64,000 bases of DNA from assembly GCA_021324975.1 (NCBI GenBank), contig JAJPIA010000101.1, positions 77,924 to 141,923 on the forward strand, read 5' to 3'. Below the pieces are notes generated by a model. The model had not been told where the DNA came from, did no database searches, and worked only from the letters and a program-made list of their open reading frames with translations. Position 1 is the stretch's first letter. The number at the start of each line of letters is the position of its first letter. This stretch comes from Bacillota bacterium (GTDB lineage Bacteria; Sysuimicrobiota; Sysuimicrobiia; Sysuimicrobiales; Segetimicrobiaceae). The translations under genes and the position numbers were made by a program. Positions 1 through 64,000 of the stretch are shown one piece after another.

Positions 1-228
1 CGTGCCGACGGCCAGGTTGTAGCGGTTCCCGGTCACAAACGTCTCGCCGACGCGATACGTCACCGTGGAGTCGGCCGGCACGATCACGAACCGCTCGACC
101 GACGCGGCGGCCGCCGGGGACGGCCCGGGCCACCACGCTCCCGCCGCGAGACACAACCCCGCGACGACCGCGGCCACCAAACGCCCGCGCGCCGCCGTCC
201 CGCGCCGCTTCACATCATCGTTTGCCAT
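1..228 (-). CDS. YceI-like secreted protein, N-terminal part (runs off window)
   Basis: The first 76 residues of a minus-strand gene. It starts with ATG at 226-228 behind a GGGAGGGT Shine-Dalgarno site. A basic N-terminus and hydrophobic core ending in a run of alanines around residue 42 form a signal peptide. The mature part begins with FVIVPADSTVTYRVGETF and ends NLAVGT, which resembles the first strands of the YceI/lipocalin-like isoprenoid-binding fold (secreted, about 180 residues in the family). The remainder lies beyond the left edge. Family assignment rests on a short stretch and is inference. Confidence 0.6.
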   Translation of the reverse strand, partial: MANDDVKRRGTAARGRLVAAVVAGLCLAAGAWWPGPSPAAAASVERFVIVPADSTVTYRVGETFVTGNRYNLAVGT

Positions 229-490
229 GTTCCCGACCCTCCCGTGCGATGCCGCCGTATGCCGCGACATCGGCGTTTTGGTCATTCTCGACACCGGCAT
301 CGCTACCGTAGCGTCTCCCGATGACGGGGCCATGACAACCCTCGCGGCGGGCGCGGCCGGCTCCGATAGGCACCCTAGCGCCGAAACCTGACCGGTTTGT
401 TCCCGTAACCGGCCGCGGCCTCACGCCGGCCCGGCCGAGCCCGCCGCGCCCCGCACGGGAGCACAGCCCGGCGCGGCGAAACTCTGTCCC

Positions 491-1903
491 ATGGACGATG
501 CCGATCTGTGCTACATGCCGGCTGGGGAGATGGCGGCGGCGATCCGCACGCGGCGGGTGTCTCCGGTCGAGATCGTGGACCACATCCTCGCCCGTATCGA
601 ACGTCTCAACCCCACACTCAATGCCTTTTGCACCGTGACGGCGGATCGGGCCCGCGCGGATGCGCGGGCGGCCGAGGCGGCCGTTATGCGCGGCGATGCC
701 GTGGGACCGCTCCACGGCGTTCCCGTCTCTATCAAGGATCTCATCGACACGGCCGGCGTGCGCACGACCCTCGGGTCGCGCGTGTTCAGCGACTATGTGC
801 CCGCGGAAGACGCTCCGGCCGTGGTGCGGCTCCGACGCGCGGGCGCCATCCTCCTCGGCAAGACCAACACCTGCGAGTTCGGGCACAAGGCCGTGACCGA
901 CAATCGCGTCTTCGGGCCAAGCCGTAACCCGTGGCGCCTCTCGCACACGCCGGGCGGGAGCAGCGGCGGTGCGGCCGCGGCCGTCGCCGCCGGGCTGGGG
1001 CCCCTGGCCGTGGGTACCGACGGCGGCGGGTCGATCCGCATCCCCGCGAGCTGCTGCGGGATCGTCGGTTTCAAGCCCACGCTCGGGCGCGTGGCGCAGG
1101 CGCCGCTGTTCGGCGGATTGGAGATCATGCTGCATACCGGCCCACTGGCGCGGTCGGTTCGGGATGCGGCCCTCCTGCTCGACGCGATCGCCGGCCCCGA
1201 TCCACGAGATCCGGGCTCGCTGCCGGCCGACGCCACCGAGTACGGCGCGGCGTGCGGCGAGGGGGTGAGGGGCCTGCGGGTGGGATGGACCCCGGATTGG
1301 GGATACGCCGCCGTCGATCCCGAAATCCGGCGGATCACGGGAGCGGCCGCCGCTCGCTTCGCGGAGCTGGGGTGCCATGTCGACGAGGCCGCCCCGGGCT
1401 TCGGCGATCCCGCAGATGCCTTTGAAACGTTGTCGAGCGCGTCGACCGCGGCCCGCTGGGGCTACCTGCTTCCCGCCCATCGCGATCAGCTCGATCCATC
1501 GGTCCTGCCATGGATCGAGCGGGGGCTGACCCGGAGCGCGGTGGAGTTTGTGCGGGCCGCGGCCTGCCGCCGCGCGCTCAACGACGTCTGGCTGCACTAT
1601 TTTGCGCGTTTCGACCTGCTGCTCACGCCCACGCTGTCCGCTCCTCCGCTCCCGGTCGGCATCGACGCCTACGACGAGATCGATGGGAAGCGCGTCGGCC
1701 AGCTCGGCTGGATCGCGTTCACCTTTCCATTGAACATGGTGGGCTACCCGGCCGCGAGCGTGCCCTGCGGCCGCACCGCGACAGGCCTCCCGGTCGGGCT
1801 CCAGATCGTCGGGCCGCGGTTCGCGGACGCGCAGGTGCTCCGCGCGGCCGCGGCGTGGGAGGCCGCGGCGCCGTGGGCGGGCGACCGGCCCCCGACCGCG
1901 TAG
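491..1903 (+). CDS. Amidase signature family hydrolase
   Basis: A 470-residue protein that hydrolyses a carboxylic amide in the cytoplasm; the substrate is unknown. The complete amidase-signature Ser-cisSer-Lys triad is visible. Lys82 lies in VSIKDL, the cis-Ser157 in PGGSSGG, and the nucleophile Ser181 in GTDGGGSIRIPAS; the 24-residue spacing between the two serines matches the family. Length is normal for amidases or GatA-like enzymes. GatB/GatC are not nearby, so a role as tRNA amidotransferase subunit is unlikely. It stands 123 bp upstream of a sugar-type ABC transporter on the same strand. A shared substrate, for example an amide-bearing compound, is possible but not shown. Confidence 0.9.
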   Translation: MDDADLCYMPAGEMAAAIRTRRVSPVEIVDHILARIERLNPTLNAFCTVTADRARADARAAEAAVMRGDAVGPLHGVPVSIKDLIDTAGVRTTLGSRVFSDYVPAEDAPAVVRLRRAGAILLGKTNTCEFGHKAVTDNRVFGPSRNPWRLSHTPGGSSGGAAAAVAAGLGPLAVGTDGGGSIRIPASCCGIVGFKPTLGRVAQAPLFGGLEIMLHTGPLARSVRDAALLLDAIAGPDPRDPGSLPADATEYGAACGEGVRGLRVGWTPDWGYAAVDPEIRRITGAAAARFAELGCHVDEAAPGFGDPADAFETLSSASTAARWGYLLPAHRDQLDPSVLPWIERGLTRSAVEFVRAAACRRALNDVWLHYFARFDLLLTPTLSAPPLPVGIDAYDEIDGKRVGQLGWIAFTFPLNMVGYPAASVPCGRTATGLPVGLQIVGPRFADAQVLRAAAAWEAAAPWAGDRPPTA

Positions 1904-2026
1904 CCGGTACAAGGGAATTCCCGCGGCGCCCGAGAAGCCGCTTTTGCCCGATCGGCCGGACCGCTACGCGCGCGGTAGTGCTTTGCGCCGAGCGTGCCGG
2001 CGGCAGTCCAACCCGGGAGGTTTGTG

Positions 2027-3337
2027 ATGGCAGAGAGGCTGACGCGGCGCGCTGTGTTGAAGGGGCTCGGCGGAACAGTGGCGGCCGCGGGGACAGCGGG
2101 GCTGCTCGGCGGGCGCGGGTTCGCGGCCGAGCCGGCGCGCCTCAAGTTCATCGTCTGGAACTATCAGGTCCAGACCGTCCAGCAGTTCATCAACCAATTC
2201 GAGGCGGCGAACCCCGACATCAAGGTCGACATGGAGGTCATCCCGGGAAACGAGTACATCCCAAAGATCCAGCTCATGCAGAACGCCAGGACGCCCTTCG
2301 ACGTGCTCTACGTCGCGGACGGGATCCTGGCCCAATGGTCCACGTGGCTGCAGCCGCTCGACGCGTACGACGGCGCGGCGGCGCTGAAACAACAGATGCT
2401 CCCCGTTGCGCTGCGTTCCATGACGTACAAGGGGCGGCTGTACGGGCTTCCATACTTTTCGAGCTACTTCGCCCTGATCTACAACGACCGCATGCTCAGG
2501 GGCGCGGGGTTTGCGGCACCGCCCAAGACCTACGAGGAGTGGACCGAGCAGGCGCGCGCCATCAAGAGCAAGGGGCTCAGCAAGACGCCGATGCTGTGGC
2601 CCGTCAAGATCTCCGGCTGGGGCGGCATCTGGGTCGTCAATGCAATGGCGGCCTCGCGGGGCGGCCGGGTGCTCGACGACAGCCTGAATGTGACGCCGGT
2701 GGCGCTCGCGTCGCTGCGCTGGTGGGTATCGACGTACAAGGAAGGCCTGTCCGATCCAAACGGGATCGAGTTGGATCCCAACACGTCCGCGACCGCGTTC
2801 ATGGGCGGAGATTACGCCACGATGCTGTCGACGAGCTTCTTCGCCGGCCCGCAGTGGGCGAACGACAAGGATAAGTCGAAAGTGTACGGCGTCACGAAGC
2901 TCGCCCCGACCCCCGCCCTGCACCGCACCGCGGGCTTTGCGCGGCTCTACGGCATCAACGCCGCGAGCGCCCACAAGGCTGAAGCGTGGCGCTTCGTCAA
3001 GTACATGGGTGGGACCGACAAGAACGGCACCTACGTCACGCCCAAGGCCTGGGTCACCTCGGGCGCGTTGACATGGGGCTACCGCGGCGTGGAGAAGGAC
3101 CCCACCGTCGCCGCGTCGCTCCGGTCATGGGGTGCCGACCCCGCCCAGGTCGAGGCGAACCTCGAGAACGCGGTGCCGATGAGCGCCATCGTGCCGTTCC
3201 AAGCGGTTTGGTACTCCGAGTGGGAACAGGACGCCAACGGGGTGTTGCAGGACATGCTGGTCGGCCGCACCCCGGTGGAGCAAGGCGCGCAGGCCTGGTC
3301 GGCGAAGGCAAAGGAGCTCGCGGCCCGCTATAAGTGA
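2027..3337 (+). CDS. Extracellular solute-binding protein, carbohydrate ABC family 1
   Basis: A 436-residue periplasmic or surface-tethered binding protein. ATG 2027 is preferred because GGGAGG ends six bases upstream; an in-frame ATG at 1994 lacks such a site. The N-terminus LTRRAVLKGLGG carries the twin-arginine motif followed by a hydrophobic stretch and AFAAEP-like cleavage region, so Tat export is predicted. The rest matches SBP family 1, with FIVWNYQVQTVQQFINQFEA at the N-lobe and a C-terminal hinge region. The gene overlaps the next one by four bases (GTGA), so it is co-translated with two permeases. No ATP-binding subunit follows; such systems often use a shared ATPase encoded elsewhere. 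Confidence 0.92.
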   Translation: MAERLTRRAVLKGLGGTVAAAGTAGLLGGRGFAAEPARLKFIVWNYQVQTVQQFINQFEAANPDIKVDMEVIPGNEYIPKIQLMQNARTPFDVLYVADGILAQWSTWLQPLDAYDGAAALKQQMLPVALRSMTYKGRLYGLPYFSSYFALIYNDRMLRGAGFAAPPKTYEEWTEQARAIKSKGLSKTPMLWPVKISGWGGIWVVNAMAASRGGRVLDDSLNVTPVALASLRWWVSTYKEGLSDPNGIELDPNTSATAFMGGDYATMLSTSFFAGPQWANDKDKSKVYGVTKLAPTPALHRTAGFARLYGINAASAHKAEAWRFVKYMGGTDKNGTYVTPKAWVTSGALTWGYRGVEKDPTVAASLRSWGADPAQVEANLENAVPMSAIVPFQAVWYSEWEQDANGVLQDMLVGRTPVEQGAQAWSAKAKELAARYK

Positions 3338-4284
3338 ACTCCCAGGCGCCCCCGGCCGGGCTCCCGGCATCCGGTGCGCCGGCAGATGTGGCGTTCCGGC
3401 GGGCGCGGCGGGTGCGGCTGGACACGCCGCTCCGCCTGCTCAATGTGCCGAGCCTCGTGCTGATCGCCGCGTTTACCCTGGCGCCCATCGTGTACGTGGC
3501 GTATCTCAGCACGCTCGACCTGCGCATCGGCGCGCCGGGCTCGGGCGGCTTCGCCGGCTGGGCCAACTATCGCTTCGTGCTGTCGGACGGCGCCGTTGCG
3601 GCGGCGTTTCGCAACACGCTGTACTTCGCCGTCCTCTCCGTCGCCGCCGCCACGCTCGCGGGGCTCGGCGTGGCGCTGCTGCTCGACAGCGATGCCCCCG
3701 GCACCGGCCTCCTCATGGCCGGCGCCGTGCTCGCCTGGGGCATCCCGGAGATCGTCAACGCCTCGATGTGGCAGTGGATCTACAATCCGACCTTCGGCTC
3801 GCTCAACGGCCTGCTCGTCTCGCTGCACCTCACCGACCGGTACCGCGCATGGCTCAGCACGCCGGTGTCGGCCATGCACGCCGTCATCTTCGCCTACACG
3901 TGGAAGCTCGTGCCGTTCGTGGTCATCATCTTGTACGCCGCGCTGCGGTCCGTGCCCCTCGATTACTACGAGTCCGCCGCGCTCGACGGCGCGGGGCCCT
4001 GGGCGCGGTTTCGCTATGTCACGATGCCGTTCATCGCCCCGGCCCTCGCGGTGGCCGTCCTCTTTTGCGTCGTGTGGTCGATGCGGGCGTTCGACATCAT
4101 CTACGTCCTGACGAGCGGCGGGCCGGGCCAGGCCACGACGGTGCTGAGCTACTTCACGTTCGCCAAGGCGTTCCAGTTCGGTGACCTCGGCGCCGCCGCG
4201 GCCGTGGCCTGCCTGCTGACGCTCGTGACGCTCGCCCTCACGTTCGGGTACTGGCGCGCGCTGCCCCAGGAGGGGGGGTCCTGA
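3334..4284 (+). CDS. ABC transporter permease, MalF/UgpA type
   Basis: A 316-residue integral membrane protein with six predicted membrane helices. It starts with GTG 3334, overlapping the binding-protein stop as GTGA. The EAA loop that contacts the ATPase is visible as YYESAALDGAGPWARFRYV around residues 209-227. The short N-terminal cytoplasmic tail followed by one helix and a periplasmic loop is typical of the MalF-like half in family-1 sugar importers. It acts with the binding protein upstream and the second permease downstream. Confidence 0.92.
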   Translation: MNSQAPPAGLPASGAPADVAFRRARRVRLDTPLRLLNVPSLVLIAAFTLAPIVYVAYLSTLDLRIGAPGSGGFAGWANYRFVLSDGAVAAAFRNTLYFAVLSVAAATLAGLGVALLLDSDAPGTGLLMAGAVLAWGIPEIVNASMWQWIYNPTFGSLNGLLVSLHLTDRYRAWLSTPVSAMHAVIFAYTWKLVPFVVIILYAALRSVPLDYYESAALDGAGPWARFRYVTMPFIAPALAVAVLFCVVWSMRAFDIIYVLTSGGPGQATTVLSYFTFAKAFQFGDLGAAAAVACLLTLVTLALTFGYWRALPQEGGS

Positions 4285-5183
4285 CGCGCGCGCCCCGGCG
4301 CGGCCTCCCGGCTGCGCGCCTCAAGCGCGCCGTGCTCGGGGCGTTCCTCGCGCTGAGCCTCTTCTACCTCCTCGCGCCGCCTGCGTGGATGGTGATCTCG
4401 AGCCTCTCCCCCGACCGGGAGCTCCTCGTCCGGCCGCCGCGCTGGATCCCCGCTGACCTCACCGCCGTGCACTATCGCACGCTGCTGCGGCTCCCGGGCG
4501 GCGACCGAGCGGAGGCGGAGCAGAACCCGCAGATCCAGGCGTTTGCCCGCGCGCTCGTGAACAGCCTCGTGCTGGCGTCGGCGACCGTCGCCATCTGCCT
4601 GCTGTTCGGCTCGGTGTCGGCGTACTCGCTCACCCGGTTCGTTTCCGCGCGCCGCCGCCGGGTGATTCTCTTTTGCCTGCTGGGCTCGCGGATGCTGCCG
4701 GTGATCGTCGTGCTGGTCCCGATCTACATGGGGCTCCAGCGGCTGGGGCTGCTGGACACGCTCTCCGGGCTGATTCTCGCGGACGCCGGCCTGCTGCTGC
4801 CGTTCGTGATCTGGATTTTGGAGGGTTTCTACCGGTCGTTTCCGATCGAGCTGGAGGAAGCCGCGGCCATCGACGGGTGCAGCCCGACGCGGATCTTCGC
4901 GCGGATCGTGCTGCCCTTGTCGACGAACTCGCTGTTCGCCGCCGGCGCGTTTGTCTTCATCGCGGCGTGGTCGGATTTCATCGTCGCGCTCGTCCTGACC
5001 GCCAGCGAGCGGGCCTGGCCGGTCTCGGTCGTGCTCGCCCAGTCGCTCAACGCGATCACGAACCCCAGTTGGGGTCTGATGAACGCCGCGGGCCTGGTGA
5101 CCGCGCTGGTGCCGGCCGCGCTGGCGCTCGTGTTTCGCGGGGCCGTCATGCGCGGGCTCCTCGGCGGCGCCCTCAAGGGCTGA
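4281..5183 (+). CDS. ABC transporter permease, MalG/UgpE type (probable CTG start)
   Basis: About 300 residues with six predicted helices and the EAA loop ELEEAAAIDGCSPTRIFARI. The obvious alternative start, GTG 4332, begins directly inside the first helix and has no Shine-Dalgarno site. CTG 4281 overlaps the previous stop as CTGA and sits seven bases after AGGAGG. It adds an Arg/Lys-rich tail (TRAPRRGLPAARLKR) that fits the positive-inside rule. I therefore prefer a rare CTG start; this is inference. It completes the transmembrane part of the importer, which still lacks a linked ATPase. Confidence 0.88.
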   Translation: MTRAPRRGLPAARLKRAVLGAFLALSLFYLLAPPAWMVISSLSPDRELLVRPPRWIPADLTAVHYRTLLRLPGGDRAEAEQNPQIQAFARALVNSLVLASATVAICLLFGSVSAYSLTRFVSARRRRVILFCLLGSRMLPVIVVLVPIYMGLQRLGLLDTLSGLILADAGLLLPFVIWILEGFYRSFPIELEEAAAIDGCSPTRIFARIVLPLSTNSLFAAGAFVFIAAWSDFIVALVLTASERAWPVSVVLAQSLNAITNPSWGLMNAAGLVTALVPAALALVFRGAVMRGLLGGALKG

Positions 5184-5191
5184 CGCGCGCC

Positions 5192-5845
5192 ATGCTCGCG
5201 GACCTCGTCACGCTGCGCACCTCGGACGCCGTCGAGCTGGACGGCGCGTTGTACCGGGCGCCCGCGCCGGTGACGCCGGCGGCGCAGGTGCTCATGGTGC
5301 ACGGCCTCACCTGGAACTTCTACCGGGGGCCGTCGCGGTGGCTCCCGCCGCGCCTGGCCGGGGCGGGGTACACGTGCCTCTCGCTGAACATGCGCGACCA
5401 CGATCTCGCGGAGCCGCGGGACTTCGACCTCGCGCACCACGATCTTCGCGCCGGCATCGACGCGCTCTTCGATCTCGGGGCCCACACCGTGGTCGTGCTC
5501 GGGCACGGATACGCCTGCAACAAGATCGTCCGCTACCCGGTGCGGGCGGACGACCACCGCATCGGCCACTGGATCTTGACCACAATGGGATCGGTGAAGC
5601 GGCACCGGCCCGACATCTGGCAGGCCGGCCTCGAAGCCGCGGCCGGGATGACCGGACAGATTCTGGTGGTGCAGGGCGCGATCGACGCCTCGCTCGAGGG
5701 ACGGGCCAGAGGCGACGAGCTCGCCGCCGCGGCCTCGAGCGCCCGCGTCGAGGTGCGCCTCCTCAAGAGAGGCAACCACTACTTCGATCAGCGTCACGAC
5801 GAGCTCGCCGCCGCCGTGATCGGATGGCTCCGCGCTACCCTTTGA
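5192..5845 (+). CDS. Alpha/beta-hydrolase-like protein lacking the nucleophile serine
   Basis: A 217-residue protein with an alpha/beta-hydrolase layout: a first strand and oxyanion region QVLMVHGLTWNF, a nucleophile-elbow position VVVLGHGYACNK, and a terminal histidine region RGNHYFDQRHDEL. At the elbow, where Gly-X-Ser-X-Gly is expected, the sequence is Gly-His-Gly-Tyr-Ala, so the usual Ser is missing. It may be non-catalytic or use another residue. ATG 5192 lies eight bases after the permease stop, so it probably belongs to the transporter operon. The 3' end overlaps a minus-strand permease remnant by 11 bases. Confidence 0.75.
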   Translation: MLADLVTLRTSDAVELDGALYRAPAPVTPAAQVLMVHGLTWNFYRGPSRWLPPRLAGAGYTCLSLNMRDHDLAEPRDFDLAHHDLRAGIDALFDLGAHTVVVLGHGYACNKIVRYPVRADDHRIGHWILTTMGSVKRHRPDIWQAGLEAAAGMTGQILVVQGAIDASLEGRARGDELAAAASSARVEVRLLKRGNHYFDQRHDELAAAVIGWLRATL

Positions 5846-6002
5846 GCGATCCCGCCGTAAGCCCGCGCATGAAGTAGCGGCCGAGGAACACGCACATCAG
5901 GAGCGGCGGGAGCGCGGCGAGCAACGCCCCGCCCATCTGCACGTTCCACTCGACGACGTAGCTGCCGGCGAGGTTGTTGAGCGCCACCGTGATCGGCTGC
6001 AT
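5835..6002 (-). pseudogene. C-terminal remnant of an ABC permease (MalG type)
   Basis: Reading the minus strand from ATG 6002 gives 55 residues that look like the very end of a sugar ABC permease: ITVALNNLAGSY followed by a membrane helix and RYFMRGLTAGSLKG with a stop. The reading frame is closed by a TAG three codons before the ATG, so no upstream portion survives. It is wedged between the hydrolase 3' end and the secreted-protein gene. It is not a copy of the neighbouring MalG-type gene at the residue level. Probably a deletion scar. Confidence 0.65.
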
Positions 6003-6008
6003 GGGCTG

Positions 6009-6515
6009 CTACTGCCGCGGGGCGAACACGCCGACCGCGTCGACCTTGTGGTAGTGATCTGTACCGACCAGCATCGACACCGCAAACTGGATGCCGCGCT
6101 CGTCGTAGATCATGCGAATGCTGTTACCGACCGGCACCATGCGCGACGGGACGCCGAGCCGGTCCTGAACCTCGTCCATGTCGGTCCCGTAACCGAAGCC
6201 CTCGGCGGTCACAACGCCCGGCATCGCCGCGCCGACGTAGTAGACCGTGCCCGCGCTGTTGGTCTCCACGAAGACGTGCCGGTCGCGCCAGCTGTATCCG
6301 TGCGTCCCGTTGGGCTCAGAAATCCCCGGCTCCAAGAGGTTATCCGACGGCATCGGCTCCCCGAGCATCTGCGCGACCGTGGCGATGCTCATGCCGAGCT
6401 TGATCGGCCCGATGCCGACGCCGGGCACGACGAGGTAGCGCGTCTGCTGCGCCGCGGCTGGGGATGCGGTCAACAGCACCGCGCACACAATCGCTGCGAG
6501 GCGCGTCCCCACCAT
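6009..6515 (-). CDS. Secreted protein with two LG-x-P-type repeats
   Basis: A 168-residue secreted protein. ATG 6515 follows CGGAGG with four-base spacing; a longer in-frame start at 6578 lacks one. Residues 1-24 form a signal peptide ending AAAQQ. Two segments of similar pattern are visible, GIGPIKLGMSIATVAQMLGE and later GFGYGTDMDEVQDRLGVP, recalling the beta-strand/helix repeats of SmpA/OmlA-like and related envelope proteins. The exact family is not recognised. Its stop abuts the permease remnant. Confidence 0.7.
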   Translation of the reverse strand: MVGTRLAAIVCAVLLTASPAAAQQTRYLVVPGVGIGPIKLGMSIATVAQMLGEPMPSDNLLEPGISEPNGTHGYSWRDRHVFVETNSAGTVYYVGAAMPGVVTAEGFGYGTDMDEVQDRLGVPSRMVPVGNSIRMIYDERGIQFAVSMLVGTDHYHKVDAVGVFAPRQ

Positions 6516-6721
6516 GTGCCTCCGTTCGCCGCTCCCGAGAAATGCCACCATCAGCATACCCAAATTGGCGCCGCGCATACCGTGCGCCGCGGGCGCGGCA
6601 CGATGGTCCGCGGATACCAGCGGCGCCGCGTTGTTCGCGGACCGTCGAAAGGGACGAACCCCGCGCGCGCGAAAGTGCGACGGGCGGGTTCGCCGGAGGT
6701 GTGTGGGAATGCGTCCTGCTG

Positions 6722-6883
6722 GTGTCGGTGAAGCTGATTCTCAACGGCTTTCAGGTGCACACGCACATGCAGCGCGTCGAGGCGCAGCTCATCGAACTGC
6801 GAGATCTCCTGCAACAGCCGCGGCCGGCGCCCCGGCTGCGATCCGGCGCGGTGCACGACATCGATCCGTCCGGTCCACGCTGA
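6722..6883 (+). CDS. Doubtful small ORF
   Basis: An open frame of 53 codons from GTG 6722, with a short amphipathic helix-like centre (MQRVEAQLIELRDLLQQ). A GGAGG lies at 6695-6699, but too far from this GTG and too close to another at 6701. No family is recognised. The rest of 6516-6925 shows no convincing gene. Weak call. Confidence 0.25.
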   Translation: MSVKLILNGFQVHTHMQRVEAQLIELRDLLQQPRPAPRLRSGAVHDIDPSGPR

Positions 6884-6925
6884 GCACCGGCGGCTCGATT
6901 GTGTGCGCGCGCCCGGCGCTGTGCC

Positions 6926-7060
6926 TCAGCGCGCCTTGCGCCGCTTGGTCGCTCGCTTGGCTACGGCCGCGCGCGCGACCCGGCGCTTCGCCCCCGTTCG
7001 CCGCGTACGCTTGCCCTTGAGCTTGGGTTTGGCAGAGCCGGCGCCGTTGCTCCCTGGCAT
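6926..7060 (-). CDS. Very basic 44-residue protein (histone-H1-tail-like)
   Basis: Minus-strand ATG 7058-7060 follows GAGGAGAGACT, a clear Shine-Dalgarno site. It encodes 44 residues, almost half Lys or Arg, the rest mainly Ala, Gly and Thr, such as KPKLKGKRTRRTGAKRR and AKRATKRRKAR. No hydrophobic segment or other domain is present. The composition resembles the Lys/Arg/Ala-rich tails of bacterial histone-H1-like and some HU-extension proteins, so binding to nucleic acid is plausible but inferred. It lies between divergent neighbours and appears to be its own unit. Confidence 0.6.
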   Translation of the reverse strand: MPGSNGAGSAKPKLKGKRTRRTGAKRRVARAAVAKRATKRRKAR

Positions 7061-7129
7061 AGTCTCTCCTCGTTGGACCACGATCGTGTCTGTGCCGCCC
7101 GCTTGGCACGCGCTCGTCGTTCGCTGCTT

Positions 7130-9781
7130 TCATGGGCGCGCGCGGTTCTCCTGCTCACCGCGCTCAGCCTCCTCCAGCGCGCGCTCCATGGTGAGGGCGC
7201 GTCCGGTGGCCCAGGCGGCGGTGAAGACGTCCGGCGTAGCTGCCTCGCGCGCGGCCGCGACTTCTCGATCGTAGTCGCCGCGATCCGACGGCGGGAGCGG
7301 CGCGCCCAGCGATTCACGCAAGGCTTCCGCGGCGCCGAAAAGACGCGCCGCCTTCACCGCATGGCCGCGCGCCCCGGCCAGCCCGGCGAACCGTTCGAGC
7401 TGATTGGCCAGGCCGAGCGTGTCGCCGATCTCGCGTCGCAGGCCCAGGCCCCGGGTGAGCTGTGCGCGCGCCGCCGCGTGGTCTCCCTGCCGGTAGGCAA
7501 CCCATCCAAGGTTGGTCAGCGCCATGGCAATGTGCTGTTTGTCTTCGTGCCGCTCCCAGATCTCGAGCGCTTGGCTTAGGAGCCGCGTCGCCTCGGCATA
7601 GTCACCTTGGCGAAACGCGGCGCGGCCGAGATTGTGGAGCGCCAGGGCTACGCCCCACTCATCGCCGAGCTCGCGTCGCAGCGCGAGGCTCTCCCCGAGC
7701 AGCGCCCGCTCCGAGGCCACGTCCCCTTCCCCGGCCGCGACGAACGCGAGGTTGCCGAGGATCGTGGCGACGCCGCGGCCGTCGCCCAGCGTCCGCCACA
7801 AGGCGAGGCCCTGCTCGTAGAACCGGCGGCCCCCGGCGTAGTCGGCCTGTCCAAAGACGGCGAGGTTGCCCGCCGCGTTGAGCGCCTCCGCCCGCACGGG
7901 CCCAGGCGCGTCCGCGCCGGCCTGGAGCAGCGCGTGCAACCACTGCCGGCCTTCCGCAAAGTAGCCGCGGACGAACCAAAACCGCCACGCCGCGCCGACC
8001 AGCCGCAGGCCCGCCTCCGCGCGGCCGCTCCGGAGCGCCCACTCCAGCGCCGTCCTGAGGTTATCGTGCTCGGTCTCGAACCGCTCGAACCACGCGGCCT
8101 GCGTCGAGCCGACGAGACCCGGGGCCGCGCGCTCCGCAAGCTCGACGTACCATTGGAGGTGCCGGTCCGAAACGGCCGCGGCCTCTCGCGACTCGTGGAG
8201 GCGTTCGGCGCTGTATTGGCGGACCGTTTCCAGGAACCGGTAGCGCATGGTTCCCGCGTGCTCCTCCGCTTGGACCAGCGACCTCAAGACGAGCTGACTC
8301 AGCAGGTCCAGCACGGCGAGCGGCCGGTCCTCCGTGGTCTCGCAGACTCTTTCCGCCGCCTCGAGCGTCCAGCCGCCGGCGAACACCGCGAGACGCCGCA
8401 GCAGTGTCTGCTCGCCGGGCGAGAGCAGCTGGTATCCCCAGTCGATCACGGCGCGGAGCGTCTGATGGCGCGCCGGCGCTGTGCGGCTTCCCTGCTTGAG
8501 CAACGACAGCCGATCCTCGAGCCGCTTCGCGAGCTCCGACACCGGGAGCGCCGCGACGCGGGCGGCGGCGAGCTCAATGGCCAGCGGGATCCCGTCGAGC
8601 CGGCGGCAGACCTCCACGACCGCCGGGGCGTTCTCGGGGGTGAGGGCAAATGCGGGCTGGGCCGCCGCTGCCCGCTCCGCGAACAACCTCACGGCCTCCG
8701 ACGCGGGAGCGGTGGCCGCGGTGACCGGCACTCCAGCCGCCGGCAACGACAGCGACGGGACGCGCATCGTGATCTCGCCGGGGATCCTGAGCGGCTCGCG
8801 GCTGGTCGCGAGCACCCGCACGCGCTCGCACGCGCCGAGGATGGCGCCGATTGCGGCCGCGCAGGCGTCGATCACATGCTCGCAGTTGTCCATCACCAGC
8901 ACCATCGCACGATCGCGAAGCGCCTCGGTGAGCCCGGTCAACCAGGGCCGGCCCGGCATTTCCCGCACGCCGAATGTCGCGGCCACGGTCTGCACGACGA
9001 GCCTGGGGTCGGTCAGGGAGGCGAGCTCGACGAGCCACACCCCATCCGGATACTGCGGCACGAGATCCGCGCCGACCCGGAGCGCAAGGCGCGTCTTGCC
9101 GCAGCCGCCGGTCCCGGTCAGGGTGACGAGACGGCTCGTGGCGAGGACGCGGCCGACCTCGGTCCGCTCCCGGTCGCGCCCGACGAAGCTGGAGAGTTCC
9201 GGGGGGAGATTGTGACGCCGTGCCGGCAGCGCCCGGAGCGGGGGAAAGTCAACCGCGAGCGCCGGTGACATCACCTGGAAGATCTGTTCCGGCTGGCGCA
9301 GGTCTTTGAGCCGGTGGATGCCGAGGTCCCGCAGGCCGAGTTCCGGCGGCAGCGAGCCCGTCACCAAACCCTCGGTCGCCCGCGACATCAGGATTTGGCC
9401 GCCGTGCGCCGCATTGCAGATACGGGCGGCCCGGTGGACATCGAGCCCGATGTACTCACCCGCCACCCGCACCGGCTCCCCGGTGTGCACGCCCATCCGC
9501 ACGCGTAGACGCGTCTCCGGCGGCCACGCGTGCTCGGTGAGCGCACGCTGCGCCGCCACCGCCGCGACCACGGCCGCGCGGGCGCTGGCAAACGCCACCA
9601 GGATCGCGTCTCCCGCCACGTCCATCTGGGTGCCGCCCTGCCGTGCAAACTCTGCGTGGAGCACGCGGCGGTGCTCGTCGAGCAGGTCGGCATACCGGGC
9701 GTCACCGAGATGCTGGAGCAGGTTGGTGGAACCTTCGATATCGGTGAAGACGAACGTGACGATCCGTGAGCGGCCGGACAT
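7130..9781 (-). CDS. Cyclase-domain / NB-ARC-type ATPase / TPR regulator
   Basis: An 883-residue signalling protein. ATG 9781 is chosen because the cyclase domain then starts at once (MSGRSRIVTFVFTDIEGST). Residues about 5-190 are a class III nucleotide cyclase fold; both metal aspartates are present (FTDIEG and AGDAIL). The usual purine-selecting Lys is Asp, and the transition-state Asn is His (LDVHRAARI). Activity and product are therefore uncertain. An AP-ATPase follows with Walker A GTGGCGKTRLA and Walker B AMVLVMDNCEH. The C-terminal third is TPR repeats. It probably senses a partner protein through the TPRs. It lies on the same strand as the peptidase, CRP and sigma genes. Confidence 0.88.
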   Translation of the reverse strand: MSGRSRIVTFVFTDIEGSTNLLQHLGDARYADLLDEHRRVLHAEFARQGGTQMDVAGDAILVAFASARAAVVAAVAAQRALTEHAWPPETRLRVRMGVHTGEPVRVAGEYIGLDVHRAARICNAAHGGQILMSRATEGLVTGSLPPELGLRDLGIHRLKDLRQPEQIFQVMSPALAVDFPPLRALPARRHNLPPELSSFVGRDRERTEVGRVLATSRLVTLTGTGGCGKTRLALRVGADLVPQYPDGVWLVELASLTDPRLVVQTVAATFGVREMPGRPWLTGLTEALRDRAMVLVMDNCEHVIDACAAAIGAILGACERVRVLATSREPLRIPGEITMRVPSLSLPAAGVPVTAATAPASEAVRLFAERAAAAQPAFALTPENAPAVVEVCRRLDGIPLAIELAAARVAALPVSELAKRLEDRLSLLKQGSRTAPARHQTLRAVIDWGYQLLSPGEQTLLRRLAVFAGGWTLEAAERVCETTEDRPLAVLDLLSQLVLRSLVQAEEHAGTMRYRFLETVRQYSAERLHESREAAAVSDRHLQWYVELAERAAPGLVGSTQAAWFERFETEHDNLRTALEWALRSGRAEAGLRLVGAAWRFWFVRGYFAEGRQWLHALLQAGADAPGPVRAEALNAAGNLAVFGQADYAGGRRFYEQGLALWRTLGDGRGVATILGNLAFVAAGEGDVASERALLGESLALRRELGDEWGVALALHNLGRAAFRQGDYAEATRLLSQALEIWERHEDKQHIAMALTNLGWVAYRQGDHAAARAQLTRGLGLRREIGDTLGLANQLERFAGLAGARGHAVKAARLFGAAEALRESLGAPLPPSDRGDYDREVAAAREAATPDVFTAAWATGRALTMERALEEAERGEQENRARP

Positions 9782-9912
9782 ATCCGATTCCCCGAAGCGC
9801 ACCCGTCCCGTCGAGCCGGCGGCGCGTCCATTCCCCATGCGCGACGACGAGCCCTTTTCGGTGAGCCGTCGGGAGGTCCTGCCGTCGGCGGCCGATTCCC
9901 GTCGGGCCGCCG

Positions 9913-10722
9913 TCAGACGGCCGACCGAATGGTCCAGAAGTCGTCGGTGAGGTGCGGCGCCGTGAGGTATGCGTACGGGAGCAGGAAATAGCCGCCCCGT
10001 CCCCAGCGGCTGCCCCAGGAGTTGCGCACGAGCAGGCGGCGTGCGCCGTCCTCGTACCCGACGGCGAGGACACTGTGGCCCCGCCCGAGGTGGCGATCGC
10101 GTTGCGTAGGCAGCGGCGCCACACCCGACCGCGCGACGGCCGCGGTCTCGAAGCTCGAGTAGACCACCATGCCGAACAGCACGGGATGCCCGGACGCCAG
10201 GCAGGCCCGCACCGCGGTCAGCCGTCCGTCCCGCGCCAGGCGATGATAACGGATCGCGCGGTGCGGCGCGGCGGCCCGAAAACAGCGCGGCGGAGGAGCG
10301 AGCTCAAACCGCGGCACCTCGTACGGCCATAGTGTCTCCGCGCAGACCCCATGCCGCGCGACACACTTCAACGCGTCGCGGATCGACGATCCGGTATCGC
10401 ACCGCGCAAATCCGCGTGCCGCGCGGGTGTTGTAGTAGATGAACATGCGCGAGGGGACAAAATCGGGCGCGAGGGCCTCCCGCCGCCGCAGGTACTGAAG
10501 CGCCGCCGCGACCGCGTTGGCGGTGCAACTCTCCAACTGGCCCTGATCGTAGACCGGCGGGCACTGTGGGCGGAGGTCAACACGACGCGGCAGCCGCCGC
10601 GCGAGGGCGGCGGGCCATGTGTAGGGGACGTCCCGCCGGTCGGGAAGGTCCCGGACCCATCCATAGTAATGTCGCCGTCGACGGCCCGCCTGCCGCGACC
10701 GGGCGGCCTCGCGCGCACTCAG
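9913..10722 (-). CDS. C1-family papain-like cysteine peptidase (probable CTG start)
   Basis: About 269 residues. The catalytic elements of a C1A-like peptidase are visible in order: oxyanion Gln60 and nucleophile Cys66 in DQGQLESCTANA, catalytic His in GRGHSVLAVGYED, and Asn in VRNSWGSRWGRGGYF. No signal peptide or pro-domain is visible, so a cytoplasmic place is likely. No ATG, GTG or TTG exists in frame after the upstream CRP gene ends. A CTG at 10722 overlaps the CRP stop as CTGA and would give an Arg-rich N-terminal tail. The start is therefore uncertain. Likely cotranscribed with the CRP gene. Confidence 0.82.
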   Translation of the reverse strand: MSAREAARSRQAGRRRRHYYGWVRDLPDRRDVPYTWPAALARRLPRRVDLRPQCPPVYDQGQLESCTANAVAAALQYLRRREALAPDFVPSRMFIYYNTRAARGFARCDTGSSIRDALKCVARHGVCAETLWPYEVPRFELAPPPRCFRAAAPHRAIRYHRLARDGRLTAVRACLASGHPVLFGMVVYSSFETAAVARSGVAPLPTQRDRHLGRGHSVLAVGYEDGARRLLVRNSWGSRWGRGGYFLLPYAYLTAPHLTDDFWTIRSAV

Positions 10723-11435
10723 GAGAGTTCCGCCCGCAACCGTTCCGGATCGACCACGATGAGGCGCTGCCGTTCGTGGCGGATCAGTCCCCTGTCCGTG
10801 TAGTACCGCAGCCACTTGTTGACGCTTTCCCGCGTCGCGCCGACCATCCCGGCCAGATCGCCCTGCGTCAGCCGGGATGCGACCGTGACGCCGTGCGGTC
10901 CCGAGCGGCCCCGCGTGTCGGCCAGTTCGACCAGCAGCTTCACCAACCGTGTGCGGACGTCGAGAAACACCCCGTCGTGGATGCGGCTGTCCGCGCCGCG
11001 CAGCCTCCGGCTGACCGCGGCAAGCAGCACGAGCGCCGCCTGCGGGTGCGCGGTCAGGAAGCTCGTAAAGGCGTCTCGCGGCAGGATCCACAGCACGGAG
11101 GGCACGGTGGCCACGGCTTCGGCAGACCGGGGTTCGCCGTCAAGGAGCGAGAGCTCGCCGAGAAAATCGCCTCGGCCGAACAGCGCGAGCACGACCTCGT
11201 CCCCGCGAGACGATCCGAGAACGATCTTGACCTCGCCCTCCTCGACGATGTAGAGGGCGGTCCCCGGGTCGCCTTGATGGAAGATGACCTCACCGGCGGC
11301 GTAGCGGTGCCGCCGCATGAGCGCGGCGACGCCGTCCAGCGACGCCGGCGCCAACTGCGACAGCAGCGGAACCTGCGCGAGCAGTTCCCGGAGCACCGCG
11401 GCGCTGCCTCCGATCGAGGTCGGTTTTCCGTCCAC
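10719..11435 (-). CDS. CRP/FNR-family transcriptional regulator, cAMP-type ligand pocket
   Basis: A 238-residue regulator with an N-terminal cyclic-nucleotide-binding beta-barrel and a C-terminal winged helix. It starts with GTG 11435 behind GGAGGGAGC. The phosphate-binding cassette keeps the CRP residues Gly-Glu-Leu (93-95) and Arg-Ser-Ala (103-105), suggesting it binds a cyclic nucleotide rather than an Fe-S cluster. The recognition helix reads ATRESVNK (200-207). Its Arg and Glu match those that read the GTGA half-site in E. coli CRP, and the third contact Arg is Lys. Two TGTGA-type palindromes lie about 1.2 kb upstream, before the sigma gene. Confidence 0.92.
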   Translation of the reverse strand: MDGKPTSIGGSAAVLRELLAQVPLLSQLAPASLDGVAALMRRHRYAAGEVIFHQGDPGTALYIVEEGEVKIVLGSSRGDEVVLALFGRGDFLGELSLLDGEPRSAEAVATVPSVLWILPRDAFTSFLTAHPQAALVLLAAVSRRLRGADSRIHDGVFLDVRTRLVKLLVELADTRGRSGPHGVTVASRLTQGDLAGMVGATRESVNKWLRYYTDRGLIRHERQRLIVVDPERLRAELS

Positions 11436-11537
11436 GCGCTCCCTCCACCGCCGCCGGAGCGGCGCATGTCATCCGCCGGCGCACCCTTCGACGATCACCC
11501 GCCCGCACCTCCGCCGCGGCTCGGGCTCGACCTCGAG

Positions 11538-12431
11538 CTACGAGGCGAAATCGGCGAGCGCCCGCCCCCGGCTCAAGCGCCGCAGCTTGGCGAGGGCTTT
11601 GAGCTCCAGCTGCCTCGCTCGTTCGCGCGTGACCCCGAACACCTTGGCCACTTCCTCCAGGGTGCGCGGCTGATTGTCGTCCAGTCCAAAGCGAAGCATG
11701 ATGACCTGGCGCTGGCGCATCGGCAGCGCATTCAGCAGGTCCGCAAGGTGCGCTCTCAAGGCGGAGGCAAACGCCGCCTCGGCCGGATCGGGCGCCGTGG
11801 TGTCCTCGAGCAGGTCACCGAGGCATCCGTCCTCGTCGTTCGCGATCGGCGCTTCGAGCGAGACCGGCATCCGCGCGACTTGCTGCGCCGCGCGCACCCG
11901 CGCAACCGGGTGGTCCATGCGCTCCTCGATCTCTTCGGCGCTCGGCTCGCGCCCCAGCTCTTGCGCCAGATGCTGTTGGACGCGGGTCAGCTTGTTTACC
12001 TGGAGCGCCATGTGCACGGGAATCCGGATCGGCCGGCTGTGGACGCCCCGGGCCCGCACGAGCGCCTGCCGGATCCACCAGGTCGCGTACGTCGCGAACC
12101 GGTGGCCGCGGCGCCAGTCGAACCGCGCGACGGCCTGCATGAGCCCGAGGTTGCCTTCCTGGATGAGGTCGGACAGCGCGACGCCGGCGCCCGCGTATCG
12201 CCTGGCGAGGCTCACGACCAGCCGCAGGTTGGCTTCGATCAGCTGCCGCCGGGCGTCCGCGTCGCCGCCTTCCGCGCGCCTGGCCAGCTCCACCTCTTCG
12301 ACCGCCGACAGCAGCCGCACGCGGCCGACTTCGTCTAAATACATGCGGACGAGATCACTCCCGGCACCGTCGCCACCCAGCAATGGTGCGCGGTCCTCCG
12401 CCGTGTGCGCCCCCAGCTGCTCGTGCAGCAT
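11538..12431 (-). CDS. RNA polymerase sigma-70 family factor (group 1/2, RpoD-like)
   Basis: A 297-residue sigma factor starting at ATG 12431, chosen for the GGAGGAGAGGGG just before it. Region 1.2 (DLVRMYLDEVGRVRLLS), region 2 (LRLVVSLARRYAG, DLIQEGNLGLMQAVARFDW, FATYATWWIRQA), region 3 and region 4 (QRQVIMLRFGL, TLEEVAKVFGVTRERARQLE) are all present. It lacks the long region 1.1 of RpoD, so it could be a group 2 (SigB/HrdB-like) alternative factor. The putative CRP sites 155-197 bp upstream suggest cyclic-nucleotide control. Confidence 0.92.
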   Translation of the reverse strand: MLHEQLGAHTAEDRAPLLGGDGAGSDLVRMYLDEVGRVRLLSAVEEVELARRAEGGDADARRQLIEANLRLVVSLARRYAGAGVALSDLIQEGNLGLMQAVARFDWRRGHRFATYATWWIRQALVRARGVHSRPIRIPVHMALQVNKLTRVQQHLAQELGREPSAEEIEERMDHPVARVRAAQQVARMPVSLEAPIANDEDGCLGDLLEDTTAPDPAEAAFASALRAHLADLLNALPMRQRQVIMLRFGLDDNQPRTLEEVAKVFGVTRERARQLELKALAKLRRLSRGRALADFAS

Positions 12432-12585
12432 CCCCTCTCCTCCCCCCGGCCGCCGCCGCGCTTGACCGCAGCGGCCTCTCGGCCTCCGGCTCTCCCGCGA
12501 CGAGGCAGGGCCGTTTTGCGCCACGCTCCGCCCAGGTCACGGCCCCACGATAACCGCACCCCGCCGCCGGCTGAAATCGCGCGTG

Positions 12586-12602
12586 TCACACGAGCGGTGT
12601 GA
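12586..12602. promoter_or_regulatory. Palindrome TCACAC-N5-GTGTGA
   Basis: A perfect inverted repeat of six bases per arm around a five-base centre. The arms carry TCACA/TGTGA, the CRP half-site, in outward order. It lies 155 bp upstream of the sigma-factor ATG and 128 bp upstream of a small membrane-protein gene on the other strand. Confidence 0.5.
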
Positions 12603-12612
12603 ATTGCGTCAC

Positions 12613-12628
12613 TGTGATGTGCTTCACA
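12613..12628. promoter_or_regulatory. Consensus CRP-type site TGTGA-N6-TCACA
   Basis: The sequence TGTGATGTGCTTCACA matches the E. coli CRP half-sites and their six-base spacing exactly. It is 11 bases from the palindrome at 12586-12602, in the divergent region between the sigma factor and a small membrane protein. The CRP-like protein encoded at 10719-11435 retains the Arg-Glu pair used to read GTGA, so it is the natural candidate ligand; this link is inference. Confidence 0.65.
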
Positions 12629-12729
12629 TGCGGATGGTGGCGCCGTTCAAGGCGGCGCGGGGAGCGGCCGGCTAGATTGGCAAGGACAGGGGCGTCCCGG
12701 GAGGAACGGGGCGGACGGGGGTGGGCGAC

Positions 12730-12888
12730 ATGCCGTCTGGGCTTACGTCAGGGGTGGATCCGGCAAGCGCGGTGGGGGTGCTCCTGTGGTGCCTCATCCT
12801 GGCGGTCGCGATCGTGGCACGCCCCAGGCACGACGAAGCCGCATGGTCGCGCGGCAGCGCGCACGACCCCGACGACGAGCCGCGTTAG
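12730..12888 (+). CDS. Small single-pass membrane protein
   Basis: 52 codons from ATG 12730 (an in-frame GTG at 12721 is an alternative). One hydrophobic helix spans about residues 14-30 (VGVLLWCLILAVAIVA), followed by a charged tail ending DPDDEPR. The upstream stretch is G-rich rather than a clean Shine-Dalgarno site. It stands alone downstream of the CRP-type sites. Function unknown. Confidence 0.45.
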   Translation: MPSGLTSGVDPASAVGVLLWCLILAVAIVARPRHDEAAWSRGSAHDPDDEPR

Positions 12889-12893
12889 CGCGA

Positions 12894-13406
12894 TCAGCGC
12901 GGCAGCATCCGGACCATGAGGGCTTCCCGGAGGCCGGGGTCGGAGGGGTGCGGTTTGGTTCGCCCGGTCTCGGCGAACCCCTGGCGCGCGTAGAGCGCCT
13001 TGGCCGCGCGGTTCGTGTCCGTGACCCATAGTTGGACGCAGCTGGCGCTGCGCTCACGGGCCCACGCCGTAACGGCTTCGACGAGCGCCGCTCCGACACC
13101 GCCCCGCCGCCGAGCCGGATCTACCCACATGGACGCCAGCCTTACGATGCTTGGATAGTCACGGTGCACGAATCCCCGAGCCATGCCGTACCACGTCTCG
13201 CCTTCCTCGGCGACGAACATCGTGTATGCTGCGCCGGCTGCATGCTCCCGGCAGACGCCGTCCCAAAACTCCTGCGGTTGCCCAAGCGCCTCCGCGTGCG
13301 TCCACCCAAAGGCCGCCGGGGCCTCGGCTAGCGCCCGCAGGCGGATCGCGCGAAGGCGCAGGCCTTCATCGGGACGGACACGGCGGACTTGTACGGCGCT
13401 GCGCAT
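12894..13406 (-). CDS. GNAT-family N-acetyltransferase
   Basis: A 170-residue cytoplasmic acetyltransferase starting at ATG 13406 (MRSAVQVRRVRPDEG); a longer frame upstream reads into low-complexity sequence. The acetyl-CoA-binding motif A is MWVDPARRRGGVGAALVEAV, with the RRxGGVG phosphate loop. Motif B follows as LWVTDTNRAAKALYARQGF. The substrate cannot be told. It is a single gene, convergent with the small membrane protein. Confidence 0.88.
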   Translation of the reverse strand: MRSAVQVRRVRPDEGLRLRAIRLRALAEAPAAFGWTHAEALGQPQEFWDGVCREHAAGAAYTMFVAEEGETWYGMARGFVHRDYPSIVRLASMWVDPARRRGGVGAALVEAVTAWARERSASCVQLWVTDTNRAAKALYARQGFAETGRTKPHPSDPGLREALMVRMLPR

Positions 13407-13469
13407 GAGGCCTTGGTTCGGCTCGCCCCCACTCCGCCCTGCTGGGCAATTCGGAAACCCGGCTGGCAA

Positions 13470-13514
13470 CACCCGAAAAAGAAAGAACGGCCCTCGGGGG
13501 GAGGAAAAGGGCCG
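13470..13514 (-). terminator. Rho-independent terminator of the diguanylate cyclase gene
   Basis: On the minus strand a 7-bp stem CGGCCCT/AGGGCCG encloses a 13-base loop and is followed by TTCTTTCTTTTT. It sits 120 bp past the stop of the diguanylate cyclase gene transcribed in this direction. Confidence 0.65.
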
Positions 13515-13633
13515 CTCTCTCGCCTTGCTCGCTTGCATACATATTGTACCCGCGTGGGAACACGTCTAACAGTCCATTCGCAAACCCAACCACCGAAAAA
13601 CCCCGAAGGCCGACCGGCGCGGGCCTCGACAGG

Positions 13634-14782
13634 TCACGAGACCGTCCTGGCCGAGGAGCGCGGCCGCCTCTTCATTTCGTATAGCCGGTGATCCGCCGTC
13701 TCCAGGAGCCGTTCCGCGCTTGTTCCGTCTTCCGGCCACGCCGCCACGCCCCAACTGAATCGGACATCCAGATTGGCCCCCTGCCCGACATCGGCCGGAA
13801 TGAGGTCGAAGGTTGCGAGCCGGCTCAGCATGACCGTGGCTTTGACGGCCGTGGTTTCGGGAAGCAGCAGCACAAATTCGTCGCCGCCGTAGCGCGCCGC
13901 GAGATCGGTCTGCCGCAGGTAGCCCCGCAGGATCTTGCCGACGTGCGTCAGCACCTGGTCCCCGACCGTGTGGCCGTAGGCGTCGTTGATGCCCTTGAAC
14001 CCGTCGAGATCGATGCTCACCACGCTCAGCGGGTCGGTAGATCGGGCGCAGCGTTGAAGCTCGGCGTGGAGCCTATCCAGCAGCCCGCGGCGGTTGGCCA
14101 GGCCGGTCAGCGCGTCGGTGGTCGCCGCTTCCTGCGCGCGCACGCGTTCCTCCATCTCGCGCTGGAGCGCGAGGCGCGCCTCCTCCGTCGTGGCGACGGA
14201 GTGGCGGTGGCTGTTGCACAGAAGCGTGGTAAAGATGGCCGTCGCGGTGACCGGCAGGGCGTGCGCGATCACCGCCACGTCGTTGCGGCCGTATGAATAG
14301 ACCCACGTCGGCGCCACATAGTTAAGGATCACGTGGTGCAGGGCCGTCAGCACCAGCACGAACCAGCCCAACCGCCAGTCGGAATAGACGGTGACCAGCG
14401 CCATGACCATGAAGAAGTGGAAGTGCATCTCGATCGATCCGCCGCTCATGAAGACGAACAGATACGAGTAGACCGTCAGCGCCGCGCTCATCAGGAGCCG
14501 CCACGCGTAGTGGTTGCGAAAGCTGTCCCGGAGGAGCGTGGGGACCGCCGCCGCGAGCAATCCGACCGCGGAGGACGTGAGCGCTTCCGTGGGGCTCAGC
14601 ACGCGCCAGGAGAACGGGGACGGGAGTAGCACGCTCAGCTTGAGATAGGAGTTGGTACAAGCCATCAGCAGCGTGAACCCGAAGTGCCACCACAGCAGCT
14701 TGAGCATGAATCGATCGATGCTGCGGTAGTTGAGCGCGGCCGCGTAGTTGCCGTTGATATCGGACGTCAGGTCCGGCTTCAT
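13634..14782 (-). CDS. Membrane diguanylate cyclase (GGDEF)
   Basis: A 382-residue protein that would make cyclic di-GMP at the membrane. The first 190 residues hold about six hydrophobic helices, with the conserved-looking loop SIEMHFHFFMVMALV that is common in this class of sensor domain. A short coiled linker (196-220) joins it to the GGDEF domain. The active site is intact as GGDEF (299-303). The inhibitory I-site RQTD (290-293) lies exactly five residues before it, so product feedback is expected. No EAL or HD-GYP partner is nearby. It ends in a clear terminator. Confidence 0.93.
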   Translation of the reverse strand: MKPDLTSDINGNYAAALNYRSIDRFMLKLLWWHFGFTLLMACTNSYLKLSVLLPSPFSWRVLSPTEALTSSAVGLLAAAVPTLLRDSFRNHYAWRLLMSAALTVYSYLFVFMSGGSIEMHFHFFMVMALVTVYSDWRLGWFVLVLTALHHVILNYVAPTWVYSYGRNDVAVIAHALPVTATAIFTTLLCNSHRHSVATTEEARLALQREMEERVRAQEAATTDALTGLANRRGLLDRLHAELQRCARSTDPLSVVSIDLDGFKGINDAYGHTVGDQVLTHVGKILRGYLRQTDLAARYGGDEFVLLLPETTAVKATVMLSRLATFDLIPADVGQGANLDVRFSWGVAAWPEDGTSAERLLETADHRLYEMKRRPRSSARTVS

Positions 14783-15039
14783 TCACGGCCTCCCCGAAGG
14801 CTCCGGGCTAGGATACGACGCTGCGGTTGGAGGCCCGACGCGCCGGGCTGCGGAGCGTCTCCGGGTGCCGTGATCGTGCCCAAGGGAGACCGGCATTAGA
14901 CGCGGGCGAATTCACAACACCTTCATGGGTCCTCCAAGAACCCTTCAACGCCCCCGGGTATCCTCGAAGTGTCGGCATCGAGCCGGCGGAAGACCCCGAC
15001 GCCGAGCTCTCTGCACGAACGATGGTGGAGGTGACTGGC

Positions 15040-15384
15040 ATGGCGATATTGGCGAAACGCTTCGCACGATTCGCGGTGCTTGGCGCGGCGTTTGTCGCGC
15101 TCAGCGGGCTGCCGGCATACGCGGGACAGCCGTCGGGAAACTACGAGGCGTGGGGAGGCTACCGGCAGGCCCAGACCGATTGCGCCGGCCCGTATGACCG
15201 GGGTGGTCCGCGAGGTTGGGCCTGCAACTCCGCCCACGGTGACCATCGGTGGAACGGCGGCGGCCCCTGGAACGGGGGCGTCTATCCCCCCGGGCAGGTG
15301 AACGGGATGTCCTGGCAGGACGCCGGATACTCGCCCGAAGAGGCCTGGGAGATCTGGAACTCGACGCCCAAGATCGGATTCTAG
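15040..15384 (+). CDS. Small secreted Gly/Trp-rich protein
   Basis: 114 residues, starting at ATG 15040 behind GGAGGTG with six-base spacing. A signal peptide ends near GLPAYAGQ. The mature chain is about 85 residues, rich in Gly, Trp, Tyr and Asn (WGGYRQAQTDCAGPYDRGG, HRWNGGGPWNGG), with two cysteines that could form a disulfide. No known domain is recognised. It is a single-gene unit ended by a strong hairpin. Confidence 0.7.
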   Translation: MAILAKRFARFAVLGAAFVALSGLPAYAGQPSGNYEAWGGYRQAQTDCAGPYDRGGPRGWACNSAHGDHRWNGGGPWNGGVYPPGQVNGMSWQDAGYSPEEAWEIWNSTPKIGF

Positions 15385-15396
15385 CCGGTCAACGCG

Positions 15397-15430
15397 GACG
15401 CCCGGAGCGCTAAGCTGCTCCGGGCGTCTT
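15397..15430 (+). terminator. Strong hairpin terminator
   Basis: A perfect 12-bp stem (GACGCCCGGAGC / GCTCCGGGCGTC) with an eight-base loop, 12 bases after the stop of the secreted protein and followed by a short TTC run. It is very likely the 3' end of that transcript, although the T tract is weak. Confidence 0.7.
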
Positions 15431-15705
15431 CATGCCCGAACGGGTACTGCTCACGCTTTGTCCGCCGCTATCAGCCCGCAGCCCGCAGTAGCCCGGGCGC
15501 TTCCCCACGAAGACGCTCCGCCGCCTTCTCGGGAAGGCCTTGACTTCCGCGCGATGCCCCGCAACGGGCTGGGTAAATCGCGTGCTTCGTGAGGAAATGC
15601 CGCCGCCGTCGCACCCGTTGGCAGCATTGGGAACTGTTGCCGGGCTCACGGCCGCCACGAGCCCGGTCGTCAAGGATTCCGAATCCTGGGGCCGATCATG
15701 TCGAC

Positions 15706-16644
15706 ATGAATCCGCGCATCAGCTGGGTAGGGGCGTTCCACCTGGGCGTCATCTACATCGTGTGGGGCAGCACATACCTCGGGATTCGCGTGGCGATCCT
15801 CGGCGGGTTTCCGCCTTTCATGCTCGGCGCGCTACGCGTGCTCCTGGCCGGAGGACTGCTGCTCCTGTGGGCCGCATGGCGCGGGAGCCGGGTTCGCGTC
15901 TCCTGGGGGGAGGCGGGAATTCTGGCGCTCTCTGGGCTGCTCTTCTGGATCGGCGCGAACGGGTTGGTGATGTGGGCCGAGCAGCGGTCGGCCTCAGGCT
16001 ACGCAGCGCTGCTCGCGGCGCTGTCGCCGGTGTGGGCAGCGATTCTCGAGGCGGCGCTGGACCGACGCGTCCCGTCCCGCCTCACCGTCCTCGCATTGGT
16101 CACGGGGTTTTGTGGGGTTGCGTTGCTGAGCATCCCGCAGCGCGCCGTTCCACAGTCGTCGAACCTATGGGCCACGCTCGCGCTCCTCCTCGCAGGGGCG
16201 TGCTGGGCGGCCGGGTCGGTGCTCCAACAGCGGAAGAGAGTGCAGGTGGAGCCCGCCGTGAGCTCGGGCTACCAGCAACTGTTTGCCGGACTGGGGTTCG
16301 CTCTTATGGCTCTGGCTCTGCGGGAATCTGTGCCGCACATCACGGCGTCGGGCTGGGTGGCTTGGAGCTACCTCGTGGTGTTTGGTTCGCTCCTCGCGTT
16401 CACGTCGTATGTGCAGGTGTTGCGCCTGCTCCCTGTAAGCGTCGCCACGACCGCGGCGTACGTCAATCCCATGGTGGCCGTGTTCTTGGGCTGGCTGGTG
16501 CTTCGCGAGGGCGTGACGCCGTGGACGGTCGCCGGCTCGGCACTCGTGCTACTGGGGGTCGGCGGCGTGTTTCATGACCGGGCGCAGCAGCTTCGGACGG
16601 CGCGCGCCACGGCGCCCCTTCGCCGCCGGGAAGCCGCGACGTGA
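15706..16644 (+). CDS. EamA/DMT-family transporter
   Basis: A 312-residue membrane protein with about ten helices in two EamA repeats. It starts at ATG 15706 (MNPRISWVGAFHLG). The first repeat begins with the family-typical WGSTYLGIRVAI and contains WAEQRSASGYAALLAALSPVWAAIL; the second ends with YVNPMVAVFLGWLVLREGVT. Members export amino acids or metabolites; the substrate here is unknown. It lies 60 bp before the K+ channel gene on the same strand. Confidence 0.9.
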   Translation: MNPRISWVGAFHLGVIYIVWGSTYLGIRVAILGGFPPFMLGALRVLLAGGLLLLWAAWRGSRVRVSWGEAGILALSGLLFWIGANGLVMWAEQRSASGYAALLAALSPVWAAILEAALDRRVPSRLTVLALVTGFCGVALLSIPQRAVPQSSNLWATLALLLAGACWAAGSVLQQRKRVQVEPAVSSGYQQLFAGLGFALMALALRESVPHITASGWVAWSYLVVFGSLLAFTSYVQVLRLLPVSVATTAAYVNPMVAVFLGWLVLREGVTPWTVAGSALVLLGVGGVFHDRAQQLRTARATAPLRRREAAT

Positions 16645-16704
16645 GTCACAGTATCAAAAGGCCTCTGCTCGTCCTTCTCCTCCCGAGGGGATGGGTCCAT
16701 CCCC

Positions 16705-17925
16705 GTGGAACCACGAGACCCGATGCGCGCGCTCCGCGAGACCCTCGGAGGGGTGGCACGGGCTCTTCGCGCCAACGTTTGGTTTCCGCACGTGCCGCTC
16801 GCCGTCGCGCTGGCCGTGGCGGGCGCCCATCTGCTGTGGGTGACATTTGGCCCGGCGTGGCGCGAGTCCCGCGGGGGCGTCTCCCTCATCGTCTCCACAT
16901 TCCGACCGGTCGATCTGCCCTACCTTTTGATCGGCGTGGGCATGGTCACGATGTCGGCGGGGCTGGTGACCCGCTCTCGCCTCGGCTGGGTCGTCGGCAT
17001 CGTTCTCACACTGGCGACGATCCTCGTCGCGCTCAAGGTCGGTCACCCAGCCGCGGGCTATCTCACAGGGTACGACGGCGCGCTTCTTCTGGCATTGCTG
17101 CTCGCCTGGAGGACGTTTGACCGCAGCAGCCTCACGGCCGCGACGGTGTTCGCGCTCACCGGCGGCTTGTTGTTGATCATCTACGCGACGTTCGGCAGTT
17201 TCTACCTCGGCAGTCAGTTCTCGCCGCCGATCAACACGCTGGTGGGCGCCTTCTACTACTCCGTGGTCACGATGACGACGGTCGGTTACGGCGATATCGT
17301 CCCCAGGACGATCGAGGCACGCCTGTTCGCGGTCTCGATCATCATGCTGGGCGTCGCCGTGTTTGCGACGTCCCTGAGTGCCGTAGCCCGGCCGCTCGTG
17401 CGCGGCAGCATCGAACACATCATCCGGCGCCGGGAGGGGCAAATGAAACGGGAGAACCACTTCGTAGTGGTGGGCGCGACACCGCTTGCGTACAACACGT
17501 ACCGGGAGCTCCGGCGGCGCCACCAGATCGTGACGCTGGTCCTGCCCGCACTCCCGGCCGGTGGCGAGTTCGAGGACGCCGACGTTGTGGTTGGGGAGGC
17601 GGACAGCCTCGAGGTGCTCCGCCGCGCACACGCGGAGGCGGCGCAGGCGGTGCTGGCCATGAGCGACGATGACTCCGACAACGCGTTCATTGTGCTTGCG
17701 GTGAAAGAGCTGCTGGGGCGCGCCCGGACCGTCGCCGCCGTCAACGACGGCAAGCATCTGGAGCGCGTCAAGCTCGCGCGGCCGGACATCGTGATCGCTC
17801 CGCAGGTCCTCGGGGGAGAGTTGTTGGCGATGGCCCTGACCGGCGAGCAGGTCAGCGGCGAGTTTGTCCTGGAGCGCATTTTCCATGTCGAGGGCGGCGA
17901 CCATCTGCCGAAGGCGCACCCGTAG
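16705..17925 (+). CDS. kch: Kch-type potassium channel with RCK domain
   Basis: A 406-residue K+ channel resembling E. coli Kch in length and order of parts. Several N-terminal helices lead to the pore, whose selectivity filter TVGYGD is at 192-197. The post-pore helix reads VFATSLSAVARPLVRGSIEH, then a cytoplasmic RCK/TrkA-N domain starts at HFVVVGATPLAYNTYRELRR. A further RCK-like pattern is LAMSDDDSDNAFIVLAVKE. It probably gates in response to ligand or redox state. Start GTG 16705 has a poorly spaced Shine-Dalgarno; ATG 16723 is the alternative. Confidence 0.93.
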   Translation: MEPRDPMRALRETLGGVARALRANVWFPHVPLAVALAVAGAHLLWVTFGPAWRESRGGVSLIVSTFRPVDLPYLLIGVGMVTMSAGLVTRSRLGWVVGIVLTLATILVALKVGHPAAGYLTGYDGALLLALLLAWRTFDRSSLTAATVFALTGGLLLIIYATFGSFYLGSQFSPPINTLVGAFYYSVVTMTTVGYGDIVPRTIEARLFAVSIIMLGVAVFATSLSAVARPLVRGSIEHIIRRREGQMKRENHFVVVGATPLAYNTYRELRRRHQIVTLVLPALPAGGEFEDADVVVGEADSLEVLRRAHAEAAQAVLAMSDDDSDNAFIVLAVKELLGRARTVAAVNDGKHLERVKLARPDIVIAPQVLGGELLAMALTGEQVSGEFVLERIFHVEGGDHLPKAHP

Positions 17926-17952
17926 CTCTTCGAGTGGCTGCCGTCCCGGATG

Positions 17953-18138
17953 CTAAGCCGGGCGAGGGCCATGGGTTAGGTCCGTCACCCACTTGAGCAT
18001 TAGCCGGCACGCGTGCCGGTCGTGGAGGAACACCGCCGTACCCAGGAGATGCCACCCGGGGTCGTGGGCGATGAGACGGGCCGACTCGTGCCCGGGTTGG
18101 TCCAGCCGACGCCAAAGGAGTACGTGATCGCTCATCAT
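17953..18138 (-). pseudogene. Truncated glycolipid-binding family protein (DUF1089-like)
   Basis: 61 residues whose body (LLWRRLDQPGHESARLIAHD, then GWHLLGTAVFLHDRHACRL) matches the start of the putative glycolipid-binding family, normally about 190 residues. After CRL the similarity stops and a short unrelated tail ends the frame, 28 bp before the convergent kch stop. Its ATG follows the methyltransferase TGA directly, so it was once the second gene of that operon. Confidence 0.6.
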
Positions 18139-18918
18139 TCACCCGCTGGGCTTGCGCACCCACACCGCGGTCATCATCCAGCATTGGGTCCAGTACTCGG
18201 CGTCGTCCAACAGCCGGTGGGCGCGCTCCAAGAGGTCCGCGTCCACGCATCCCGATCCCACGACCCTGTCACGCACCATGTCGAAGAAGAGCTGGAAGTA
18301 CCGCGCGCCGCGCTCCGTACCGCGGATGTGTTGCACGTCTGTCGCGGCCTGGGGATGCCCCCACCCCAGCCGCGAGACCATGCCCGGGAGCCTTCGCCCG
18401 ATGAGCCAATCGACATCCTGTGTGCGTCCCCACTCGATCAACCCTTGCCACGTTTTGCCCCAGGCCTCCGGCTCGGTGGTGGGGGCGAGGCTGAAGTCCG
18501 GCTCCTGGACAAACAGCACTCCGCCGTGTCTCAGGGCCGCGGCCATCTTCGCGAGCACTGTGGGGGCAAAGCTCGCAATCTGATGGAGGAGAGCGCGGCA
18601 CATCACCAAGTCGTATGTGTCCTCCGGCAGGTCAGCGGTCCGCGCATCCCCATCCCGTACGATGAGATTGCGCGCTGGGACAAGCCGGATCAGCCGGGTG
18701 TCCAGGTCGATCGAAGTTACGGACCCTCCCGGACCAACCTGCTCGCACAACCACTCCGTCACGCTACCGTTGCCGCCGCCGACCTCGAGGCAGTTCCACC
18801 CGCGAGTGACGCCCAGGGTCGTGAGGTAACGGCGGGTCCACGGATCCAGGATCTTTGACATCAAATCGAGGCGTTGGTACTCGATGATCGCCTCATTGCC
18901 CAAGATGTACCGTTTCAC
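18139..18918 (-). CDS. SAM-dependent methyltransferase (class I)
   Basis: 259 residues, starting at GTG 18918 behind GGGAGG with five-base spacing; a longer upstream frame lacks such a site. Motif I for S-adenosylmethionine is LEVGGGNGSVTEWL, then the acidic ribose-binding position SIDLDTRLI, motif II DGDARTADLP and motif IV YDLVMCRALLHQI. The pattern is that of small-molecule or lipid methyltransferases of the UbiE type. The target is unknown. The next gene in the operon is a truncated glycolipid-binding protein, which hints at a lipid setting. Confidence 0.85.
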   Translation of the reverse strand: MKRYILGNEAIIEYQRLDLMSKILDPWTRRYLTTLGVTRGWNCLEVGGGNGSVTEWLCEQVGPGGSVTSIDLDTRLIRLVPARNLIVRDGDARTADLPEDTYDLVMCRALLHQIASFAPTVLAKMAAALRHGGVLFVQEPDFSLAPTTEPEAWGKTWQGLIEWGRTQDVDWLIGRRLPGMVSRLGWGHPQAATDVQHIRGTERGARYFQLFFDMVRDRVVGSGCVDADLLERAHRLLDDAEYWTQCWMMTAVWVRKPSG

Positions 18919-19043
18919 CGTACCCTCCCAGTGTCGTGTGCTCGGGGCTTCGCACAGCGCACACCGCGACGACCGAATCGGCGGGCAGACCCGGCCGTGC
19001 ACATACGCAAGGACCGCAACAACGTGCTTGGGGCGCCGAGCCG

Positions 19044-20279
19044 TTAGTGCATCCGCGATAGGATCATCCGTAGCTCCGCGCCGGATGCCGGCTCCAACTG
19101 CTCCAACCTGGCAGCGTATGCGGACGCCCTCGATTTGTCCCCGCGGGTCATGTAGAGAATTCCGAGTTGATACAGCGCATTTTTGTGATCGGGTTTTACC
19201 CGCAGGACTTGCTCGTATTCCTCAATGGCTTGGTCGTAGAGCCCTTTCTCTTCGTACGCCGTCGCCAGATAGTACAGGATCTCCGCATCCTCGGGCGCAT
19301 ACTGCGCGGCCTTTTGGTACATGGCCAGCTGCCCGTCGTAGTCTCCACTTTCGTAGGCGATGCCGCCCAGCTGGAAGTACGCGTTCGGATAGTGAGGGTC
19401 GATTGCGATAGCCTCTCGGAAGTACCGCATGGCCTGATCATAGTTCTTCAGATTCTCGGCGAGGACGCCCTGAGAATACAGCGAGTCCGCGCTGTCCGCG
19501 CGTGCCTGCTTCTCTCGGCCGTTGATCACGGGCTTCAGGCGGTCGATCGGAATCGCGAACAGCGTCGAAATCTCCTTACGGAGATCGGGCGGCACGACCG
19601 CGCTGGAGACGAATCCAAGGACGCGCCCATCCTCATCGAAGAGGCCTCCGTTCGGAATGGTCTGTGTCACCGGCGCCGTGATCTGGATGAGTGAATTGAG
19701 CGGCGGGCCAATCGGACGATCGGGCTCGCTGACGAACCCGGACGTGAACGTCGGCACGAACGTCGGCTGCGGGAACAGCACGAGGACTTGCTGGCGAGCC
19801 TTGATCGCTCCGGACGTCCCCAATCTTACAAAGGGGATCCCGGTCCCTCGAAATTGCAAGATCGTAAAGTCGTAGTCGCTGTAGCTTCGGATCGCCCCGG
19901 CCTGGGACCTCAATTCATAGAAAGCGCCGGTCGTGAGCCGAGCCTCCAACCCACCGTTCGTCACCACGTGCCGGTTGGTGATCAACGTTCCATCCGGCGA
20001 AATAAAGATGCCCACTCCCACCGCCGTCGGTTGATTGTTCCTGTCACGGGCCACAAGAATTGCGGTGGCATCGAGGATTCGCCGCGTTGCCTCATCCAGG
20101 CGGTGTTCCGTCCACCAGCCGCGCACGGGCTCGGTGGCCAGGGCGCACAGAATCGCGAAGACCGTCGCAATGATAACTTCGCGCCTGTGGCTCCGCTCGA
20201 GATGGAGGACGCGATCGACGACGTTCTGTATCCCACGAGCTATGATTGGCGGGAGTCTAAGCCTCCGCCCCCGACCCAT
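19044..20279 (-). CDS. Membrane-anchored trypsin-like protease homologue with TPRs, nucleophile Ser missing
   Basis: 411 residues, starting at ATG 20279 after a GGGGGGTG stretch. A membrane helix (VIIATVFAILCALAT, about residues 33-47) is followed by a trypsin-like domain, then four to five TPR repeats (about 265-410). His (TNRHVV) and Asp (SDYDFTILQ) of the triad are present. At the nucleophile site, where GNSGGxLF is expected, it reads IPNGGLFDEDGRVLG, with Asn in place of Ser. The domain may therefore be a non-catalytic binder. No partner gene is linked. Confidence 0.85.
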   Translation of the reverse strand: MGRGRRLRLPPIIARGIQNVVDRVLHLERSHRREVIIATVFAILCALATEPVRGWWTEHRLDEATRRILDATAILVARDRNNQPTAVGVGIFISPDGTLITNRHVVTNGGLEARLTTGAFYELRSQAGAIRSYSDYDFTILQFRGTGIPFVRLGTSGAIKARQQVLVLFPQPTFVPTFTSGFVSEPDRPIGPPLNSLIQITAPVTQTIPNGGLFDEDGRVLGFVSSAVVPPDLRKEISTLFAIPIDRLKPVINGREKQARADSADSLYSQGVLAENLKNYDQAMRYFREAIAIDPHYPNAYFQLGGIAYESGDYDGQLAMYQKAAQYAPEDAEILYYLATAYEEKGLYDQAIEEYEQVLRVKPDHKNALYQLGILYMTRGDKSRASAYAARLEQLEPASGAELRMILSRMH

Positions 20280-20506
20280 CGAGCACCCCCCGGAGCGGCG
20301 CCGGTGCACGCATCGACGATGAGGTCGCCGCAAGCAAGATCACGGCGCGCCGCCGCCTTCAGAGACACAGTGACGATTTGACCGGTGGGCGGCTTCGAGA
20401 GGCCGGAGAGACTTCCTTCTCTCACGCCCGCAAGTGCGGCAGGGGAAGCAACCTGGAGGTGCCTCGGAGGTGCTGAGCTCATTACCCAGCCGACAAATGT
20501 TCCGGG

Positions 20507-20671
20507 GTGAAGCGGGCGCTGCGCCGCATCCTCGATCCGGAGGAGTTCCTAGGTTCACATGGAATCCGCGCCGTGAGCCGGCGCCACGCAGAACAACGGT
20601 ACGTGCCGCGCATCGACGGCATGGACTATGACGTGGCGTACGAACCGCAGGAATCGAGAGGGAGTGCTTAG
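20507..20671 (+). pseudogene. Remnant of a GH63/MGH1-like glycoside hydrolase
   Basis: A 54-codon frame reading RRILDPEEFLGSHGIRAVSR, then RIDGMDYDVAYEPQES. This resembles the stretch just before the catalytic GGNSNWRGPVW segment of large glucosidase-like hydrolases (EFLSxYGIRSLSRYH ... G..Y.VDYEPAES). The frame closes at once, and neither the upstream (~700 residues) nor the downstream part is present. The surrounding stretch 20280-20734 holds nothing else I can recognise. Confidence 0.55.
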
Positions 20672-20734
20672 GCCGCTCGGAGCGCTGATCCATGTCGGGG
20701 GAGAGCGCGCGTTGCTTGCGCGGTCGGCGTCATC

Positions 20735-22543
20735 GTGAACACGAGCATCCGCCACACCGTGGTCGCCGGCGGAATAAGCGGCCTGGTTGCCGGGCTCGTG
20801 CCCGCGCTGTCCCTTGACGTGAACAGTCCGGGGACGATGTCCGTCGGCCCGGCCGGGTGGGGTGCCGTGAGCGTCGCGCTCCAACTCGTGCTCGCCATGC
20901 TCGGCGGTGCGGGGTTCGGCGCGCTCGTTCGCGACCAACTGGATGGTCGTGCCGCCACCGCCGCGAGCGGCTTGTTGTATGGTCTGCTGTGGTGGATCGT
21001 GGGCCCCCTGACCGTCGCACCGATGGCCCACGGCCACATTCCCACCTGGTCGCTCCGCGACGCTACGGCGACGTTCCCCGCCCTCATCGCCTCTTTGTTC
21101 TACGGTGGCGTGTTGGGCGGCGTGCTTCCGCTGTTGACCGGCACGTTCGGGAACCCGCGCGCATCCGCGCGCTGCGAACCCGTGGTTCGACCCGTGCGGC
21201 GCATCGTCATCCTCGGCGGGGGATTCGGCGGTGTGAGCGTGGCGCAGCGCCTCGAGTTCTTGCTCGCACGCGACCCATCCGTTCAGATCACGATGGTGAG
21301 CCAGAGTAATTACCTCCTGTTCACGCCCATGCTGGCGGAGGTTGCGGCCAGCGGGCTCGAGCCGCAGCACATCAGCGCGCCCGTGAGAGCAGCATTCCTC
21401 CGGGTCGAGTTTCGCCACGCCGAGCTCGAAACGGTGAACGTAGCCGCGCGCCTCGTGAGAACGCGCGCCGCGGGCGCCGCGCGCATTGATGCCCTGCACT
21501 ACGATCACCTCGTGCTTGCGCTCGGTGCCGTGCCGAACCTGCGTCGCGTGCCCGGGCTCGAAGCGCACGCGTTCACGCTGAAGTCGCTCGACGACGCCAA
21601 CCGATTGCGCAATCACGTCATCGGCCTTCTCGAGCGTGCCGACGTCGAAGTCGATCCGCACGAACGGCGGCGCCAACTCACATTCGTCGTGGTCGGCGGG
21701 GGGTTCGCCGGCGCCGAGATGATTGCCGAGTTACGCGACCTGGTTCACAGCGTCCGCCGCTTCTACCGGGGGATCGACCCCGGTGCTCTGCGGTTCGTGC
21801 TCGTTCATTCGGGAGAACGCATCCTGCCCGAGCTCGGCTCGGCGCTGGCGGCATACGCGCGGCGCAAGATGGAAGCACGGGGCATCGAGTTTCTGCTCGG
21901 TGCGCGGATGGCCGCGGCGCATTCCGACAGCGTCGTGTTGGCCGACGGCCGGACCGTGCCAACCCGGACGATCGTGTGGGCGGCAGGCAACCAGCCACAC
22001 CCGCTGCTCCGGTCCCTGCCCGTCGAGCGCAGCCAAAGCGGCGCGGTGATCGTGGAGCCCACGCTGCAGGTCAAAGGGCTGCCCAATGTCTGGGCGGTGG
22101 GCGACTGCGCGCAGATCCCCGACGCGTTCCACGAAGGGAGTTCGTGTCCCCCCACGGCGCAGCACGCCGTTCGCGAGGGGATCGCCGTCGCCGAGAACAT
22201 CGTCGCGGTGTTGCGCGGTATCGCACCGCGGCCGTTTCGTTTCCGGACGATCGCGACGCTGGTCGCGCTCGGCCATCGCACCGCGGTGGCGGACGTTCGC
22301 GGGTGGAGATTTTCCGGGTTCCTTGCGTGGGCGATGTGGCGAACGGTGTATTGGTGGAAGCTTCCTGGGCTCGAGAAGAAGATTCGAGTCGCGCTCGACT
22401 GGACGATCGATCTGTTCTTTCCAAGGGACGTCGCGCTCTTGACGGCCTCGCCCTCGGTGCCGCAGGGCCTTGATGCCCCTGAGCCGGGCCGGGGCGCGTC
22501 CAGCGTTCCGACCCCTGCGGCCCCGCCCCCGCCCGCAACATGA
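20735..22543 (+). CDS. NDH-2-like FAD/NAD oxidoreductase fused to an N-terminal membrane domain
   Basis: 602 residues. Residues 1-140 form a four-helix membrane domain with LLYGLLWWIVGPLTVAPM (81-98). A pyridine nucleotide-disulfide oxidoreductase of the type II NADH dehydrogenase kind follows: FAD-binding RRIVILGGGFGGVSVAQRLE (155-174), NAD-binding TFVVVGGGFAGAEMIAEL, and FAD-contacting NVWAVGDCAQIPD. Redox-active cysteines are absent, as expected for NDH-2. A C-terminal amphipathic region follows. It probably passes electrons from NAD(P)H to quinone at the membrane. The N-terminal domain matches the repeats of the next gene, with which it overlaps by four bases. Confidence 0.88.
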   Translation: MNTSIRHTVVAGGISGLVAGLVPALSLDVNSPGTMSVGPAGWGAVSVALQLVLAMLGGAGFGALVRDQLDGRAATAASGLLYGLLWWIVGPLTVAPMAHGHIPTWSLRDATATFPALIASLFYGGVLGGVLPLLTGTFGNPRASARCEPVVRPVRRIVILGGGFGGVSVAQRLEFLLARDPSVQITMVSQSNYLLFTPMLAEVAASGLEPQHISAPVRAAFLRVEFRHAELETVNVAARLVRTRAAGAARIDALHYDHLVLALGAVPNLRRVPGLEAHAFTLKSLDDANRLRNHVIGLLERADVEVDPHERRRQLTFVVVGGGFAGAEMIAELRDLVHSVRRFYRGIDPGALRFVLVHSGERILPELGSALAAYARRKMEARGIEFLLGARMAAAHSDSVVLADGRTVPTRTIVWAAGNQPHPLLRSLPVERSQSGAVIVEPTLQVKGLPNVWAVGDCAQIPDAFHEGSSCPPTAQHAVREGIAVAENIVAVLRGIAPRPFRFRTIATLVALGHRTAVADVRGWRFSGFLAWAMWRTVYWWKLPGLEKKIRVALDWTIDLFFPRDVALLTASPSVPQGLDAPEPGRGASSVPTPAAPPPPAT

Positions 22544-24075
22544 AGCAACGCGCCCTCCCCTTAGCGGCACTCCGTGGGGCCGTCGCGGGCGCGGCAGCAG
22601 GGCTCGCGTTCGCCGCCGCGATGAGACAGTCCGGTGCGCTCGTGACGGTTGCGTCAATCGTCCACGCGAGTCCAGCAGGCCTGGATTTCGTCGCTCACCT
22701 GCTCGTCGCGGCGGCCGTCGGCGCCGGATTCGGCACACTCGTGTCGTCCGAGCGCCTCGGCGTCGGGGAGCTGTTGTTCTGGGGCCTCACGTACGGGATG
22801 GTGTGGTGGTTCGTGGGCGCGCTCACGGTCGCGCCGATGCTCCTTGCCGGGCGGGCGATCTGGACTGTTGCCGCCGCACAGGCGGCCTTGCCGAGCCTGT
22901 TCGGACACCTGTGGTACGGCGCGATCACCGCTCTGATCTACGCGGCGATCACGCCGGGGCCCTCGGACGGGCGGCCGCGTGTCACCGGCGGGACAGTAGG
23001 GGCGGGGGTGCTCGCCGGCGTCGCAGGAGCGTGGTTACTCGAGCGCCTCATCGCCACGCAATCGCCGTGGCTCGGCACCACCGGCCTGAGCCTGGCGACC
23101 TCGTCGCCGGCGCACCGGTTCGTCTTCCTCACGGGAGTCCTGGGCGGCCTCGTGTTTGCGTTGCTCTATCCTCAGCCGCGCGACGCCGCGGGCCCGGGGC
23201 TGATCCGCGGCGCATTGTTCGGGTTTGTCTGGTGGGCGGCCGCCGCCCTGTCCGCGCTGCCGGAGATCAACGGAGGGGGGTTGGCCTGGTCGCTCGAGGC
23301 GGTACGCGCGCGTTTTCCAGCGCTACCGGCGTTCGTTCTCTATGGAGGACTTGTGGCCCTGGTGTACCGATGGCTGCTCGCGGCGGGCCGGCTGCTGTTC
23401 GCGGACGACGCCACCCCCCGCGACGAGGAGGGCACCGGCACCCGCGGGTTGCGCGCCATCGGGCGCGGGGCCTTTGCAGGCCTGATCGGAGGTCTCGTCT
23501 TCACCCTCGTCATGGTTCGGGTCGGGTTTCTTCCCACGGTCGCTCAGATCGTCGGGGCTGCCTCCCCCTGGAGCGGATTTCTCGTGCATCTTGTCATCGC
23601 CAACATCATCGGCGCGAGCTACGGTCTACTGTTCTTGGGCCGCAGCGTCGGAACTGGATCCGCGCTCGGCTGGGGCGTCTCGTACGGATTCTTCTGGTGG
23701 ATTCTCGGTCCGCTGACCCTGCTGCCCGTTTTGCTCGGGGGCGCCCCGCGGTGGACGCCACAAGTCGCCGGCGCGCTGATCCCGAGTCTCGTCGGACATC
23801 TCGCGTACGGAGGGGCCGTGGGGATCGTGTTCTACCTGCTCGAGGTGCGCTACAACCCGTGGTGGGTTCCCCACACTGAGCTCATGGCGGCGCAATCGGA
23901 GCGCCGCAGAGCCGAAGTGCTGGCGTCGGCCTCCGCGTTGTGGGTGCTGGTCGTCATGCTCGGTCTGACGTTACCGATCATGCTGGCATGCGGGATGGCC
24001 CCAGCGTACAGCGGCACCGCGACTGCGCGGGGTGCATACGGCCAGAGCAGCGGCGAGGCCGGGCCGTGTCCTTAG
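22540..24075 (+). CDS. Polytopic membrane protein built of three repeats
   Basis: 511 residues, starting with ATG in an ATGA overlap with the oxidoreductase gene. Three homologous segments of about 160 residues each carry a stretch like the fusion domain of the preceding protein: LTYGMVWWFVGALTVAPMLL, ALFGFVWWAAAALSALPEIN and VSYGFFWWILGPLTLLPVLL. Each has an FxLYGG or HLxYGG ending. About 14 helices are predicted in total. No known transporter or redox motif is seen. Tight coupling to an NDH-2-like enzyme suggests a role around a membrane electron carrier, which is inference. Confidence 0.8.
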   Translation: MKQRALPLAALRGAVAGAAAGLAFAAAMRQSGALVTVASIVHASPAGLDFVAHLLVAAAVGAGFGTLVSSERLGVGELLFWGLTYGMVWWFVGALTVAPMLLAGRAIWTVAAAQAALPSLFGHLWYGAITALIYAAITPGPSDGRPRVTGGTVGAGVLAGVAGAWLLERLIATQSPWLGTTGLSLATSSPAHRFVFLTGVLGGLVFALLYPQPRDAAGPGLIRGALFGFVWWAAAALSALPEINGGGLAWSLEAVRARFPALPAFVLYGGLVALVYRWLLAAGRLLFADDATPRDEEGTGTRGLRAIGRGAFAGLIGGLVFTLVMVRVGFLPTVAQIVGAASPWSGFLVHLVIANIIGASYGLLFLGRSVGTGSALGWGVSYGFFWWILGPLTLLPVLLGGAPRWTPQVAGALIPSLVGHLAYGGAVGIVFYLLEVRYNPWWVPHTELMAAQSERRRAEVLASASALWVLVVMLGLTLPIMLACGMAPAYSGTATARGAYGQSSGEAGPCP

Positions 24076-24163
24076 GCACGCGCTGGTCGCGGCCGCGACG
24101 CGCTCGCCGCCCACGCGCACCACGGACACAGGGATCCCGCCGAAGCATCCACAAGCGCGCGGT

Positions 24164-24388
24164 TCAGCAAGCGGACGCGGATTGTCGATGTCGCGGTAGC
24201 CTACCTCTGCGACGGCTGTGTTCCATCGCGTGCCGCCGCTCGAGCGCGCTCTGAAAAGTTTCCATCGTCGGGACCGGTCCCGGCGGCAGGAAACGGCGCA
24301 CATCCGGGTCGGTCACCATTCGAATCCACGGTTCTGCGTCGCGCGGCTCGAAGCTCCGGATGATCAAGCGCGCCGTTTCAAGCCGCAT
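24164..24388 (-). pseudogene. Truncated GNAT acetyltransferase (RimJ/RimL type)
   Basis: ATG 24388 follows GGGAGGGGTGTC and opens MRLETARLIIRSFEPRDAEP, then TDPDVRRFLPPGP and ALERRHAME, the typical first 50-55 residues of a RimJ/RimL-like acetyltransferase. After that the frame turns to unrelated Arg-rich sequence and stops; the acetyl-CoA-binding half is absent. It lies downstream of and opposite to the repeat membrane protein. Confidence 0.6.
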
Positions 24389-24553
24389 GACACCCCTCCC
24401 GCTCCTTCGATGGGTCGGGCAAGGCCGCGTAACGAGTTGATTAAGGTTCGCCACGGGCGAATCCAAATCCACAGGCATGGAGTAATGCAGGGTGTGCAAC
24501 CAAGGACAGACGCGCGCGCTAATCTGATCCAACGCACAAGGAGGTACGTGGAC

Positions 24554-24760
24554 ATGAATCGAGTTTCGGGTTCGGCACTCGGAAAGGTGATCAAGCGAGG
24601 GTTCGTGGTCCTCGCACTGGGAGCGGTTGTGGGGGTGGCCCCACTCGCTTCGCTGGCCGATGACACCGCCGGCGTCGGGATGAGTGCGACGGGCGGGGGC
24701 GCGACGATCGTCCCGGCCTGGCAGCAAGGAAATGCGCAGGGAGACGGCAACGGACGGTAG
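24554..24760 (+). CDS. Small secreted peptide of 68 residues
   Basis: ATG 24554 lies eight bases after AGGAGGT, the best Shine-Dalgarno match in the window. Residues 1-35 are a signal peptide (KRGFVVLALGAVVGVAPLAS, then LADD). The predicted mature peptide is about 33 residues, low in charge and rich in Gly and Gln (GVGMSATGGGATIVPAWQQG). It has no Cys and no known domain. A hairpin follows. A secreted signal, structural or bacteriocin-like role is possible, none shown. Confidence 0.6.
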   Translation: MNRVSGSALGKVIKRGFVVLALGAVVGVAPLASLADDTAGVGMSATGGGATIVPAWQQGNAQGDGNGR

Positions 24761-24798
24761 ACATCAACAGGTGCGTTCCGTCTGCGCGTGCGAGAAAT

Positions 24799-24833
24799 GC
24801 ACAGCCGGTGGGGGATCTCCCCCCCCGCTGTGC
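24799..24833 (+). terminator. GC-rich hairpin after the small secreted peptide
   Basis: Arms GCACAGC/GCTGTGC enclose a G-run pairing with a C-run around ATCT, giving a long stem. No T tract follows, so it may be a terminator of a T-poor type or a 3' stabilising element. Confidence 0.45.
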
Positions 24834-25140
24834 AGATTCGCATAGATCAAGTCTCTTGCCCAGAGCCGGAACTTAGTGCACGATCGTGAACGTCGGGGAG
24901 TGAATCGCGGAAAGTCTCGTTCCGACAAGGGACGGGCGCGATCAAAGCGTACACCGCCCCGACTACGACGATGCGCGCAGCGAACTGGGGGGCGGAAGGC
25001 CGATTCCCAATGGGTGAAACCGCAAGCCAGCCTTTTCAGCTCTCGTTCAACGCAGCACTCAAGGTAGACTGCCAGGGGCCGCGGGTTACCTCAAACTGGA
25101 CGGCGGGCCACGACGTGCCGGCCGTCGCAGGGCGGTAGCA
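24834..25140. other. 307 bp without an assigned gene
   Basis: The stretch contains no convincing coding frame on either strand and no riboswitch core I can recognise. The open frame of the following MFS gene extends back into it without a standard start codon. Confidence 0.5.
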
Positions 25141-26370
25141 CTGTCCGCGGGCCGGCGGCGTTTCACGGCCGCCTTTGAGGCTCCCGGCTACCGCTGGCTT
25201 TGGCTGAAATCTCTCTCGACGGCAGCAGCATACACGATCGAAAATCTGAGTGTCGGCTGGCTTGTCCTCCAGCTGACCAATTCGCCGTTCTGGCTAGGCG
25301 TCGCCGTCGGCATGCGCGGAACGGCCCAGGCGCTGCTCAGCGTGCCCGCGGGCTTTGCAGCCGACCGGCTGGACCGCCGCGCCATCCTCATCGTCGCGCA
25401 GACGATCGCGGGACTCGGTGCGCTTGTGCTCGCCTATCTCATCCTGTCCGCGAAAATCGCGCTGTGGCACGTCCTGGTCTACATGGTGTTGGTGGGCGCG
25501 ATGATTTCGACGAACAGCCCGGCCACCAACGGCCTCGTCTACGACGTGGTCGGCGAAGCGCGCCTCCTCAACGCCAGCGCGTTTCTGTTCATGGCCAGCA
25601 GCATCGTCCGCATCGCCGGCGCGCTCGCCGGCGGCGTCATCATCGACCGGCTGGGCGTCGGTCGGAACTACCTGCTGATCGCGATCGTGAATGCCGGCGG
25701 TGTGGCATGCCTTGCCGCGCTGCGAAGCCCGCCTGCGCGGCGGCACGCGTCGGAGGCATTTGGCCGCGCGGTGACCGAGGGCGTCCGCTACGCGTTTCGC
25801 ACCGCCCGGATCCGCCGGCTGCTGCTCCTCAGCCTGACGATCGAAGGCTTCGGCTTCTCCACGTTCTCGTTGCTCCCGTTCATGGCGCGGGACGTCCTGC
25901 ACGTGGGCGGCGCCGGGCTCGGAGATCTGGCCGCTATGAACGGCGTAGGGCAGCTGGCGGCGACGCTGCTGATCGCCTCCCGCGTGGAACAGAAGCATCT
26001 CGGTTCGGTGCTCATGGGAGCAGCGTTCGGGTTCGGCGCCTGCATCATCGCGTTTTCGTCGTCTCCGTGGTTCGGGCTCTCGCTCGGTCTCATCACCACC
26101 GTGGGGCTCATGGGAAGCGCGTACGATGCGACGATCGCCGCATCGTTTCAACTCGGGGTTGCGGATGAGATGCGGGGGCGCGTGCTGGGCTTCTACTCGG
26201 CCACCTTTGGCCTCAACGCGCTGGGTGCTGTATGCATCGGTGCCGTCGCCACCATCACGGGCACGCCGCTGGCGCTCGGGTTGAGCGGTGCCGCAGTGAT
26301 TGCGAGCGCCTTCGCCCTCAGCCGCGGCGCCGTGGCGCTAATTCGGCCGGATCCCGCCCCTCCCGCTTGA
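25141..26370 (+). CDS. MFS transporter (probable CTG start)
   Basis: About 409 residues with 12 predicted helices. The coding signal begins with FEAPGYRWLWLKSLSTAAAY and continues into the helix 2-3 loop GFAADRLDRRAI, the major-facilitator signature position. No ATG, GTG or TTG occurs before helix 1 in frame; CTG 25141, five bases after AGGGCGG, would give the tail LSAGRRRFTAAFEAPGYRWL. The first ATG (25312) would remove helices 1 and part of 2. Sequence style is that of MFS_3/enterobactin-exporter-like drug or siderophore efflux proteins; the substrate is unknown. Confidence 0.85.
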   Translation: MSAGRRRFTAAFEAPGYRWLWLKSLSTAAAYTIENLSVGWLVLQLTNSPFWLGVAVGMRGTAQALLSVPAGFAADRLDRRAILIVAQTIAGLGALVLAYLILSAKIALWHVLVYMVLVGAMISTNSPATNGLVYDVVGEARLLNASAFLFMASSIVRIAGALAGGVIIDRLGVGRNYLLIAIVNAGGVACLAALRSPPARRHASEAFGRAVTEGVRYAFRTARIRRLLLLSLTIEGFGFSTFSLLPFMARDVLHVGGAGLGDLAAMNGVGQLAATLLIASRVEQKHLGSVLMGAAFGFGACIIAFSSSPWFGLSLGLITTVGLMGSAYDATIAASFQLGVADEMRGRVLGFYSATFGLNALGAVCIGAVATITGTPLALGLSGAAVIASAFALSRGAVALIRPDPAPPA

Positions 26371-26686
26371 AGCACTCCCCTTATGTTGTGTGTTGCCTTG
26401 GCCGCCGGCAAGGCCGGCATGATAACGGGTCCAATCACTGGGAAGGCCGCATCAGCGGCTTGCTTCGATGCCCGCCACTGCACTTTCTCCCCCGCCGGAG
26501 CACGGGTCATCGTCCGGCTGCGCCTGCACGTGTTCCTGCTTTCGCTTGGGCTTGCGCTGGTGGCGGCGGCCGTGGCGGTGCGGTACCCTTCGTTCCTCGC
26601 GCTCGGCCCTTCGACGGATGACGGGTACGGGCACATCAGCGAGTTCGTGAGCGCCGCGGGAGGTCCGTTGACGATGGGTGTGCTAC
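26371..26686 (+). other. 316 bp between MFS and M48 genes, doubtful ORF
   Basis: A plus-strand frame 26383-26709 (108 codons, from TTG/ATG-like positions) contains one hydrophobic helix (HVFLLSLGLALVAAAVAV). It has no Shine-Dalgarno site and runs 23 bp into the end of the convergent protease gene. I see no family match. Probably non-coding or a decayed gene. Confidence 0.25.
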
Positions 26687-27508
26687 CTAGCGTAGAGCAT
26701 CGTAATTGAACGGTTTGAGCGGCGGATAGGTGCGTGGTCCCATCTGTGCGATCCGTTCCTTCGCGCGTGCGATGCGGTCCGACGTGAGTGGATGCTCCGC
26801 GAGGAACGGTCCCCCCAACGGTCCACCGCCGTTTCCACCCTTCTCCATGAGCGTCTGGAAGAGTTGCAGCATGCCCTCCGGGTTGTACCCGGCAGTCACC
26901 ATGTCCTTGAGACCCGATGCATCCGCCTCGTCTTCGTCGTCCCGAGAGTGCTTCTGGCGCAGCACCCCCGCGGTGACGGCACCCCATCCAAGCGCAGCCG
27001 CCTTGTTCCCCGCGAGCAGGGTTCCGATCGCAACGGCGCGGCGCCGCTGCACCTGCTTGACGTACGCCTTCGCCCAGTGCTGCCGGTAGACGTGGGCGAG
27101 CTCGTGGCCGGTCACGGCCGCGACGGCGTCTTCTGTCTTCATGATCGCAAGAAGCCCGGTCAACATGAAGATGGGGCCCCCGGGCACCGCGAACGCGTTG
27201 ACTTCCTTGCTGTCGAGAACGTAGTACTGGTAGTCCCAGGTGGTCCGGTCCGTCTCAGAAAGATGCGCGACCAGGCGTTTCGCGAGGCCCTCGAAGAACC
27301 GCAGGCGGCCGTCCTTGACCGGTTGATACTTCTTGAGAAGGTCCTCGGTGGCCTTGGCGCCCACGGCCTTCTGCTCGGCCGGCGATGGAAGCGCCGGGGC
27401 CGCGTCGACTGGCCGCGAGAACACCCAAGGCGCGATGACCATGCTGACGCCGGCGCCTACAACACGCCTCCGGATTCTTCTGCGCGGTAACCGATGCTCC
27501 GAATTCAC
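26687..27508 (-). CDS. Secreted M48-family metallopeptidase
   Basis: 273 residues from GTG 27508. A basic N-terminus and hydrophobic stretch ending PVDAAPALP is a signal peptide or twin-arginine-like leader (RRRIRRRVVGAG). The zinc motif HELAH is at 135-139 and the third ligand Glu lies in DEDEADASGL. The C-terminal HPLTSDRIARAKERI is typical of periplasmic BepA/LoiP-like M48 proteins, which here lack a TPR domain. It should act on misfolded proteins outside the cytoplasm. Confidence 0.9.
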   Translation of the reverse strand: MNSEHRLPRRRIRRRVVGAGVSMVIAPWVFSRPVDAAPALPSPAEQKAVGAKATEDLLKKYQPVKDGRLRFFEGLAKRLVAHLSETDRTTWDYQYYVLDSKEVNAFAVPGGPIFMLTGLLAIMKTEDAVAAVTGHELAHVYRQHWAKAYVKQVQRRRAVAIGTLLAGNKAAALGWGAVTAGVLRQKHSRDDEDEADASGLKDMVTAGYNPEGMLQLFQTLMEKGGNGGGPLGGPFLAEHPLTSDRIARAKERIAQMGPRTYPPLKPFNYDALR

Positions 27509-27698
27509 CGGGCACGCCCTCCACCGGCCGGCGCGGTCAAACGCCTTGCAACCCGACCTCGGTTGATTAGTTCACAACCGCGGCCTGCTCACCTTCCCAC
27601 GGCGCAAGACAGCACAACCCCGAGAAAATAGAGACCGTAGGTCGGAACCGGCCACCCCAAGCCGGACGGGTTCACGATACCTGTCGTCGCGTCGCCGG

Positions 27699-30074
27699 CT
27701 ACTGCCGCGCCATCGCGATGCGTAGCGCATCCTCCGGCACGACCAGGTGGTCCACGCTTTCGGCGGCCTCAGCGATGGCAATCTGCACGCCCCTGATGCG
27801 GCCTGTAAATGCGTTGCCGCGAGACTCGTAGTCCGGAGAGACCGGCGCCCCGCTGTCCTCACCGACGTCGCAGCCATCGTCGGCAGAAAACGCCATCGGC
27901 TGCGTGGCTCCGACCGCGCCCTCGCCTACTTTCTTGCCGTCGACAAAGAGCGACACCTTACCGCCCTTGGCCAAACCGCCGCCGGCGTAGGCGAACTCCA
28001 TGCGCACCTGATGCGGGCCGGCCGGCAGCGCGTTGGCCGCCTCAGCGTAGAAGCGTTGTATGCCGAAAAAGTTGTAGCAGTACTTGAGCTTACCCCCCTT
28101 CGCGTAAAGGCTCCAACCGCCAGCGTTGCCGCCCTGGCAGACGATCACGCCCTCTACGCCAGAGGCCGGCACCTCGATCTCGGCGGTCACCGCGTGGGAC
28201 TTGTTCTTGATATTCACGACCGAGTTCTCCGACAGGCGACCCATGCCGGGGAAGAGGATCTGGGTCCTCCCTTTGACCAGCACCGGCCGGCCGGCGAAGT
28301 CGGAGTTTAAGCGCTCGACACGCCGGTCGTCGAGCGGCAGCACATTGTACTTCACCGCCTCGATCAGCCACAGGCGCTGCAGCTCGCGCAGCTTCTCCGG
28401 CATCTCCTTGGACAGGTCGTGTGCCTGGGTCCAGTCCTTGGTGGTGTCGTAGAGTTCCCAGACGTCATCGTCGAACGCCGGATACTTCCCGGTCATCACC
28501 CATGGGGTGCTGTGCCGGGTGACCGCCGTCCAGCCCCGATGGTAAATGCCGCGGTTGCAGAACATCTCGAAATACTGCGTCTCGCGCCGCTCCGCGGCCT
28601 TGGCGTCGTTGAACGAGTACAGCATGCTGACTCCCTCAATCGGTTGTTGCTGGACGCCGTTCACGAACAGGGGCTCCGGGAGCCCCGCCGCCTCGAGGAT
28701 CGTCGGCGCGACGTCAATCACGTGGTGAAACTGGGTGCGGATCTCGCCTTTGCCCTTGATCCCCCGCGGCCAGTGGACGATCATGCCATTGCGCGTACCG
28801 CCCCAGTGGGACGCCACCTGCTTCGTCCATTGATACGGCGTGTCCATGGCGTGCGCCCAGCCCACAGCGTAGTGATTGTAGGAATCGGGCCCGCCGAGCT
28901 TGTCGAGCCGGGCCGTGAGGAATTCGGGCGTCTCGATGCCCGTCATGCCGTTGAGGGTGAGCATCTCATTGTACGTGCCGTTCACCGTGCCCTCGGCCGA
29001 CGCGCCGTTGTCGCCGATAATGTAATACACGAGCGTGTCGTCCAGGACGCCGAGCTTCTGCAGCCCATCTATCACTCGGCCGATGTGGTGGTCGGTGTAT
29101 TCCAGGAAGCCCGCGTAGACCTCCATCTGGCGGCGCAGCACGGGTTTGAGCGCCTCGGGCATCGCATCCCACGCCGGGATCTCCGTGGGGCGGCGGGTCA
29201 GCTGAGCGTCCTGCGGGATCACGCGCAGTTCTTTTTGCCGCTTGAACGTCCGCTCGCGCAGCTTGTCCCACCCGTCGTTGAACTTGCCCTTGTATTTGTC
29301 GGCCCACTCCTTCGGCACGTGATGCGGGGCGTGGGTCGCTCCGGGCGCGAAATAGACGAAGAACGGCTTGTCAGGCATCAGCGCCTTTTGCTGCCCGATC
29401 CACTTGATGGCCTTGTCGGTCATATCCTCCATGAAGTGATAGCCTTCTTCAGGCGTCAGCTTAACCTCCACCGGCGTCGTGCCTTCGTAGAGCGTGGGGT
29501 ACCACTGGTTGGCTTCGCCGCCGATGAATCCGTAGAAGTACTCAAAGCCCCCGCCGCCCGTGGGCCAGGCATCGAACGGGCCCGCCGGGCTCGTCTGCCA
29601 CACCGGCACCTCGTGGCATTTGCCGAACTGGCCCGTCGCGTAGCCGTTGAGCCTGAGCGTCCTGGCGATCGGCGAGGCGGTATTGGGCAGAACCGAGCAA
29701 TACCCGGGCGCGCTGGTCGCAATTTCGGTGATACCACCCATGCCCACCGAGTGGTGGTTGCGCCCAGTCAGTAGCGCCTGCCGCGTCGGCGAGCATAGGG
29801 CCGTGGTGTGAAAACGATTGTACCTCAACCCCCCGGCCGCGAGGCGCTCCGCCGTCGGCGTGTTGCACGGTCCGCCAAACGCACTCGACGCGCCAAAGCC
29901 CACGTCGTCGAGCAGCACGATGAGGACGTTCGGGGCCCCCTTCGGCGGGCGCAATTGCTCGATCGGCGGGTACTTGGCATCGGGATCTTTTGCGTCGTAC
30001 GTGATCAAGCCCGTGCGGGGCCGATCGGGAATCGGCAGGATCTGGCGGGGATGCAGTTCACGTTGGGATGCCAT
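27699..30074 (-). CDS. Arylsulfatase, type I (formylglycine-dependent)
   Basis: 791 residues, starting with ATG 30074 behind GGGAGGACC. The metal-binding Asp pair is in LIVLLDDVGFG (56-57). The sulfatase signature is CSPTRQALLTGRNHHSVG with Cys94, the residue converted to formylglycine. The catalytic domain runs to about residue 540; a beta-rich C-terminal region (from about 600) looks like a LamG/jelly-roll module. No signal peptide is seen. The maturation enzyme is represented only by a truncated fragment directly upstream. Activity would need another FGE in the genome. Confidence 0.92.
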   Translation of the reverse strand: MASQRELHPRQILPIPDRPRTGLITYDAKDPDAKYPPIEQLRPPKGAPNVLIVLLDDVGFGASSAFGGPCNTPTAERLAAGGLRYNRFHTTALCSPTRQALLTGRNHHSVGMGGITEIATSAPGYCSVLPNTASPIARTLRLNGYATGQFGKCHEVPVWQTSPAGPFDAWPTGGGGFEYFYGFIGGEANQWYPTLYEGTTPVEVKLTPEEGYHFMEDMTDKAIKWIGQQKALMPDKPFFVYFAPGATHAPHHVPKEWADKYKGKFNDGWDKLRERTFKRQKELRVIPQDAQLTRRPTEIPAWDAMPEALKPVLRRQMEVYAGFLEYTDHHIGRVIDGLQKLGVLDDTLVYYIIGDNGASAEGTVNGTYNEMLTLNGMTGIETPEFLTARLDKLGGPDSYNHYAVGWAHAMDTPYQWTKQVASHWGGTRNGMIVHWPRGIKGKGEIRTQFHHVIDVAPTILEAAGLPEPLFVNGVQQQPIEGVSMLYSFNDAKAAERRETQYFEMFCNRGIYHRGWTAVTRHSTPWVMTGKYPAFDDDVWELYDTTKDWTQAHDLSKEMPEKLRELQRLWLIEAVKYNVLPLDDRRVERLNSDFAGRPVLVKGRTQILFPGMGRLSENSVVNIKNKSHAVTAEIEVPASGVEGVIVCQGGNAGGWSLYAKGGKLKYCYNFFGIQRFYAEAANALPAGPHQVRMEFAYAGGGLAKGGKVSLFVDGKKVGEGAVGATQPMAFSADDGCDVGEDSGAPVSPDYESRGNAFTGRIRGVQIAIAEAAESVDHLVVPEDALRIAMARQ

Positions 30075-30095
30075 TCAGGGTCCTCCCTTCCGCCA

Positions 30096-30290
30096 CTAGT
30101 TAAGTATCGATGCTGACCAGAATCCGTCGACGGTGACCGGGTGGACGGGCGCTTGCTCGGGATAGAAGTCCTCGGACACCATGTGAAGCGTCCCGCCCGG
30201 GGTCCACACCATGCCCGGATGGGGCTCGCGACCTTGCGGGGATCCGAGAGCCTCCTGGACCCCCGCTGGCGAGTGTGTGCTCCCGCTCAT
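30096..30290 (-). pseudogene. Truncated formylglycine-generating enzyme (FGE/SUMF1-like)
   Basis: From ATG 30290 (GGGGAG ten bases before it) the frame reads GMVWTPGGTLHMVSEDFYPE then APVHPVTVDGFW, the unmistakable start of the FGE-sulfatase domain (MVWIPGG.F.MGS...P.EAPVH.V.V..F). It stops after about 65 residues, whereas FGE is about 280-320. The catalytic Cys pair and Ca2+ sites are missing. The sulfatase gene follows 22 bp later on the same strand, so an FGE-sulfatase operon has lost its FGE. Confidence 0.75.
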
Positions 30291-30368
30291 CCCGCCCATC
30301 TCCCCGAATGCGATCTGATCAACGCCGCGGATCGATCCCAAACCCGCGACACGCCGGCCCTGTCGACG

Positions 30369-30962
30369 CTACGCCTTGACGATGGAGACCGCTCTCGCCT
30401 CCGAGTACGTCAAGACGATCAAGTCGCCCACCGTGAGGTTGGTGAGAAGAGCCGGATCGACCTGGAACCTCCGAACGTTGCCCTGCGCGCCCTTGAGGGT
30501 GATGAGCCCATCGGGTTTATCGAGCGCCAACACCCGCGCGGTGACCTGGATTTGGTGCGCGGCCATCGCAGCCGGCGCCTGCCCCGGTTCATCGCTCACT
30601 ATGGTGGCGCCCATTGCGCGGGCGGACGGCTTCTCCCCCGGGGCCGCCTTTCGAGCCTTGATCACCAGGGACCGGTAGTATCGCGCTGCCACACGGTTGC
30701 CCACCCTGACCGCGCTCAGGGAGACGCTCGGGTCGACCCAGACGGCGACAGTACCGGCCGGCCCCCGCAGCGTGACCAGCCGCTGGCGAAGATCGACGGC
30801 AACGACCGTCGCGGTGATCGTCACGAGTTGCCGATGGACTACCGTGGGCTTCGGTCCCGCCTGTGCCCGTGCCGCAGCCGGGTGGAAGGACAGCCCTCCG
30901 AGGACCATCCCCAATGCAAGCGCACCCGCAATCGATCGCCGAATCACTGCCACACATTTCAT
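30369..30962 (-). CDS. Secreted protein with two OB-like beta repeats
   Basis: 197 residues from ATG 30962, eight bases after AGGAGGAC. A signal peptide ends AAARAQAG. Two similar beta-rich segments follow: ITATVVAVDLRQRLVTLRGP...VWVDPSVSLSAVRVGNRV and VTARVLALDKPDGLITLKGA...FQVDPALLTNLTVGDLIV. The pattern (a strand pair, VDP turn, VGD/VGN strand) is seen in DUF5666-like and other periplasmic OB-type proteins. No catalytic residues can be named. It is followed by a small gene in the same direction. Confidence 0.7.
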   Translation of the reverse strand: MKCVAVIRRSIAGALALGMVLGGLSFHPAAARAQAGPKPTVVHRQLVTITATVVAVDLRQRLVTLRGPAGTVAVWVDPSVSLSAVRVGNRVAARYYRSLVIKARKAAPGEKPSARAMGATIVSDEPGQAPAAMAAHQIQVTARVLALDKPDGLITLKGAQGNVRRFQVDPALLTNLTVGDLIVLTYSEARAVSIVKA

Positions 30963-31015
30963 CGCCCTGTCCTCCTGAGCCATGACCTGATTGGCTTTTG
31001 TACGAGACATGGGTA

Positions 31016-31267
31016 TCAACGCGCCGCGGAGTTACCTTCGCTCGGGCGCTCCTGCCGCTCCACCGACACGATCGTCAGCCCGAGATCGCGCGCCCGGCTG
31101 ATGAGGCCGTAGAAGGCGGATTCATCGATCACCTCGCCCGAGAGGATGGTGTCCCCGTTAACGGGCTCAATCGCAAATCCGGCAAACCACGTGGACCAGT
31201 CTGGGGCGAGCACGCCACGGACGCGGATCACGTAGCGAGTCGGCTTCGCATCGCTGCGGTCGCTCAC
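31016..31267 (-). CDS. Small conserved-type protein, 83 residues
   Basis: GTG 31267 lies after GGAGGAGCTAGC. The protein (RYVIRVRGVLAPDWSTWFAG, then TILSGEVIDESAFYGLISRA) has an alpha/beta pattern. I recall similar small proteins in Chloroflexota and Actinobacteria with the ending RDLGLxxISVE, but I cannot name a family. The preceding minus-strand frame ends in a GTGA overlap with it. Confidence 0.65.
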   Translation of the reverse strand: MSDRSDAKPTRYVIRVRGVLAPDWSTWFAGFAIEPVNGDTILSGEVIDESAFYGLISRARDLGLTIVSVERQERPSEGNSAAR

Positions 31268-31390
31268 GCTAGCTCCTCCGAGCCGTGGCGATGGGCACCG
31301 GCCGGTGCCGGACAAGCCGGGTCTGCATTCGTGCCGGCGGTCCCCTGCCGTACCCATTCTGGAACCGTGTGATCGGTCTGCCGCGACGTT

Positions 31391-31464
31391 CGAACCGCGG
31401 TTGCCACCGATGCTACCGTGACCTGAACGAGAGATCGACCATCCAAAGTGACATAGCGGGTTGA
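31391..31464 (-). repeat. 74-bp dispersed repeat, copy A
   Basis: About 70 percent identical, without gaps, to 36533-36606. Both copies lie on the minus strand. In both, the same frame encodes a similar peptide (RYVTLDGRSLVQVTVASVAT here, CYATLGSRLLLEAAVVSIAT in copy B), with changes mostly at third codon positions. The similarity to a SulP/STAS fragment stops at its edge. Confidence 0.5.
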
Positions 31465-31468
31465 ACTT

Positions 31469-31558
31469 GATGTCGGGCACCGCGCTGCAGTCCAGGACAA
31501 CGGTTCGCGGTCGCGCGTTCTCGACGAATTGCCGGAATGCGTCGCGGAGACGGGGTCG
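31469..31558 (-). pseudogene. STAS-domain remnant of a SulP-type anion permease
   Basis: A 30-codon stretch reads RLRDAFRQFVENARP then RTVVLDCSAVPDI, the typical STAS strand-loop before the D-S-T/A motif in SulP permeases. The similarity ends abruptly five bases from the dispersed repeat. Neither the membrane part nor the end of the STAS domain is present. The remainder of 31559-31786 shows no gene. Confidence 0.45.
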
Positions 31559-31786
31559 CAAGGGTACCGCGCCGCAGCGGCGCAGGCGATCTACCGGAGT
31601 GACACGGGGGGTTGATTCTTCCGAGTCCCCAGCGCCCGGCCTCGGCTGGCATGCTCCTCCCCCGAGCCACGGAGCCCGCGGAGCCCATGCGGTTGTGTCG
31701 CGGGGGCAGATCACGGCATCGGCCGGCCCTGATTCCTTCCCCGGGGTCGAGCACCCTCCAACTCTAGTCAAAAATGTGATCAAGTT

Positions 31787-31796
31787 TTGCTAAAAT
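31787..31796 (+). promoter_or_regulatory. Extended -10 promoter element for the MalT-type regulator
   Basis: TTGCTAAAAT contains the TGnTAnAAT extended -10 pattern inside a marked AT-rich island (31760-31800) in otherwise GC-rich DNA. No good -35 hexamer is present. It implies transcription beginning near 31803, so the ATG at 31795 is unlikely to be the translation start. Confidence 0.45.
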
Positions 31797-31887
31797 GTGG
31801 GGCGAACAACGCAAAGACAGTTTTGAAATATCATGTGGCCTGCAAATTAAGAGGCGTGGCGGTCATCAAGCGGGCGGGGGACACGCT

Positions 31888-34753
31888 TTGACTGAACGTG
31901 TAAGTCACGTGGGAGTTGCAGGTTCACAACCGGTTGATCCCCAGGCTCGTTCGGCTCGTGGAGACGGCACGAGCCGACGAAGATCGACCCATGTCAGCGG
32001 AACCAACGCGGCAGGCGCTCGGCGCGATGTGCTGGTGACAAAGATCCGTACTCCACGGGTTCGCTCCCACCTCGTCCACAGGGAGCGATTGCTGGCCAAG
32101 CTCGAAGCAGAGCGTGCTCGCCCGCTCACGCTGCTCTGCGCTCCGGCTGGTTTTGGCAAGACCACTCTCCTCGTCGACTGGCTGGCCTCGCGGAGGACAC
32201 CTGACGGTCCTCCAGCCGCGGTAGCATGGCTGTCGTTGGACGAGGGCGACAACGATCCAACCCAATTCCTCCGGTTCTTGATCGCCGCGCTACGCGCGGC
32301 GGACCCACGGATTGGCGCCACCCTCCTCGAAGTCCTCAATACGCCACCCCACCCATCTATCCGGGCGATGCTGACGCTCTTGGTGAACGATCTCGTCGCT
32401 GCCGGCCGGGATATGACGCTCGTGTTCGAAGACTTTCACGTAATCCGCGATCGCGTGATCCACGACGCGGTCGCCTTCTTGCTCGACAACCCGCCGGCGC
32501 TGCTTCACATCGTCATCATGACGCGAGAAGATCCGCCCCTACCCCTGCCACGCCTGCGTGTCGCCGACGCGGTCTGCGAAGTGCGTGCCGCTGATCTTCG
32601 GTTCACCCTGAAGGAGGCGACCGCATTTCTTGAGGAGGTGATGAGGCGTCGGCTGTCACCCCAGGACCTTTCGGCGCTCGTGACCCGGACGGAGGGTTGG
32701 GTGGGCGGTCTGCAGTTGGCCGCGCTGTCGATGCCGAAGCAGGCGGATGAAATCTCTGCGTTCATAGCCGGCCTCGCGGGGAGTCATCGGTACCTGCTTG
32801 AGTATCTCACCGACGAGGTTCTCGCCCGGCAATCGCCTCCCATCGTTACGTTCCTGCTCCGCACTTCGATTCTCGACCGGTTGAATGTCGAGTTGTGCGG
32901 GGCGGTGCTCGGGGAAGAGAATCTGGACGATACCAGGGCGAAGCTTGACGAAGTCGAACGCCGCAATCTCTTCCTCGTTCCGCTCGATGACGAACGCCGT
33001 TGGTACCGGTACCATCGCCTCTTCGCGGACCTGCTGCGGGCCCGCCTCCGGCAGACAGACCCGGTCTTGTTCGCCGACCTCCACAATCGCGCCAGCCGTT
33101 GGTACGAGCAGCACGCGGTCTCGGGCGAAGCCATTCAACATTCGTTGACAGCGCAGGACTTCGATCGCGCGGCACAAATGGTCCAATCGAGCTCGCTTCG
33201 ATCGATCGCTCAAGGAGAGGTCCAAATCGTCCTTGACTGGTACCGTCGCCTTCCGGTGCCGCTGGTGGAATCCGATCCCCGGCTCGGCATTCCCTACGCG
33301 TACGCCTTGATGCTGTCCAATCAGCCGGACCTAGCCAAAGCCGAGATGCAGAACGTCGAACGGCACCTGCCGTCCGACCCGACCTCCCTGGACGCAAGGG
33401 CGGCACGCGGACGGATCGCGTTGCTTCGGGCCATTCAGGCGATTGGGAATGGCCATCTTGATCAGACTGTCGCGCTCGCTGCCGAAGCCCAGGCGTTGCT
33501 TCAGCCGCAAGACGAGGTGGCACGGGCATTCGCGCAACTCGGCATGGCTTATGCCTTTCGGGTGAGCGGGGACGTCGCGCCTGCCAGCGAGCGCACGCTC
33601 GTCGCGGCTACCGAAGAAGCGGGGCGCCTCAACCTCCCGGCGCTGGAACGCGTGGGCCTCAGTCTCCTCGCCCGCCTGTACATGTGCCAGGGGAAGCTCC
33701 GGCGGGCCGAAGTCACCTTTGACCGCGCGGAACGCGTGATCGGTAGGCACGTGCTGATGGGTGCCCCGATTTTCCATTTCAGCCGGGGAGAGCTCCTGCG
33801 AGAGTGGAACGATCCGCGCGGGGCGGAGACATCGCTCCAACAGGGCATCGACGCGATCTCCGAGCGCAACGGCGTCGACGCGTGGGTGGCGATGGAGGGG
33901 TATTTCTCATTGGCGCGGCTCCGGCAAGCGCAGGGAGATGGCCCGGGGGCTATGGGCGTGCTGGACGCGTATGCCAGGCTCGCGCGCCGATTCGACGTTG
34001 GCCCCCAAATGCTGGACGTGGCTGCCGCCGCGCGCGCCCGGTTGTGGCTGATGCAGGGCAACCAGACCGCCGCTGCGCGGTGGGCGGCCGGTGCCGGGCT
34101 TAGTTCCGATGACGCCGTGAGCTATGCGCACGAAACGGAGTACAAGGTGCTCGCACGCGTCCTGATCGCCGTGAAAGATCCCGCGGCCGCGCCGTTGCTC
34201 AACCGTCTCTTGGCCGACGCGGAACGATGCGGGCGCATCGGTGGTGCGATCGAAATCTTGACGCTCCTGAGCTTGGCTTGGTACGCCCTCGGCGATCGGG
34301 CTCGGGCGTTTGCCGCGCTGGACCGAGCCCTGACCCTCGGGGAACCGGAGGGGTACGTGCGCGTCTTCGCGGACGAGGGCGCCCCCATGGCCTCGCTGCT
34401 CCGCCGCGCCCGGCTCCATGGCATCGCGCCCGAATACACCGCCCGCTTGCTGGCCGTGATTGAGGGCGGTCGGGGCGGGCCCATTGCGTCGCGTGCGGTC
34501 TCCGAGAGCGCCCCGCCGTCTATCGCTCCGCGTTCCCCGGCCGCGTCCGCCCTCGTCGAGCCGCTCACGGAGCGGGAGCGCGAGGTCCTCCGGCTGGCCA
34601 TCTCGGGCGCCTCAAACCAGGAAATCGCTCGCCCGCTCGCTCACCATCACAATCGGCACCGTCAAACGGCACATGCACCACATCTTGGGGAAGTTCGGGG
34701 TGCAAAACCGTACTCAGGCCATCCTCCGCGCCCAGGCCCTCAATCTCGACTGA
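31888..34753 (+). CDS. MalT-type LuxR-family regulator with a frameshift in the DNA-binding domain
   Basis: A STAND-class activator of about 950 residues. A conserved N-terminus (LVTKIRTPRVRSHLVHRERL) leads to Walker A CAPAGFGKTTLL, an ATPase with GWVGGLQLAALS, then a long TPR-like sensor region. The C-terminal LuxR helix-turn-helix starts LTEREREVLRLAISGASNQE but shifts frame by +1 near 34622-34640; the true continuation (LTITIGTVKRHMHHILGKFG) is in the next frame and ends at 34753. Without correction the protein reads on to 35067 as junk. The start is uncertain (TTG 31888, or GTG codons near 32030). Confidence 0.85.
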
Positions 34754-34762
34754 GATTATCCG

Positions 34763-35170
34763 GCCTGCTTCCTCATGCTCATCGCGTTTCTGCCGTTCGC
34801 CACCCGCCTCGTCGGCGCGTATCCTCATCGCCCGACGGCGCTGATGGCCTACGGGCTGACCGCATTGGCAACGCTGCTCGTGCTCTCCGCGCAGTGGTAT
34901 TATGCGGTCGGGCGCGCGGGCCTGGTCGCGTCGAACGTGGACGCCGAACTCGTCCGCTACGGGAAACTGAAGCTGTTGCTGCCCACCGTCATTTGTGCGC
35001 TCTCCATTGCCACGGCGCCCGCGGCCCCACCGCTCAGTCTTCTCCTGCTCGTCCTCATGCCGGTTGATCTCCGGCGCGCTTCGCCTACCACGGTGCTTCC
35101 CGCCTGCCGACAACCCGCGACAACTGAAATCCAACCCAGGCGCCCGCGGCGATCGCCAGGGTCGTCGTGA
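34763..35170 (+). pseudogene. TMEM175-like (DUF1211) channel remnant
   Basis: The frame reads CFLMLIAFLPFATRLVGAYP, a tryptophan/tyrosine helix (LVLSAQWYYAVGRAGLV) and LVRYGKLKLLLPTVICALSI, matching the second half of bacterial TMEM175-family K+ channel proteins (about 200 residues). The first half, with the FSDGVFAIA motif, is missing; the similarity starts ten bases after the LuxR stop. The 3' end runs into the ThrE small-subunit gene on the other strand. Confidence 0.6.
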
Positions 35171-35561
35171 AGACCATACTGAGCTTCAGCACAAGGTCGA
35201 GCGGAACGGTGACAGCCGCGCCGCCCGTCACGGACCCAACTCGAAGAAAGTCTCCGATCGCGGCGAAGAACGATCCGGCGGCGCCAAGCGGGAGGAGACC
35301 GCTCACCATGACCACGGGCGGGACAGTGGACCGGCGCACGAGGACGACCGCAAGGATCACGGTCAGGGCGGCGGCGGCCGCGACGGCCGGGGCCTGAGCC
35401 ACACCCCATCCCATCAGCACATCGCGCGCCACGCGGTCGAGAAAACCGCAGCAGAAGCTGGGAATCAGCGCGTAATACGGTGCCGAAAAGACCGCGGCCA
35501 TGGCGAGCGAGAAGAGCCCGGCCCATAGGCCGTCCGCGAGATTCGCCGGGAGATTCATCAT
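35085..35561 (-). CDS. Threonine/serine exporter, small (ThrE_2-type) subunit
   Basis: A 158-residue membrane protein starting at the double ATG 35556-35561. It has four to five helices and the family-typical segments FSAPYYALIPSFCCGFLDR and VSGLLPLGAAGSFF. In many bacteria ThrE is split in a large and a small subunit, as here; the large subunit gene ends 17 bp upstream. It would export threonine and serine as part of that complex. Confidence 0.82.
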   Translation of the reverse strand: MMNLPANLADGLWAGLFSLAMAAVFSAPYYALIPSFCCGFLDRVARDVLMGWGVAQAPAVAAAAALTVILAVVLVRRSTVPPVVMVSGLLPLGAAGSFFAAIGDFLRVGSVTGGAAVTVPLDLVLKLSMVFTTTLAIAAGAWVGFQLSRVVGRREAPW

Positions 35562-35578
35562 CCGACGGCGTTCGGCCC

Positions 35579-36313
35579 TTATAAGACGGCATCCGCGATC
35601 GCCACGGCGACCGCCATGATCAGGAATACGGAGACGGCATCCAGCAGCCGCTGAATCCCCACCAGGAGATATCCGTCCGATACCGCATCGATGAAGCCGT
35701 TGATCAGCGCGAGCCCCGGGATCATGTAGACGACCGAACCGAGCAACGTCGCCGACACCGCGTGACTGAGCCCCAGCCGCAATCCCGCGGTGCCGATCAA
35801 GGCCGAAATCAGCGCGCACACCGCCGTCAACGGTGTCCGCGGCACGCTCCGCGCCTCCAGCAGGATCCGAACGAACTGCCCGGCGCCCGCGGCGAGGGAG
35901 GTGACGCCGAACGCCCCCCAATCGCCCCCGGCGATGCGGGAAAAGAAGGCCCCGGCACACGCCGCGAACAACGCGGATACTCCGAGATTATAGGGCGAGA
36001 CGCGGGTCTTGATTCGCTCGATGGCCCCGGCAACGTGGGCGCCGTCCATGTCGGCGTTCACCAGCCGTTCGCCGAGTTCGACGGCCTCGGCAGCTCGAGC
36101 CAGCTGCACCCCAAGTACACCGGCAGGCTGCACGGCCACAGCCGGACCGGCCGCAATGGCGAAATCTGACCGCCAAATTGTCGACGTATCTGTGGCGCCG
36201 CGCCGCCCCAGCGCATTGCGAAAGGTGCGTTCCGCCGCTGCCGTGGAGCCGCCGTTTCGCATGACCAACAATGCCAGAGCCAGCGCCAGGTCAAGTCGTT
36301 GTGCGCCGGACAT
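35579..36313 (-). CDS. Threonine/serine exporter, large (ThrE_1-type) subunit
   Basis: About 244 residues from ATG 36313 (MSGAQRLDLALALALLVMRN); an open frame continues upstream to 36460 but reads as low-complexity sequence. The cytosolic N-terminal part (RNGGSTAAAERTFRNAL, ERIKTRVSPYNLG) and five helices ending in LLGSVVYMIPGLALINGFID match the ThrE_1 domain, including the conserved PG-x-x-L-x-NG loop. Cotranscribed with the small subunit. The Shine-Dalgarno before 36313 is weak, so the start is uncertain. Confidence 0.8.
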   Translation of the reverse strand: MSGAQRLDLALALALLVMRNGGSTAAAERTFRNALGRRGATDTSTIWRSDFAIAAGPAVAVQPAGVLGVQLARAAEAVELGERLVNADMDGAHVAGAIERIKTRVSPYNLGVSALFAACAGAFFSRIAGGDWGAFGVTSLAAGAGQFVRILLEARSVPRTPLTAVCALISALIGTAGLRLGLSHAVSATLLGSVVYMIPGLALINGFIDAVSDGYLLVGIQRLLDAVSVFLIMAVAVAIADAVL

Positions 36314-36532
36314 CTCGCTGCCGTGCCGGTCGCCGGCGTCGTGTGTCCTCACTCGACCATCCAGGCCGGGTGCTGCCAAAACCTTTGTGCCCTCATCCCG
36401 ATCACCTCGGCGGCCACCCCCGCGGTTCACGCCAGGAAGTGCGGAGACTGCCTCGAGCAACGCTCCCTGACCCCTTCGGCACCTTGACGAGGGCCGTCGC
36501 CCGGAATCGCCCCCCGGCGGGTCGCCAGGTCG

Positions 36533-36606
36533 CAGACTCCCGTTGCTATAGACACTACCGCGGCCTCGAGGAGAAGTCGACTACCCAAAGTAGCATAGCA
36601 GGTTGA
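36533..36606 (-). repeat. 74-bp dispersed repeat, copy B
   Basis: The partner of 31391-31464. It lies in a minus-strand open frame of 65 codons (36427-36624) that runs into the ThrE gene start region. In both places the repeat is 120-220 bp before a minus-strand gene. Confidence 0.5.
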
Positions 36607-36728
36607 GTTTCCGCGGAGAGCCAAAGAGCACCTCGGCGAGGGCGACCGGCGGATGGCGCTGTGTGCAACCTAATGAGCCAAATACGACGTCCGCCCGATT
36701 GCCTGACACATCCGCGCGGCAGGGGGCA

Positions 36729-37484
36729 ATGTCCGCGGTGAAAGCGCGAGGAATTAATGTGCTAATGCTAGTGGTTGCGACGCTCATAGGACTTCTCGCC
36801 GGGGTAATCAACAGGTCGGCGTTCGGAGAGTCGACTGCGGCTAATCCTGCAATTCTGGAGGTCGTCACCATCGACGGGAATAACCGGAGCACGTCATCGG
36901 GCACGGGCTGGTTCCTCGAAGCGAATGGCGTAGCCGTCACGAGCAGCACAACTGTCAATCGCGCCGTAAGCGCCGGCGATCGGCTCCTGACTATCATCGG
37001 CAATGAGTTTTACGCAGCCGATCTCGTATGCAGCACCCGGGTGGTCGACACGCAAGGAACAGTTACACCTCGTGCCGACATCGCGGAGATCAAGCTTCGT
37101 CCCTCGGACTTCCCATTCCAGCGCTTGAGCGGCACAACAGGCACGTATACAGCGCACACAGGCCCGCTCCCGGCATTTCAGACTCTATCCATGGCGCAGG
37201 GATCGATTGATGTGGGACAACCTGTCATGATGGTAAACAGTGGAACTTCGTTGGGAAGCCAGGTACAGGTGCCCGGCGTCGTGAACAGCCTCGGCACGGC
37301 GTTCGACGGCACCAGGCTATTTGGAATCCGGTTTTCGGGTGACGCGCCAAACTCGGGAGCTAGCGGCGCACCGGTTCTCAATAACAGCGGTCAGGTTGCA
37401 GGAGTGTTCGCGTGGGAAGATCCCAAGACCCATCTTGGCTATGCGCAGACGGTCGACGTACTTAAGCGTTGCAGCGGGCCCTGA
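36729..37484 (+). CDS. Trypsin-fold protease homologue lacking the catalytic His
   Basis: 251 residues from ATG 36729 (GGGGGCA just upstream). One N-terminal membrane helix or signal (NVLMLVVATLIGLLAGVI) is followed by a chymotrypsin-like fold. The nucleophile region SGASGAPVLNNSGQVAGVF is intact, and DIAEIKL carries the Asp. Where the catalytic His should stand (TNxHV), the sequence is VTSSTTVNRAV. The protein is either a non-proteolytic binder or catalytically weakened. The second such degenerate protease in this window. Confidence 0.75.
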   Translation: MSAVKARGINVLMLVVATLIGLLAGVINRSAFGESTAANPAILEVVTIDGNNRSTSSGTGWFLEANGVAVTSSTTVNRAVSAGDRLLTIIGNEFYAADLVCSTRVVDTQGTVTPRADIAEIKLRPSDFPFQRLSGTTGTYTAHTGPLPAFQTLSMAQGSIDVGQPVMMVNSGTSLGSQVQVPGVVNSLGTAFDGTRLFGIRFSGDAPNSGASGAPVLNNSGQVAGVFAWEDPKTHLGYAQTVDVLKRCSGP

Positions 37485-37601
37485 GCGCGCGCCATCGAGG
37501 TATGCCACCCCTCTTGGCAGGCGACCGAAATCGCCGATTGCCCCTAACGATCGAGCGGGCGAGCGTACCCGGCCAGCTGCGGTGACCCACATGATTCACA
37601 T

Positions 37602-37832
37602 TCACCCACCTATCCCCTTCGCGGCGCTACCAGTAAGAATCTGCCACAAGCCGGCGACGATGCCGCAAGCCCCGATGACAATGGCAACTAGCCCAAGGTA
37701 GCCGATGAGACCGATGAAAAAGTGAAGTGCCACAAGGCCAAGCGCCGCAAACACCACGCCTGCATACAGGAACTCCAACCCTTGGGTACGCATCCGCCTT
37801 TTCCCCGCTTGGTTCGGTTCCGGGCTACTCAC
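37602..37832 (-). CDS. Small two-helix membrane protein
   Basis: 76 residues from GTG 37832, behind GGGGGACG. A charged N-terminus (NQAGKRRMRTQG) precedes two helices (LEFLYAGVVFAALGLVALHF and YLGLVAIVIGACGIVAGLW) and a short Gly/Lys tail. No family recognised. ATG 37793 is an alternative start. Confidence 0.6.
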   Translation of the reverse strand: MSSPEPNQAGKRRMRTQGLEFLYAGVVFAALGLVALHFFIGLIGYLGLVAIVIGACGIVAGLWQILTGSAAKGIGG

Positions 37833-37989
37833 CGCGTCCCCCTTCGTTACCGGCGACCCGACAAGACGAAGTCTGGTGCCTCTATTCGCTACTCTGTGCG
37901 GCCCCACCGCTGGCCTCGCGACTGATGGCTTGGGCTTGACCCCGCAGGCGGCGGATCTCCGTGACCGTGCCAGTGAAGATTGCGGGCGG

Positions 37990-38202
37990 CTAATCGGGAA
38001 AGAGGTACATGCCGACGACAACGGCCGTGCCAATTAGCGCAATCAGGATGGGATTGCTGACGAAGTACGGAAACACCGTAAGGATGCCTCCACCAACGGT
38101 GGTGCCGATCCGCCCTGTCCTCCGGCCATAAATGAGCGCGCCCATTCCGACGAGGCTGAACAGAGCTCCGAGAATTAGGGTCGCCGGACTGATATTGAAC
38201 AT
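37990..38202 (-). CDS. Small two-helix membrane protein, 70 residues
   Basis: MFNISPATLILGALFSLVGM begins the first helix, which is followed by a basic loop (YGRRTGRIG) and a second helix (PILIALIGTAVVVGMYLF). Same strand as the small membrane gene at 37602-37832. Function unknown. Coding is supported by the conserved hydrophobic pattern rather than by similarity. Confidence 0.6.
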   Translation of the reverse strand: MFNISPATLILGALFSLVGMGALIYGRRTGRIGTTVGGGILTVFPYFVSNPILIALIGTAVVVGMYLFPD

Positions 38203-38244
38203 CCTGATCGGGTCATGCCCGCCCGAGCGCAGAACTAGACCGGA

Positions 38245-38349
38245 CTAGTCCACCTCGACCGCGAGCCTTGGCTTCACCCAATGCGGCGGCAGGTCCGTCC
38301 GTAGCTCGCCCCACTGATCACGAAGCGTCGGGATGGCGTGAACGGACAC
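38245..38349 (-). pseudogene. Possible C-terminal gene fragment (DNA-ligase-like)
   Basis: A 34-codon frame ends LPPHWVKPRLAVEVD and stop. The H-W-V-x-P-x-L-x-x-E-V pattern occurs in the C-terminal OB domain of ATP-dependent DNA ligases, but the stretch is short and incomplete. It lies just outside the tRNA-Lys repeat. Confidence 0.3.
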
Positions 38350-38419
38350 GCCTCTGTTTCGTTGGCCTTCAACTCCTCCAGCATCACCTTGCGCGTATTT
38401 CGAAAATCCGTTCGGCCGA

Positions 38420-38462
38420 AAGTGTTACCCATGTCTTAGGTACGAAGTGTCACCTATGTCTC
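38420..38462 (+). mobile_element. IS481-type element end remnant
   Basis: Two copies of a 17-bp motif (AAGTGTTACCCATGTCT and AAGTGTCACCTATGTCT) lie 25 bp apart. Such repeated TGT(T/C)ACCTATGTCT units are found at the termini of IS481-family elements. No transposase gene is present. Confidence 0.45.
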
Positions 38463-38483
38463 CGGGTTGGACCCCCCTTACTG

Positions 38484-38533
38484 TGGCGGGCCGCGAGGGA
38501 CTCGAACCCCCGACGCCCGGGTTAAAAGCTCGG
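38484..38533 (-). repeat. attL-like copy of the tRNA-Lys 3' part
   Basis: Fifty bases identical to 57807-57856 except three substitutions (38487, 38494, 38530). They cover the CCA end, T arm, variable loop and 3' half of the anticodon arm of tRNA-Lys. The rest of a tRNA is absent. It is a direct repeat of the intact gene 19,323 bp away. Confidence 0.85.
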
Positions 38534-38594
38534 TCGATCGGCCCTCCAGCCATTATTTTGCAAGGCTTTGCGCACGCGACCCACCGTCGGAATC

Positions 38595-38612
38595 GGTAGC
38601 AGGCCGGTAGCA
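38595..38612 (+). repeat. Paired RGTAGCA repeats, left island end
   Basis: GGTAGCA at 38595-38601 and again at 38606-38612, an 11-bp period, 62 bp inside the att repeat. The same motif pair with the same period lies at the right end. Candidate arm-type integrase binding sites. Confidence 0.5.
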
Positions 38613-38640
38613 GATTCTTGGGCGGTGAACGTAGAGTTGT

Positions 38641-39510
38641 TCAACGGCCGTCCCCTTCCTGCGTACCAGAGACCGGGGTCCGCCGATCGGGAGCCAACCC
38701 GCTGAGCATCGCCGACACCGCCTGGGCGGCCACCGCTTGCATGCCCTGCAGCACGTGGGCATAGGTCGAAAGCGTGAACGCCGGCGTCGAGTGGCCGAGG
38801 CGCTCTGGGACCACGCGAACGTTGACGCCACGCTGGAGCAGGTGCGTGGCGTGCGCATGGCGCAAGTTGTGGAGCGCCCGACGAGAGGAAAGCCCCAGCC
38901 TCTTGCAGAGACGCTTCAGGTCGCGCTGGCGAATGTTGCTCGCGTGGAGCGGCTTGCCGTCGGGCTGCGTGAAGACAAGCCCCGTCTCGTGCCGCCCTTG
39001 GCAGGCTTGGTCGGTACAGGACGGCCCATGCTCACACGGGGGACGACGGCGGCGCTCCTCGTCCTGGTGGCTGCGCTGGTCACGCAGTACCTCGACAATC
39101 TCAGGCGGGAGTGCGATGGCGCGCCGAGAGCGGAGGCTCTTGGGGTCCCGCAGGACATAGCCGCCGCCCCTGGGGCGCTGAAGCGCCTGGTCGATGTACG
39201 CGGTCGCTTCCCGAAGGTCGAGATCCTCCCACGCAAGGCCGAGCGTCTCGCCGACGCGAGCGCCGGTCCCGGCGATGAACAGATAGATCGGGTAGTAGGC
39301 GCTCGACGTGTGAGCCTCGCTCAGGAACAGGTTTACCTGTGATTCGGTCCACACGTCCAGCGTCACACGCGCCCGCTTCGGCGCCTGAGCCGCGGCGGCA
39401 GGATTCTGGACGATAAGGTCCTGCCACACGGCATCGCGGAGCGCTTTGTGGAGCAGGCGGCGGTGATGGTTGACCGTCGTTGGTCCGAGGCCGGCAGCAC
39501 CCTCTTGCAC
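38641..39510 (-). CDS. Tyrosine recombinase/integrase, N-terminally truncated
   Basis: 289 residues. The catalytic domain is complete: Arg in GTGARVGETLGLAW, His-x-x-Arg in LHNLRHAHATHLL, His in LGHSTPAF and nucleophile Tyr in LSTYAHVLQ. A zinc-ribbon-like insert (CEHGPSCTDQACQGRHE) sits before the second half. The SAM-like core-binding domain starts only at PTTVNHHRRLLHKAL. The arm-binding domain, some 60-100 residues in this family, is replaced by an IS21 remnant, with the frame opening at GTG 39510. It should have excised and integrated the island; without the arm domain it is probably inactive. Confidence 0.85.
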   Translation of the reverse strand: MQEGAAGLGPTTVNHHRRLLHKALRDAVWQDLIVQNPAAAAQAPKRARVTLDVWTESQVNLFLSEAHTSSAYYPIYLFIAGTGARVGETLGLAWEDLDLREATAYIDQALQRPRGGGYVLRDPKSLRSRRAIALPPEIVEVLRDQRSHQDEERRRRPPCEHGPSCTDQACQGRHETGLVFTQPDGKPLHASNIRQRDLKRLCKRLGLSSRRALHNLRHAHATHLLQRGVNVRVVPERLGHSTPAFTLSTYAHVLQGMQAVAAQAVSAMLSGLAPDRRTPVSGTQEGDGR

Positions 39511-39516
39511 ACTGCC

Positions 39517-39624
39517 TTACGCCACTCCCAGACTGCGGGCGATGGAACGCATGCTCAGTCCCTGCGACCAGTGAAGCTGAAGAATGCTCTTGATCTGCCG
39601 CATCGCAAGCCTCCGGTTGGCCAC
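39517..39624 (-). pseudogene. IS21-family istA N-terminal remnant
   Basis: GTG 39624 after GAGAGGAGAACG opens ANRRLAMRQIKSILQLHW then SMRSIARSLGVA and a TAA stop: the N-terminal helix-turn-helix of IS21-family IstA transposases. Similarity may go on a few codons past the TAA. The rest of istA and istB is gone; integrase sequence begins within about 10 bp. Confidence 0.75.
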
Positions 39625-39725
39625 GCCCGTTCTCCTCTCGCGCCGTTTGGCGGCGGAAGTTGGGAGGACGCGCGCACGACTCCTGGACGGTGGTCAGCTC
39701 CCCGTCCGGCGCCCCGGCGGCCCCG

Positions 39726-39862
39726 GGTGATCGGGATTTATCAGAATGGGTGATCGGGACTTTCCAGAACGACTGATCAGGAATTACCAGAACGCGTGAT
39801 CACTTTCAGACCAGAATCGGTGATCGGGATTTTCCAGAACGGGTGATCAGATTGGGGCAGAA
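39726..39862 (-). mobile_element. IS21-family terminal repeats
   Basis: Six direct units, each containing TGATC (at 39728, 39751, 39774, 39797, 39821 and 39844), with a 23-bp period. Most read GTGATCGGGATTTTCCAGAA or close. Multiple such repeats are the transposase-binding end of IS21-family elements; istA starts about 100 bp inside, as expected. Confidence 0.75.
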
Positions 39863-39954
39863 TCCGCACCGAAGTCTAGCACGCGTTGCGCCGCCGCCGC
39901 AGAGAATCGAGGCCACGAACGGGCCGTGACATTTCGTGTGGAAGCTACCGCTCC

Positions 39955-40488
39955 TCAGCTGCCCGAAGTGAAAGGCTCCCGAATTGGTACAGTGGACATG
40001 CCCTCCCCAGGCGCAGGGAGCCCCCAATTGTCCGTCATAGTGCGACAGAAACTGTAGTGCGTGTATTGTGCGGATGAAATCCCGCGCCTAATACCTCGGC
40101 CCCCACCATGCCGCGAAGACGTGGTTTTTCTCCCTAACGTCGTCCTATCCCAACACACGAAGAGCGCCGGAAATCGCCCAGCCGGATCACTCGTGTTGAA
40201 CCACGGTGAACTGCTAAGCACGTCGAGGAGCGCGGTCAGGCTCCGGTCGGCCAGCTCCCGACCACCATCGTGCCCATCATGTTCGTCGTTCCACCCCACA
40301 AACACGAGGCACGTCGGCGGCGGGGGTCCCTGAAGGTCAGCGACAAACGTCTTGAGCACGAACGCCCCCCCGCGCCCGGGGGGCGCATGCAGGTCAACGA
40401 ACGGATTGTGCCTCTGGGCGATCACACTCTCCAGATGATAGACGTACACGGGGAGCGGTGGACGGGCTGCCGCACCTTCAGTCGCCAC
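39955..40488 (-). CDS. Doubtful ORF of 177 codons
   Basis: A minus-strand frame from GTG 40488 without a Shine-Dalgarno site. Parts look protein-like (TCLVFVGWNDEHDG, RSLTALLDVLSSSPWF) but the C-terminal third is Arg/Gly-rich and unstructured. No family is recognised. It may be a decayed gene between the IS21 remnant and the SPW gene. Confidence 0.3.
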   Translation of the reverse strand: MATEGAAARPPLPVYVYHLESVIAQRHNPFVDLHAPPGRGGAFVLKTFVADLQGPPPPTCLVFVGWNDEHDGHDGGRELADRSLTALLDVLSSSPWFNTSDPAGRFPALFVCWDRTTLGRKTTSSRHGGGRGIRRGISSAQYTHYSFCRTMTDNWGLPAPGEGMSTVPIREPFTSGS

Positions 40489-40519
40489 GGAGGGATGGAA
40501 GGTCTGAGCACAAAGACGC

Positions 40520-40545
40520 GCGCCCCCGTTTTCAGCCGGGGGCGC
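40520..40545 (-). terminator. Hairpin terminator after the SPW gene
   Basis: A perfect 9-bp stem (GCGCCCCCG / CGGGGGCGC) with an eight-base loop, 30 bp past the stop of the SPW gene in that gene's direction. The trailing sequence is GCGTCTTTG, a weak T tract. Confidence 0.55.
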
Positions 40546-40574
40546 GGTGGAACGCGGGCCAGGGAAACCGCGGT

Positions 40575-40925
40575 CTAATGGCTGGGCTCAGTTCGCGGCA
40601 GGCCTTTGAAGGCGAGCCACGCACTGAGCACCAGGACGATGATCCCACCAATCAAGGATGAGTACATGTCCGCGGCTCGGTTCGCAAACGACACGAACCA
40701 CGGAGCCACGATGAACCAGATGCCAACGAGCCCGTTCACGTATTGGATCCATGTTTGTCGACGTGCGGCTTCGTTGAGTGCTGCAGCACCAGCCAAAACG
40801 AGCAGGATTGCACCCCCAACGATACTGGTCCACATCTCGCTCGCATTGGCCACGAACCCGAGGCTGAACGGTGCGATGATGAACCAAATACCAATCAATG
40901 CGTTCACGACGTTTTGCCAAAGCAT
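40575..40925 (-). CDS. SPW-repeat membrane protein
   Basis: 116 residues with four helices in two repeats, each starting NALIGIWFIIAPF or NGLVGIWFIVAPW and followed by a second helix (SIVGGAILLVLAGAAAL, SLIGGIIVLVLSAWLAF). This matches the SPW-repeat family of small membrane proteins of unknown function. Single-gene unit with its own terminator, on the island. The gap 40926-41133 holds no gene. Confidence 0.8.
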   Translation of the reverse strand: MLWQNVVNALIGIWFIIAPFSLGFVANASEMWTSIVGGAILLVLAGAAALNEAARRQTWIQYVNGLVGIWFIVAPWFVSFANRAADMYSSLIGGIIVLVLSAWLAFKGLPRTEPSH

Positions 40926-41133
40926 GGACGCTCACCTCTTTCGTAATCGCGGTCTCCCTCGGCCCCGTTCCAGCATTCCAGATTCAGATATCCGGACACC
41001 ATTCTTGACAGGATGGCACGGCGACCCCATCTTACCGTCTTCGGGGCACCCTATGTCCGTGATTGTCAGTCGCTCATGCGCTGTCCGCCTCTTGTAATGC
41101 CTTATTCACCGAGAAGAAATGTCGAAAGGCGCT

Positions 41134-41361
41134 TCAGGCCTCGTGACGGAGCGGTGCGCGATCCACTCCGACCTCCACGTGCACCCTGCCGGCGGCAATC
41201 TCCTCGAGCGCCACCGTGACCGGGTTAGCGCTGACCACATCCACCATCGGGAGCGCGCCTTCCTTCAACTGCTGCATCCGCTTCACCACGCCGATGATCA
41301 ACGCGTACTTGTTGTCAACCCGCGCGAGCAGAGCTTCGAGTGTTGGCCTCGTCAACGCCAT
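41134..41361 (-). CDS. rpoZ: RNA polymerase omega-subunit-like protein
   Basis: 75 residues resembling RpoZ: a start of the form RPTLEALLARVDNKYALIIGV, a KRMQQL helix and TVALEEIAAGRVHVE, the conserved AL-EI-AGRV helix of omega. It would bind the beta' subunit and help assembly of RNA polymerase. Its place on an island, last in an operon with a STAS protein, rather than beside gmk or recG, suggests a second, accessory omega. Whether another rpoZ exists is not visible here. Confidence 0.75.
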   Translation of the reverse strand: MALTRPTLEALLARVDNKYALIIGVVKRMQQLKEGALPMVDVVSANPVTVALEEIAAGRVHVEVGVDRAPLRHEA

Positions 41362-41373
41362 GCCCAGTCCCCT

Positions 41374-41595
41374 TTAGCCCTCCACGGCATTACGGCATTC
41401 AACCACCCTCAGATGCGGTCGAGTTGGACACGGCGCCTGCCGGAGCGCCTCGAGATCGCTACGCGCGTGATCCGCGGCAGCTCGGTGAACGGCCGACGCG
41501 CGCTCGATCGCCCGCAACCGATCCTCATGGTAGCTGATCTGCGCAACGAGCTGATCTTCCCTCATCCGACACTGGAGAGTGCGGACCCGGTCCAT
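41374..41595 (-). CDS. Small charged helical protein, 73 residues
   Basis: ATG 41595 follows GGAGGTGATGATGTC. The chain is mostly helical and charged (REDQLVAQISYHEDRLRAIE) with four Cys-free heptad-like turns and ends PHLRVVECRNAVEG. Between the STAS gene (25 bp upstream) and rpoZ (12 bp downstream), so part of a three-gene operon. Function unknown. Confidence 0.6.
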   Translation of the reverse strand: MDRVRTLQCRMREDQLVAQISYHEDRLRAIERASAVHRAAADHARSDLEALRQAPCPTRPHLRVVECRNAVEG

Positions 41596-41620
41596 GACAT
41601 CATCACCTCCTCGCGCGAGA

Positions 41621-42058
41621 CTATGAGCCGAACGCGAGTAGACTCGGCCAATCCGTTGGTTGTTCGCTCGCCGCGGCCGATTGCACTTTTTGCAGGGCCT
41701 CATCGACCGAAGGGAAAATGTCGAACAGCTTTTGGAGCGCGAGCACCGAGAAAATGCGGTGCATCGACGCGTTGGCGATCACGAACCCTAGGCGCACGTC
41801 GTGCTGCTTCGACCGTTCGTGGACTCGTATCAGTATGTTGAGGCCGGTGCTGTCGATGTACGTTGCCTTCGTCAGGTCCACTACGACGGCGCGACCATTG
41901 CCGATCGCCTCTTCCAGCAGCTCCTGGAGCACATGGGCGGTACAGAGGTCAATCTCTCCAGACGCGCGCACAATATTCACGCCGTCCTGTTGAGCATACT
42001 CGTACTGCGGCGCCTCGCGCATTCCCCGGGGTCCGTGAGAGACCGCACCTGTTCTCAT
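41621..42058 (-). CDS. STAS-domain protein (anti-sigma factor antagonist type)
   Basis: 145 residues from ATG 42058 behind AGGAGGACG; GTG 42061 is an alternative. The STAS fold is clear: VNIVRASGEIDLCTAHVLQE, RAVVVDLTKATYIDSTGLNI with the phosphorylatable Ser in DSTG, and the C-terminal DIFPSVDEALQ. Such proteins titrate an anti-sigma kinase in partner switching. No kinase or sigma gene is linked on the island; the partner may be elsewhere. First gene of an operon with a helical protein and the omega-like protein. Confidence 0.87.
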   Translation of the reverse strand: MRTGAVSHGPRGMREAPQYEYAQQDGVNIVRASGEIDLCTAHVLQELLEEAIGNGRAVVVDLTKATYIDSTGLNILIRVHERSKQHDVRLGFVIANASMHRIFSVLALQKLFDIFPSVDEALQKVQSAAASEQPTDWPSLLAFGS

Positions 42059-42211
42059 CACCGTCCTCCTGCCTGTTAGACTTCTGACATAACGCTACAC
42101 ACAACACGCGTCCACACGCCGCTGATCAGACGTGGCTCGGTCGTAGCGGCCGGGAGCTGGCGCTTCCCCGTTTGTGATTCTCCTCGACCTGCACTGACCT
42201 CGCCCCCAACC

Positions 42212-42786
42212 CTAGACCCCTTCCCCGAGCGTGTTGCGCCTGGGAGTCCAGGCCGGAACCGTAAGATGCTGCCGCAAGATCACCTGCACGCCAAGTCCAC
42301 TTCTCACGTATGCGCTCTACCGCCCCACCGCGCGTCAGCAGCACCCCGCGCAGCAAGTCAGGATTGCCAATCGCGAGGATGTGAACTGGCCTCCCGATCG
42401 GCCGGCCATCAACGACGACTGACTCGTCCTCCGACATGATTGTGCTCTCCGTCATCAACCGTGCTCCGTTGACCGCGATCGCTCGGGCGCCACCGTACCA
42501 CAGCGTCATCTCCAAGAGCAGGTCGCCAGCGTGGACGTGGGCGAGTGCGGGACTGGCATTCACCGAGATCGGCTGGGTCGCGTCGGACACTACGATCTCC
42601 ACGCCGGGTCCGGATTCCGGCGCCCGATCGGCGAAAGCAGGCCAGCCGCGCGGCCGCCCGATGCTCGCGCCCGGTGATGAAGGTCGCGACCCCTGCCGCC
42701 ATCCATCCGGCCGCTGCAAGCAGGATCCAGACCGCCACCGAGGCCGCTTTGGGACGACTCGGACGCACAGGTGCGCTCGCCGTCAT
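42212..42786 (-). pseudogene. DUF881-family protein gene with two frameshifts
   Basis: Three frames together give one DUF881-like protein. ATG 42786, in an ATGA overlap with the glycosyltransferase, opens a membrane anchor (ASVAVWILLAAAGWMAAGVA). One extra base near 42643 shifts to a frame reading FADRAPESGPGVEIVVSD, MTLWYGGARAIAVNGARLM and RPVHILAIGNPDLLRGVL. A second extra base near 42318 shifts to GLGVQVILRQHLTVPAW, ending at the TAG 42212. It is dead, or the sequence has two insertion errors. Its partner is the glycosyltransferase upstream. Confidence 0.7.
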
Positions 42787-43850
42787 GTCTGCGTAGTTTC
42801 GGTCGCTGTCTCGCCCGCCACCAGGGTTTCCGCGAGCACGTCCCGGTACACCGCCTCGTACCCGTCCGCCATGCGCTCCACGGAGAACCGCTCGGCGACC
42901 CATCGCCGGCACAACGACCGATCGATGCGCGGAACCTCTTCGACTGCCCGGATCATGTCGGCGATCGTGCGGCAGACGAAGCCGGTCTGCTCATGGGCAA
43001 CGACCTCCGGGACCGAGCCATGCGCCATGGCGATCACGGGGGTGCCGCACGCCATCGCTTCGACCACCGTGATCCCGAACGGTTCCGGCCAGTCGATCGG
43101 GAACAAATACGCATAGGCGTTCCCGAGGAACTCGTCCTTCTGAGCTTCGTCGATCTCGCCGAGATACTCAATGCTGGGATGTCGCAGGAACGGTTTGATC
43201 GCGTGCGTGAAATAGTCGCGGTCGGCGGGGTCCACTTTGGCCGCAATCTTTAACGGCATCTCCGCGGCACGGGCGATCTCGATGGCACGATCCAGCCGCT
43301 TTTCAGGAGCGATTCGCCCAAGAAACGCGAGGTAGTCCCCCGGCCGGTCCCGGAGCGTGAAGTTCCGCAGCTCGATGCCATTGTAGACCGTGGCCAGCCA
43401 ATTGGCGGACGGCAGCGGCGCGCGTTGCGCATCGCTGATCGAGACGAGCTGCACCTCCGCAAAGTCCGCGAACACTTCGCTCAGTTCCGGCAGGTCGAGC
43501 CTGCCGTGCGTCGTGGTCACGAGCGGCGTGCGGATGAGCCGGGAATACGGGAACGCAAAATAATCAATGTGGTTGTGGATGATGTCGAACTCGGCCGCCA
43601 TCTGGCTGACGCGTCCGAGTTCACGGATTGTGTAGGCGACGTAGTCGCGCACGTCGGGATTGAGCCGCAGCCCTTCGGGGCAACATGGGACCAAGCGTGC
43701 CGACGTCCGCGAATCACCGCTTGCGAAGAGCACGACATCGTGCCCGCGTCGCACGAGCTCCTCGGTCAACCCGTAGACGACGCGCTCGGTGCCACCATAT
43801 AGCTTTGGCGGGACGGATTCGTACAACGGTGCCACTTGTGCGATGCGCAT
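42783..43850 (-). CDS. Glycosyltransferase family 4 protein
   Basis: 355 residues, GT-B fold. N-terminal acceptor domain opens MRIAQVAPLYESVPPKLYGG, the Gly-Gly loop of GT4 enzymes. The donor domain has YLAFLGRIAPEKRLDRAIEI and the retaining E-x7-E motif EPFGITVVEAMACGTPVI. It would transfer a sugar from a nucleotide-sugar donor to a cell-surface or small-molecule acceptor, not identified. No signal peptide. It heads an operon with the broken DUF881 gene. Confidence 0.92.
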   Translation of the reverse strand: MRIAQVAPLYESVPPKLYGGTERVVYGLTEELVRRGHDVVLFASGDSRTSARLVPCCPEGLRLNPDVRDYVAYTIRELGRVSQMAAEFDIIHNHIDYFAFPYSRLIRTPLVTTTHGRLDLPELSEVFADFAEVQLVSISDAQRAPLPSANWLATVYNGIELRNFTLRDRPGDYLAFLGRIAPEKRLDRAIEIARAAEMPLKIAAKVDPADRDYFTHAIKPFLRHPSIEYLGEIDEAQKDEFLGNAYAYLFPIDWPEPFGITVVEAMACGTPVIAMAHGSVPEVVAHEQTGFVCRTIADMIRAVEEVPRIDRSLCRRWVAERFSVERMADGYEAVYRDVLAETLVAGETATETTQT

Positions 43851-44059
43851 CGAACTTCCCCCCCCTTAAACAGAGACGCAGGGCAGCTCGGCACCGCCCT
43901 GCGTCGCATCGAGACCTCGTTGAACGCTGCACCCGCACCGCCGCGATGAATACTCGCAGGGCCCTCGCCGGGCACATCTCGCACACGCGTCTTCAGTTGT
44001 TCAGCTTTGCGTCCCTCATCTTAGGAACGTGATCGGCATGATGTCAAGCACGCCAGAGT

Positions 44060-44117
44060 GTTCGGGAGTGTTCGGGAGTGTTCGGGGATGTTCGTCGCTC
44101 CCACAGCGGACGAACAT
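44060..44117. promoter_or_regulatory. Phased GTTCG array with inverted repeat
   Basis: GTTCG occurs at 44060, 44070, 44080 and 44090, exactly one helical turn apart; the first three lie in a 10-bp tandem repeat GTGTTCGGGA. The last is also the left arm of a 9-bp inverted repeat ATGTTCGTC-N12-GACGAACAT (44088-44117). The array lies 210-270 bp upstream of the glycosyltransferase start and after the RHH gene. The rest of 43851-44210 shows no gene. Confidence 0.55.
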
Positions 44118-44210
44118 GGACACACCGCACGCTCTCGCGCCGTCCCCCCTTCTGTCGGCGCGCGCGCTATCCCCGAGCCGGGCCACCACGTGATCGACTC
44201 CGCTCTCCGC

Positions 44211-44516
44211 TTACTTGATGGGACGCCCCGGCCGTAGCTCCTGCGTTCGTTTGGCGAAGTCCCCGCCCGCGTGGTGCACGCGCTTCAGCCGTTGCACCTC
44301 CCGTTGGAGCGCACTCTCCACGAGTTGTGACAGGGTCAGCCTCTCTGGCGGTCCGGACAACGCGACGGTGACATCCCGCAATTCGTCCACCAGCACCTCC
44401 GCAAGGTAAAAGGTCACCCGGACCTTCCGCTGGGCACCTTCCTCCGGCGCTCGAACCGGCACCGGATGCCGCGCGCTGCCCTTTGTCCGACCCTCTCCGT
44501 TGTGCCTTGTGTTCAT
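44211..44516 (-). CDS. Ribbon-helix-helix-type DNA-binding protein
   Basis: 101 residues from ATG 44516 behind GGGAGCGCTG. A flexible basic N-terminus is followed by a strand KVRVTFYLAEVLVDELRD and helices LTLSQLVESALQREVQRLKR, the pattern of ribbon-helix-helix repressors such as ParG or CopG. The tail ends AKRTQELRPGRPIK. It faces the HSP20 gene across a strong promoter, and the phased GTTCG array lies just past its 3' end; it may bind one of them. Confidence 0.7.
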   Translation of the reverse strand: MNTRHNGEGRTKGSARHPVPVRAPEEGAQRKVRVTFYLAEVLVDELRDVTVALSGPPERLTLSQLVESALQREVQRLKRVHHAGGDFAKRTQELRPGRPIK

Positions 44517-44601
44517 CAGCGCTCCCGCACCGTTCATCAGTGGCATCATATCACGTCGGACGGCTTTTGTACACATTTCATTCAAATCACACAAATGACC
44601 C

Positions 44602-44631
44602 TTGACAATAAAGACCATAAATACGTACAAT
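44602..44631 (+). promoter_or_regulatory. Sigma-70-type promoter of the HSP20 gene
   Basis: TTGACA (44602-44607), 18 bp, TACAAT (44626-44631) in an AT-rich stretch, the closest match to the sigma-70 consensus in the window. The HSP20 start codon is 48 bp downstream of the -10. Confidence 0.7.
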
Positions 44632-44678
44632 ACTGTGCGAAACCAACCATGATGATCCGACGAAGGGAGGCCTGTGTC

Positions 44679-45167
44679 ATGATCAGCTCTACGCGCTGGA
44701 ACCCGTTTGCGGACCTGCTCGCCATGCAGCGCGACATGGCCAATTTCGTCAACCGAGCGCTAGGAGGCCCGGACGCCTCGAGCGGTCCCTCGGGGCGAGG
44801 CGTGGCATGGACTCCTGGGACGGAGGCATTCTACAAGGACAATGCGCTGGTGGTCCGAGCATGGCTGCCGGGCGTGGATCCGAACAAGGTCGACGTGCAA
44901 GTGGTGGGCAACATGCTGACGTTGAAGGGGGAACGCGTTTTCCCCTATCAACTGCCCGAGAACGCGTATTTGTATAGCGACGTGGCATACGGACCGTTTG
45001 AGCGCGTGTTGACGTTGCCCGAGACCCTCCAGTTCGATCGCATCTCAGCGAGGTACGCAGCCGGCGTCCTGGAGATCACCATCCCGGTTCACGAAGGCGC
45101 ATTGCCCAAGAAGGTGTCAATCGACGTTCAACCCGAGCCGAAGACGGTTGCGGCCACCACCAGATAG
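44679..45167 (+). CDS. HSP20/alpha-crystallin family chaperone
   Basis: 162 residues from ATG 44679, eight bases after AGGGAGG. The N-terminus MISSTRWNPFADLLAMQRDM is typical of class A small heat-shock proteins. The alpha-crystallin domain follows: VVRAWLPGVDPNKVDVQVVG, LTLKGERVFP and the conserved YGPFERVLTLPETLQFD with AGVLEITIPVHE. It holds unfolded proteins in the cytoplasm. A strong promoter precedes it, with no CIRCE-like element visible. Confidence 0.93.
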   Translation: MISSTRWNPFADLLAMQRDMANFVNRALGGPDASSGPSGRGVAWTPGTEAFYKDNALVVRAWLPGVDPNKVDVQVVGNMLTLKGERVFPYQLPENAYLYSDVAYGPFERVLTLPETLQFDRISARYAAGVLEITIPVHEGALPKKVSIDVQPEPKTVAATTR

Positions 45168-45226
45168 CCGCGCCCTCGCCCCGGGCGGATGGCGCGAGGT
45201 GCAACGAGTCAGCCTCGCGCCATCCG

Positions 45227-45472
45227 GTGAAGTTGGTCATGGGGACCAGCCTTCGCGTGTTCTACGTCGTCTGTCGCGGTTGTCAATCGTCGCTACCGAT
45301 CATCGGCCTGGCGGCTCACGCCGGTGCCCTTCATGCGGCGATGTGCGCGACGGTGCTTGGAAGCGGTTACCGCAGATGCCCCAGTTGTGGGCAGGGGTAC
45401 GAGTACCGAGCCGAAGACGTCCGCTGGTACGATTCGTCCACCTTCCAAGAGCACCCGAGCGAGTGCGATTGA
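45227..45472 (+). CDS. Small zinc-ribbon protein
   Basis: About 81 residues. Two Cys pairs, CRGCQ near residue 17 and CPSCG near residue 51, make a likely zinc ribbon; the C-terminus is acidic and ends HPSECD. Start GTG 45227 has no good Shine-Dalgarno; ATG 45239 is an alternative. It follows the HSP20 gene by 60 bp on the same strand and may share its transcript. No family recognised. Confidence 0.55.
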   Translation: MKLVMGTSLRVFYVVCRGCQSSLPIIGLAAHAGALHAAMCATVLGSGYRRCPSCGQGYEYRAEDVRWYDSSTFQEHPSECD

Positions 45473-45642
45473 GCGTGACAACGTAACTGCGGCGGGGCTC
45501 GATCGAACCATCACCGACGGGGCCGTCGTCTGGGCATGATGCGACCTACACGGTACGGGGTACGGTCTAACGGGCAGCGCGCGCACAAGATCAACGTGTC
45601 CCGCACCAGGCGCGACAACTGGTCTGCTATGGCCGTTCGGCC

Positions 45643-47808
45643 TTAAGGACTGGGCAAGAAGACCCCGTAATCCTCGACCGGCTCAACGATGCACGGCCCG
45701 CTGATATCGAGAACGTCGATCCGAGACCGTGTACCTTCCCGCCAGCACCGGAACGCGACGCGCGCGGACCCGACCCTGAGATTCTCGACTTCGACCCAGT
45801 CGAGCCAGGACGGCAGCGCGGGCGCAACGTAGAGCCGATCTCGAGGGGCGTCTGCCCGAAGGCCGAGCAGCATCTGCAGCAGCAGAAACGCGCTGCCGGC
45901 CGCCCACGCCTGCGGGATATTCGCGCCCAGGTACTGCACCGGGAATCCTCCATCGGCACGCGCCAGACCGGACAACAACTCGGGCAGCCGGTACCGCTGA
46001 AAGGCAGCGGCGGCATCCAGGATGGCCCGGGCGATCCGAGCGGTTGCTGCCACATCGCCGTATCGCCGACAGCCGGCCGCAATGAGGGAGTTGTCATGGG
46101 GCCAGACCGCGCCCCGCTGGTACGCGTAGGGGTTGAACGCGGGATGCGCCGCGCTGAGCGTGCGGATGCCCCACCCGCTCCACATATCCTCCCGCATCAG
46201 GCGGGCGATCACGCGCGGTGCGCGCGCAGGGGCGGCAATCCCGGACCACAGACAGTGCCCGGCGTTGCTGACGGCGCTCGTAATGGGATCTTTGTGCGAG
46301 TCCAGGCCGAACGCAAACGTCCCCTCGTCATCAAGCCAGAAGGCCGCATCAAACCGCTCGGCGAGGTTCCGTGCTTCCTCGCGAAGCCGGCCTGCCCGCT
46401 CCGGCTCGCCCACGGCCTCGTAGAGCACCGCCATCCGGCGCTTCGCGTCATACGCATACCCTTGCAGTTCACAAAGCGCAATGGGGGGCTCGACGGGCTG
46501 GCCATCGGCGTAGACTGTGCCATCCGTGGAGTCCTTCCATCCCTGATGTTTGATGCCATGAGGCGATCGCGTCCGGTATTCTTGGAATCCGTCGCCGTCC
46601 CGGTCCCCGTAACGGTCCATCCACTCCAGGCAGCGCTGGGCGATGGGCATGCGTGCGGAGAGCAATTCCCGCTCGCCCGTCCATAGATACGTCTCGTGTA
46701 GCAGAATCGGATACAGCAGCGTGGCATCAGCGGTCCCATAGTACGGTGTGTGCGGGATCTGCCCAAACCACGCCAGCTCGCCCCTGCGCAGTTCATGTGG
46801 GAGTTTGCCCGGATCGGCGTCCCGAAAGTCGTCCGAGGCTGTGGCTTGATGCTGCGCCAGCGACGCAAGCGCGCCCGCCGCGAAGGACGGATTAAGCGGG
46901 AGCGTCTGGAAGCCGGCGATCAAACTGTCGCGACCGAATAGGGCGACAAACCAGGGCGCGCCGGCCGCAAGCACCAGCGACGCCTCCGGGCCCTGCGTCG
47001 CGTCCAGCAACAGGGAGACGAGATCATCGGCCGATTGCCGTAACGTGGCCGTCACGGCTTCATCGCTCGTCCGGATATGAGTGGACGCCGCGTGCCACGC
47101 GTCTACGATGGTCGGACGCGCGGCCGGGAAAGCTTCGCCCCGGAGCGACGTCGGAAGATGGACGATATCGTCGCGCTCGGGCGAGAGCTGCACCCTGGCG
47201 CGCCATCGCGCCCCTGGCGGAAGCGTCAGCTCGAACAGCAGCGCATGACGTTCGTATCGAGCGGACGTGGACGACTCGACAATCCGATACAACGCCTGGG
47301 TGCGGTAGCCGTTCCGATTGTACGCTACCGTGAGTTGTTGGGTGTCAGCGTCCCAAACCGTCGTGATCGCCCGGCGTATACGCGGGTGATGGCTCCGTAC
47401 CTCGAACACGTCCGCAAAATCTGTTCCGATTTCGAGCTCCAGGGTTAGCCGGACTGGTTCACGATGATAATTGACGAGCACGAAATCTTCGTGCATCGCG
47501 CTCGATACGCGCCGCTCGACGGTGAGACCAACTACGTTCTTGGGAATCGGTCCCGCGGCGCTAAGCAGCGCGACATTCGTGAACTCGAATCGCGCCGCGG
47601 TATGAGAAACGGATGCTGACGTCACGAGCTTCCACTTGCGTCCGTTGATGCGATACTGATAGTGCGACAGGAATCGGGTGTCGTGCGTGAAAAATCCTTG
47701 TTCAGCGCGGCTTTGGATCCCAGCGTCGGGCTTGCTCACGATGAACGCGAGGCCGCGGTGAACCGTAATGGTGTCCGGGCCGATTTTGATGTCGCCCGGC
47801 ACCAGCAT
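45643..47808 (-). CDS. Amylo-alpha-1,6-glucosidase-like protein (glycogen-debranching N-terminal domain)
   Basis: About 721 residues. The N-terminal beta domain (TVHRGLAFIVSKPDAGIQSR, then GFFTHDTRFLSHYQYRINGR) is the debranching-enzyme N-terminal type. The C-terminal (alpha/alpha)6 barrel has APWFVALFGRDSLIAGFQTL, QGWKDSTDG and YAYQRGAVWPHDNSLIAAG, matching amylo-alpha-1,6-glucosidases and trehalase-like enzymes; catalytic acids are probably the Asp/Glu in these motifs. It would hydrolyse alpha-glucosidic bonds in glycogen or a related polymer. Start set after the small gene at 47847; GTG 47820 is an alternative. Confidence 0.88.
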   Translation of the reverse strand: MLVPGDIKIGPDTITVHRGLAFIVSKPDAGIQSRAEQGFFTHDTRFLSHYQYRINGRKWKLVTSASVSHTAARFEFTNVALLSAAGPIPKNVVGLTVERRVSSAMHEDFVLVNYHREPVRLTLELEIGTDFADVFEVRSHHPRIRRAITTVWDADTQQLTVAYNRNGYRTQALYRIVESSTSARYERHALLFELTLPPGARWRARVQLSPERDDIVHLPTSLRGEAFPAARPTIVDAWHAASTHIRTSDEAVTATLRQSADDLVSLLLDATQGPEASLVLAAGAPWFVALFGRDSLIAGFQTLPLNPSFAAGALASLAQHQATASDDFRDADPGKLPHELRRGELAWFGQIPHTPYYGTADATLLYPILLHETYLWTGERELLSARMPIAQRCLEWMDRYGDRDGDGFQEYRTRSPHGIKHQGWKDSTDGTVYADGQPVEPPIALCELQGYAYDAKRRMAVLYEAVGEPERAGRLREEARNLAERFDAAFWLDDEGTFAFGLDSHKDPITSAVSNAGHCLWSGIAAPARAPRVIARLMREDMWSGWGIRTLSAAHPAFNPYAYQRGAVWPHDNSLIAAGCRRYGDVAATARIARAILDAAAAFQRYRLPELLSGLARADGGFPVQYLGANIPQAWAAGSAFLLLQMLLGLRADAPRDRLYVAPALPSWLDWVEVENLRVGSARVAFRCWREGTRSRIDVLDISGPCIVEPVEDYGVFLPSP

Positions 47809-47846
47809 ACGGGCATCCACGACTGATGAACGGCGTGAGCGTGCGT

Positions 47847-48029
47847 TTACACGGTATTCGCGAAGTCCCGCATGAATCGTTCCAGCGCGTCGATCGCCGC
47901 CTGAACCTGCTTCACCACGTCTTTGACCGACGGGTATTCGCCCATTCCCTTGAGCCCCACCGCCACGCGACGAAGATCGCGCTGGCAACTCGCAGCCGCA
48001 TCTCGCAACACCGTGATCTTTGCCGCCAT
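47847..48029 (-). CDS. Small helical protein, 60 residues
   Basis: ATG 48029 follows AGGAGGGACAA. The protein (MAAKITVLRDAAASCQRDLR, then SVKDVVKQVQAAIDALERFM) is a predicted two-helix chain with one Cys. It precedes the debranching-like gene on the same strand by 26-38 bp, so both are likely cotranscribed. No family recognised. Confidence 0.6.
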   Translation of the reverse strand: MAAKITVLRDAAASCQRDLRRVAVGLKGMGEYPSVKDVVKQVQAAIDALERFMRDFANTV

Positions 48030-48328
48030 TTGTCCCTCCTGCCCGAACGCTGCGATTGAGAATTCGGTTTGCGGAGAACGGACGACGTTCCTCCCGCACA
48101 GAACGCCAGTGTCAGGAACACCGAGGTTACCATAGTTTCAGTGCGACCAGCTGACGCGACACCCAAGGTCGGAACTAATAATTGGTGCCCCTGTTGGCCT
48201 ACCGTCATATCTGGTATCTTTCGGCACCGCCCACTCCCTGCAGCAGAGGAAAACCATAGGGAAAGCCCGCGCCCCATAGAATGGGGTGGTGGGGCCTGAG
48301 GTTCGGCCATGCGAGGGAGGGTGCGCCG

Positions 48329-48865
48329 GTGAGGACTGTCCTTCTGCTCGTGGCGGGGCTGTTGGCAGTCGTGATCGGCATCATGCCCTGGCAGACGACC
48401 GCGGCCCAGCAACCGCGGACGGTCACGGTGGCGCTCTACGCGGACGCGATTTCCCTGGATCCCGAGAACACGAACGATAACCTCACGTATTCCATCGAGC
48501 GCGAAGTGTACGACGGGCTCGTCGGGATCTCGCCCGACTTGAAGTTCGTTCCGGAGCTCGCGACGTCGTGGGACGTGTCGCCGGACGCTCGAGTCTATAC
48601 GTTCCACCTCCGGCGCGGGGTAACGTTCCAGGACGGCACGCCCTTCAACGCCCAGGCCGTGAAGATCAACTTCGACCGCGCCAGGGATCCCGCGAACAAG
48701 TTGATCCGGCGCAACCTCTACGAGAACATTGCTTCGATTGACGTCGTCGATGACTGGACGGTTCGGTTCGCGCTGGCAAAGCCGTTCGGCGCGATGATGT
48801 ACAACTTCTCCCACGCTGCGAGCCGCGTCGTCAGCCCTGCGGCCATCGCGAAAGGCGAGCAGTAG
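48329..48865 (+). pseudogene. Truncated peptide/nickel ABC substrate-binding protein
   Basis: GTG 48329 lies after GGGAGGG. A signal peptide (LLLVAGLLAVVIGIM, then TTAAQQ) leads into the SBP_bac_5 fold: VALYADAISLDPENTNDN, YDGLVGISPDLKFVPELATS and VYTFHLRRGVTFQDGTPFNA. The frame stops after 178 residues where the family has about 500, shortly after ASRVVSPAAIA. The remainder is absent before the next gene. It is a deletion remnant; a short secreted product could still be made. Confidence 0.75.
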
Positions 48866-49055
48866 CGGTAGGGCGAAAATCTGTCGTGCGACTGCGGTGT
48901 TTGCGCCGGTACCAGTGCGCCTTGCATCACCGAAAGAAGGGATCGGGGGTGCGAGGCAGGGGGGTCGGCGGCAAGCGCGAAGTCTGGCCGGGACGAGACT
49001 CGCGTGCGCGGTGGCGCTCGAATCTTCCAACCCGTCCTGCGCACGCGCTGGGGTA

Positions 49056-52000
49056 TTGAAGTCGACTGGACGACCGCAGGTGGACAGTCCAGATCTCGGT
49101 ATCCAGTTGCTCGGGGGCTTTCGCGCCGCCTACCGTGGCGCCGACCTGACCATCCGTTCCGAGCGGGTGCAATCGCTCCTCGCCTATCTGGCACTCCACC
49201 GCGGGAGTCCCCAGAACCGCGCGCACGTGGCGTCGGTATTCTGGCCGGACTCCCCGGAAGCGCAGGCGCGGACCAACCTCAGGAAGCTCATGCTCGAACT
49301 GCGCCATGCGCTCCCCCGCGCCGATCGGTATGTGCGCAGCGACGGCGCGGCGCTCACCTGGAACGAGCGCGCCCCGTATCGGCTCGATGTCGCCGAGTTC
49401 GAACGAGCCGCCCGGTCCGCCTCGGCACGATCGTTAGAGCGGGCTGTGACGCTCTACCGTGGAGAGCTGCTGCCGGGCGTTTACGACAACTGGGTGCTCT
49501 CCGAGCGCGAGCGGCTGCGGCGGGCGCACATCGCCGTGCTGGAGCGGCTGGTGACGATCATGGAAACCCGGTGCGCGTACCCCAAGGCGCTTGCGTACGC
49601 ACAGCAACTCCTCGCGGAGGACCCGCTTCGGGAAGACACGTACCGCCTGCTGATGCGCTTACACGCGGTAACCGGTAATCACGCTGGCGCGTTGCGCATG
49701 TACCACGCGTGCACAACCGTTCTGCAACGCGAACTTGGCGTTTCCCCGAGCTCGGCGACCCGGGAGGCGTACGCGCGCCTGTTGCACGCGGACGCACGAC
49801 CCACACCGGCCCCGTTGGCCGTCCCGTCCCTTATCGGCCGTGAGCGCGAGTGGGAGCAGGTGCTCGCGGCTTGGAAGGACGCCGCGTACGGCCCGCGGGT
49901 CGTCGCCTTCACAGGCGAGGCCGGGATCGGCAAGACGCGGCTGGCCGAGGAGATCGCGGACTGGGCCGCGCGCCAAGGGATCGCCGTGGCGCGGGCACGA
50001 TGCTACGCGGCGAAGCGCGGGCTGGCCTACGACACCGTAGCCGCACTCGTGCGCACGCGGCTGCCGCTCCCCCCTCTCGGGATGCCATGGCGGCGCGAGG
50101 TAGCGCGGGTGCTCCCCGAACTCGCGGCCGGCCACCCGGAGCTGTCGTCGCCGGAGCCACTCAGGGAAGGCTGGCAGCGCCGGCGCCTGTTCGAAGCCCT
50201 GGCGCGCGTCATGCTGGGAAGTCAGCCCTTGGTCATCGCGGTGGACGATCTTCACTGGTGCGATCGCGACAGCCTCGAGTGGCTTCACTACCTCACCACG
50301 TACGATGAGGAGGCCCGTCTACTGCTCGTCATCGCCGTCCGGCAGGACGAGGTCGGGCCCGGCCATCTCGGCGGCAGGGTGTTGGCCTCGTGGCGCCGCA
50401 GTGGGCGGCTCGCCGAGATCGAAGTTGCACCGCTGGATTGCGGTGCTACGGCCCGCCTGTCCGCCGCGGTCAGCGGCGAGGCTCTGGACGCCGGCGAGGC
50501 TGGACGTGTGTTTCGGGCAACAGGTGGCAACCCGCTCTACGTGATCGAACTGACGCGGGCGGGGTGGGCCCGCGCCGTCGCCGCCTCCTCCGCCGCGCGT
50601 CCGCTGCCGCCGCGTGTCCAGGCCCTTATCCAGGCGCGGCTGGACGGGCTATCGTCCGCGGCCCGCGACGCGGCGGGGGCCGCCGCGGCGATCGGCCGCG
50701 AGTTCACGTTTGCATTGCTGGCGCGCGTCGTGGGAGGTGACGACGCGGCGCTGCTTGCGGCCGTGGACGAACTGTGGCGGCGGCGCATCCTCCGCGAGTC
50801 GGGCGCCGATGCGTACGATTTCGGCCACGAGACTCTGAGGGACGCCGTCTACGCTGGGCTCGGCCCCGCCCGCCGGGCGCGACTGCACCGTCGGATCGCG
50901 GAGGCGTTGGAAGCTCTGCACGAGCCGTTCCGGGACGAGATCAGCGGGGAGATCGCGTCCCACTTCGATCGCGCAGGCGAGCCTGTGCGTGCCATACCGT
51001 ACTACCGGCGCGCAGCAGAGGCGGCCCGCCGCGTGTACGCCAACGACCTGGCGGCGCGCTGCTACGAGCGGCTCGTTGAGCTTACTGCAGACGCCGGGCG
51101 CATCGACGCGCTGCGCGCGCTCGGGGACGTGCGGGAGTTCACCGGACGGTGGGTGCAGGCGGCGGAAGCGTACGAGCGGGCGCTGACCCTGGCCCGTGAG
51201 ATCGGCGATCATGGGATCCTGGCGCGGTGCCGCACGGCGCTGGGACGGTTGCTCGTGCGCCGGGGTCACTATGCCGCGGCGCTGGGCCATCTGGAGCAAG
51301 CTCGTGCCGATTGGGGACGCGTCGCAGATCCGGCCGGCCTCGCCGATGCGCTGCTGAACATCGGTATCGCCCACTGGTCCCAAGGCCGGTATACAGAGGC
51401 GATCGCGGCCTACGCCGAGATGCTGCGACTTGCCCGCAGCAGCGGTGACCGCCGCCGAGAAGCCGAGGCGATCGGACACATTGGGCTTGTGCATTATGAA
51501 CGGCTTGAATATGCGCAAGCGCTCGTCTGCTACGAGCAGCATCTTAGGATAGCACGCGAACTGGACGACAAGCACACTATCGCGAGGGTGACCGGCAACC
51601 TCGGCACGGTGTTGCACAAGCTCGGAGACTTTCCCCGGGCGGCGATGGCGCACATTGAAGGCGCGCAGCTCGCAGAGGCGATCGGCGACCGGCGCACGCT
51701 GAGTCTCGCGCTGGGCAACCTCGGAACGGTGTGTCACGATAGCGGCGACGCGCCGCGAGCCCTGGCCTGTTATCGGACGGCACTCGCTCTCGCGCTGGAC
51801 ATCGGTGAACCGTGGCACGCGGGGATCATCGCGGGCAACGCCTCGCGGACTTTGATGGCACTCGGGGAACAGCGTATCGCCGATCGGGCGCTCGCGGCCG
51901 CCGTCGCGCTCGGACGGCGGCATCTCCACGGGCCTTATTTCCTCTCCAAGCACCTGTGCTGGCAGGCGGAGGCCGCGCTCGGACAAGGAAGAACAGCCGA

Positions 52001-52514
52001 GGCCGAGGCCCTCGCCGCCGAAGCGGCGCACATCGCGACGGAAGTCGGACGCCGGGACATCCAGCTGCGTGCAAGCATCCTCCTGATCCGGATTCGTGCT
52101 GCTCTGCGCGAGATGCCGGTCTGCGACGCGATCGGTCAGTTGGAGGGGATGCTGGCCGCGTGGTCGGCGGTCCGCGAGCAGGCGGAGATTCACTACGCGG
52201 CATGGCAGATCGATGGTGCCCGGGACGACCATTGCCGGGCCGCGGCGGCAATGTACCGGACGGCATATGAGACGGTGCCGAACGTCGAGTACAGCACGCG
52301 TTACGCGGAGTTGACCGGGGGTGCGCTGCCGGCCCCTCGGCCGCTGTGTGAAGTCCCGGAGTTGGCCGCGCGACCCGGACCATCTCTCGAGGCGCTCGTG
52401 CGGGATCTTGAACAAATGGCCTCGGAATCAGGGGCAGCCGAGATCGAGTCTCCCTCCGTCGCGGTGGAGCCCCTGACGATGTCCGCCGAGTCGGCGCCCA
52501 ACAAGTTGGTCTGA
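49056..52514 (+). CDS. SARP/BTAD transcriptional regulator with AAA ATPase and TPR domains
   Basis: About 1150 residues. It begins with a winged helix of the OmpR/SARP kind (LGIQLLGGFRAAYRGADL, RVQSLLAYLALHRGSPQNRA), then a bacterial transcriptional activation (BTAD) domain. The ATPase has Walker A FTGEAGIGKTRLAEEIA and Walker B LVIAVDDLHWCDRDSLEWLH. The C-terminal half is about ten TPR repeats. Large SARP-STAND regulators turn on nearby gene sets on sensing a ligand, here probably island cargo. The start is uncertain: TTG 49056 or GTG 49080. Confidence 0.88.
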   Translation: MKSTGRPQVDSPDLGIQLLGGFRAAYRGADLTIRSERVQSLLAYLALHRGSPQNRAHVASVFWPDSPEAQARTNLRKLMLELRHALPRADRYVRSDGAALTWNERAPYRLDVAEFERAARSASARSLERAVTLYRGELLPGVYDNWVLSERERLRRAHIAVLERLVTIMETRCAYPKALAYAQQLLAEDPLREDTYRLLMRLHAVTGNHAGALRMYHACTTVLQRELGVSPSSATREAYARLLHADARPTPAPLAVPSLIGREREWEQVLAAWKDAAYGPRVVAFTGEAGIGKTRLAEEIADWAARQGIAVARARCYAAKRGLAYDTVAALVRTRLPLPPLGMPWRREVARVLPELAAGHPELSSPEPLREGWQRRRLFEALARVMLGSQPLVIAVDDLHWCDRDSLEWLHYLTTYDEEARLLLVIAVRQDEVGPGHLGGRVLASWRRSGRLAEIEVAPLDCGATARLSAAVSGEALDAGEAGRVFRATGGNPLYVIELTRAGWARAVAASSAARPLPPRVQALIQARLDGLSSAARDAAGAAAAIGREFTFALLARVVGGDDAALLAAVDELWRRRILRESGADAYDFGHETLRDAVYAGLGPARRARLHRRIAEALEALHEPFRDEISGEIASHFDRAGEPVRAIPYYRRAAEAARRVYANDLAARCYERLVELTADAGRIDALRALGDVREFTGRWVQAAEAYERALTLAREIGDHGILARCRTALGRLLVRRGHYAAALGHLEQARADWGRVADPAGLADALLNIGIAHWSQGRYTEAIAAYAEMLRLARSSGDRRREAEAIGHIGLVHYERLEYAQALVCYEQHLRIARELDDKHTIARVTGNLGTVLHKLGDFPRAAMAHIEGAQLAEAIGDRRTLSLALGNLGTVCHDSGDAPRALACYRTALALALDIGEPWHAGIIAGNASRTLMALGEQRIADRALAAAVALGRRHLHGPYFLSKHLCWQAEAALGQGRTAEAEALAAEAAHIATEVGRRDIQLRASILLIRIRAALREMPVCDAIGQLEGMLAAWSAVREQAEIHYAAWQIDGARDDHCRAAAAMYRTAYETVPNVEYSTRYAELTGGALPAPRPLCEVPELAARPGPSLEALVRDLEQMASESGAAEIESPSVAVEPLTMSAESAPNKLV

Positions 52515-52773
52515 AGATAAGGATCCCCCGGAAGGTCGGTTGCTCCCCGTCGTTACCGACCGGACTTGTGCGTCCGACTGACCATCTGCTCGTGCTCCGG
52601 TTACCTCTTCCGTAAGTCTTCAGCCCGCCCTGGACACCCACTACCTCGGAACGCTCTTGAAACGCCCCACCATGTACACCATGAACTGACGACGAGGTTG
52701 CTGCCAGCCGAAACCGGACGCGCGATCGGTGCCGCGGTCCGGTCAGGCGGAGTGCCGTATCGGGGGGTGAGTC

Positions 52774-53781
52774 ATGCGCGTGTTCCTCGCATTGGCGGTG
52801 GTCGTCGGTGCGTTGGTGCTCGTGGCGGCACCGCGCCAAGCGGGCGCGGCGAAGACGTGGATCGTCCAGGTCGGCGCTTCGGCGAACAAGCAGGCGGACC
52901 AGGCGCTGTTGTTCCTCCCGGGGACGATCACGATCAACGAGGGGGACACGGTTCAATGGAAACTTGCCGCATCCGATCACGCGATCTACTTCCCGGCGGA
53001 CCAGAAGCCGCCGGATCTCATCATTCCGGGGGCCGCCAAAGGGCAATTGCTGTGGAATCCCGCCGTGATGTACGCGTCGCACCAGAAGACCTATGATGGC
53101 TCCGCCCCCATTAGCGGCGGCGCGCTCCTCCACGATCCGGACGCGCCGAAGAGCTATACGCTGACCTTCACGAAAGCCGGGACGTACAAGTATCTGTGCA
53201 TGTTCCACCCGGGCATGGAAGGCACCGTCATCGTGCAGCCCGCGGGCACCCCGTATCCGAAGACGCAGGCCCAGTACGACGAGGAGGCCGCCGCCGAGGC
53301 GAAGGCCGCGCTCGCGAAGGCCGAAGCCCTCCGGGCCTCCAACAGTCCCATCGTGACCGCCGTCGGCGGGCATCACAACTACACGCTCAGGCTGGTCGGA
53401 TCGGTCACGGATGGGGTGACGGTCTATCGGTTCCCGGTGCAGTCGTTGACGATCCACCGTGGGGACACGGTCACCTGGGCGATGCAGGACCCGACCGAAC
53501 TCCACACGGTCTCCTTCGGCGTAGGCAACCGCTCGTTCGACATCGTGACGATGCAGCCACGGTCGCAGGACCCGCCACTTCCGGTGGTGACCCCGGCCAC
53601 GATGCGGCCGGCCGGCGGGCCGGTCTATCGCGGCGCGGGGCTGTACAACTCCGGGTTCATGATGACGGATCCGCCGGGGGTGCGGCAATATACCCTCACG
53701 TTCATGCAGCGAGGCACGTTCAAGTACATCTGCGCCACGCATGACGACTTCGGGATGGCAGCGACGGTCGTCGTGCGATAG
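52774..53781 (+). CDS. Secreted protein with two cupredoxin domains
   Basis: 335 residues from ATG 52774 behind GGGGGGTGAG, with a signal peptide ending PRQAGAAKT. Two plastocyanin-like domains are visible. In the first (about 27-155), the type 1 copper ligands are His in SDHAIYF, then Cys, His and Met in YLCMFHPGMEG. In the second (about 195-335) they are His in ELHTVSF and Cys, His, Met in YICATHDDFGM. Both sites are complete. A Glu/Ala-rich helix (about 170-190) joins them. It probably carries electrons or copper outside the cell. Confidence 0.88.
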   Translation: MRVFLALAVVVGALVLVAAPRQAGAAKTWIVQVGASANKQADQALLFLPGTITINEGDTVQWKLAASDHAIYFPADQKPPDLIIPGAAKGQLLWNPAVMYASHQKTYDGSAPISGGALLHDPDAPKSYTLTFTKAGTYKYLCMFHPGMEGTVIVQPAGTPYPKTQAQYDEEAAAEAKAALAKAEALRASNSPIVTAVGGHHNYTLRLVGSVTDGVTVYRFPVQSLTIHRGDTVTWAMQDPTELHTVSFGVGNRSFDIVTMQPRSQDPPLPVVTPATMRPAGGPVYRGAGLYNSGFMMTDPPGVRQYTLTFMQRGTFKYICATHDDFGMAATVVVR

Positions 53782-53851
53782 CGCTCAGGGTGAGCGGCGC
53801 CGTGCGCCATGCCGTCGTGCCCACGCCACGACGTGATGTGTGAGGTGTGCC

Positions 53852-54076
53852 GTGGTGGATGTGCATAAGCAGAATCCGTCGGACCTCTTCACAGTTCGCG
53901 TTTGGGCCGAGCAGGTAGACGACGCTGTGGAGTGGCGAGGGAAGGTGCAGCATCTTCCGACCGGCGAAGCCCGGTACTTCCGCGAATGGACGGCTCTGGT
54001 GCGTTTCATGGTTGACCTGCTGACGCGGTCCAGATCCGGCCGCCTCGTGGGCGGATGCGACGAGTCACCTGGCTGA
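53852..54076 (+). CDS. Small conserved-type protein, 74 residues
   Basis: GTG 53852 follows TGAGGTGTGCC. The central part (LFTVRVWAEQVDDAVEWRGK, GEARYFREWTALVRFMVDLL) is similar to many small bacterial proteins of the form F-x-V-R-x-W ... E-W-R-G-x-V-x-H ... R-Y-F-R, of unknown function. It lies between the cupredoxin and the Met-rich protein genes. Confidence 0.65.
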   Translation: MVDVHKQNPSDLFTVRVWAEQVDDAVEWRGKVQHLPTGEARYFREWTALVRFMVDLLTRSRSGRLVGGCDESPG

Positions 54077-54257
54077 GCGAGTGCCGGGACCTGCCGCGCG
54101 CTTTCACTTCGGCCGCCTCCACCCCATGGTCCGCGGACGGCGCTGGTCAACCGCGGACAGCAGCAGCGCCATCCGGTTCGCCCCGGACCAGACGAGCGTA
54201 ACACAATCCGCCAGGGGTCGGTGACGCACCGCGCGATACATGAGAGGAGGAGGCAAC

Positions 54258-54812
54258 ATGAGGCACTGGGGTGTGCTTGGGGTTGCGGGGATCCTCGCGG
54301 TGGCTGTGGGCTTCCCGTCATCAGCACGTGCCGCCATGGGCGGTACGATTGTGCAGAGGACTGAGTCGGCTCACTACCGGCTCGAGCTCGACATCGGGTA
54401 CGCAGAAACGATGTACACGGCCGCGGAAGCCGCCAAAACGCATCCGACATCCGGCGAGATCATGGTTACCGGCCGGATGACGGGGCCAATGCCCGGGATG
54501 GCCGGCATGTCCGCCGGCACAGGCGCGGGGAACGCCATGGCCATGGACTGGCGCCACCTGGAACTCCACGTGATCGACAAGAACACGGGGACGGCCGTCG
54601 AATACGCGGCCGTGCGCATCACCGTGACGAATACCGCAACCGGCAAGCGCGTCGCCGTCCCCATCACGCAAATGTACGGCCTCGCGGAAGGGTTCCCCGA
54701 CTGGCACTATGGCAACAACGTCCTGATGCCCCCGGCTGCGTACATTATCGCGTGCGAGGTGAACGACGAGCAAGTGGCGTTCCATGTGACGGTGCCGGCG
54801 GCCGCCATGTAA
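54258..54812 (+). CDS. Secreted protein with a Met-rich loop
   Basis: 184 residues from ATG 54258 behind AGGAGGAGGCAAC, with a signal peptide ending SARAAMGG. The mature chain is a beta-type protein with a loop MTGPMPGMAGMSAG and AMAMDW near residues 76-98, holding seven Met in 22 residues, a feature of copper-binding proteins. A conserved-looking end (GFPDWHYGNNVLMPPAAY) contains a His. No family is named with confidence. Next to a two-domain cupredoxin, a copper role is plausible but inferred. Confidence 0.65.
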   Translation: MRHWGVLGVAGILAVAVGFPSSARAAMGGTIVQRTESAHYRLELDIGYAETMYTAAEAAKTHPTSGEIMVTGRMTGPMPGMAGMSAGTGAGNAMAMDWRHLELHVIDKNTGTAVEYAAVRITVTNTATGKRVAVPITQMYGLAEGFPDWHYGNNVLMPPAAYIIACEVNDEQVAFHVTVPAAAM

Positions 54813-54858
54813 ATTCGTCTTACCGAGGTACTGCCGCCTCAGCGAAAGGAGCACACAC

Positions 54859-55324
54859 GTGCAACGGGCGGGGGGCCGTGAGAGAGCCGCCTCGCCGCCC
54901 TGCGGCGCCGAGTTCAAGGTCGAGGGTACGGAGAAGTTGGTTGAGATCGTCGTCGACCTCCAGACGCGCCGGGCGATTCTCATGCGGCTGATGCCGCGGA
55001 TGCTCTTCTTCATGCCGTCCGTGTCGCTCGTCACTACGACGGCGGGCTGGTATCTCGCGGTCTGGATGGGGCTGTTCGGCGTGCGGTCGCCCGAGATCTG
55101 GTGGCTGCGGGCGACACTCGCGATCGTCACGGTGATGACGGTGCACGGCCTCGGGACCTCCTGCCGACCAATCTCGGCGTCTACTTCGAGTTGCGCAAGC
55201 CGAAGCCAGACGGCGAACGCATCGGCCGGTTGATGCGCCGATGCATCGTGGGTCGTAGCGAGCCAGACCGTGGTGCAATTTGCCCTCATTCTCATCATGG
55301 CTAGGTTTGCGACGGGAATCTGAT
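54859..55324 (+). pseudogene. DUF2269-like membrane protein gene with two frameshifts
   Basis: Three frames in order give one DUF2269-like protein. The first reads RLMPRMLFFMPSVSLVTTTA and IWWLRATLAIVTVMTVHGLG. It then needs a one-base change near 55160 to enter LLPTNLGVYFELRKPKPDGE, and another near 55240-55255 to reach VVQFALILIMARFATGI and TGA. Four helices in all. Intact members are about 155 residues. Either inactivated or two sequencing errors. Confidence 0.65.
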
Positions 55325-55369
55325 CCGACCGTTGGCTCAACCAGAGCGTGCTGGGGGAGGGGACACCTC

Positions 55370-56770
55370 ATGAACGAACTGGCGGTGACAACGACCGGCG
55401 GTGAGACGATCCTGGCCAAGGAGCGGGTGGACCAACTGGGCGCACGTCTCCGTGGCCCGCTCCTCCGCGCCACAGACGAGGGCTATGACGAGTGTCGGCG
55501 CATCTTCAACGCGATGATCGACCGGCGTCCGGCGCTGATCGTTCGCTGTCTGAGCGCCGACGATGTGCTGCACGCCGTTCGGTTCGCGCGTGATCACGAG
55601 GCTCTTGTCGCGGTGCGTGGGGGTGGTCATGGCGTCGCCGGCAACGCCGTCTGCGACGGAGCGATCTTGATCGACCTCTCGCTCATGAAAGGGATCCGCG
55701 TCGATCCCGCGCGGCGCATTGCGCGCGCCGAGCCCGGGCTGCGGCTGGCCGAGTTCGACCAGGAGACGCAGGTCTTCGGTCTGGCCGCGCCGACCGGGCT
55801 CATCTCGAACACCGGGATCGCTGGCCTGACGCTCGGAGGAGGCGTCGGTTGGCTGAGCGGCCTGTACGGCTTGGCGTGCGACAACCTGCTCTCAGTCGAC
55901 ATCGTGACGGCGGACGGGAAACTGGTAACGGCGAGCACGACGGAAAACCCGGACCTCTTTTGGGGCGTGCGGGGGGGAAGCGGTAACTTCGGCGTGGTCA
56001 CGTCCTTCGAATACCGCTTGCACCCCGTGGGGCCCGTGCTGGCCGGCATGATTGCGTACCCGTACGGCAAGGCGAAGGCGTTCCTCCAAGCGGCGCTCGA
56101 CGTCTCCTCAAACGGGCCGGACGAACTCACGATGAAGCCCGTGCTCCTTACGCTTGCGGACGGCACACGGGCGGGCGCCGCGAACCTCTGTTACTGTGGT
56201 CAATTGGCGGAGGGGCAGCGGATCATACGGCGTCTACGCTCTCTTGGGGCGCCGCTCGTGGACTCTGTCCAGCCGATGCCTTACGTCGGGGTGCAGTCGA
56301 TGCTCGACGCCGGTGTCCCGCTCGGGAACCGCCACTACTGGAAGTCGAGCTTTGTCCGTCATCCGGGCGAGCAGGCGCTTGAGGTTATGGTGGATTTTAT
56401 GGCGCGGACGCCGTCGCCGCTGACATTCTCGTACCTCATGCGAGTCCACGGCGCCGCGACCCGGGTCAGGCCATCCGACACGGCATTCGCTCACCGCGCC
56501 AATTGCTACGACTTCGCGATCATCTCGCAGTGGCCCGACGCCGCCGACGACGAGCGCAACGTTGCGTGGACGCGGGCGTTCTTCGAGGCGATGCACCCCC
56601 ACGTCGAGCAGAGCGTATATGTCAACAATCTAGGCGAGGAGGGCGATGACCGGGTACGGGCGGCGTACGGGCCCAACTACGACCGGCTGGCCGTTCTAAA
56701 GCGGCGGTACGACCCGACGAACTTCTTCCGCCTGAACCATAACGTCAGGCCGGCGCCGCCGGCGACGTAA
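55370..56770 (+). CDS. FAD-binding oxidoreductase, berberine-bridge/PCMH type
   Basis: 466 residues from ATG 55370 behind GGGGAGGGGAC. The FAD-binding PCMH domain has VAVRGGGHGVAGNAVCDGAI, whose His can hold FAD covalently, and GLTLGGGVGWLSGLYGLACD. The C-terminal BBE motif is YDPTNFFRLNHNV. No signal peptide, unlike many relatives. Such enzymes oxidise sugars, alcohols or aromatic compounds with O2; the substrate is unknown. Last intact gene of the island, 45 bp after the broken DUF2269 gene. Confidence 0.9.
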   Translation: MNELAVTTTGGETILAKERVDQLGARLRGPLLRATDEGYDECRRIFNAMIDRRPALIVRCLSADDVLHAVRFARDHEALVAVRGGGHGVAGNAVCDGAILIDLSLMKGIRVDPARRIARAEPGLRLAEFDQETQVFGLAAPTGLISNTGIAGLTLGGGVGWLSGLYGLACDNLLSVDIVTADGKLVTASTTENPDLFWGVRGGSGNFGVVTSFEYRLHPVGPVLAGMIAYPYGKAKAFLQAALDVSSNGPDELTMKPVLLTLADGTRAGAANLCYCGQLAEGQRIIRRLRSLGAPLVDSVQPMPYVGVQSMLDAGVPLGNRHYWKSSFVRHPGEQALEVMVDFMARTPSPLTFSYLMRVHGAATRVRPSDTAFAHRANCYDFAIISQWPDAADDERNVAWTRAFFEAMHPHVEQSVYVNNLGEEGDDRVRAAYGPNYDRLAVLKRRYDPTNFFRLNHNVRPAPPAT

Positions 56771-57806
56771 GCGGCCCACGACGCCCCGCCTCTACAACAC
56801 CCGGATTCCCCCATTTTTGTGTCCCCGGCGCGACGTGCCAAGCGGTCCCCTACGATAAGCTCGTGGCGTTGCTGAGCGACATCTTGACCATCCTGGCCGA
56901 CTAGGCCGTGGTGTTACCCAAGTCGGCCGCCGTGGATTCGACATCCGTCGGGGCAGTTGTATCGAACACCGCACCCTCGCTCAGCCGGGGGCCATGCTTT
57001 CAGACGCCATTGAACACCTCATCGGCCCGGGCCGGGCGGGTGGGTCGGTGTCGCTTCGCGGCTTTACCGGATTCGCCGCGCTGCGCCCGTCGCCACCGAG
57101 CCGACGCTGGTTCTCCGCCGACCTCCATCGCGCAGATCCCCCTCCGGTGCGGCGATTTCAGTCGGACGTCTCGAACCCTGCGGGGCTCTCAATGGTTGCG
57201 AGCGCCTGTTCCGGGATTTAGCGACTCATCCGAGTGGAGGACGTTCCCACGTACCGCCAGTTGAGTGTCGAGTGTACGCAACTGCCCGTCCCCCGGCCAG
57301 AAGTATCCACCAAGTGTCGGGAGGGGTGTCCTTTGGGGTTGCCTGTCCGGACGAAGTCAGAGTGCAGCGTGAGAACGACAGGTTGGCTCCCTCTACGTTT
57401 ATCTTGCGTAAGGAGGCGTTTCATCCTTGATCCACCGAGCGACGGTGTTTCGGTGCACGCCGAGGGTTCGCGCGAGTGAAGGATTGGTGGTCATTCGCTG
57501 CGAGAGCGGTATTCGATTAAGGGAACCAGTTGGGGCAAACGCCTCTCTTGCATGTTGCCTGGTGTCGAGCGACAGGTCCAACCGCCACGTTTCTACCCGA
57601 CCGAACGCCGTGGGTTCCCGCGACCTAATTCTCCTGTGGACACAAAGGCAGGCCACTTGGGGAATACCCTGGTCTCTTATCCTGGCCGCCCGCGCGGCGC
57701 ACGAGCAAGCACGTGGCCTGGCCCTAGATTGATTCTGCTGCCGTGAACCCAGAAACAGTAGCAGGACAGTAGCAAAAGCAAATGCTATGCTCTCAGAGCC
57801 CTGCTG
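56771..57806. other. 1.0 kb gene-poor right end of the island
   Basis: No intact gene. A minus-strand frame at 57399-57656 contains a helix-turn-helix-like stretch (NPSLARTLGVHRNTVARWIK) as in transposases or small regulators, but with no recognisable remainder. Other open frames are short and unlike protein. Probably degraded mobile DNA. Confidence 0.5.
57757..57774 (+). repeat. Paired RGTAGCA repeats, right island end
   Basis: AGTAGCA at 57757-57763 and 57768-57774, an 11-bp period as at the left end, 33 bp inside the tRNA-Lys att repeat and in the same orientation. Confidence 0.5.
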
Positions 57807-57882
57807 TGGTGGGCCGTGAGGGACTCGAACCCCCGACGCCCGGGTTAAAAGCCCGGCGCTCTACCCGCTGAGCTAACGGCCC
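57807..57882 (-). tRNA. tRNA-Lys (anticodon UUU)
   Basis: A complete 76-nt tRNA on the minus strand. The 7-bp acceptor stem is GGGCCGT/ACGGCCC with an encoded CCA end; the D arm reads TAGCTCAGCGGGTAGAGC; the anticodon loop is CTTTTAA, giving UUU; the T arm has GGGGGTTCGAGTCCC. The 3' part is duplicated at 38484-38533 as the other end of the island. Confidence 0.95.
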
Positions 57883-57934
57883 ACGCCACGAATTCTACCA
57901 CGTCCCCCTGACGTTGCCGACTGTCTCGCGCGCG

Positions 57935-60280
57935 TTAGCTCCGCCCCGCCGGCTCCAATCGCTGGTGGTGCGTCGCTCCTGCTCGGATATCGGCCTGCTC
58001 GTAGCGCATGGGCCGCAGGCGCAGCTCGGACCAGTCCCTCGCTTGATCGGCGTAGTGGGGACTCCCCGGGTGGCCCGACGCCCCGAGCGGGACGATCCAG
58101 GCGCTGTTGCGCCAATTGCCGACATCGAACACATATCGCGCCACCGAGCCGCTCGTGACGGCAAAGCCGGCCGCCGGCACGAACGACGACGCCTGGACGG
58201 TGTCGCCGTCGCCGCCCGCGGGCACGCTCGACGGGTTGAGGACCGCCGCGTTGTCCGGGAAGATCGCGGCGAGCGGATGCTTGGGTTGCGTTGCATGGAC
58301 CCGGCCCCAGCGCCACGTCTCAACGTCGGGGCCGAGCCGCCCGCCGAGATCGGCCGCCGCGGCCTCCAAACTTCGTCGCAACATGGACGACCAGTCCGTA
58401 CCCCGCGGCAGCAGCGTCCGGTCGTCTCGGCGGACCCACTCGGGGAGCAGCGACCTGAGCCGCGCGATGTGCCCTACGCCCGGGCCCGGCACCGCCGCAA
58501 ATGCCTCGGCGGCGAGCGGGCCGAGCAGCGGCTCGAAGAGATCTCGCATGAGACGGTCGCGGAACGCCGCGTAGATTGTCGGCGCCACGGCCGCCGGGTC
58601 CATGACACCGTCCCAGGCGCGGAGCTCGGTGAGCGCCCGCTGCGCGAGCGGCTCGGCCACGGCGATGCCGGCCAGGATGCCGATCCACTCGCCGGCCGGG
58701 ATCGAGACGCGATCGGCGTGCACGCGTCCCATGTCTTCCGCGGTGGCGCGCTCAAGGCCGCGCAGGCGCTCGATCACCCGGCGCGTGCGGAAGTCGGGCG
58801 CGTAATCGAGGCCGAGGTAGTGGGGATACTCGGGTCCCGTGATCCGGCTGTTGGCGGTCGCGATCCATCCGGTATCCGGATTGCGGTAGGCCGGCATGTC
58901 TTCGAACGGGATGACGCCGTGCCACTCGTACTCACCGTCCCAACCGGGCACGGGGAGCCATGCGTTTGCGGCGGCCCGCAGCGGAACCTGGCCGCGGGTA
59001 CGGTAGCCGATCGTGCCGCGCGTGTCGGCGAAGACGAAGTTGTTGCCGGGGTCCACCCAGACGCGCATCGCGTGCTCGAGCTCGTCCGCGGATGTCGCGC
59101 GGAGCATGGGCAGGAGCGCTTCGAACGTTCGATTCGGCTCGGCGGTCGCCGTATAGCGCATCGTGACCGCGTAGCCGCCCCGGGGATCACCGAGCACCAC
59201 CGGACCGTGGTGCGTGACCGTAACGTCGATCTCGACGGGCTCGGCCGCGCGCACCTGAATGGTCTCGCGGGTCACGCCGGCGCGCCGCCACTCACCCCGG
59301 AACAGGTATCGCGCGGGATCGTCGCGGTCGAAGCGCTCGACAAAAAGGTCCTGGCAGTCCGCCATCGCGTGCGTCACGCACCACGCGACGTGACGATTGT
59401 GGCCGAAGTGCGGCATCCCGGGCACACCGGGAAACGACAATCCGATGGCGTCGAACTCGGGACACGCGAGATGATTCTGGTAGTAGACGTTCGGCACATC
59501 GAGGGCACGATGCGGATCGCCCGCCACGAGCGGCTTCCCGGACGCGGTGCGCATGCCCGACACGGCCCAGTTATTGCTGCCGCCTTCGAGATCAGCCTCG
59601 AAGTCGCCGGCCTCCGCGAGCAACGGCGCGATCGCCGTAAATGCGCCGAGCGCGTCCGGCGGCTGGCCCGCGAATTGTGCACCCGGCGGAACGATGAGGG
59701 TGAGATTCGCTGGAATCCCGGGACACAGCTTTGCCGCAACCGCGGCACCGAGACGTCGGAGGAGCCGCGCGCGCCAGACCTTTTGCTGCCACGGCCCCAT
59801 GTCCACGTGGCGTACCTTGAACACGGCAAGGCAGTCCCACGGCGTCCACGGCTCGGGGCGCGCGCCGAGGAGGCGAAACTCGGCCGGCAACGTCCGCGTG
59901 GACGCGAGAAACGCATTGACGCCGGCGGCGTACGCGTCGAGCATCGCCCGCGTCTCGTCGTTCGCGGAGTCGTAGTCGGTGCGCGCGGTGGCGCCGAGTC
60001 GAAGACGCCGGAAGCGGGCGTCCTGCGGAACGGCGGCCCGGCCGGCATACTCGGCCCAGCGCCCGTAGGCGCGCCGTCTGTCGTACTCCATGTGCCACAG
60101 CCGGTCCTGGGCGTGCACGAACCCCTGCCCCACACACACGTCGTGCACCGAGCGGGCCTCGACATGCGGGATGCCGTCGGCGTCCCGCCAGATCTCGACC
60201 GGCGCATGCAACGCCCCCACCGGTACCGTGCTATCCAGGTCGGGAAGTGCCCGGCGCAGGTCGTCTGTCGTCAAGGCCAT
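57935..60280 (-). CDS. Penicillin acylase family Ntn-hydrolase
   Basis: 781 residues, starting at ATG 60280 after GGACGGTGGG. The alpha chain starts with VEIWRDADGIPHVEARSVHD and AQDRLWHMEYDRRRAYGRWA. The beta chain begins at Ser235 in LEGGSNNWAVSG, the autocatalytic cleavage site and nucleophile. Later features are the beta-chain GNRHVAW-like FGHNRHVAWCVTHAMAD and an oxyanion Asn region. No signal peptide is visible, unlike periplasmic penicillin G acylases, so a cytoplasmic amidase is likely. Members cleave N-acyl amides such as acyl-homoserine lactones or lipopeptides; the substrate here is unknown. Confidence 0.9.
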   Translation of the reverse strand: MALTTDDLRRALPDLDSTVPVGALHAPVEIWRDADGIPHVEARSVHDVCVGQGFVHAQDRLWHMEYDRRRAYGRWAEYAGRAAVPQDARFRRLRLGATARTDYDSANDETRAMLDAYAAGVNAFLASTRTLPAEFRLLGARPEPWTPWDCLAVFKVRHVDMGPWQQKVWRARLLRRLGAAVAAKLCPGIPANLTLIVPPGAQFAGQPPDALGAFTAIAPLLAEAGDFEADLEGGSNNWAVSGMRTASGKPLVAGDPHRALDVPNVYYQNHLACPEFDAIGLSFPGVPGMPHFGHNRHVAWCVTHAMADCQDLFVERFDRDDPARYLFRGEWRRAGVTRETIQVRAAEPVEIDVTVTHHGPVVLGDPRGGYAVTMRYTATAEPNRTFEALLPMLRATSADELEHAMRVWVDPGNNFVFADTRGTIGYRTRGQVPLRAAANAWLPVPGWDGEYEWHGVIPFEDMPAYRNPDTGWIATANSRITGPEYPHYLGLDYAPDFRTRRVIERLRGLERATAEDMGRVHADRVSIPAGEWIGILAGIAVAEPLAQRALTELRAWDGVMDPAAVAPTIYAAFRDRLMRDLFEPLLGPLAAEAFAAVPGPGVGHIARLRSLLPEWVRRDDRTLLPRGTDWSSMLRRSLEAAAADLGGRLGPDVETWRWGRVHATQPKHPLAAIFPDNAAVLNPSSVPAGGDGDTVQASSFVPAAGFAVTSGSVARYVFDVGNWRNSAWIVPLGASGHPGSPHYADQARDWSELRLRPMRYEQADIRAGATHHQRLEPAGRS

Positions 60281-60400
60281 CGGTCCCACCGTCCTTCGTT
60301 GGATTTTCGCCCATACCACGCGTGTTTGTCCAAGGGAAGCCTTCGCGCTGGGCCAACCGTCCTCCGGCCATGGGGAATGCGATCGCAGGTTTCCACCGTA

Positions 60401-60447
60401 ATAACCTATTAAAGCCACTTGACAGGTTATATTGGCTGCGCTAAGGT
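60401..60447 (+). promoter_or_regulatory. Promoter with operator-like inverted repeat before fabI
   Basis: TTGACA (60419-60424), 17 bp, TAAGGT (60442-60447). An inverted repeat ATAACCT-N16-AGGTTAT (60401-60430) overlaps the -35 element, so a repressor could compete with RNA polymerase. The start codon of the FabI-type gene is 176 bp downstream, leaving a long 5' leader. Confidence 0.5.
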
Positions 60448-60622
60448 AGGGACCACGCCACCCTCTCCGATCGCGCCGCCGGCAGTGATGGCCGAAGCCC
60501 TCTTCTGCGACGCCCCGTAGCCGAGAACCCCAGGGGATCGAGCGGCCAGACACGAAATGCCCACTCGCGGTCCGGCGCGCTGGCGCCGGACCGCGACCTA
60601 GTGACGATCCGGAGGTCCTGGG

Positions 60623-61411
60623 ATGAACGGTCGACGATGGGCGCTCGTCCTCGGGGCCAGCAGCGGTTTTGGCGAGGCGGCGAGCCTCGCGCTGGCTCGC
60701 GCCGGCTACGATATCGTGGGCGTGCACCTGGACCGCAAGGCCACCTTGCCGCATGTCGAGGAGGTCATCGGCCGCATCCGCGAAACGGGACGGACGCCGG
60801 TCTTCTTCAACGTCAACGCCGCCGACCCGGAGCGGCGCGTGGAGGTGCTCGCCCGCGCCAAGGACGCGGCGGGGCCCGACGGCACCGTCGCGGTGCTCCT
60901 GCATTCGCTCGCCTTCGGCAACCTACGGCCGTATGTGGCGGAGACCCCCGAGACCTCGATCACCGCGGCGCAGATGGACATGACGCTTTCGGTCATGGCC
61001 CACAGTCTCGTCTATTGGACGCAGGACCTGGTGTTCGGCGGTCTCATGGGGCGCGGGGGCAAGATCTTCGCGATGACGAGCGCCGGCGCGACGCGGGTGC
61101 TCCCGAACTACGGCGCCGTCTCGGCCGCCAAGGCGGCGCTGGAATCCCACATGCGCCAGCTCGCGATGGAGCTCGCACCGCGCGGCATCGCGGTGAACGC
61201 GATTCGCGCCGGGGTCACGGACACGCCGGCGCTCAGAAAGATTCCCGGACACGAGGTGATTGCGAGCAACGCGCGCTTCCGCAATCCCTCCGGCCGCCTC
61301 ACGACGACCGAAGACGTCGCGCGCGCGCTCGTCGCACTGTGCGGGCCCGGTACGGAGTGGATCACGGGCGCCGTGCTCGGCGTGGACGGCGGCGAAGATA
61401 TCGTCGGCTAA
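60623..61411 (+). CDS. fabI: Enoyl-ACP reductase, SDR type (FabI/FabL-like)
   Basis: 262 residues from ATG 60623 behind GGAGGTCC. The NAD(P)-binding segment is LVLGASSGFGEAA (9-21). The ENR-specific features are LLHSLAFGNL (92-101) and the wide Tyr163-x6-Lys170 spacing (NYGAVSAAKAALE), rather than the Tyr-x3-Lys of ordinary SDR enzymes. It would reduce trans-2-enoyl-ACP in fatty-acid elongation. The GASSGFG loop is closer to FabL than to classic FabI, so NADPH may be preferred. Confidence 0.85.
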   Translation: MNGRRWALVLGASSGFGEAASLALARAGYDIVGVHLDRKATLPHVEEVIGRIRETGRTPVFFNVNAADPERRVEVLARAKDAAGPDGTVAVLLHSLAFGNLRPYVAETPETSITAAQMDMTLSVMAHSLVYWTQDLVFGGLMGRGGKIFAMTSAGATRVLPNYGAVSAAKAALESHMRQLAMELAPRGIAVNAIRAGVTDTPALRKIPGHEVIASNARFRNPSGRLTTTEDVARALVALCGPGTEWITGAVLGVDGGEDIVG

Positions 61412-61414
61412 GCC

Positions 61415-62572
61415 CTAGCTTCGCGCCCCAATCGGCACGTACGCGCGGTTGCGCGGACCGACGTATTCCGCGCGGGGACGGATAAGGCGGTTGTCGGCGA
61501 ACTGCTCGAGCACGTGCGCCGTCCATCCGGAGATGCGGCTCACGGCGAAGACCGGAGTGAACAGGTCGAGCGGGATCCCCAGCGCGTAGTAGCAGCTTGC
61601 CGAGTAGAAGTCCACGTTGCAGTGCAGGTGCTTTTCCGCCAGCATGAACTGCTCGATCTCGCGCGACATCTGGAACCACTTGAGCTGGTTCGTCTGCCGG
61701 CAGAGCTCCTCGGACATCTTCCGCAGGTGCGTCGCGCGCGGATCCTCCGTCTTGTAGACCCGGTGGCCGAAGCCCGCGATCTTTTTCTTTTCGGCGAGCA
61801 GGCGCTTGACCGTGGGCACGGCGTTCTGGACTTCGCCGATCTGGAGCAGGAGGCGCATCACGGCCTCGTTCGCGCCGCCGTGCAGCGGGCCCTTGAGGGT
61901 GCCGATGCCCGACGTGATCGCGGAGTGCATGTCGGCCAGGGTGGCGGCCGTGACGCGGGCGGCGAAGGTACTGGCGTTCAGCTCGTGGTCGGCGTGGAGG
62001 ATGAGGGCGATGTCGACGGTCCGGGCTGCAGTGTCGGTGGGCCGCTCGCCCCGCAGCATGTAGAGAAAGTTGGCCGCATGGTTGAGCGCGGGATCGGGCG
62101 CGACCAGCGGCTGCCGGTGGCGGCACCGATCGATCGCGGCCACGATGGTCGCGATCTGCGCCGTCAGCCGGATGGCCTTGCGCACGTTCGCCGGGCGCGC
62201 GTCATCCTTGGCATCGGGATCGTACACGCCGAGGGCCGATACCGCCGTGCGGAGCACGTCCATCGGCAGCGCGTCCGCCGGCGCGGCCGCGATGATCTCG
62301 ACGACCGGGGCCGGGAGCGTCCGCGCCGCGCGGAGGTCGTGGTTCAGGGCGTCGAGCTCGGCGCGGGTCGGCAGCTCACCGTGCCACAGCAGGTAGGCCA
62401 CCTCCTCGAACGACGCGTGCGCGACCAAGTCGTGGATGTCATAGCCCTGGTAGATCAGCCGCCCCTCCACGCCGTCGACGAAGCAGATGCGGCTCGACGC
62501 CGCGACGATCCCTTCGAGCCCCTCCGCGACCGCGCTGGGACCGCCCGCGGACTGGCCTGGTGTGGGCTGCAT
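61415..62572 (-). CDS. gltA: Citrate synthase
   Basis: 385 residues from ATG 62572 behind GGGAGGTCG. The catalytic residues are visible: first His in LILHADHELNAST, second His in GPLHGGANEAV, followed by FGHRVYKTEDPRA, and the Asp in CNVDFYSASCYYAL. The protein has the size of the short (dimeric, type I-like) enzyme common in Gram-positive bacteria and archaea. A 2-methylcitrate synthase or bifunctional enzyme cannot be excluded. Convergent with fabI, three bases apart. Confidence 0.93.
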   Translation of the reverse strand: MQPTPGQSAGGPSAVAEGLEGIVAASSRICFVDGVEGRLIYQGYDIHDLVAHASFEEVAYLLWHGELPTRAELDALNHDLRAARTLPAPVVEIIAAAPADALPMDVLRTAVSALGVYDPDAKDDARPANVRKAIRLTAQIATIVAAIDRCRHRQPLVAPDPALNHAANFLYMLRGERPTDTAARTVDIALILHADHELNASTFAARVTAATLADMHSAITSGIGTLKGPLHGGANEAVMRLLLQIGEVQNAVPTVKRLLAEKKKIAGFGHRVYKTEDPRATHLRKMSEELCRQTNQLKWFQMSREIEQFMLAEKHLHCNVDFYSASCYYALGIPLDLFTPVFAVSRISGWTAHVLEQFADNRLIRPRAEYVGPRNRAYVPIGARS

Positions 62573-62734
62573 GGCATCGACCTCCCGGACTGCGGGCCGA
62601 GCGTGGCACCCGGCCCGTACATGATGCGCGAGCGTGCTACCCTTCACTCTCTGTTATGCCCGCTACCTTCACCGTATGGCCCGCCGGAGCCGGTGTCAAC
62701 GCGCGGCGGAGCCGCCCCGGTGACGGCGGTACCG

Positions 62735-63610
62735 TCACCGGTCGCTCACGGCGGCCTTGAGGTCGCGGACAAACGCGCCGACGCGGCCCAGATCCTCCGG
62801 GTCCTCCTCGAGCATCCTGACGAGCGCGCTCCCGACGATCACGCCGTCCGCGTAGCGCGCCACCTCCCGGGCCTGGCCGGGCCGGCTGATGCCGAAGCCG
62901 ACGCACACCGGGGTCTCGGAGGCGGCACGGATCCGCCCGACCAGCTCGGCCAGCTCCGGCGGCACCTCGTCGCGCACGCCGGTCACGCCGGTGCGCGACA
63001 CGCAATAAATGAAGCCTGTCGAGGCGCCGGCGACGGAGCGGATCCGCGCATCGGTGCTGGTCGGCGCCAGGAGAAAGATCGTGGCCAGCCCCGCCGCCCC
63101 TCCCTCCGCGACGAGGACATCGCCTTCCTCGGGCGGCAGATCGGCCGTGATCACGCCGTCGAGTCCCGCCGCCACGGCCTCGCGGCAGAACGCGGCGAGG
63201 CCATGGTGGAGCAGCAAATTGTAGTAGGTCATGAACACGAGCGGCACGCCCGTGTGCTCCCGGATGCGTGCGACGAGTGCGAGCGCGCCTCCGAGCGTCA
63301 TACCACCGGCAAGCGCCCGGAAGCCGGCGCGCTGGTTCACCGGGCCGTCGGCGATAGGGTCGCTGAAGGGCACACCGAGCTCGATCGCGTCCGCGCCCGC
63401 GGCGACCAGCAGCTCCACCAGCCGCTCCGTCGCCGCGGGGTCCGGGTCCCCCGCCATGACGTACGGCACCAGCACCCGCCGGCCGGCCGCCCGCGCGGCG
63501 CCCAGAACGCGGACGAGCCGGTTGTCCCGGAGGGCTGCCGTGGAGGTCGGCGCGGCGGCCCGCCGCGCCGCGGACCGGCCCGTTCCGGCGGCCGCGCGGG
63601 ACCGGCTCAT
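62735..63610 (-). CDS. trpA: Tryptophan synthase alpha subunit
   Basis: 291 residues. The catalytic Glu77 and Asp88 are in [15 protein letters not shown]. The lid and phosphate loop are [12 protein letters not shown] and [14 protein letters not shown]. The body is of normal length, but an unusual 28-residue Ala/Arg-rich tail precedes it. It cleaves indole-3-glycerol phosphate to indole, passed to TrpB. ATG 63610 overlaps the trpB stop as ATGA. Confidence 0.95.
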
Positions 63611-64000
63611 CGGCGGTCTCCGACATCTTCACCCACGGCCTTGGCGATCGTGTGCACGTCCTTGTCGCCGCGTCCGCTCAAACCGACCACGACGAGCTTG
63701 TCCGGCCCGAGCGCCGGCGCGAGCGTGTTGAGATGCGCGAGCGCATGCGCCGACTCCAGCGCCGGAAGGATGCCCTCGGTCCGGCACAGGAGGTGCACCG
63801 CTTCGAGCGCCTCCTCATCCGTGACCGCGACGTACCGGGCACGACCGGTGTCCTTCATGTACGCGTGCTCCGGGCCGACGCCGGGGTAGTCCAACCCGGC
63901 GGAAATCGAGTGGGTGGGGAGGACCTGCCCGCCCGCGTCCTGCAACACGTAGCTGTAGGCGCCGTGCAGGACCCCGGGGCTGCCGGCGGTGAGCGACGCG
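63607..64000 (-). CDS. trpB: Tryptophan synthase beta subunit, C-terminal part (runs off window)
   Basis: About 130 residues of the C-terminus. The conserved TrpB stretches [51 protein letters not shown] and [12 protein letters not shown], which binds the PLP phosphate, are all present. It joins indole and serine using PLP. The 5' part lies beyond the right edge. Translationally coupled to trpA. Confidence 0.95.

Follow-up and report, generated by a model that had tools for sequence, protein, structure and literature searches.

A predicted type II NAD(P)H dehydrogenase fused to one copy of a membrane unit and encoded with a three-copy partner

Type II NADH dehydrogenases (NDH-2) are, in the textbook picture, single-subunit, surface-bound and non-pumping enzymes. 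They are otherwise held to the membrane by amphipathic helices only, and one survey of the family explicitly excluded sequences with fused domains (PMC5299459). The YagU-like DUF1440/DUF6789 superfamily (PF07274, PF20587) is uncharacterised: E. coli yagU is required for extreme acid survival, and YagU is known only by its induction by acid and by a threefold drop in the acid survival of the knockout (PMC1626474). Here we describe a gene pair, A and B, in which an NDH-2 and relatives of this superfamily appear to be brought together. The pair lies in a 64,000-nucleotide stretch of DNA (the window, taken here as the whole stretch analysed) from a genome of the CSP1-3 group.

Gene A (20735..22543, + strand; ORF and translation) starts with GTG and encodes 602 aa, an N-terminal membrane unit followed by the NDH-2 part. 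The unit (20735..21154, + strand; residues 1-140) is delimited by unit alignment, AlphaFold helices and charge pattern, and its four helices span residues 3-30, 47-64, 72-98 and 114-138 in the AlphaFold model. The NDH-2 domain (21197..22429, + strand; residues 155-565) contains Rossmann domains for FAD and NAD(P)H together with membrane helices at the C-terminal end, according to Pfam, the AlphaFold model and Foldseek. A ends at 22543 and gene B begins at 22540, stop and start overlapping in the sequence ATGA (22540..22543, + strand). B (22540..24075, + strand; ORF and AlphaFold model) encodes 511 aa that form three tandem units plus a thirteenth helix beyond the third unit, which the original prediction did not include. 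Elsewhere in the window, a trypsin-like protease fused to TPR repeats is encoded on the opposite strand closely upstream of the pair (19047-20333), a large sulfatase lies at 27702-30074 with an M48 peptidase nearby (26690-27508), and a MalT-like TPR regulator at 31795-35064 may carry a frameshift, the match to the LuxR/GerE DNA-binding domain covering only positions 2-27 of 57 while the ORF continues.

The oxidoreductase part of A has the hallmarks of an NDH-2. Pfam detected Pyr_redox_2 (1.2e-43), Pyr_redox and NDH2_C (3.3e-9) in the window's A and all three domains in 41/41 A homologues; the best PDB matches in a profile search were NDH-2s, and Foldseek aligned the AlphaFold model (pLDDT 83, with linker residues 140-149 below 50) to the C. 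thermarum enzyme (4nwz) with an E-value of 7.5e-33 and a TM-score of 0.92 on the target. Both dinucleotide-binding motifs are present (GGGFGG at residues 161-166 and GGGFAG at 321-326) with essentially invariant glycines, and the GD and WxxG motifs of NDH-2 are conserved. The second dinucleotide-binding motif belongs to the GxGxxGxE motif of the nicotinamide site (21695..21718, + strand; homologue alignment), in which Gly321, Gly323, Gly326 and Glu328 are unchanged in all 41 homologues; Glu328 is the equivalent of the catalytic E172 of S. aureus, the motif and the role of the glutamate having been described previously (PMC5299459). At the quinone site A carries AQHAVR (22157..22174, + strand; homologue alignment), of which Ala475, Gln476 and Arg480 are again unchanged in 41/41 homologues (AQHAxR). 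This fits the AQxAxR form, a recognised variant of the NDH-2 quinone motif found in 15% of 1762 sequences (PMC5299459). The C-terminal membrane-interacting domain is likewise in place, as NDH2_C in all 41 homologues and as helices at residues 529-561 in the AlphaFold model. Judged on sequence and predicted fold, A is thus a true NDH-2 fused N-terminally to one membrane unit, and the covalently anchored NDH-2 that had been proposed is borne out by the NDH2_C domain and by the fold match to solved NDH-2s.

The nicotinamide site, on the other hand, does not look like that of an NADH enzyme. In most NDH-2s the second strand of the nicotinamide domain ends in an acidic residue (E272 of Ndi1) that is thought to exclude the phosphate of NADPH (PMC11670749). 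At this position Glu or Asp occurs in the solved NDH-2s of the alignment with A, and Glu in the ordinary NDH-2 that the window's genome also encodes (LIEAGPRILP); where NADH specificity calls for Glu or Asp closing this strand, A has His358 (codon 21806..21808, + strand; alignments), which occurs in 41/41 A proteins with a nearly constant Arg four residues further. Since an invariant His replaces the residue that favours NADH, we infer by analogy that A probably prefers NADPH. Against this, in one yeast the residue at this site is uncharged, yet its enzymes are reported to oxidise NADH and not NADPH (PMC11670749). The NADH:quinone oxidoreductase of the original prediction is therefore supported in its NDH-2 part and modified as to NADH, the site appearing adapted to NADPH.

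The unit fused to A recurs in B. The WW-x-x-G-x-L-T-x-x-P pattern, which had been noted once in the N-terminus of A and three times in B, was located in the form WW-x-x-G/A-x-L-T/S-x-x-P at residue 86 of A and at residues 89, 231 and 386 of B, the second B copy reading WWAAAALSALP. Similarity extends over the full length of the four units of ~135 residues, with pairwise identities of 29-43%, local alignment scores 10-31 standard deviations over shuffled sequence and 17 alignment columns invariant across all four units of the window pair, each unit having four hydrophobic helices. In B (AlphaFold pLDDT 87, pTM 0.88), HMM matches place unit 1 at 22546..22956 (+ strand; residues 3-139), unit 2 at 22978..23391 (+ strand; residues 147-284) and unit 3, the most conserved of the three, at 23443..23859 (+ strand; residues 302-440). 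A pair of histidines is present in unit 1 (H53/H123) and unit 3 (H350/H420) and absent from unit 2. The final helix (23929..23985, + strand; residues 464-482 in the AlphaFold model) is followed by a C-terminus that the charge pattern predicts to lie outside.

For the window's unit, no Pfam or NCBIfam domain reached its cut-off, DUF1440 scoring 18.4 bits in B, under the curated Pfam cut-off of 34.7. Across 42 B proteins, DUF1440 matched 41 (best 4.9e-11) and DUF6789 matched 23 (best 2.4e-7). When the units were aligned with stand-alone single-unit proteins and E. coli YagU, the invariant columns included a helix-2 His and, in helix 4, GHL; H50 and H120 (alignment A7 numbering) are invariant across the superfamily members aligned, YagU among them, and B units 1 and 3 share these columns with the stand-alone members and YagU, whereas the superfamily His pair is missing from unit 2 of B and from the A unit of the window. 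By these alignments the unit is a divergent relative of the YagU-like superfamily, and we file A as a variant form of NDH-2 and its unit as a divergent DUF1440/DUF6789 relative. The original prediction would have been undermined had the repeat proved to be a common known transporter domain; the profile search with the repeat matched uncharacterised DUF1440/DUF6789 only, and neither sequence nor fold searches recovered a solved relative of B in the PDB (best fold E 0.39). Transporter families in Pfam gave weak, chance-level matches and no solved transporter matched by fold. Stand-alone single-unit proteins (L135, L136, L138, L140, L141, L142) combine the His pair with Met-rich outer segments (MMGMLPM, MMGMG), which together might form a metal site, and their neighbours differ. 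E. coli yagU (L152, 1-2001) is divergent from paoABC, the genes for a periplasmic aldehyde oxidoreductase, and this gives the superfamily a redox neighbour.

We next consider the association of A with B, which provides the strongest line of evidence in this analysis. A scan with one genome per species returned 43 loci for B, distributed over Actinomycetota, Chloroflexota, CSP1-3 and Acetothermia. A was the next gene upstream, on the same strand, in 41/41 B loci with upstream sequence, counting one A whose N-terminal unit has diverged beyond the reach of the profile (L046) and a few cut by a contig end. When 21 of those genomes were searched whole, B was never found alone; B occurred in 16 of 251 sampled Chloroflexota genomes with A adjacent in 16/16 (one A counted though contig-truncated), and in 297 Actinomycetota genomes A was present with each untruncated B examined. 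The pairing is supported by coupling and by the correlation between A and B distances (r = 0.88). Of 35 loci measured, 28 have the B start 4 bases ahead of the A stop, 6 have it 8 bases ahead and 1 has it one base after. No third conserved gene recurred in the neighbourhood survey of A-B loci, and no plasmid or viral relatives of the pair were found. The proposed partnership thus proves obligate and translationally coupled at the level of the genes, and the survey for gene pairs with the same fusion found the 1+3 pair across several phyla. Its recurrence in dozens of unrelated genomes rules out both chance and an artefact of assembly. We consider it very probable that A and B form an obligate complex.

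In a tree of 158 units, A, B1, B2 and B3 group by position, with 7 label changes (minimum 4, shuffled labels 93.5); with the small number of columns and the many weakly resolved forks, the tree is read for this grouping and not for the order of duplications. This clustering by position indicates that the 1+3 architecture is old and predates its spread among these phyla. Two departures were encountered. An A paralogue of 710 aa with a degraded N-terminal unit (L186, 1454-3586) has no B in its region, and its genome also carries a normal A-B pair (L183). In Streptomyces sp. NBC_01481 (L055, 4413-5847), B is split by fission or frameshift into two ORFs, exactly between units 2 and 3.

How might the two proteins be arranged? 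The loops and linkers predicted to be inside are rich in positive charges, with up to 4-6 per linker, and those outside have few. This positive-inside pattern indicates that both ends of each unit are inside, with the NDH-2 domain in the cytosol and the C-terminus of B outside; the NDH-2 domain is thus predicted on the cytosolic side, as NAD(P)H requires. One unit on A and three on B further suggest a 1:1 complex with four units. We moderately favour a reading in which A and B are the two obligate parts of an integral-membrane NAD(P)H:quinone oxidoreductase, its cytosolic NDH-2 surrounded by four YagU-like units. In such a complex the NDH-2 part of A would oxidise NAD(P)H, probably NADPH, on the cytosolic face via FAD and pass electrons to quinone at the AQxAxR site at the membrane surface. 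The four-helix unit of A would anchor the enzyme in the bilayer and dock on the three units of B, the 1:1 pair presenting four units (16 helices plus one) of pseudo-fourfold character that would serve as a fixed platform for quinone access. Close to the outer face, the histidine pairs in units 1 and 3 of B could then be a proton or cofactor site.

These His pairs are the main ground for an alternative in which the units do more than receive quinone. In the B model the two histidines stand in helices 2 and 4, both 5-6 residues inward of the outer ends of two parallel helices; H350 is 88% and H420 100% conserved, and the helix-2/helix-4 pair is common to the aligned superfamily members, E. coli YagU included. 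Haem or metal could possibly be bound there. In a transmembrane electron conduit, haem b or metal would be held towards the outer face by the pairs in units 1 and 3 of B and in some A units. Electrons would travel from cytosolic NAD(P)H through FAD to quinone or cofactor and on to an outside partner, as in b561-type or FRE/NOX-type systems. The pair also seems to be gained and lost as one (79 units have both histidines, 60 neither and 12 a single one), and a DM13 gene, assigned to electron transfer by Pfam, adjoins the gene pair in one CSP1-3 locus (L016) and three Streptomyces loci. Nevertheless, a tree-aware test of His co-occurrence gave p 0.25-1 on just 3 independent pairs, too few for significance, and with one His pair per unit, on the outer side only, there is no obvious relay from the cytosolic FAD. 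Moreover, the pair is lost in unit 2 and in most actinobacterial A units, and no conserved c-type haem partner is encoded nearby. We therefore regard such a conduit as unlikely. Improbable, too, is the bolder proposal that the pair represents a novel type of respiratory complex: an NADPH-linked, transmembrane NDH-2 whose four YagU-like units hold His-ligated cofactors (haem or metal), so that a reaction which is normally non-electrogenic in NDH-2 would become transmembrane or electrogenic. If true, this would also supply the first biochemical role for the DUF1440/DUF6789 (YagU) superfamily.

Conservation bears on the opposite possibility, that B and the A unit are merely a scaffold anchoring the NDH-2 in the membrane, a lipid domain or a supercomplex, with no redox or proton role. 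An anchor is plausible for an enzyme whose relatives are held only by amphipathic helices (PMC5299459), and conservation is lowest in the A unit (mean identity about 35% vs 58% for the NDH-2 part). However, three more units with position-specific conservation, in which one His and numerous Gly and Trp residues are invariant, exceed what an anchor needs, and we judge a pure scaffold quite improbable. Ranked last, B as a transporter or channel that A would drive or gate through its redox state is very unlikely: repeat-built architectures of 12-13 helices are common among transporters and yagU matters for acid survival (PMC1626474), but B has no fold likeness to any solved transporter, the B protein alignment holds no conserved acidic or Lys residue within the helices, and Pfam transporter families score at chance level.

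Returning to the quinone oxidoreductase that we favour, the host genome of the window also encodes complex I and an ordinary NDH-2, so that A and B would offer an additional route for electrons rather than the sole entry point. The neighbourhoods revealed no general metabolic context for the pair: a glucose dehydrogenase gene lies close by in three loci (L016, L023, L144), a 6-phosphogluconate dehydrogenase-family gene in L144 only and a DM13 gene in the four loci mentioned above. Glucose dehydrogenase and 6-phosphogluconate dehydrogenase are potential sources of NAD(P)H; the glucose dehydrogenase and DM13 neighbours are hints and no rule. In the CSP1-3 relative (L016, 608-6588), genes for a glucose dehydrogenase, an oxidoreductase that starts with GxGxxG and, on visual inspection, is possibly of the GMC type, and DM13 lie directly upstream of A. 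In L144 (784-8760) and L023 (2957-9341), the pair stands beside glucose dehydrogenase and GH15 glycosidase genes in what looks like a glucose oxidation operon. A locus in Acetothermia (L150, 1198-5444) places an unfused NDH-2-like gene (2987-4192) between two stand-alone DUF1440/DUF6789-like units on the same strand, and this is an independent link between the unit and an NDH-2 enzyme; NDH-2 beside stand-alone units was seen only in Acetothermia and not in Chloroflexota.

The literature on NDH-2, DUF1440, DUF6789 and YagU yielded no description of an NDH-2 fused to this unit, a weak absence as most subscription journals lay outside the search. The membrane redox module first suggested thus appears undescribed. 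As for B as a possible carrier of a cofactor or of electrons, the haem or quinone pocket is a hypothesis that draws on the conserved His pair. The pair is seen in many soil and groundwater bacteria, where the unit-fused enzyme would deliver NAD(P)H electrons to the respiratory membrane. A widespread two-gene, integral-membrane NDH-2 with an obligate partner of 12-13 helices and a cofactor site apparently shifted towards NADPH would alter the textbook picture and raise the question of electrogenicity. The YagU-like superfamily, known only from an acid-survival phenotype, would also be tied to a defined redox enzyme, and its function would become directly testable.

Compared with the NDH-2s of C. 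thermarum (4nwz), mycobacteria (NDH2, 9mqy) and yeast (Ndi1), A has both dinucleotide domains, the GxGxxGxE, GD, WxxG and AQxAx(Q/R) motifs and the C-terminal membrane domain, and differs in its N-terminal four-helix integral domain, its obligate three-unit partner and its His where the acidic residue of NADH specificity would stand. With DUF1440/YagU and DUF6789 proteins the units share four helices, the helix-2 His and GHL(Y/F/W) in helix 4, whereas the tandem triplication and the NDH-2 fusion are particular to the pair and the Met-rich outer segments of the stand-alone units are gone. YjlC of Bacillus subtilis is a soluble DUF1641-type protein that is not known to have membrane repeats, and in this it differs from B. 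What A and B have in common with YjlC-YjlD (9a63, 9pxk) is, going by the PDB titles, an NDH-2 with a dedicated partner subunit.
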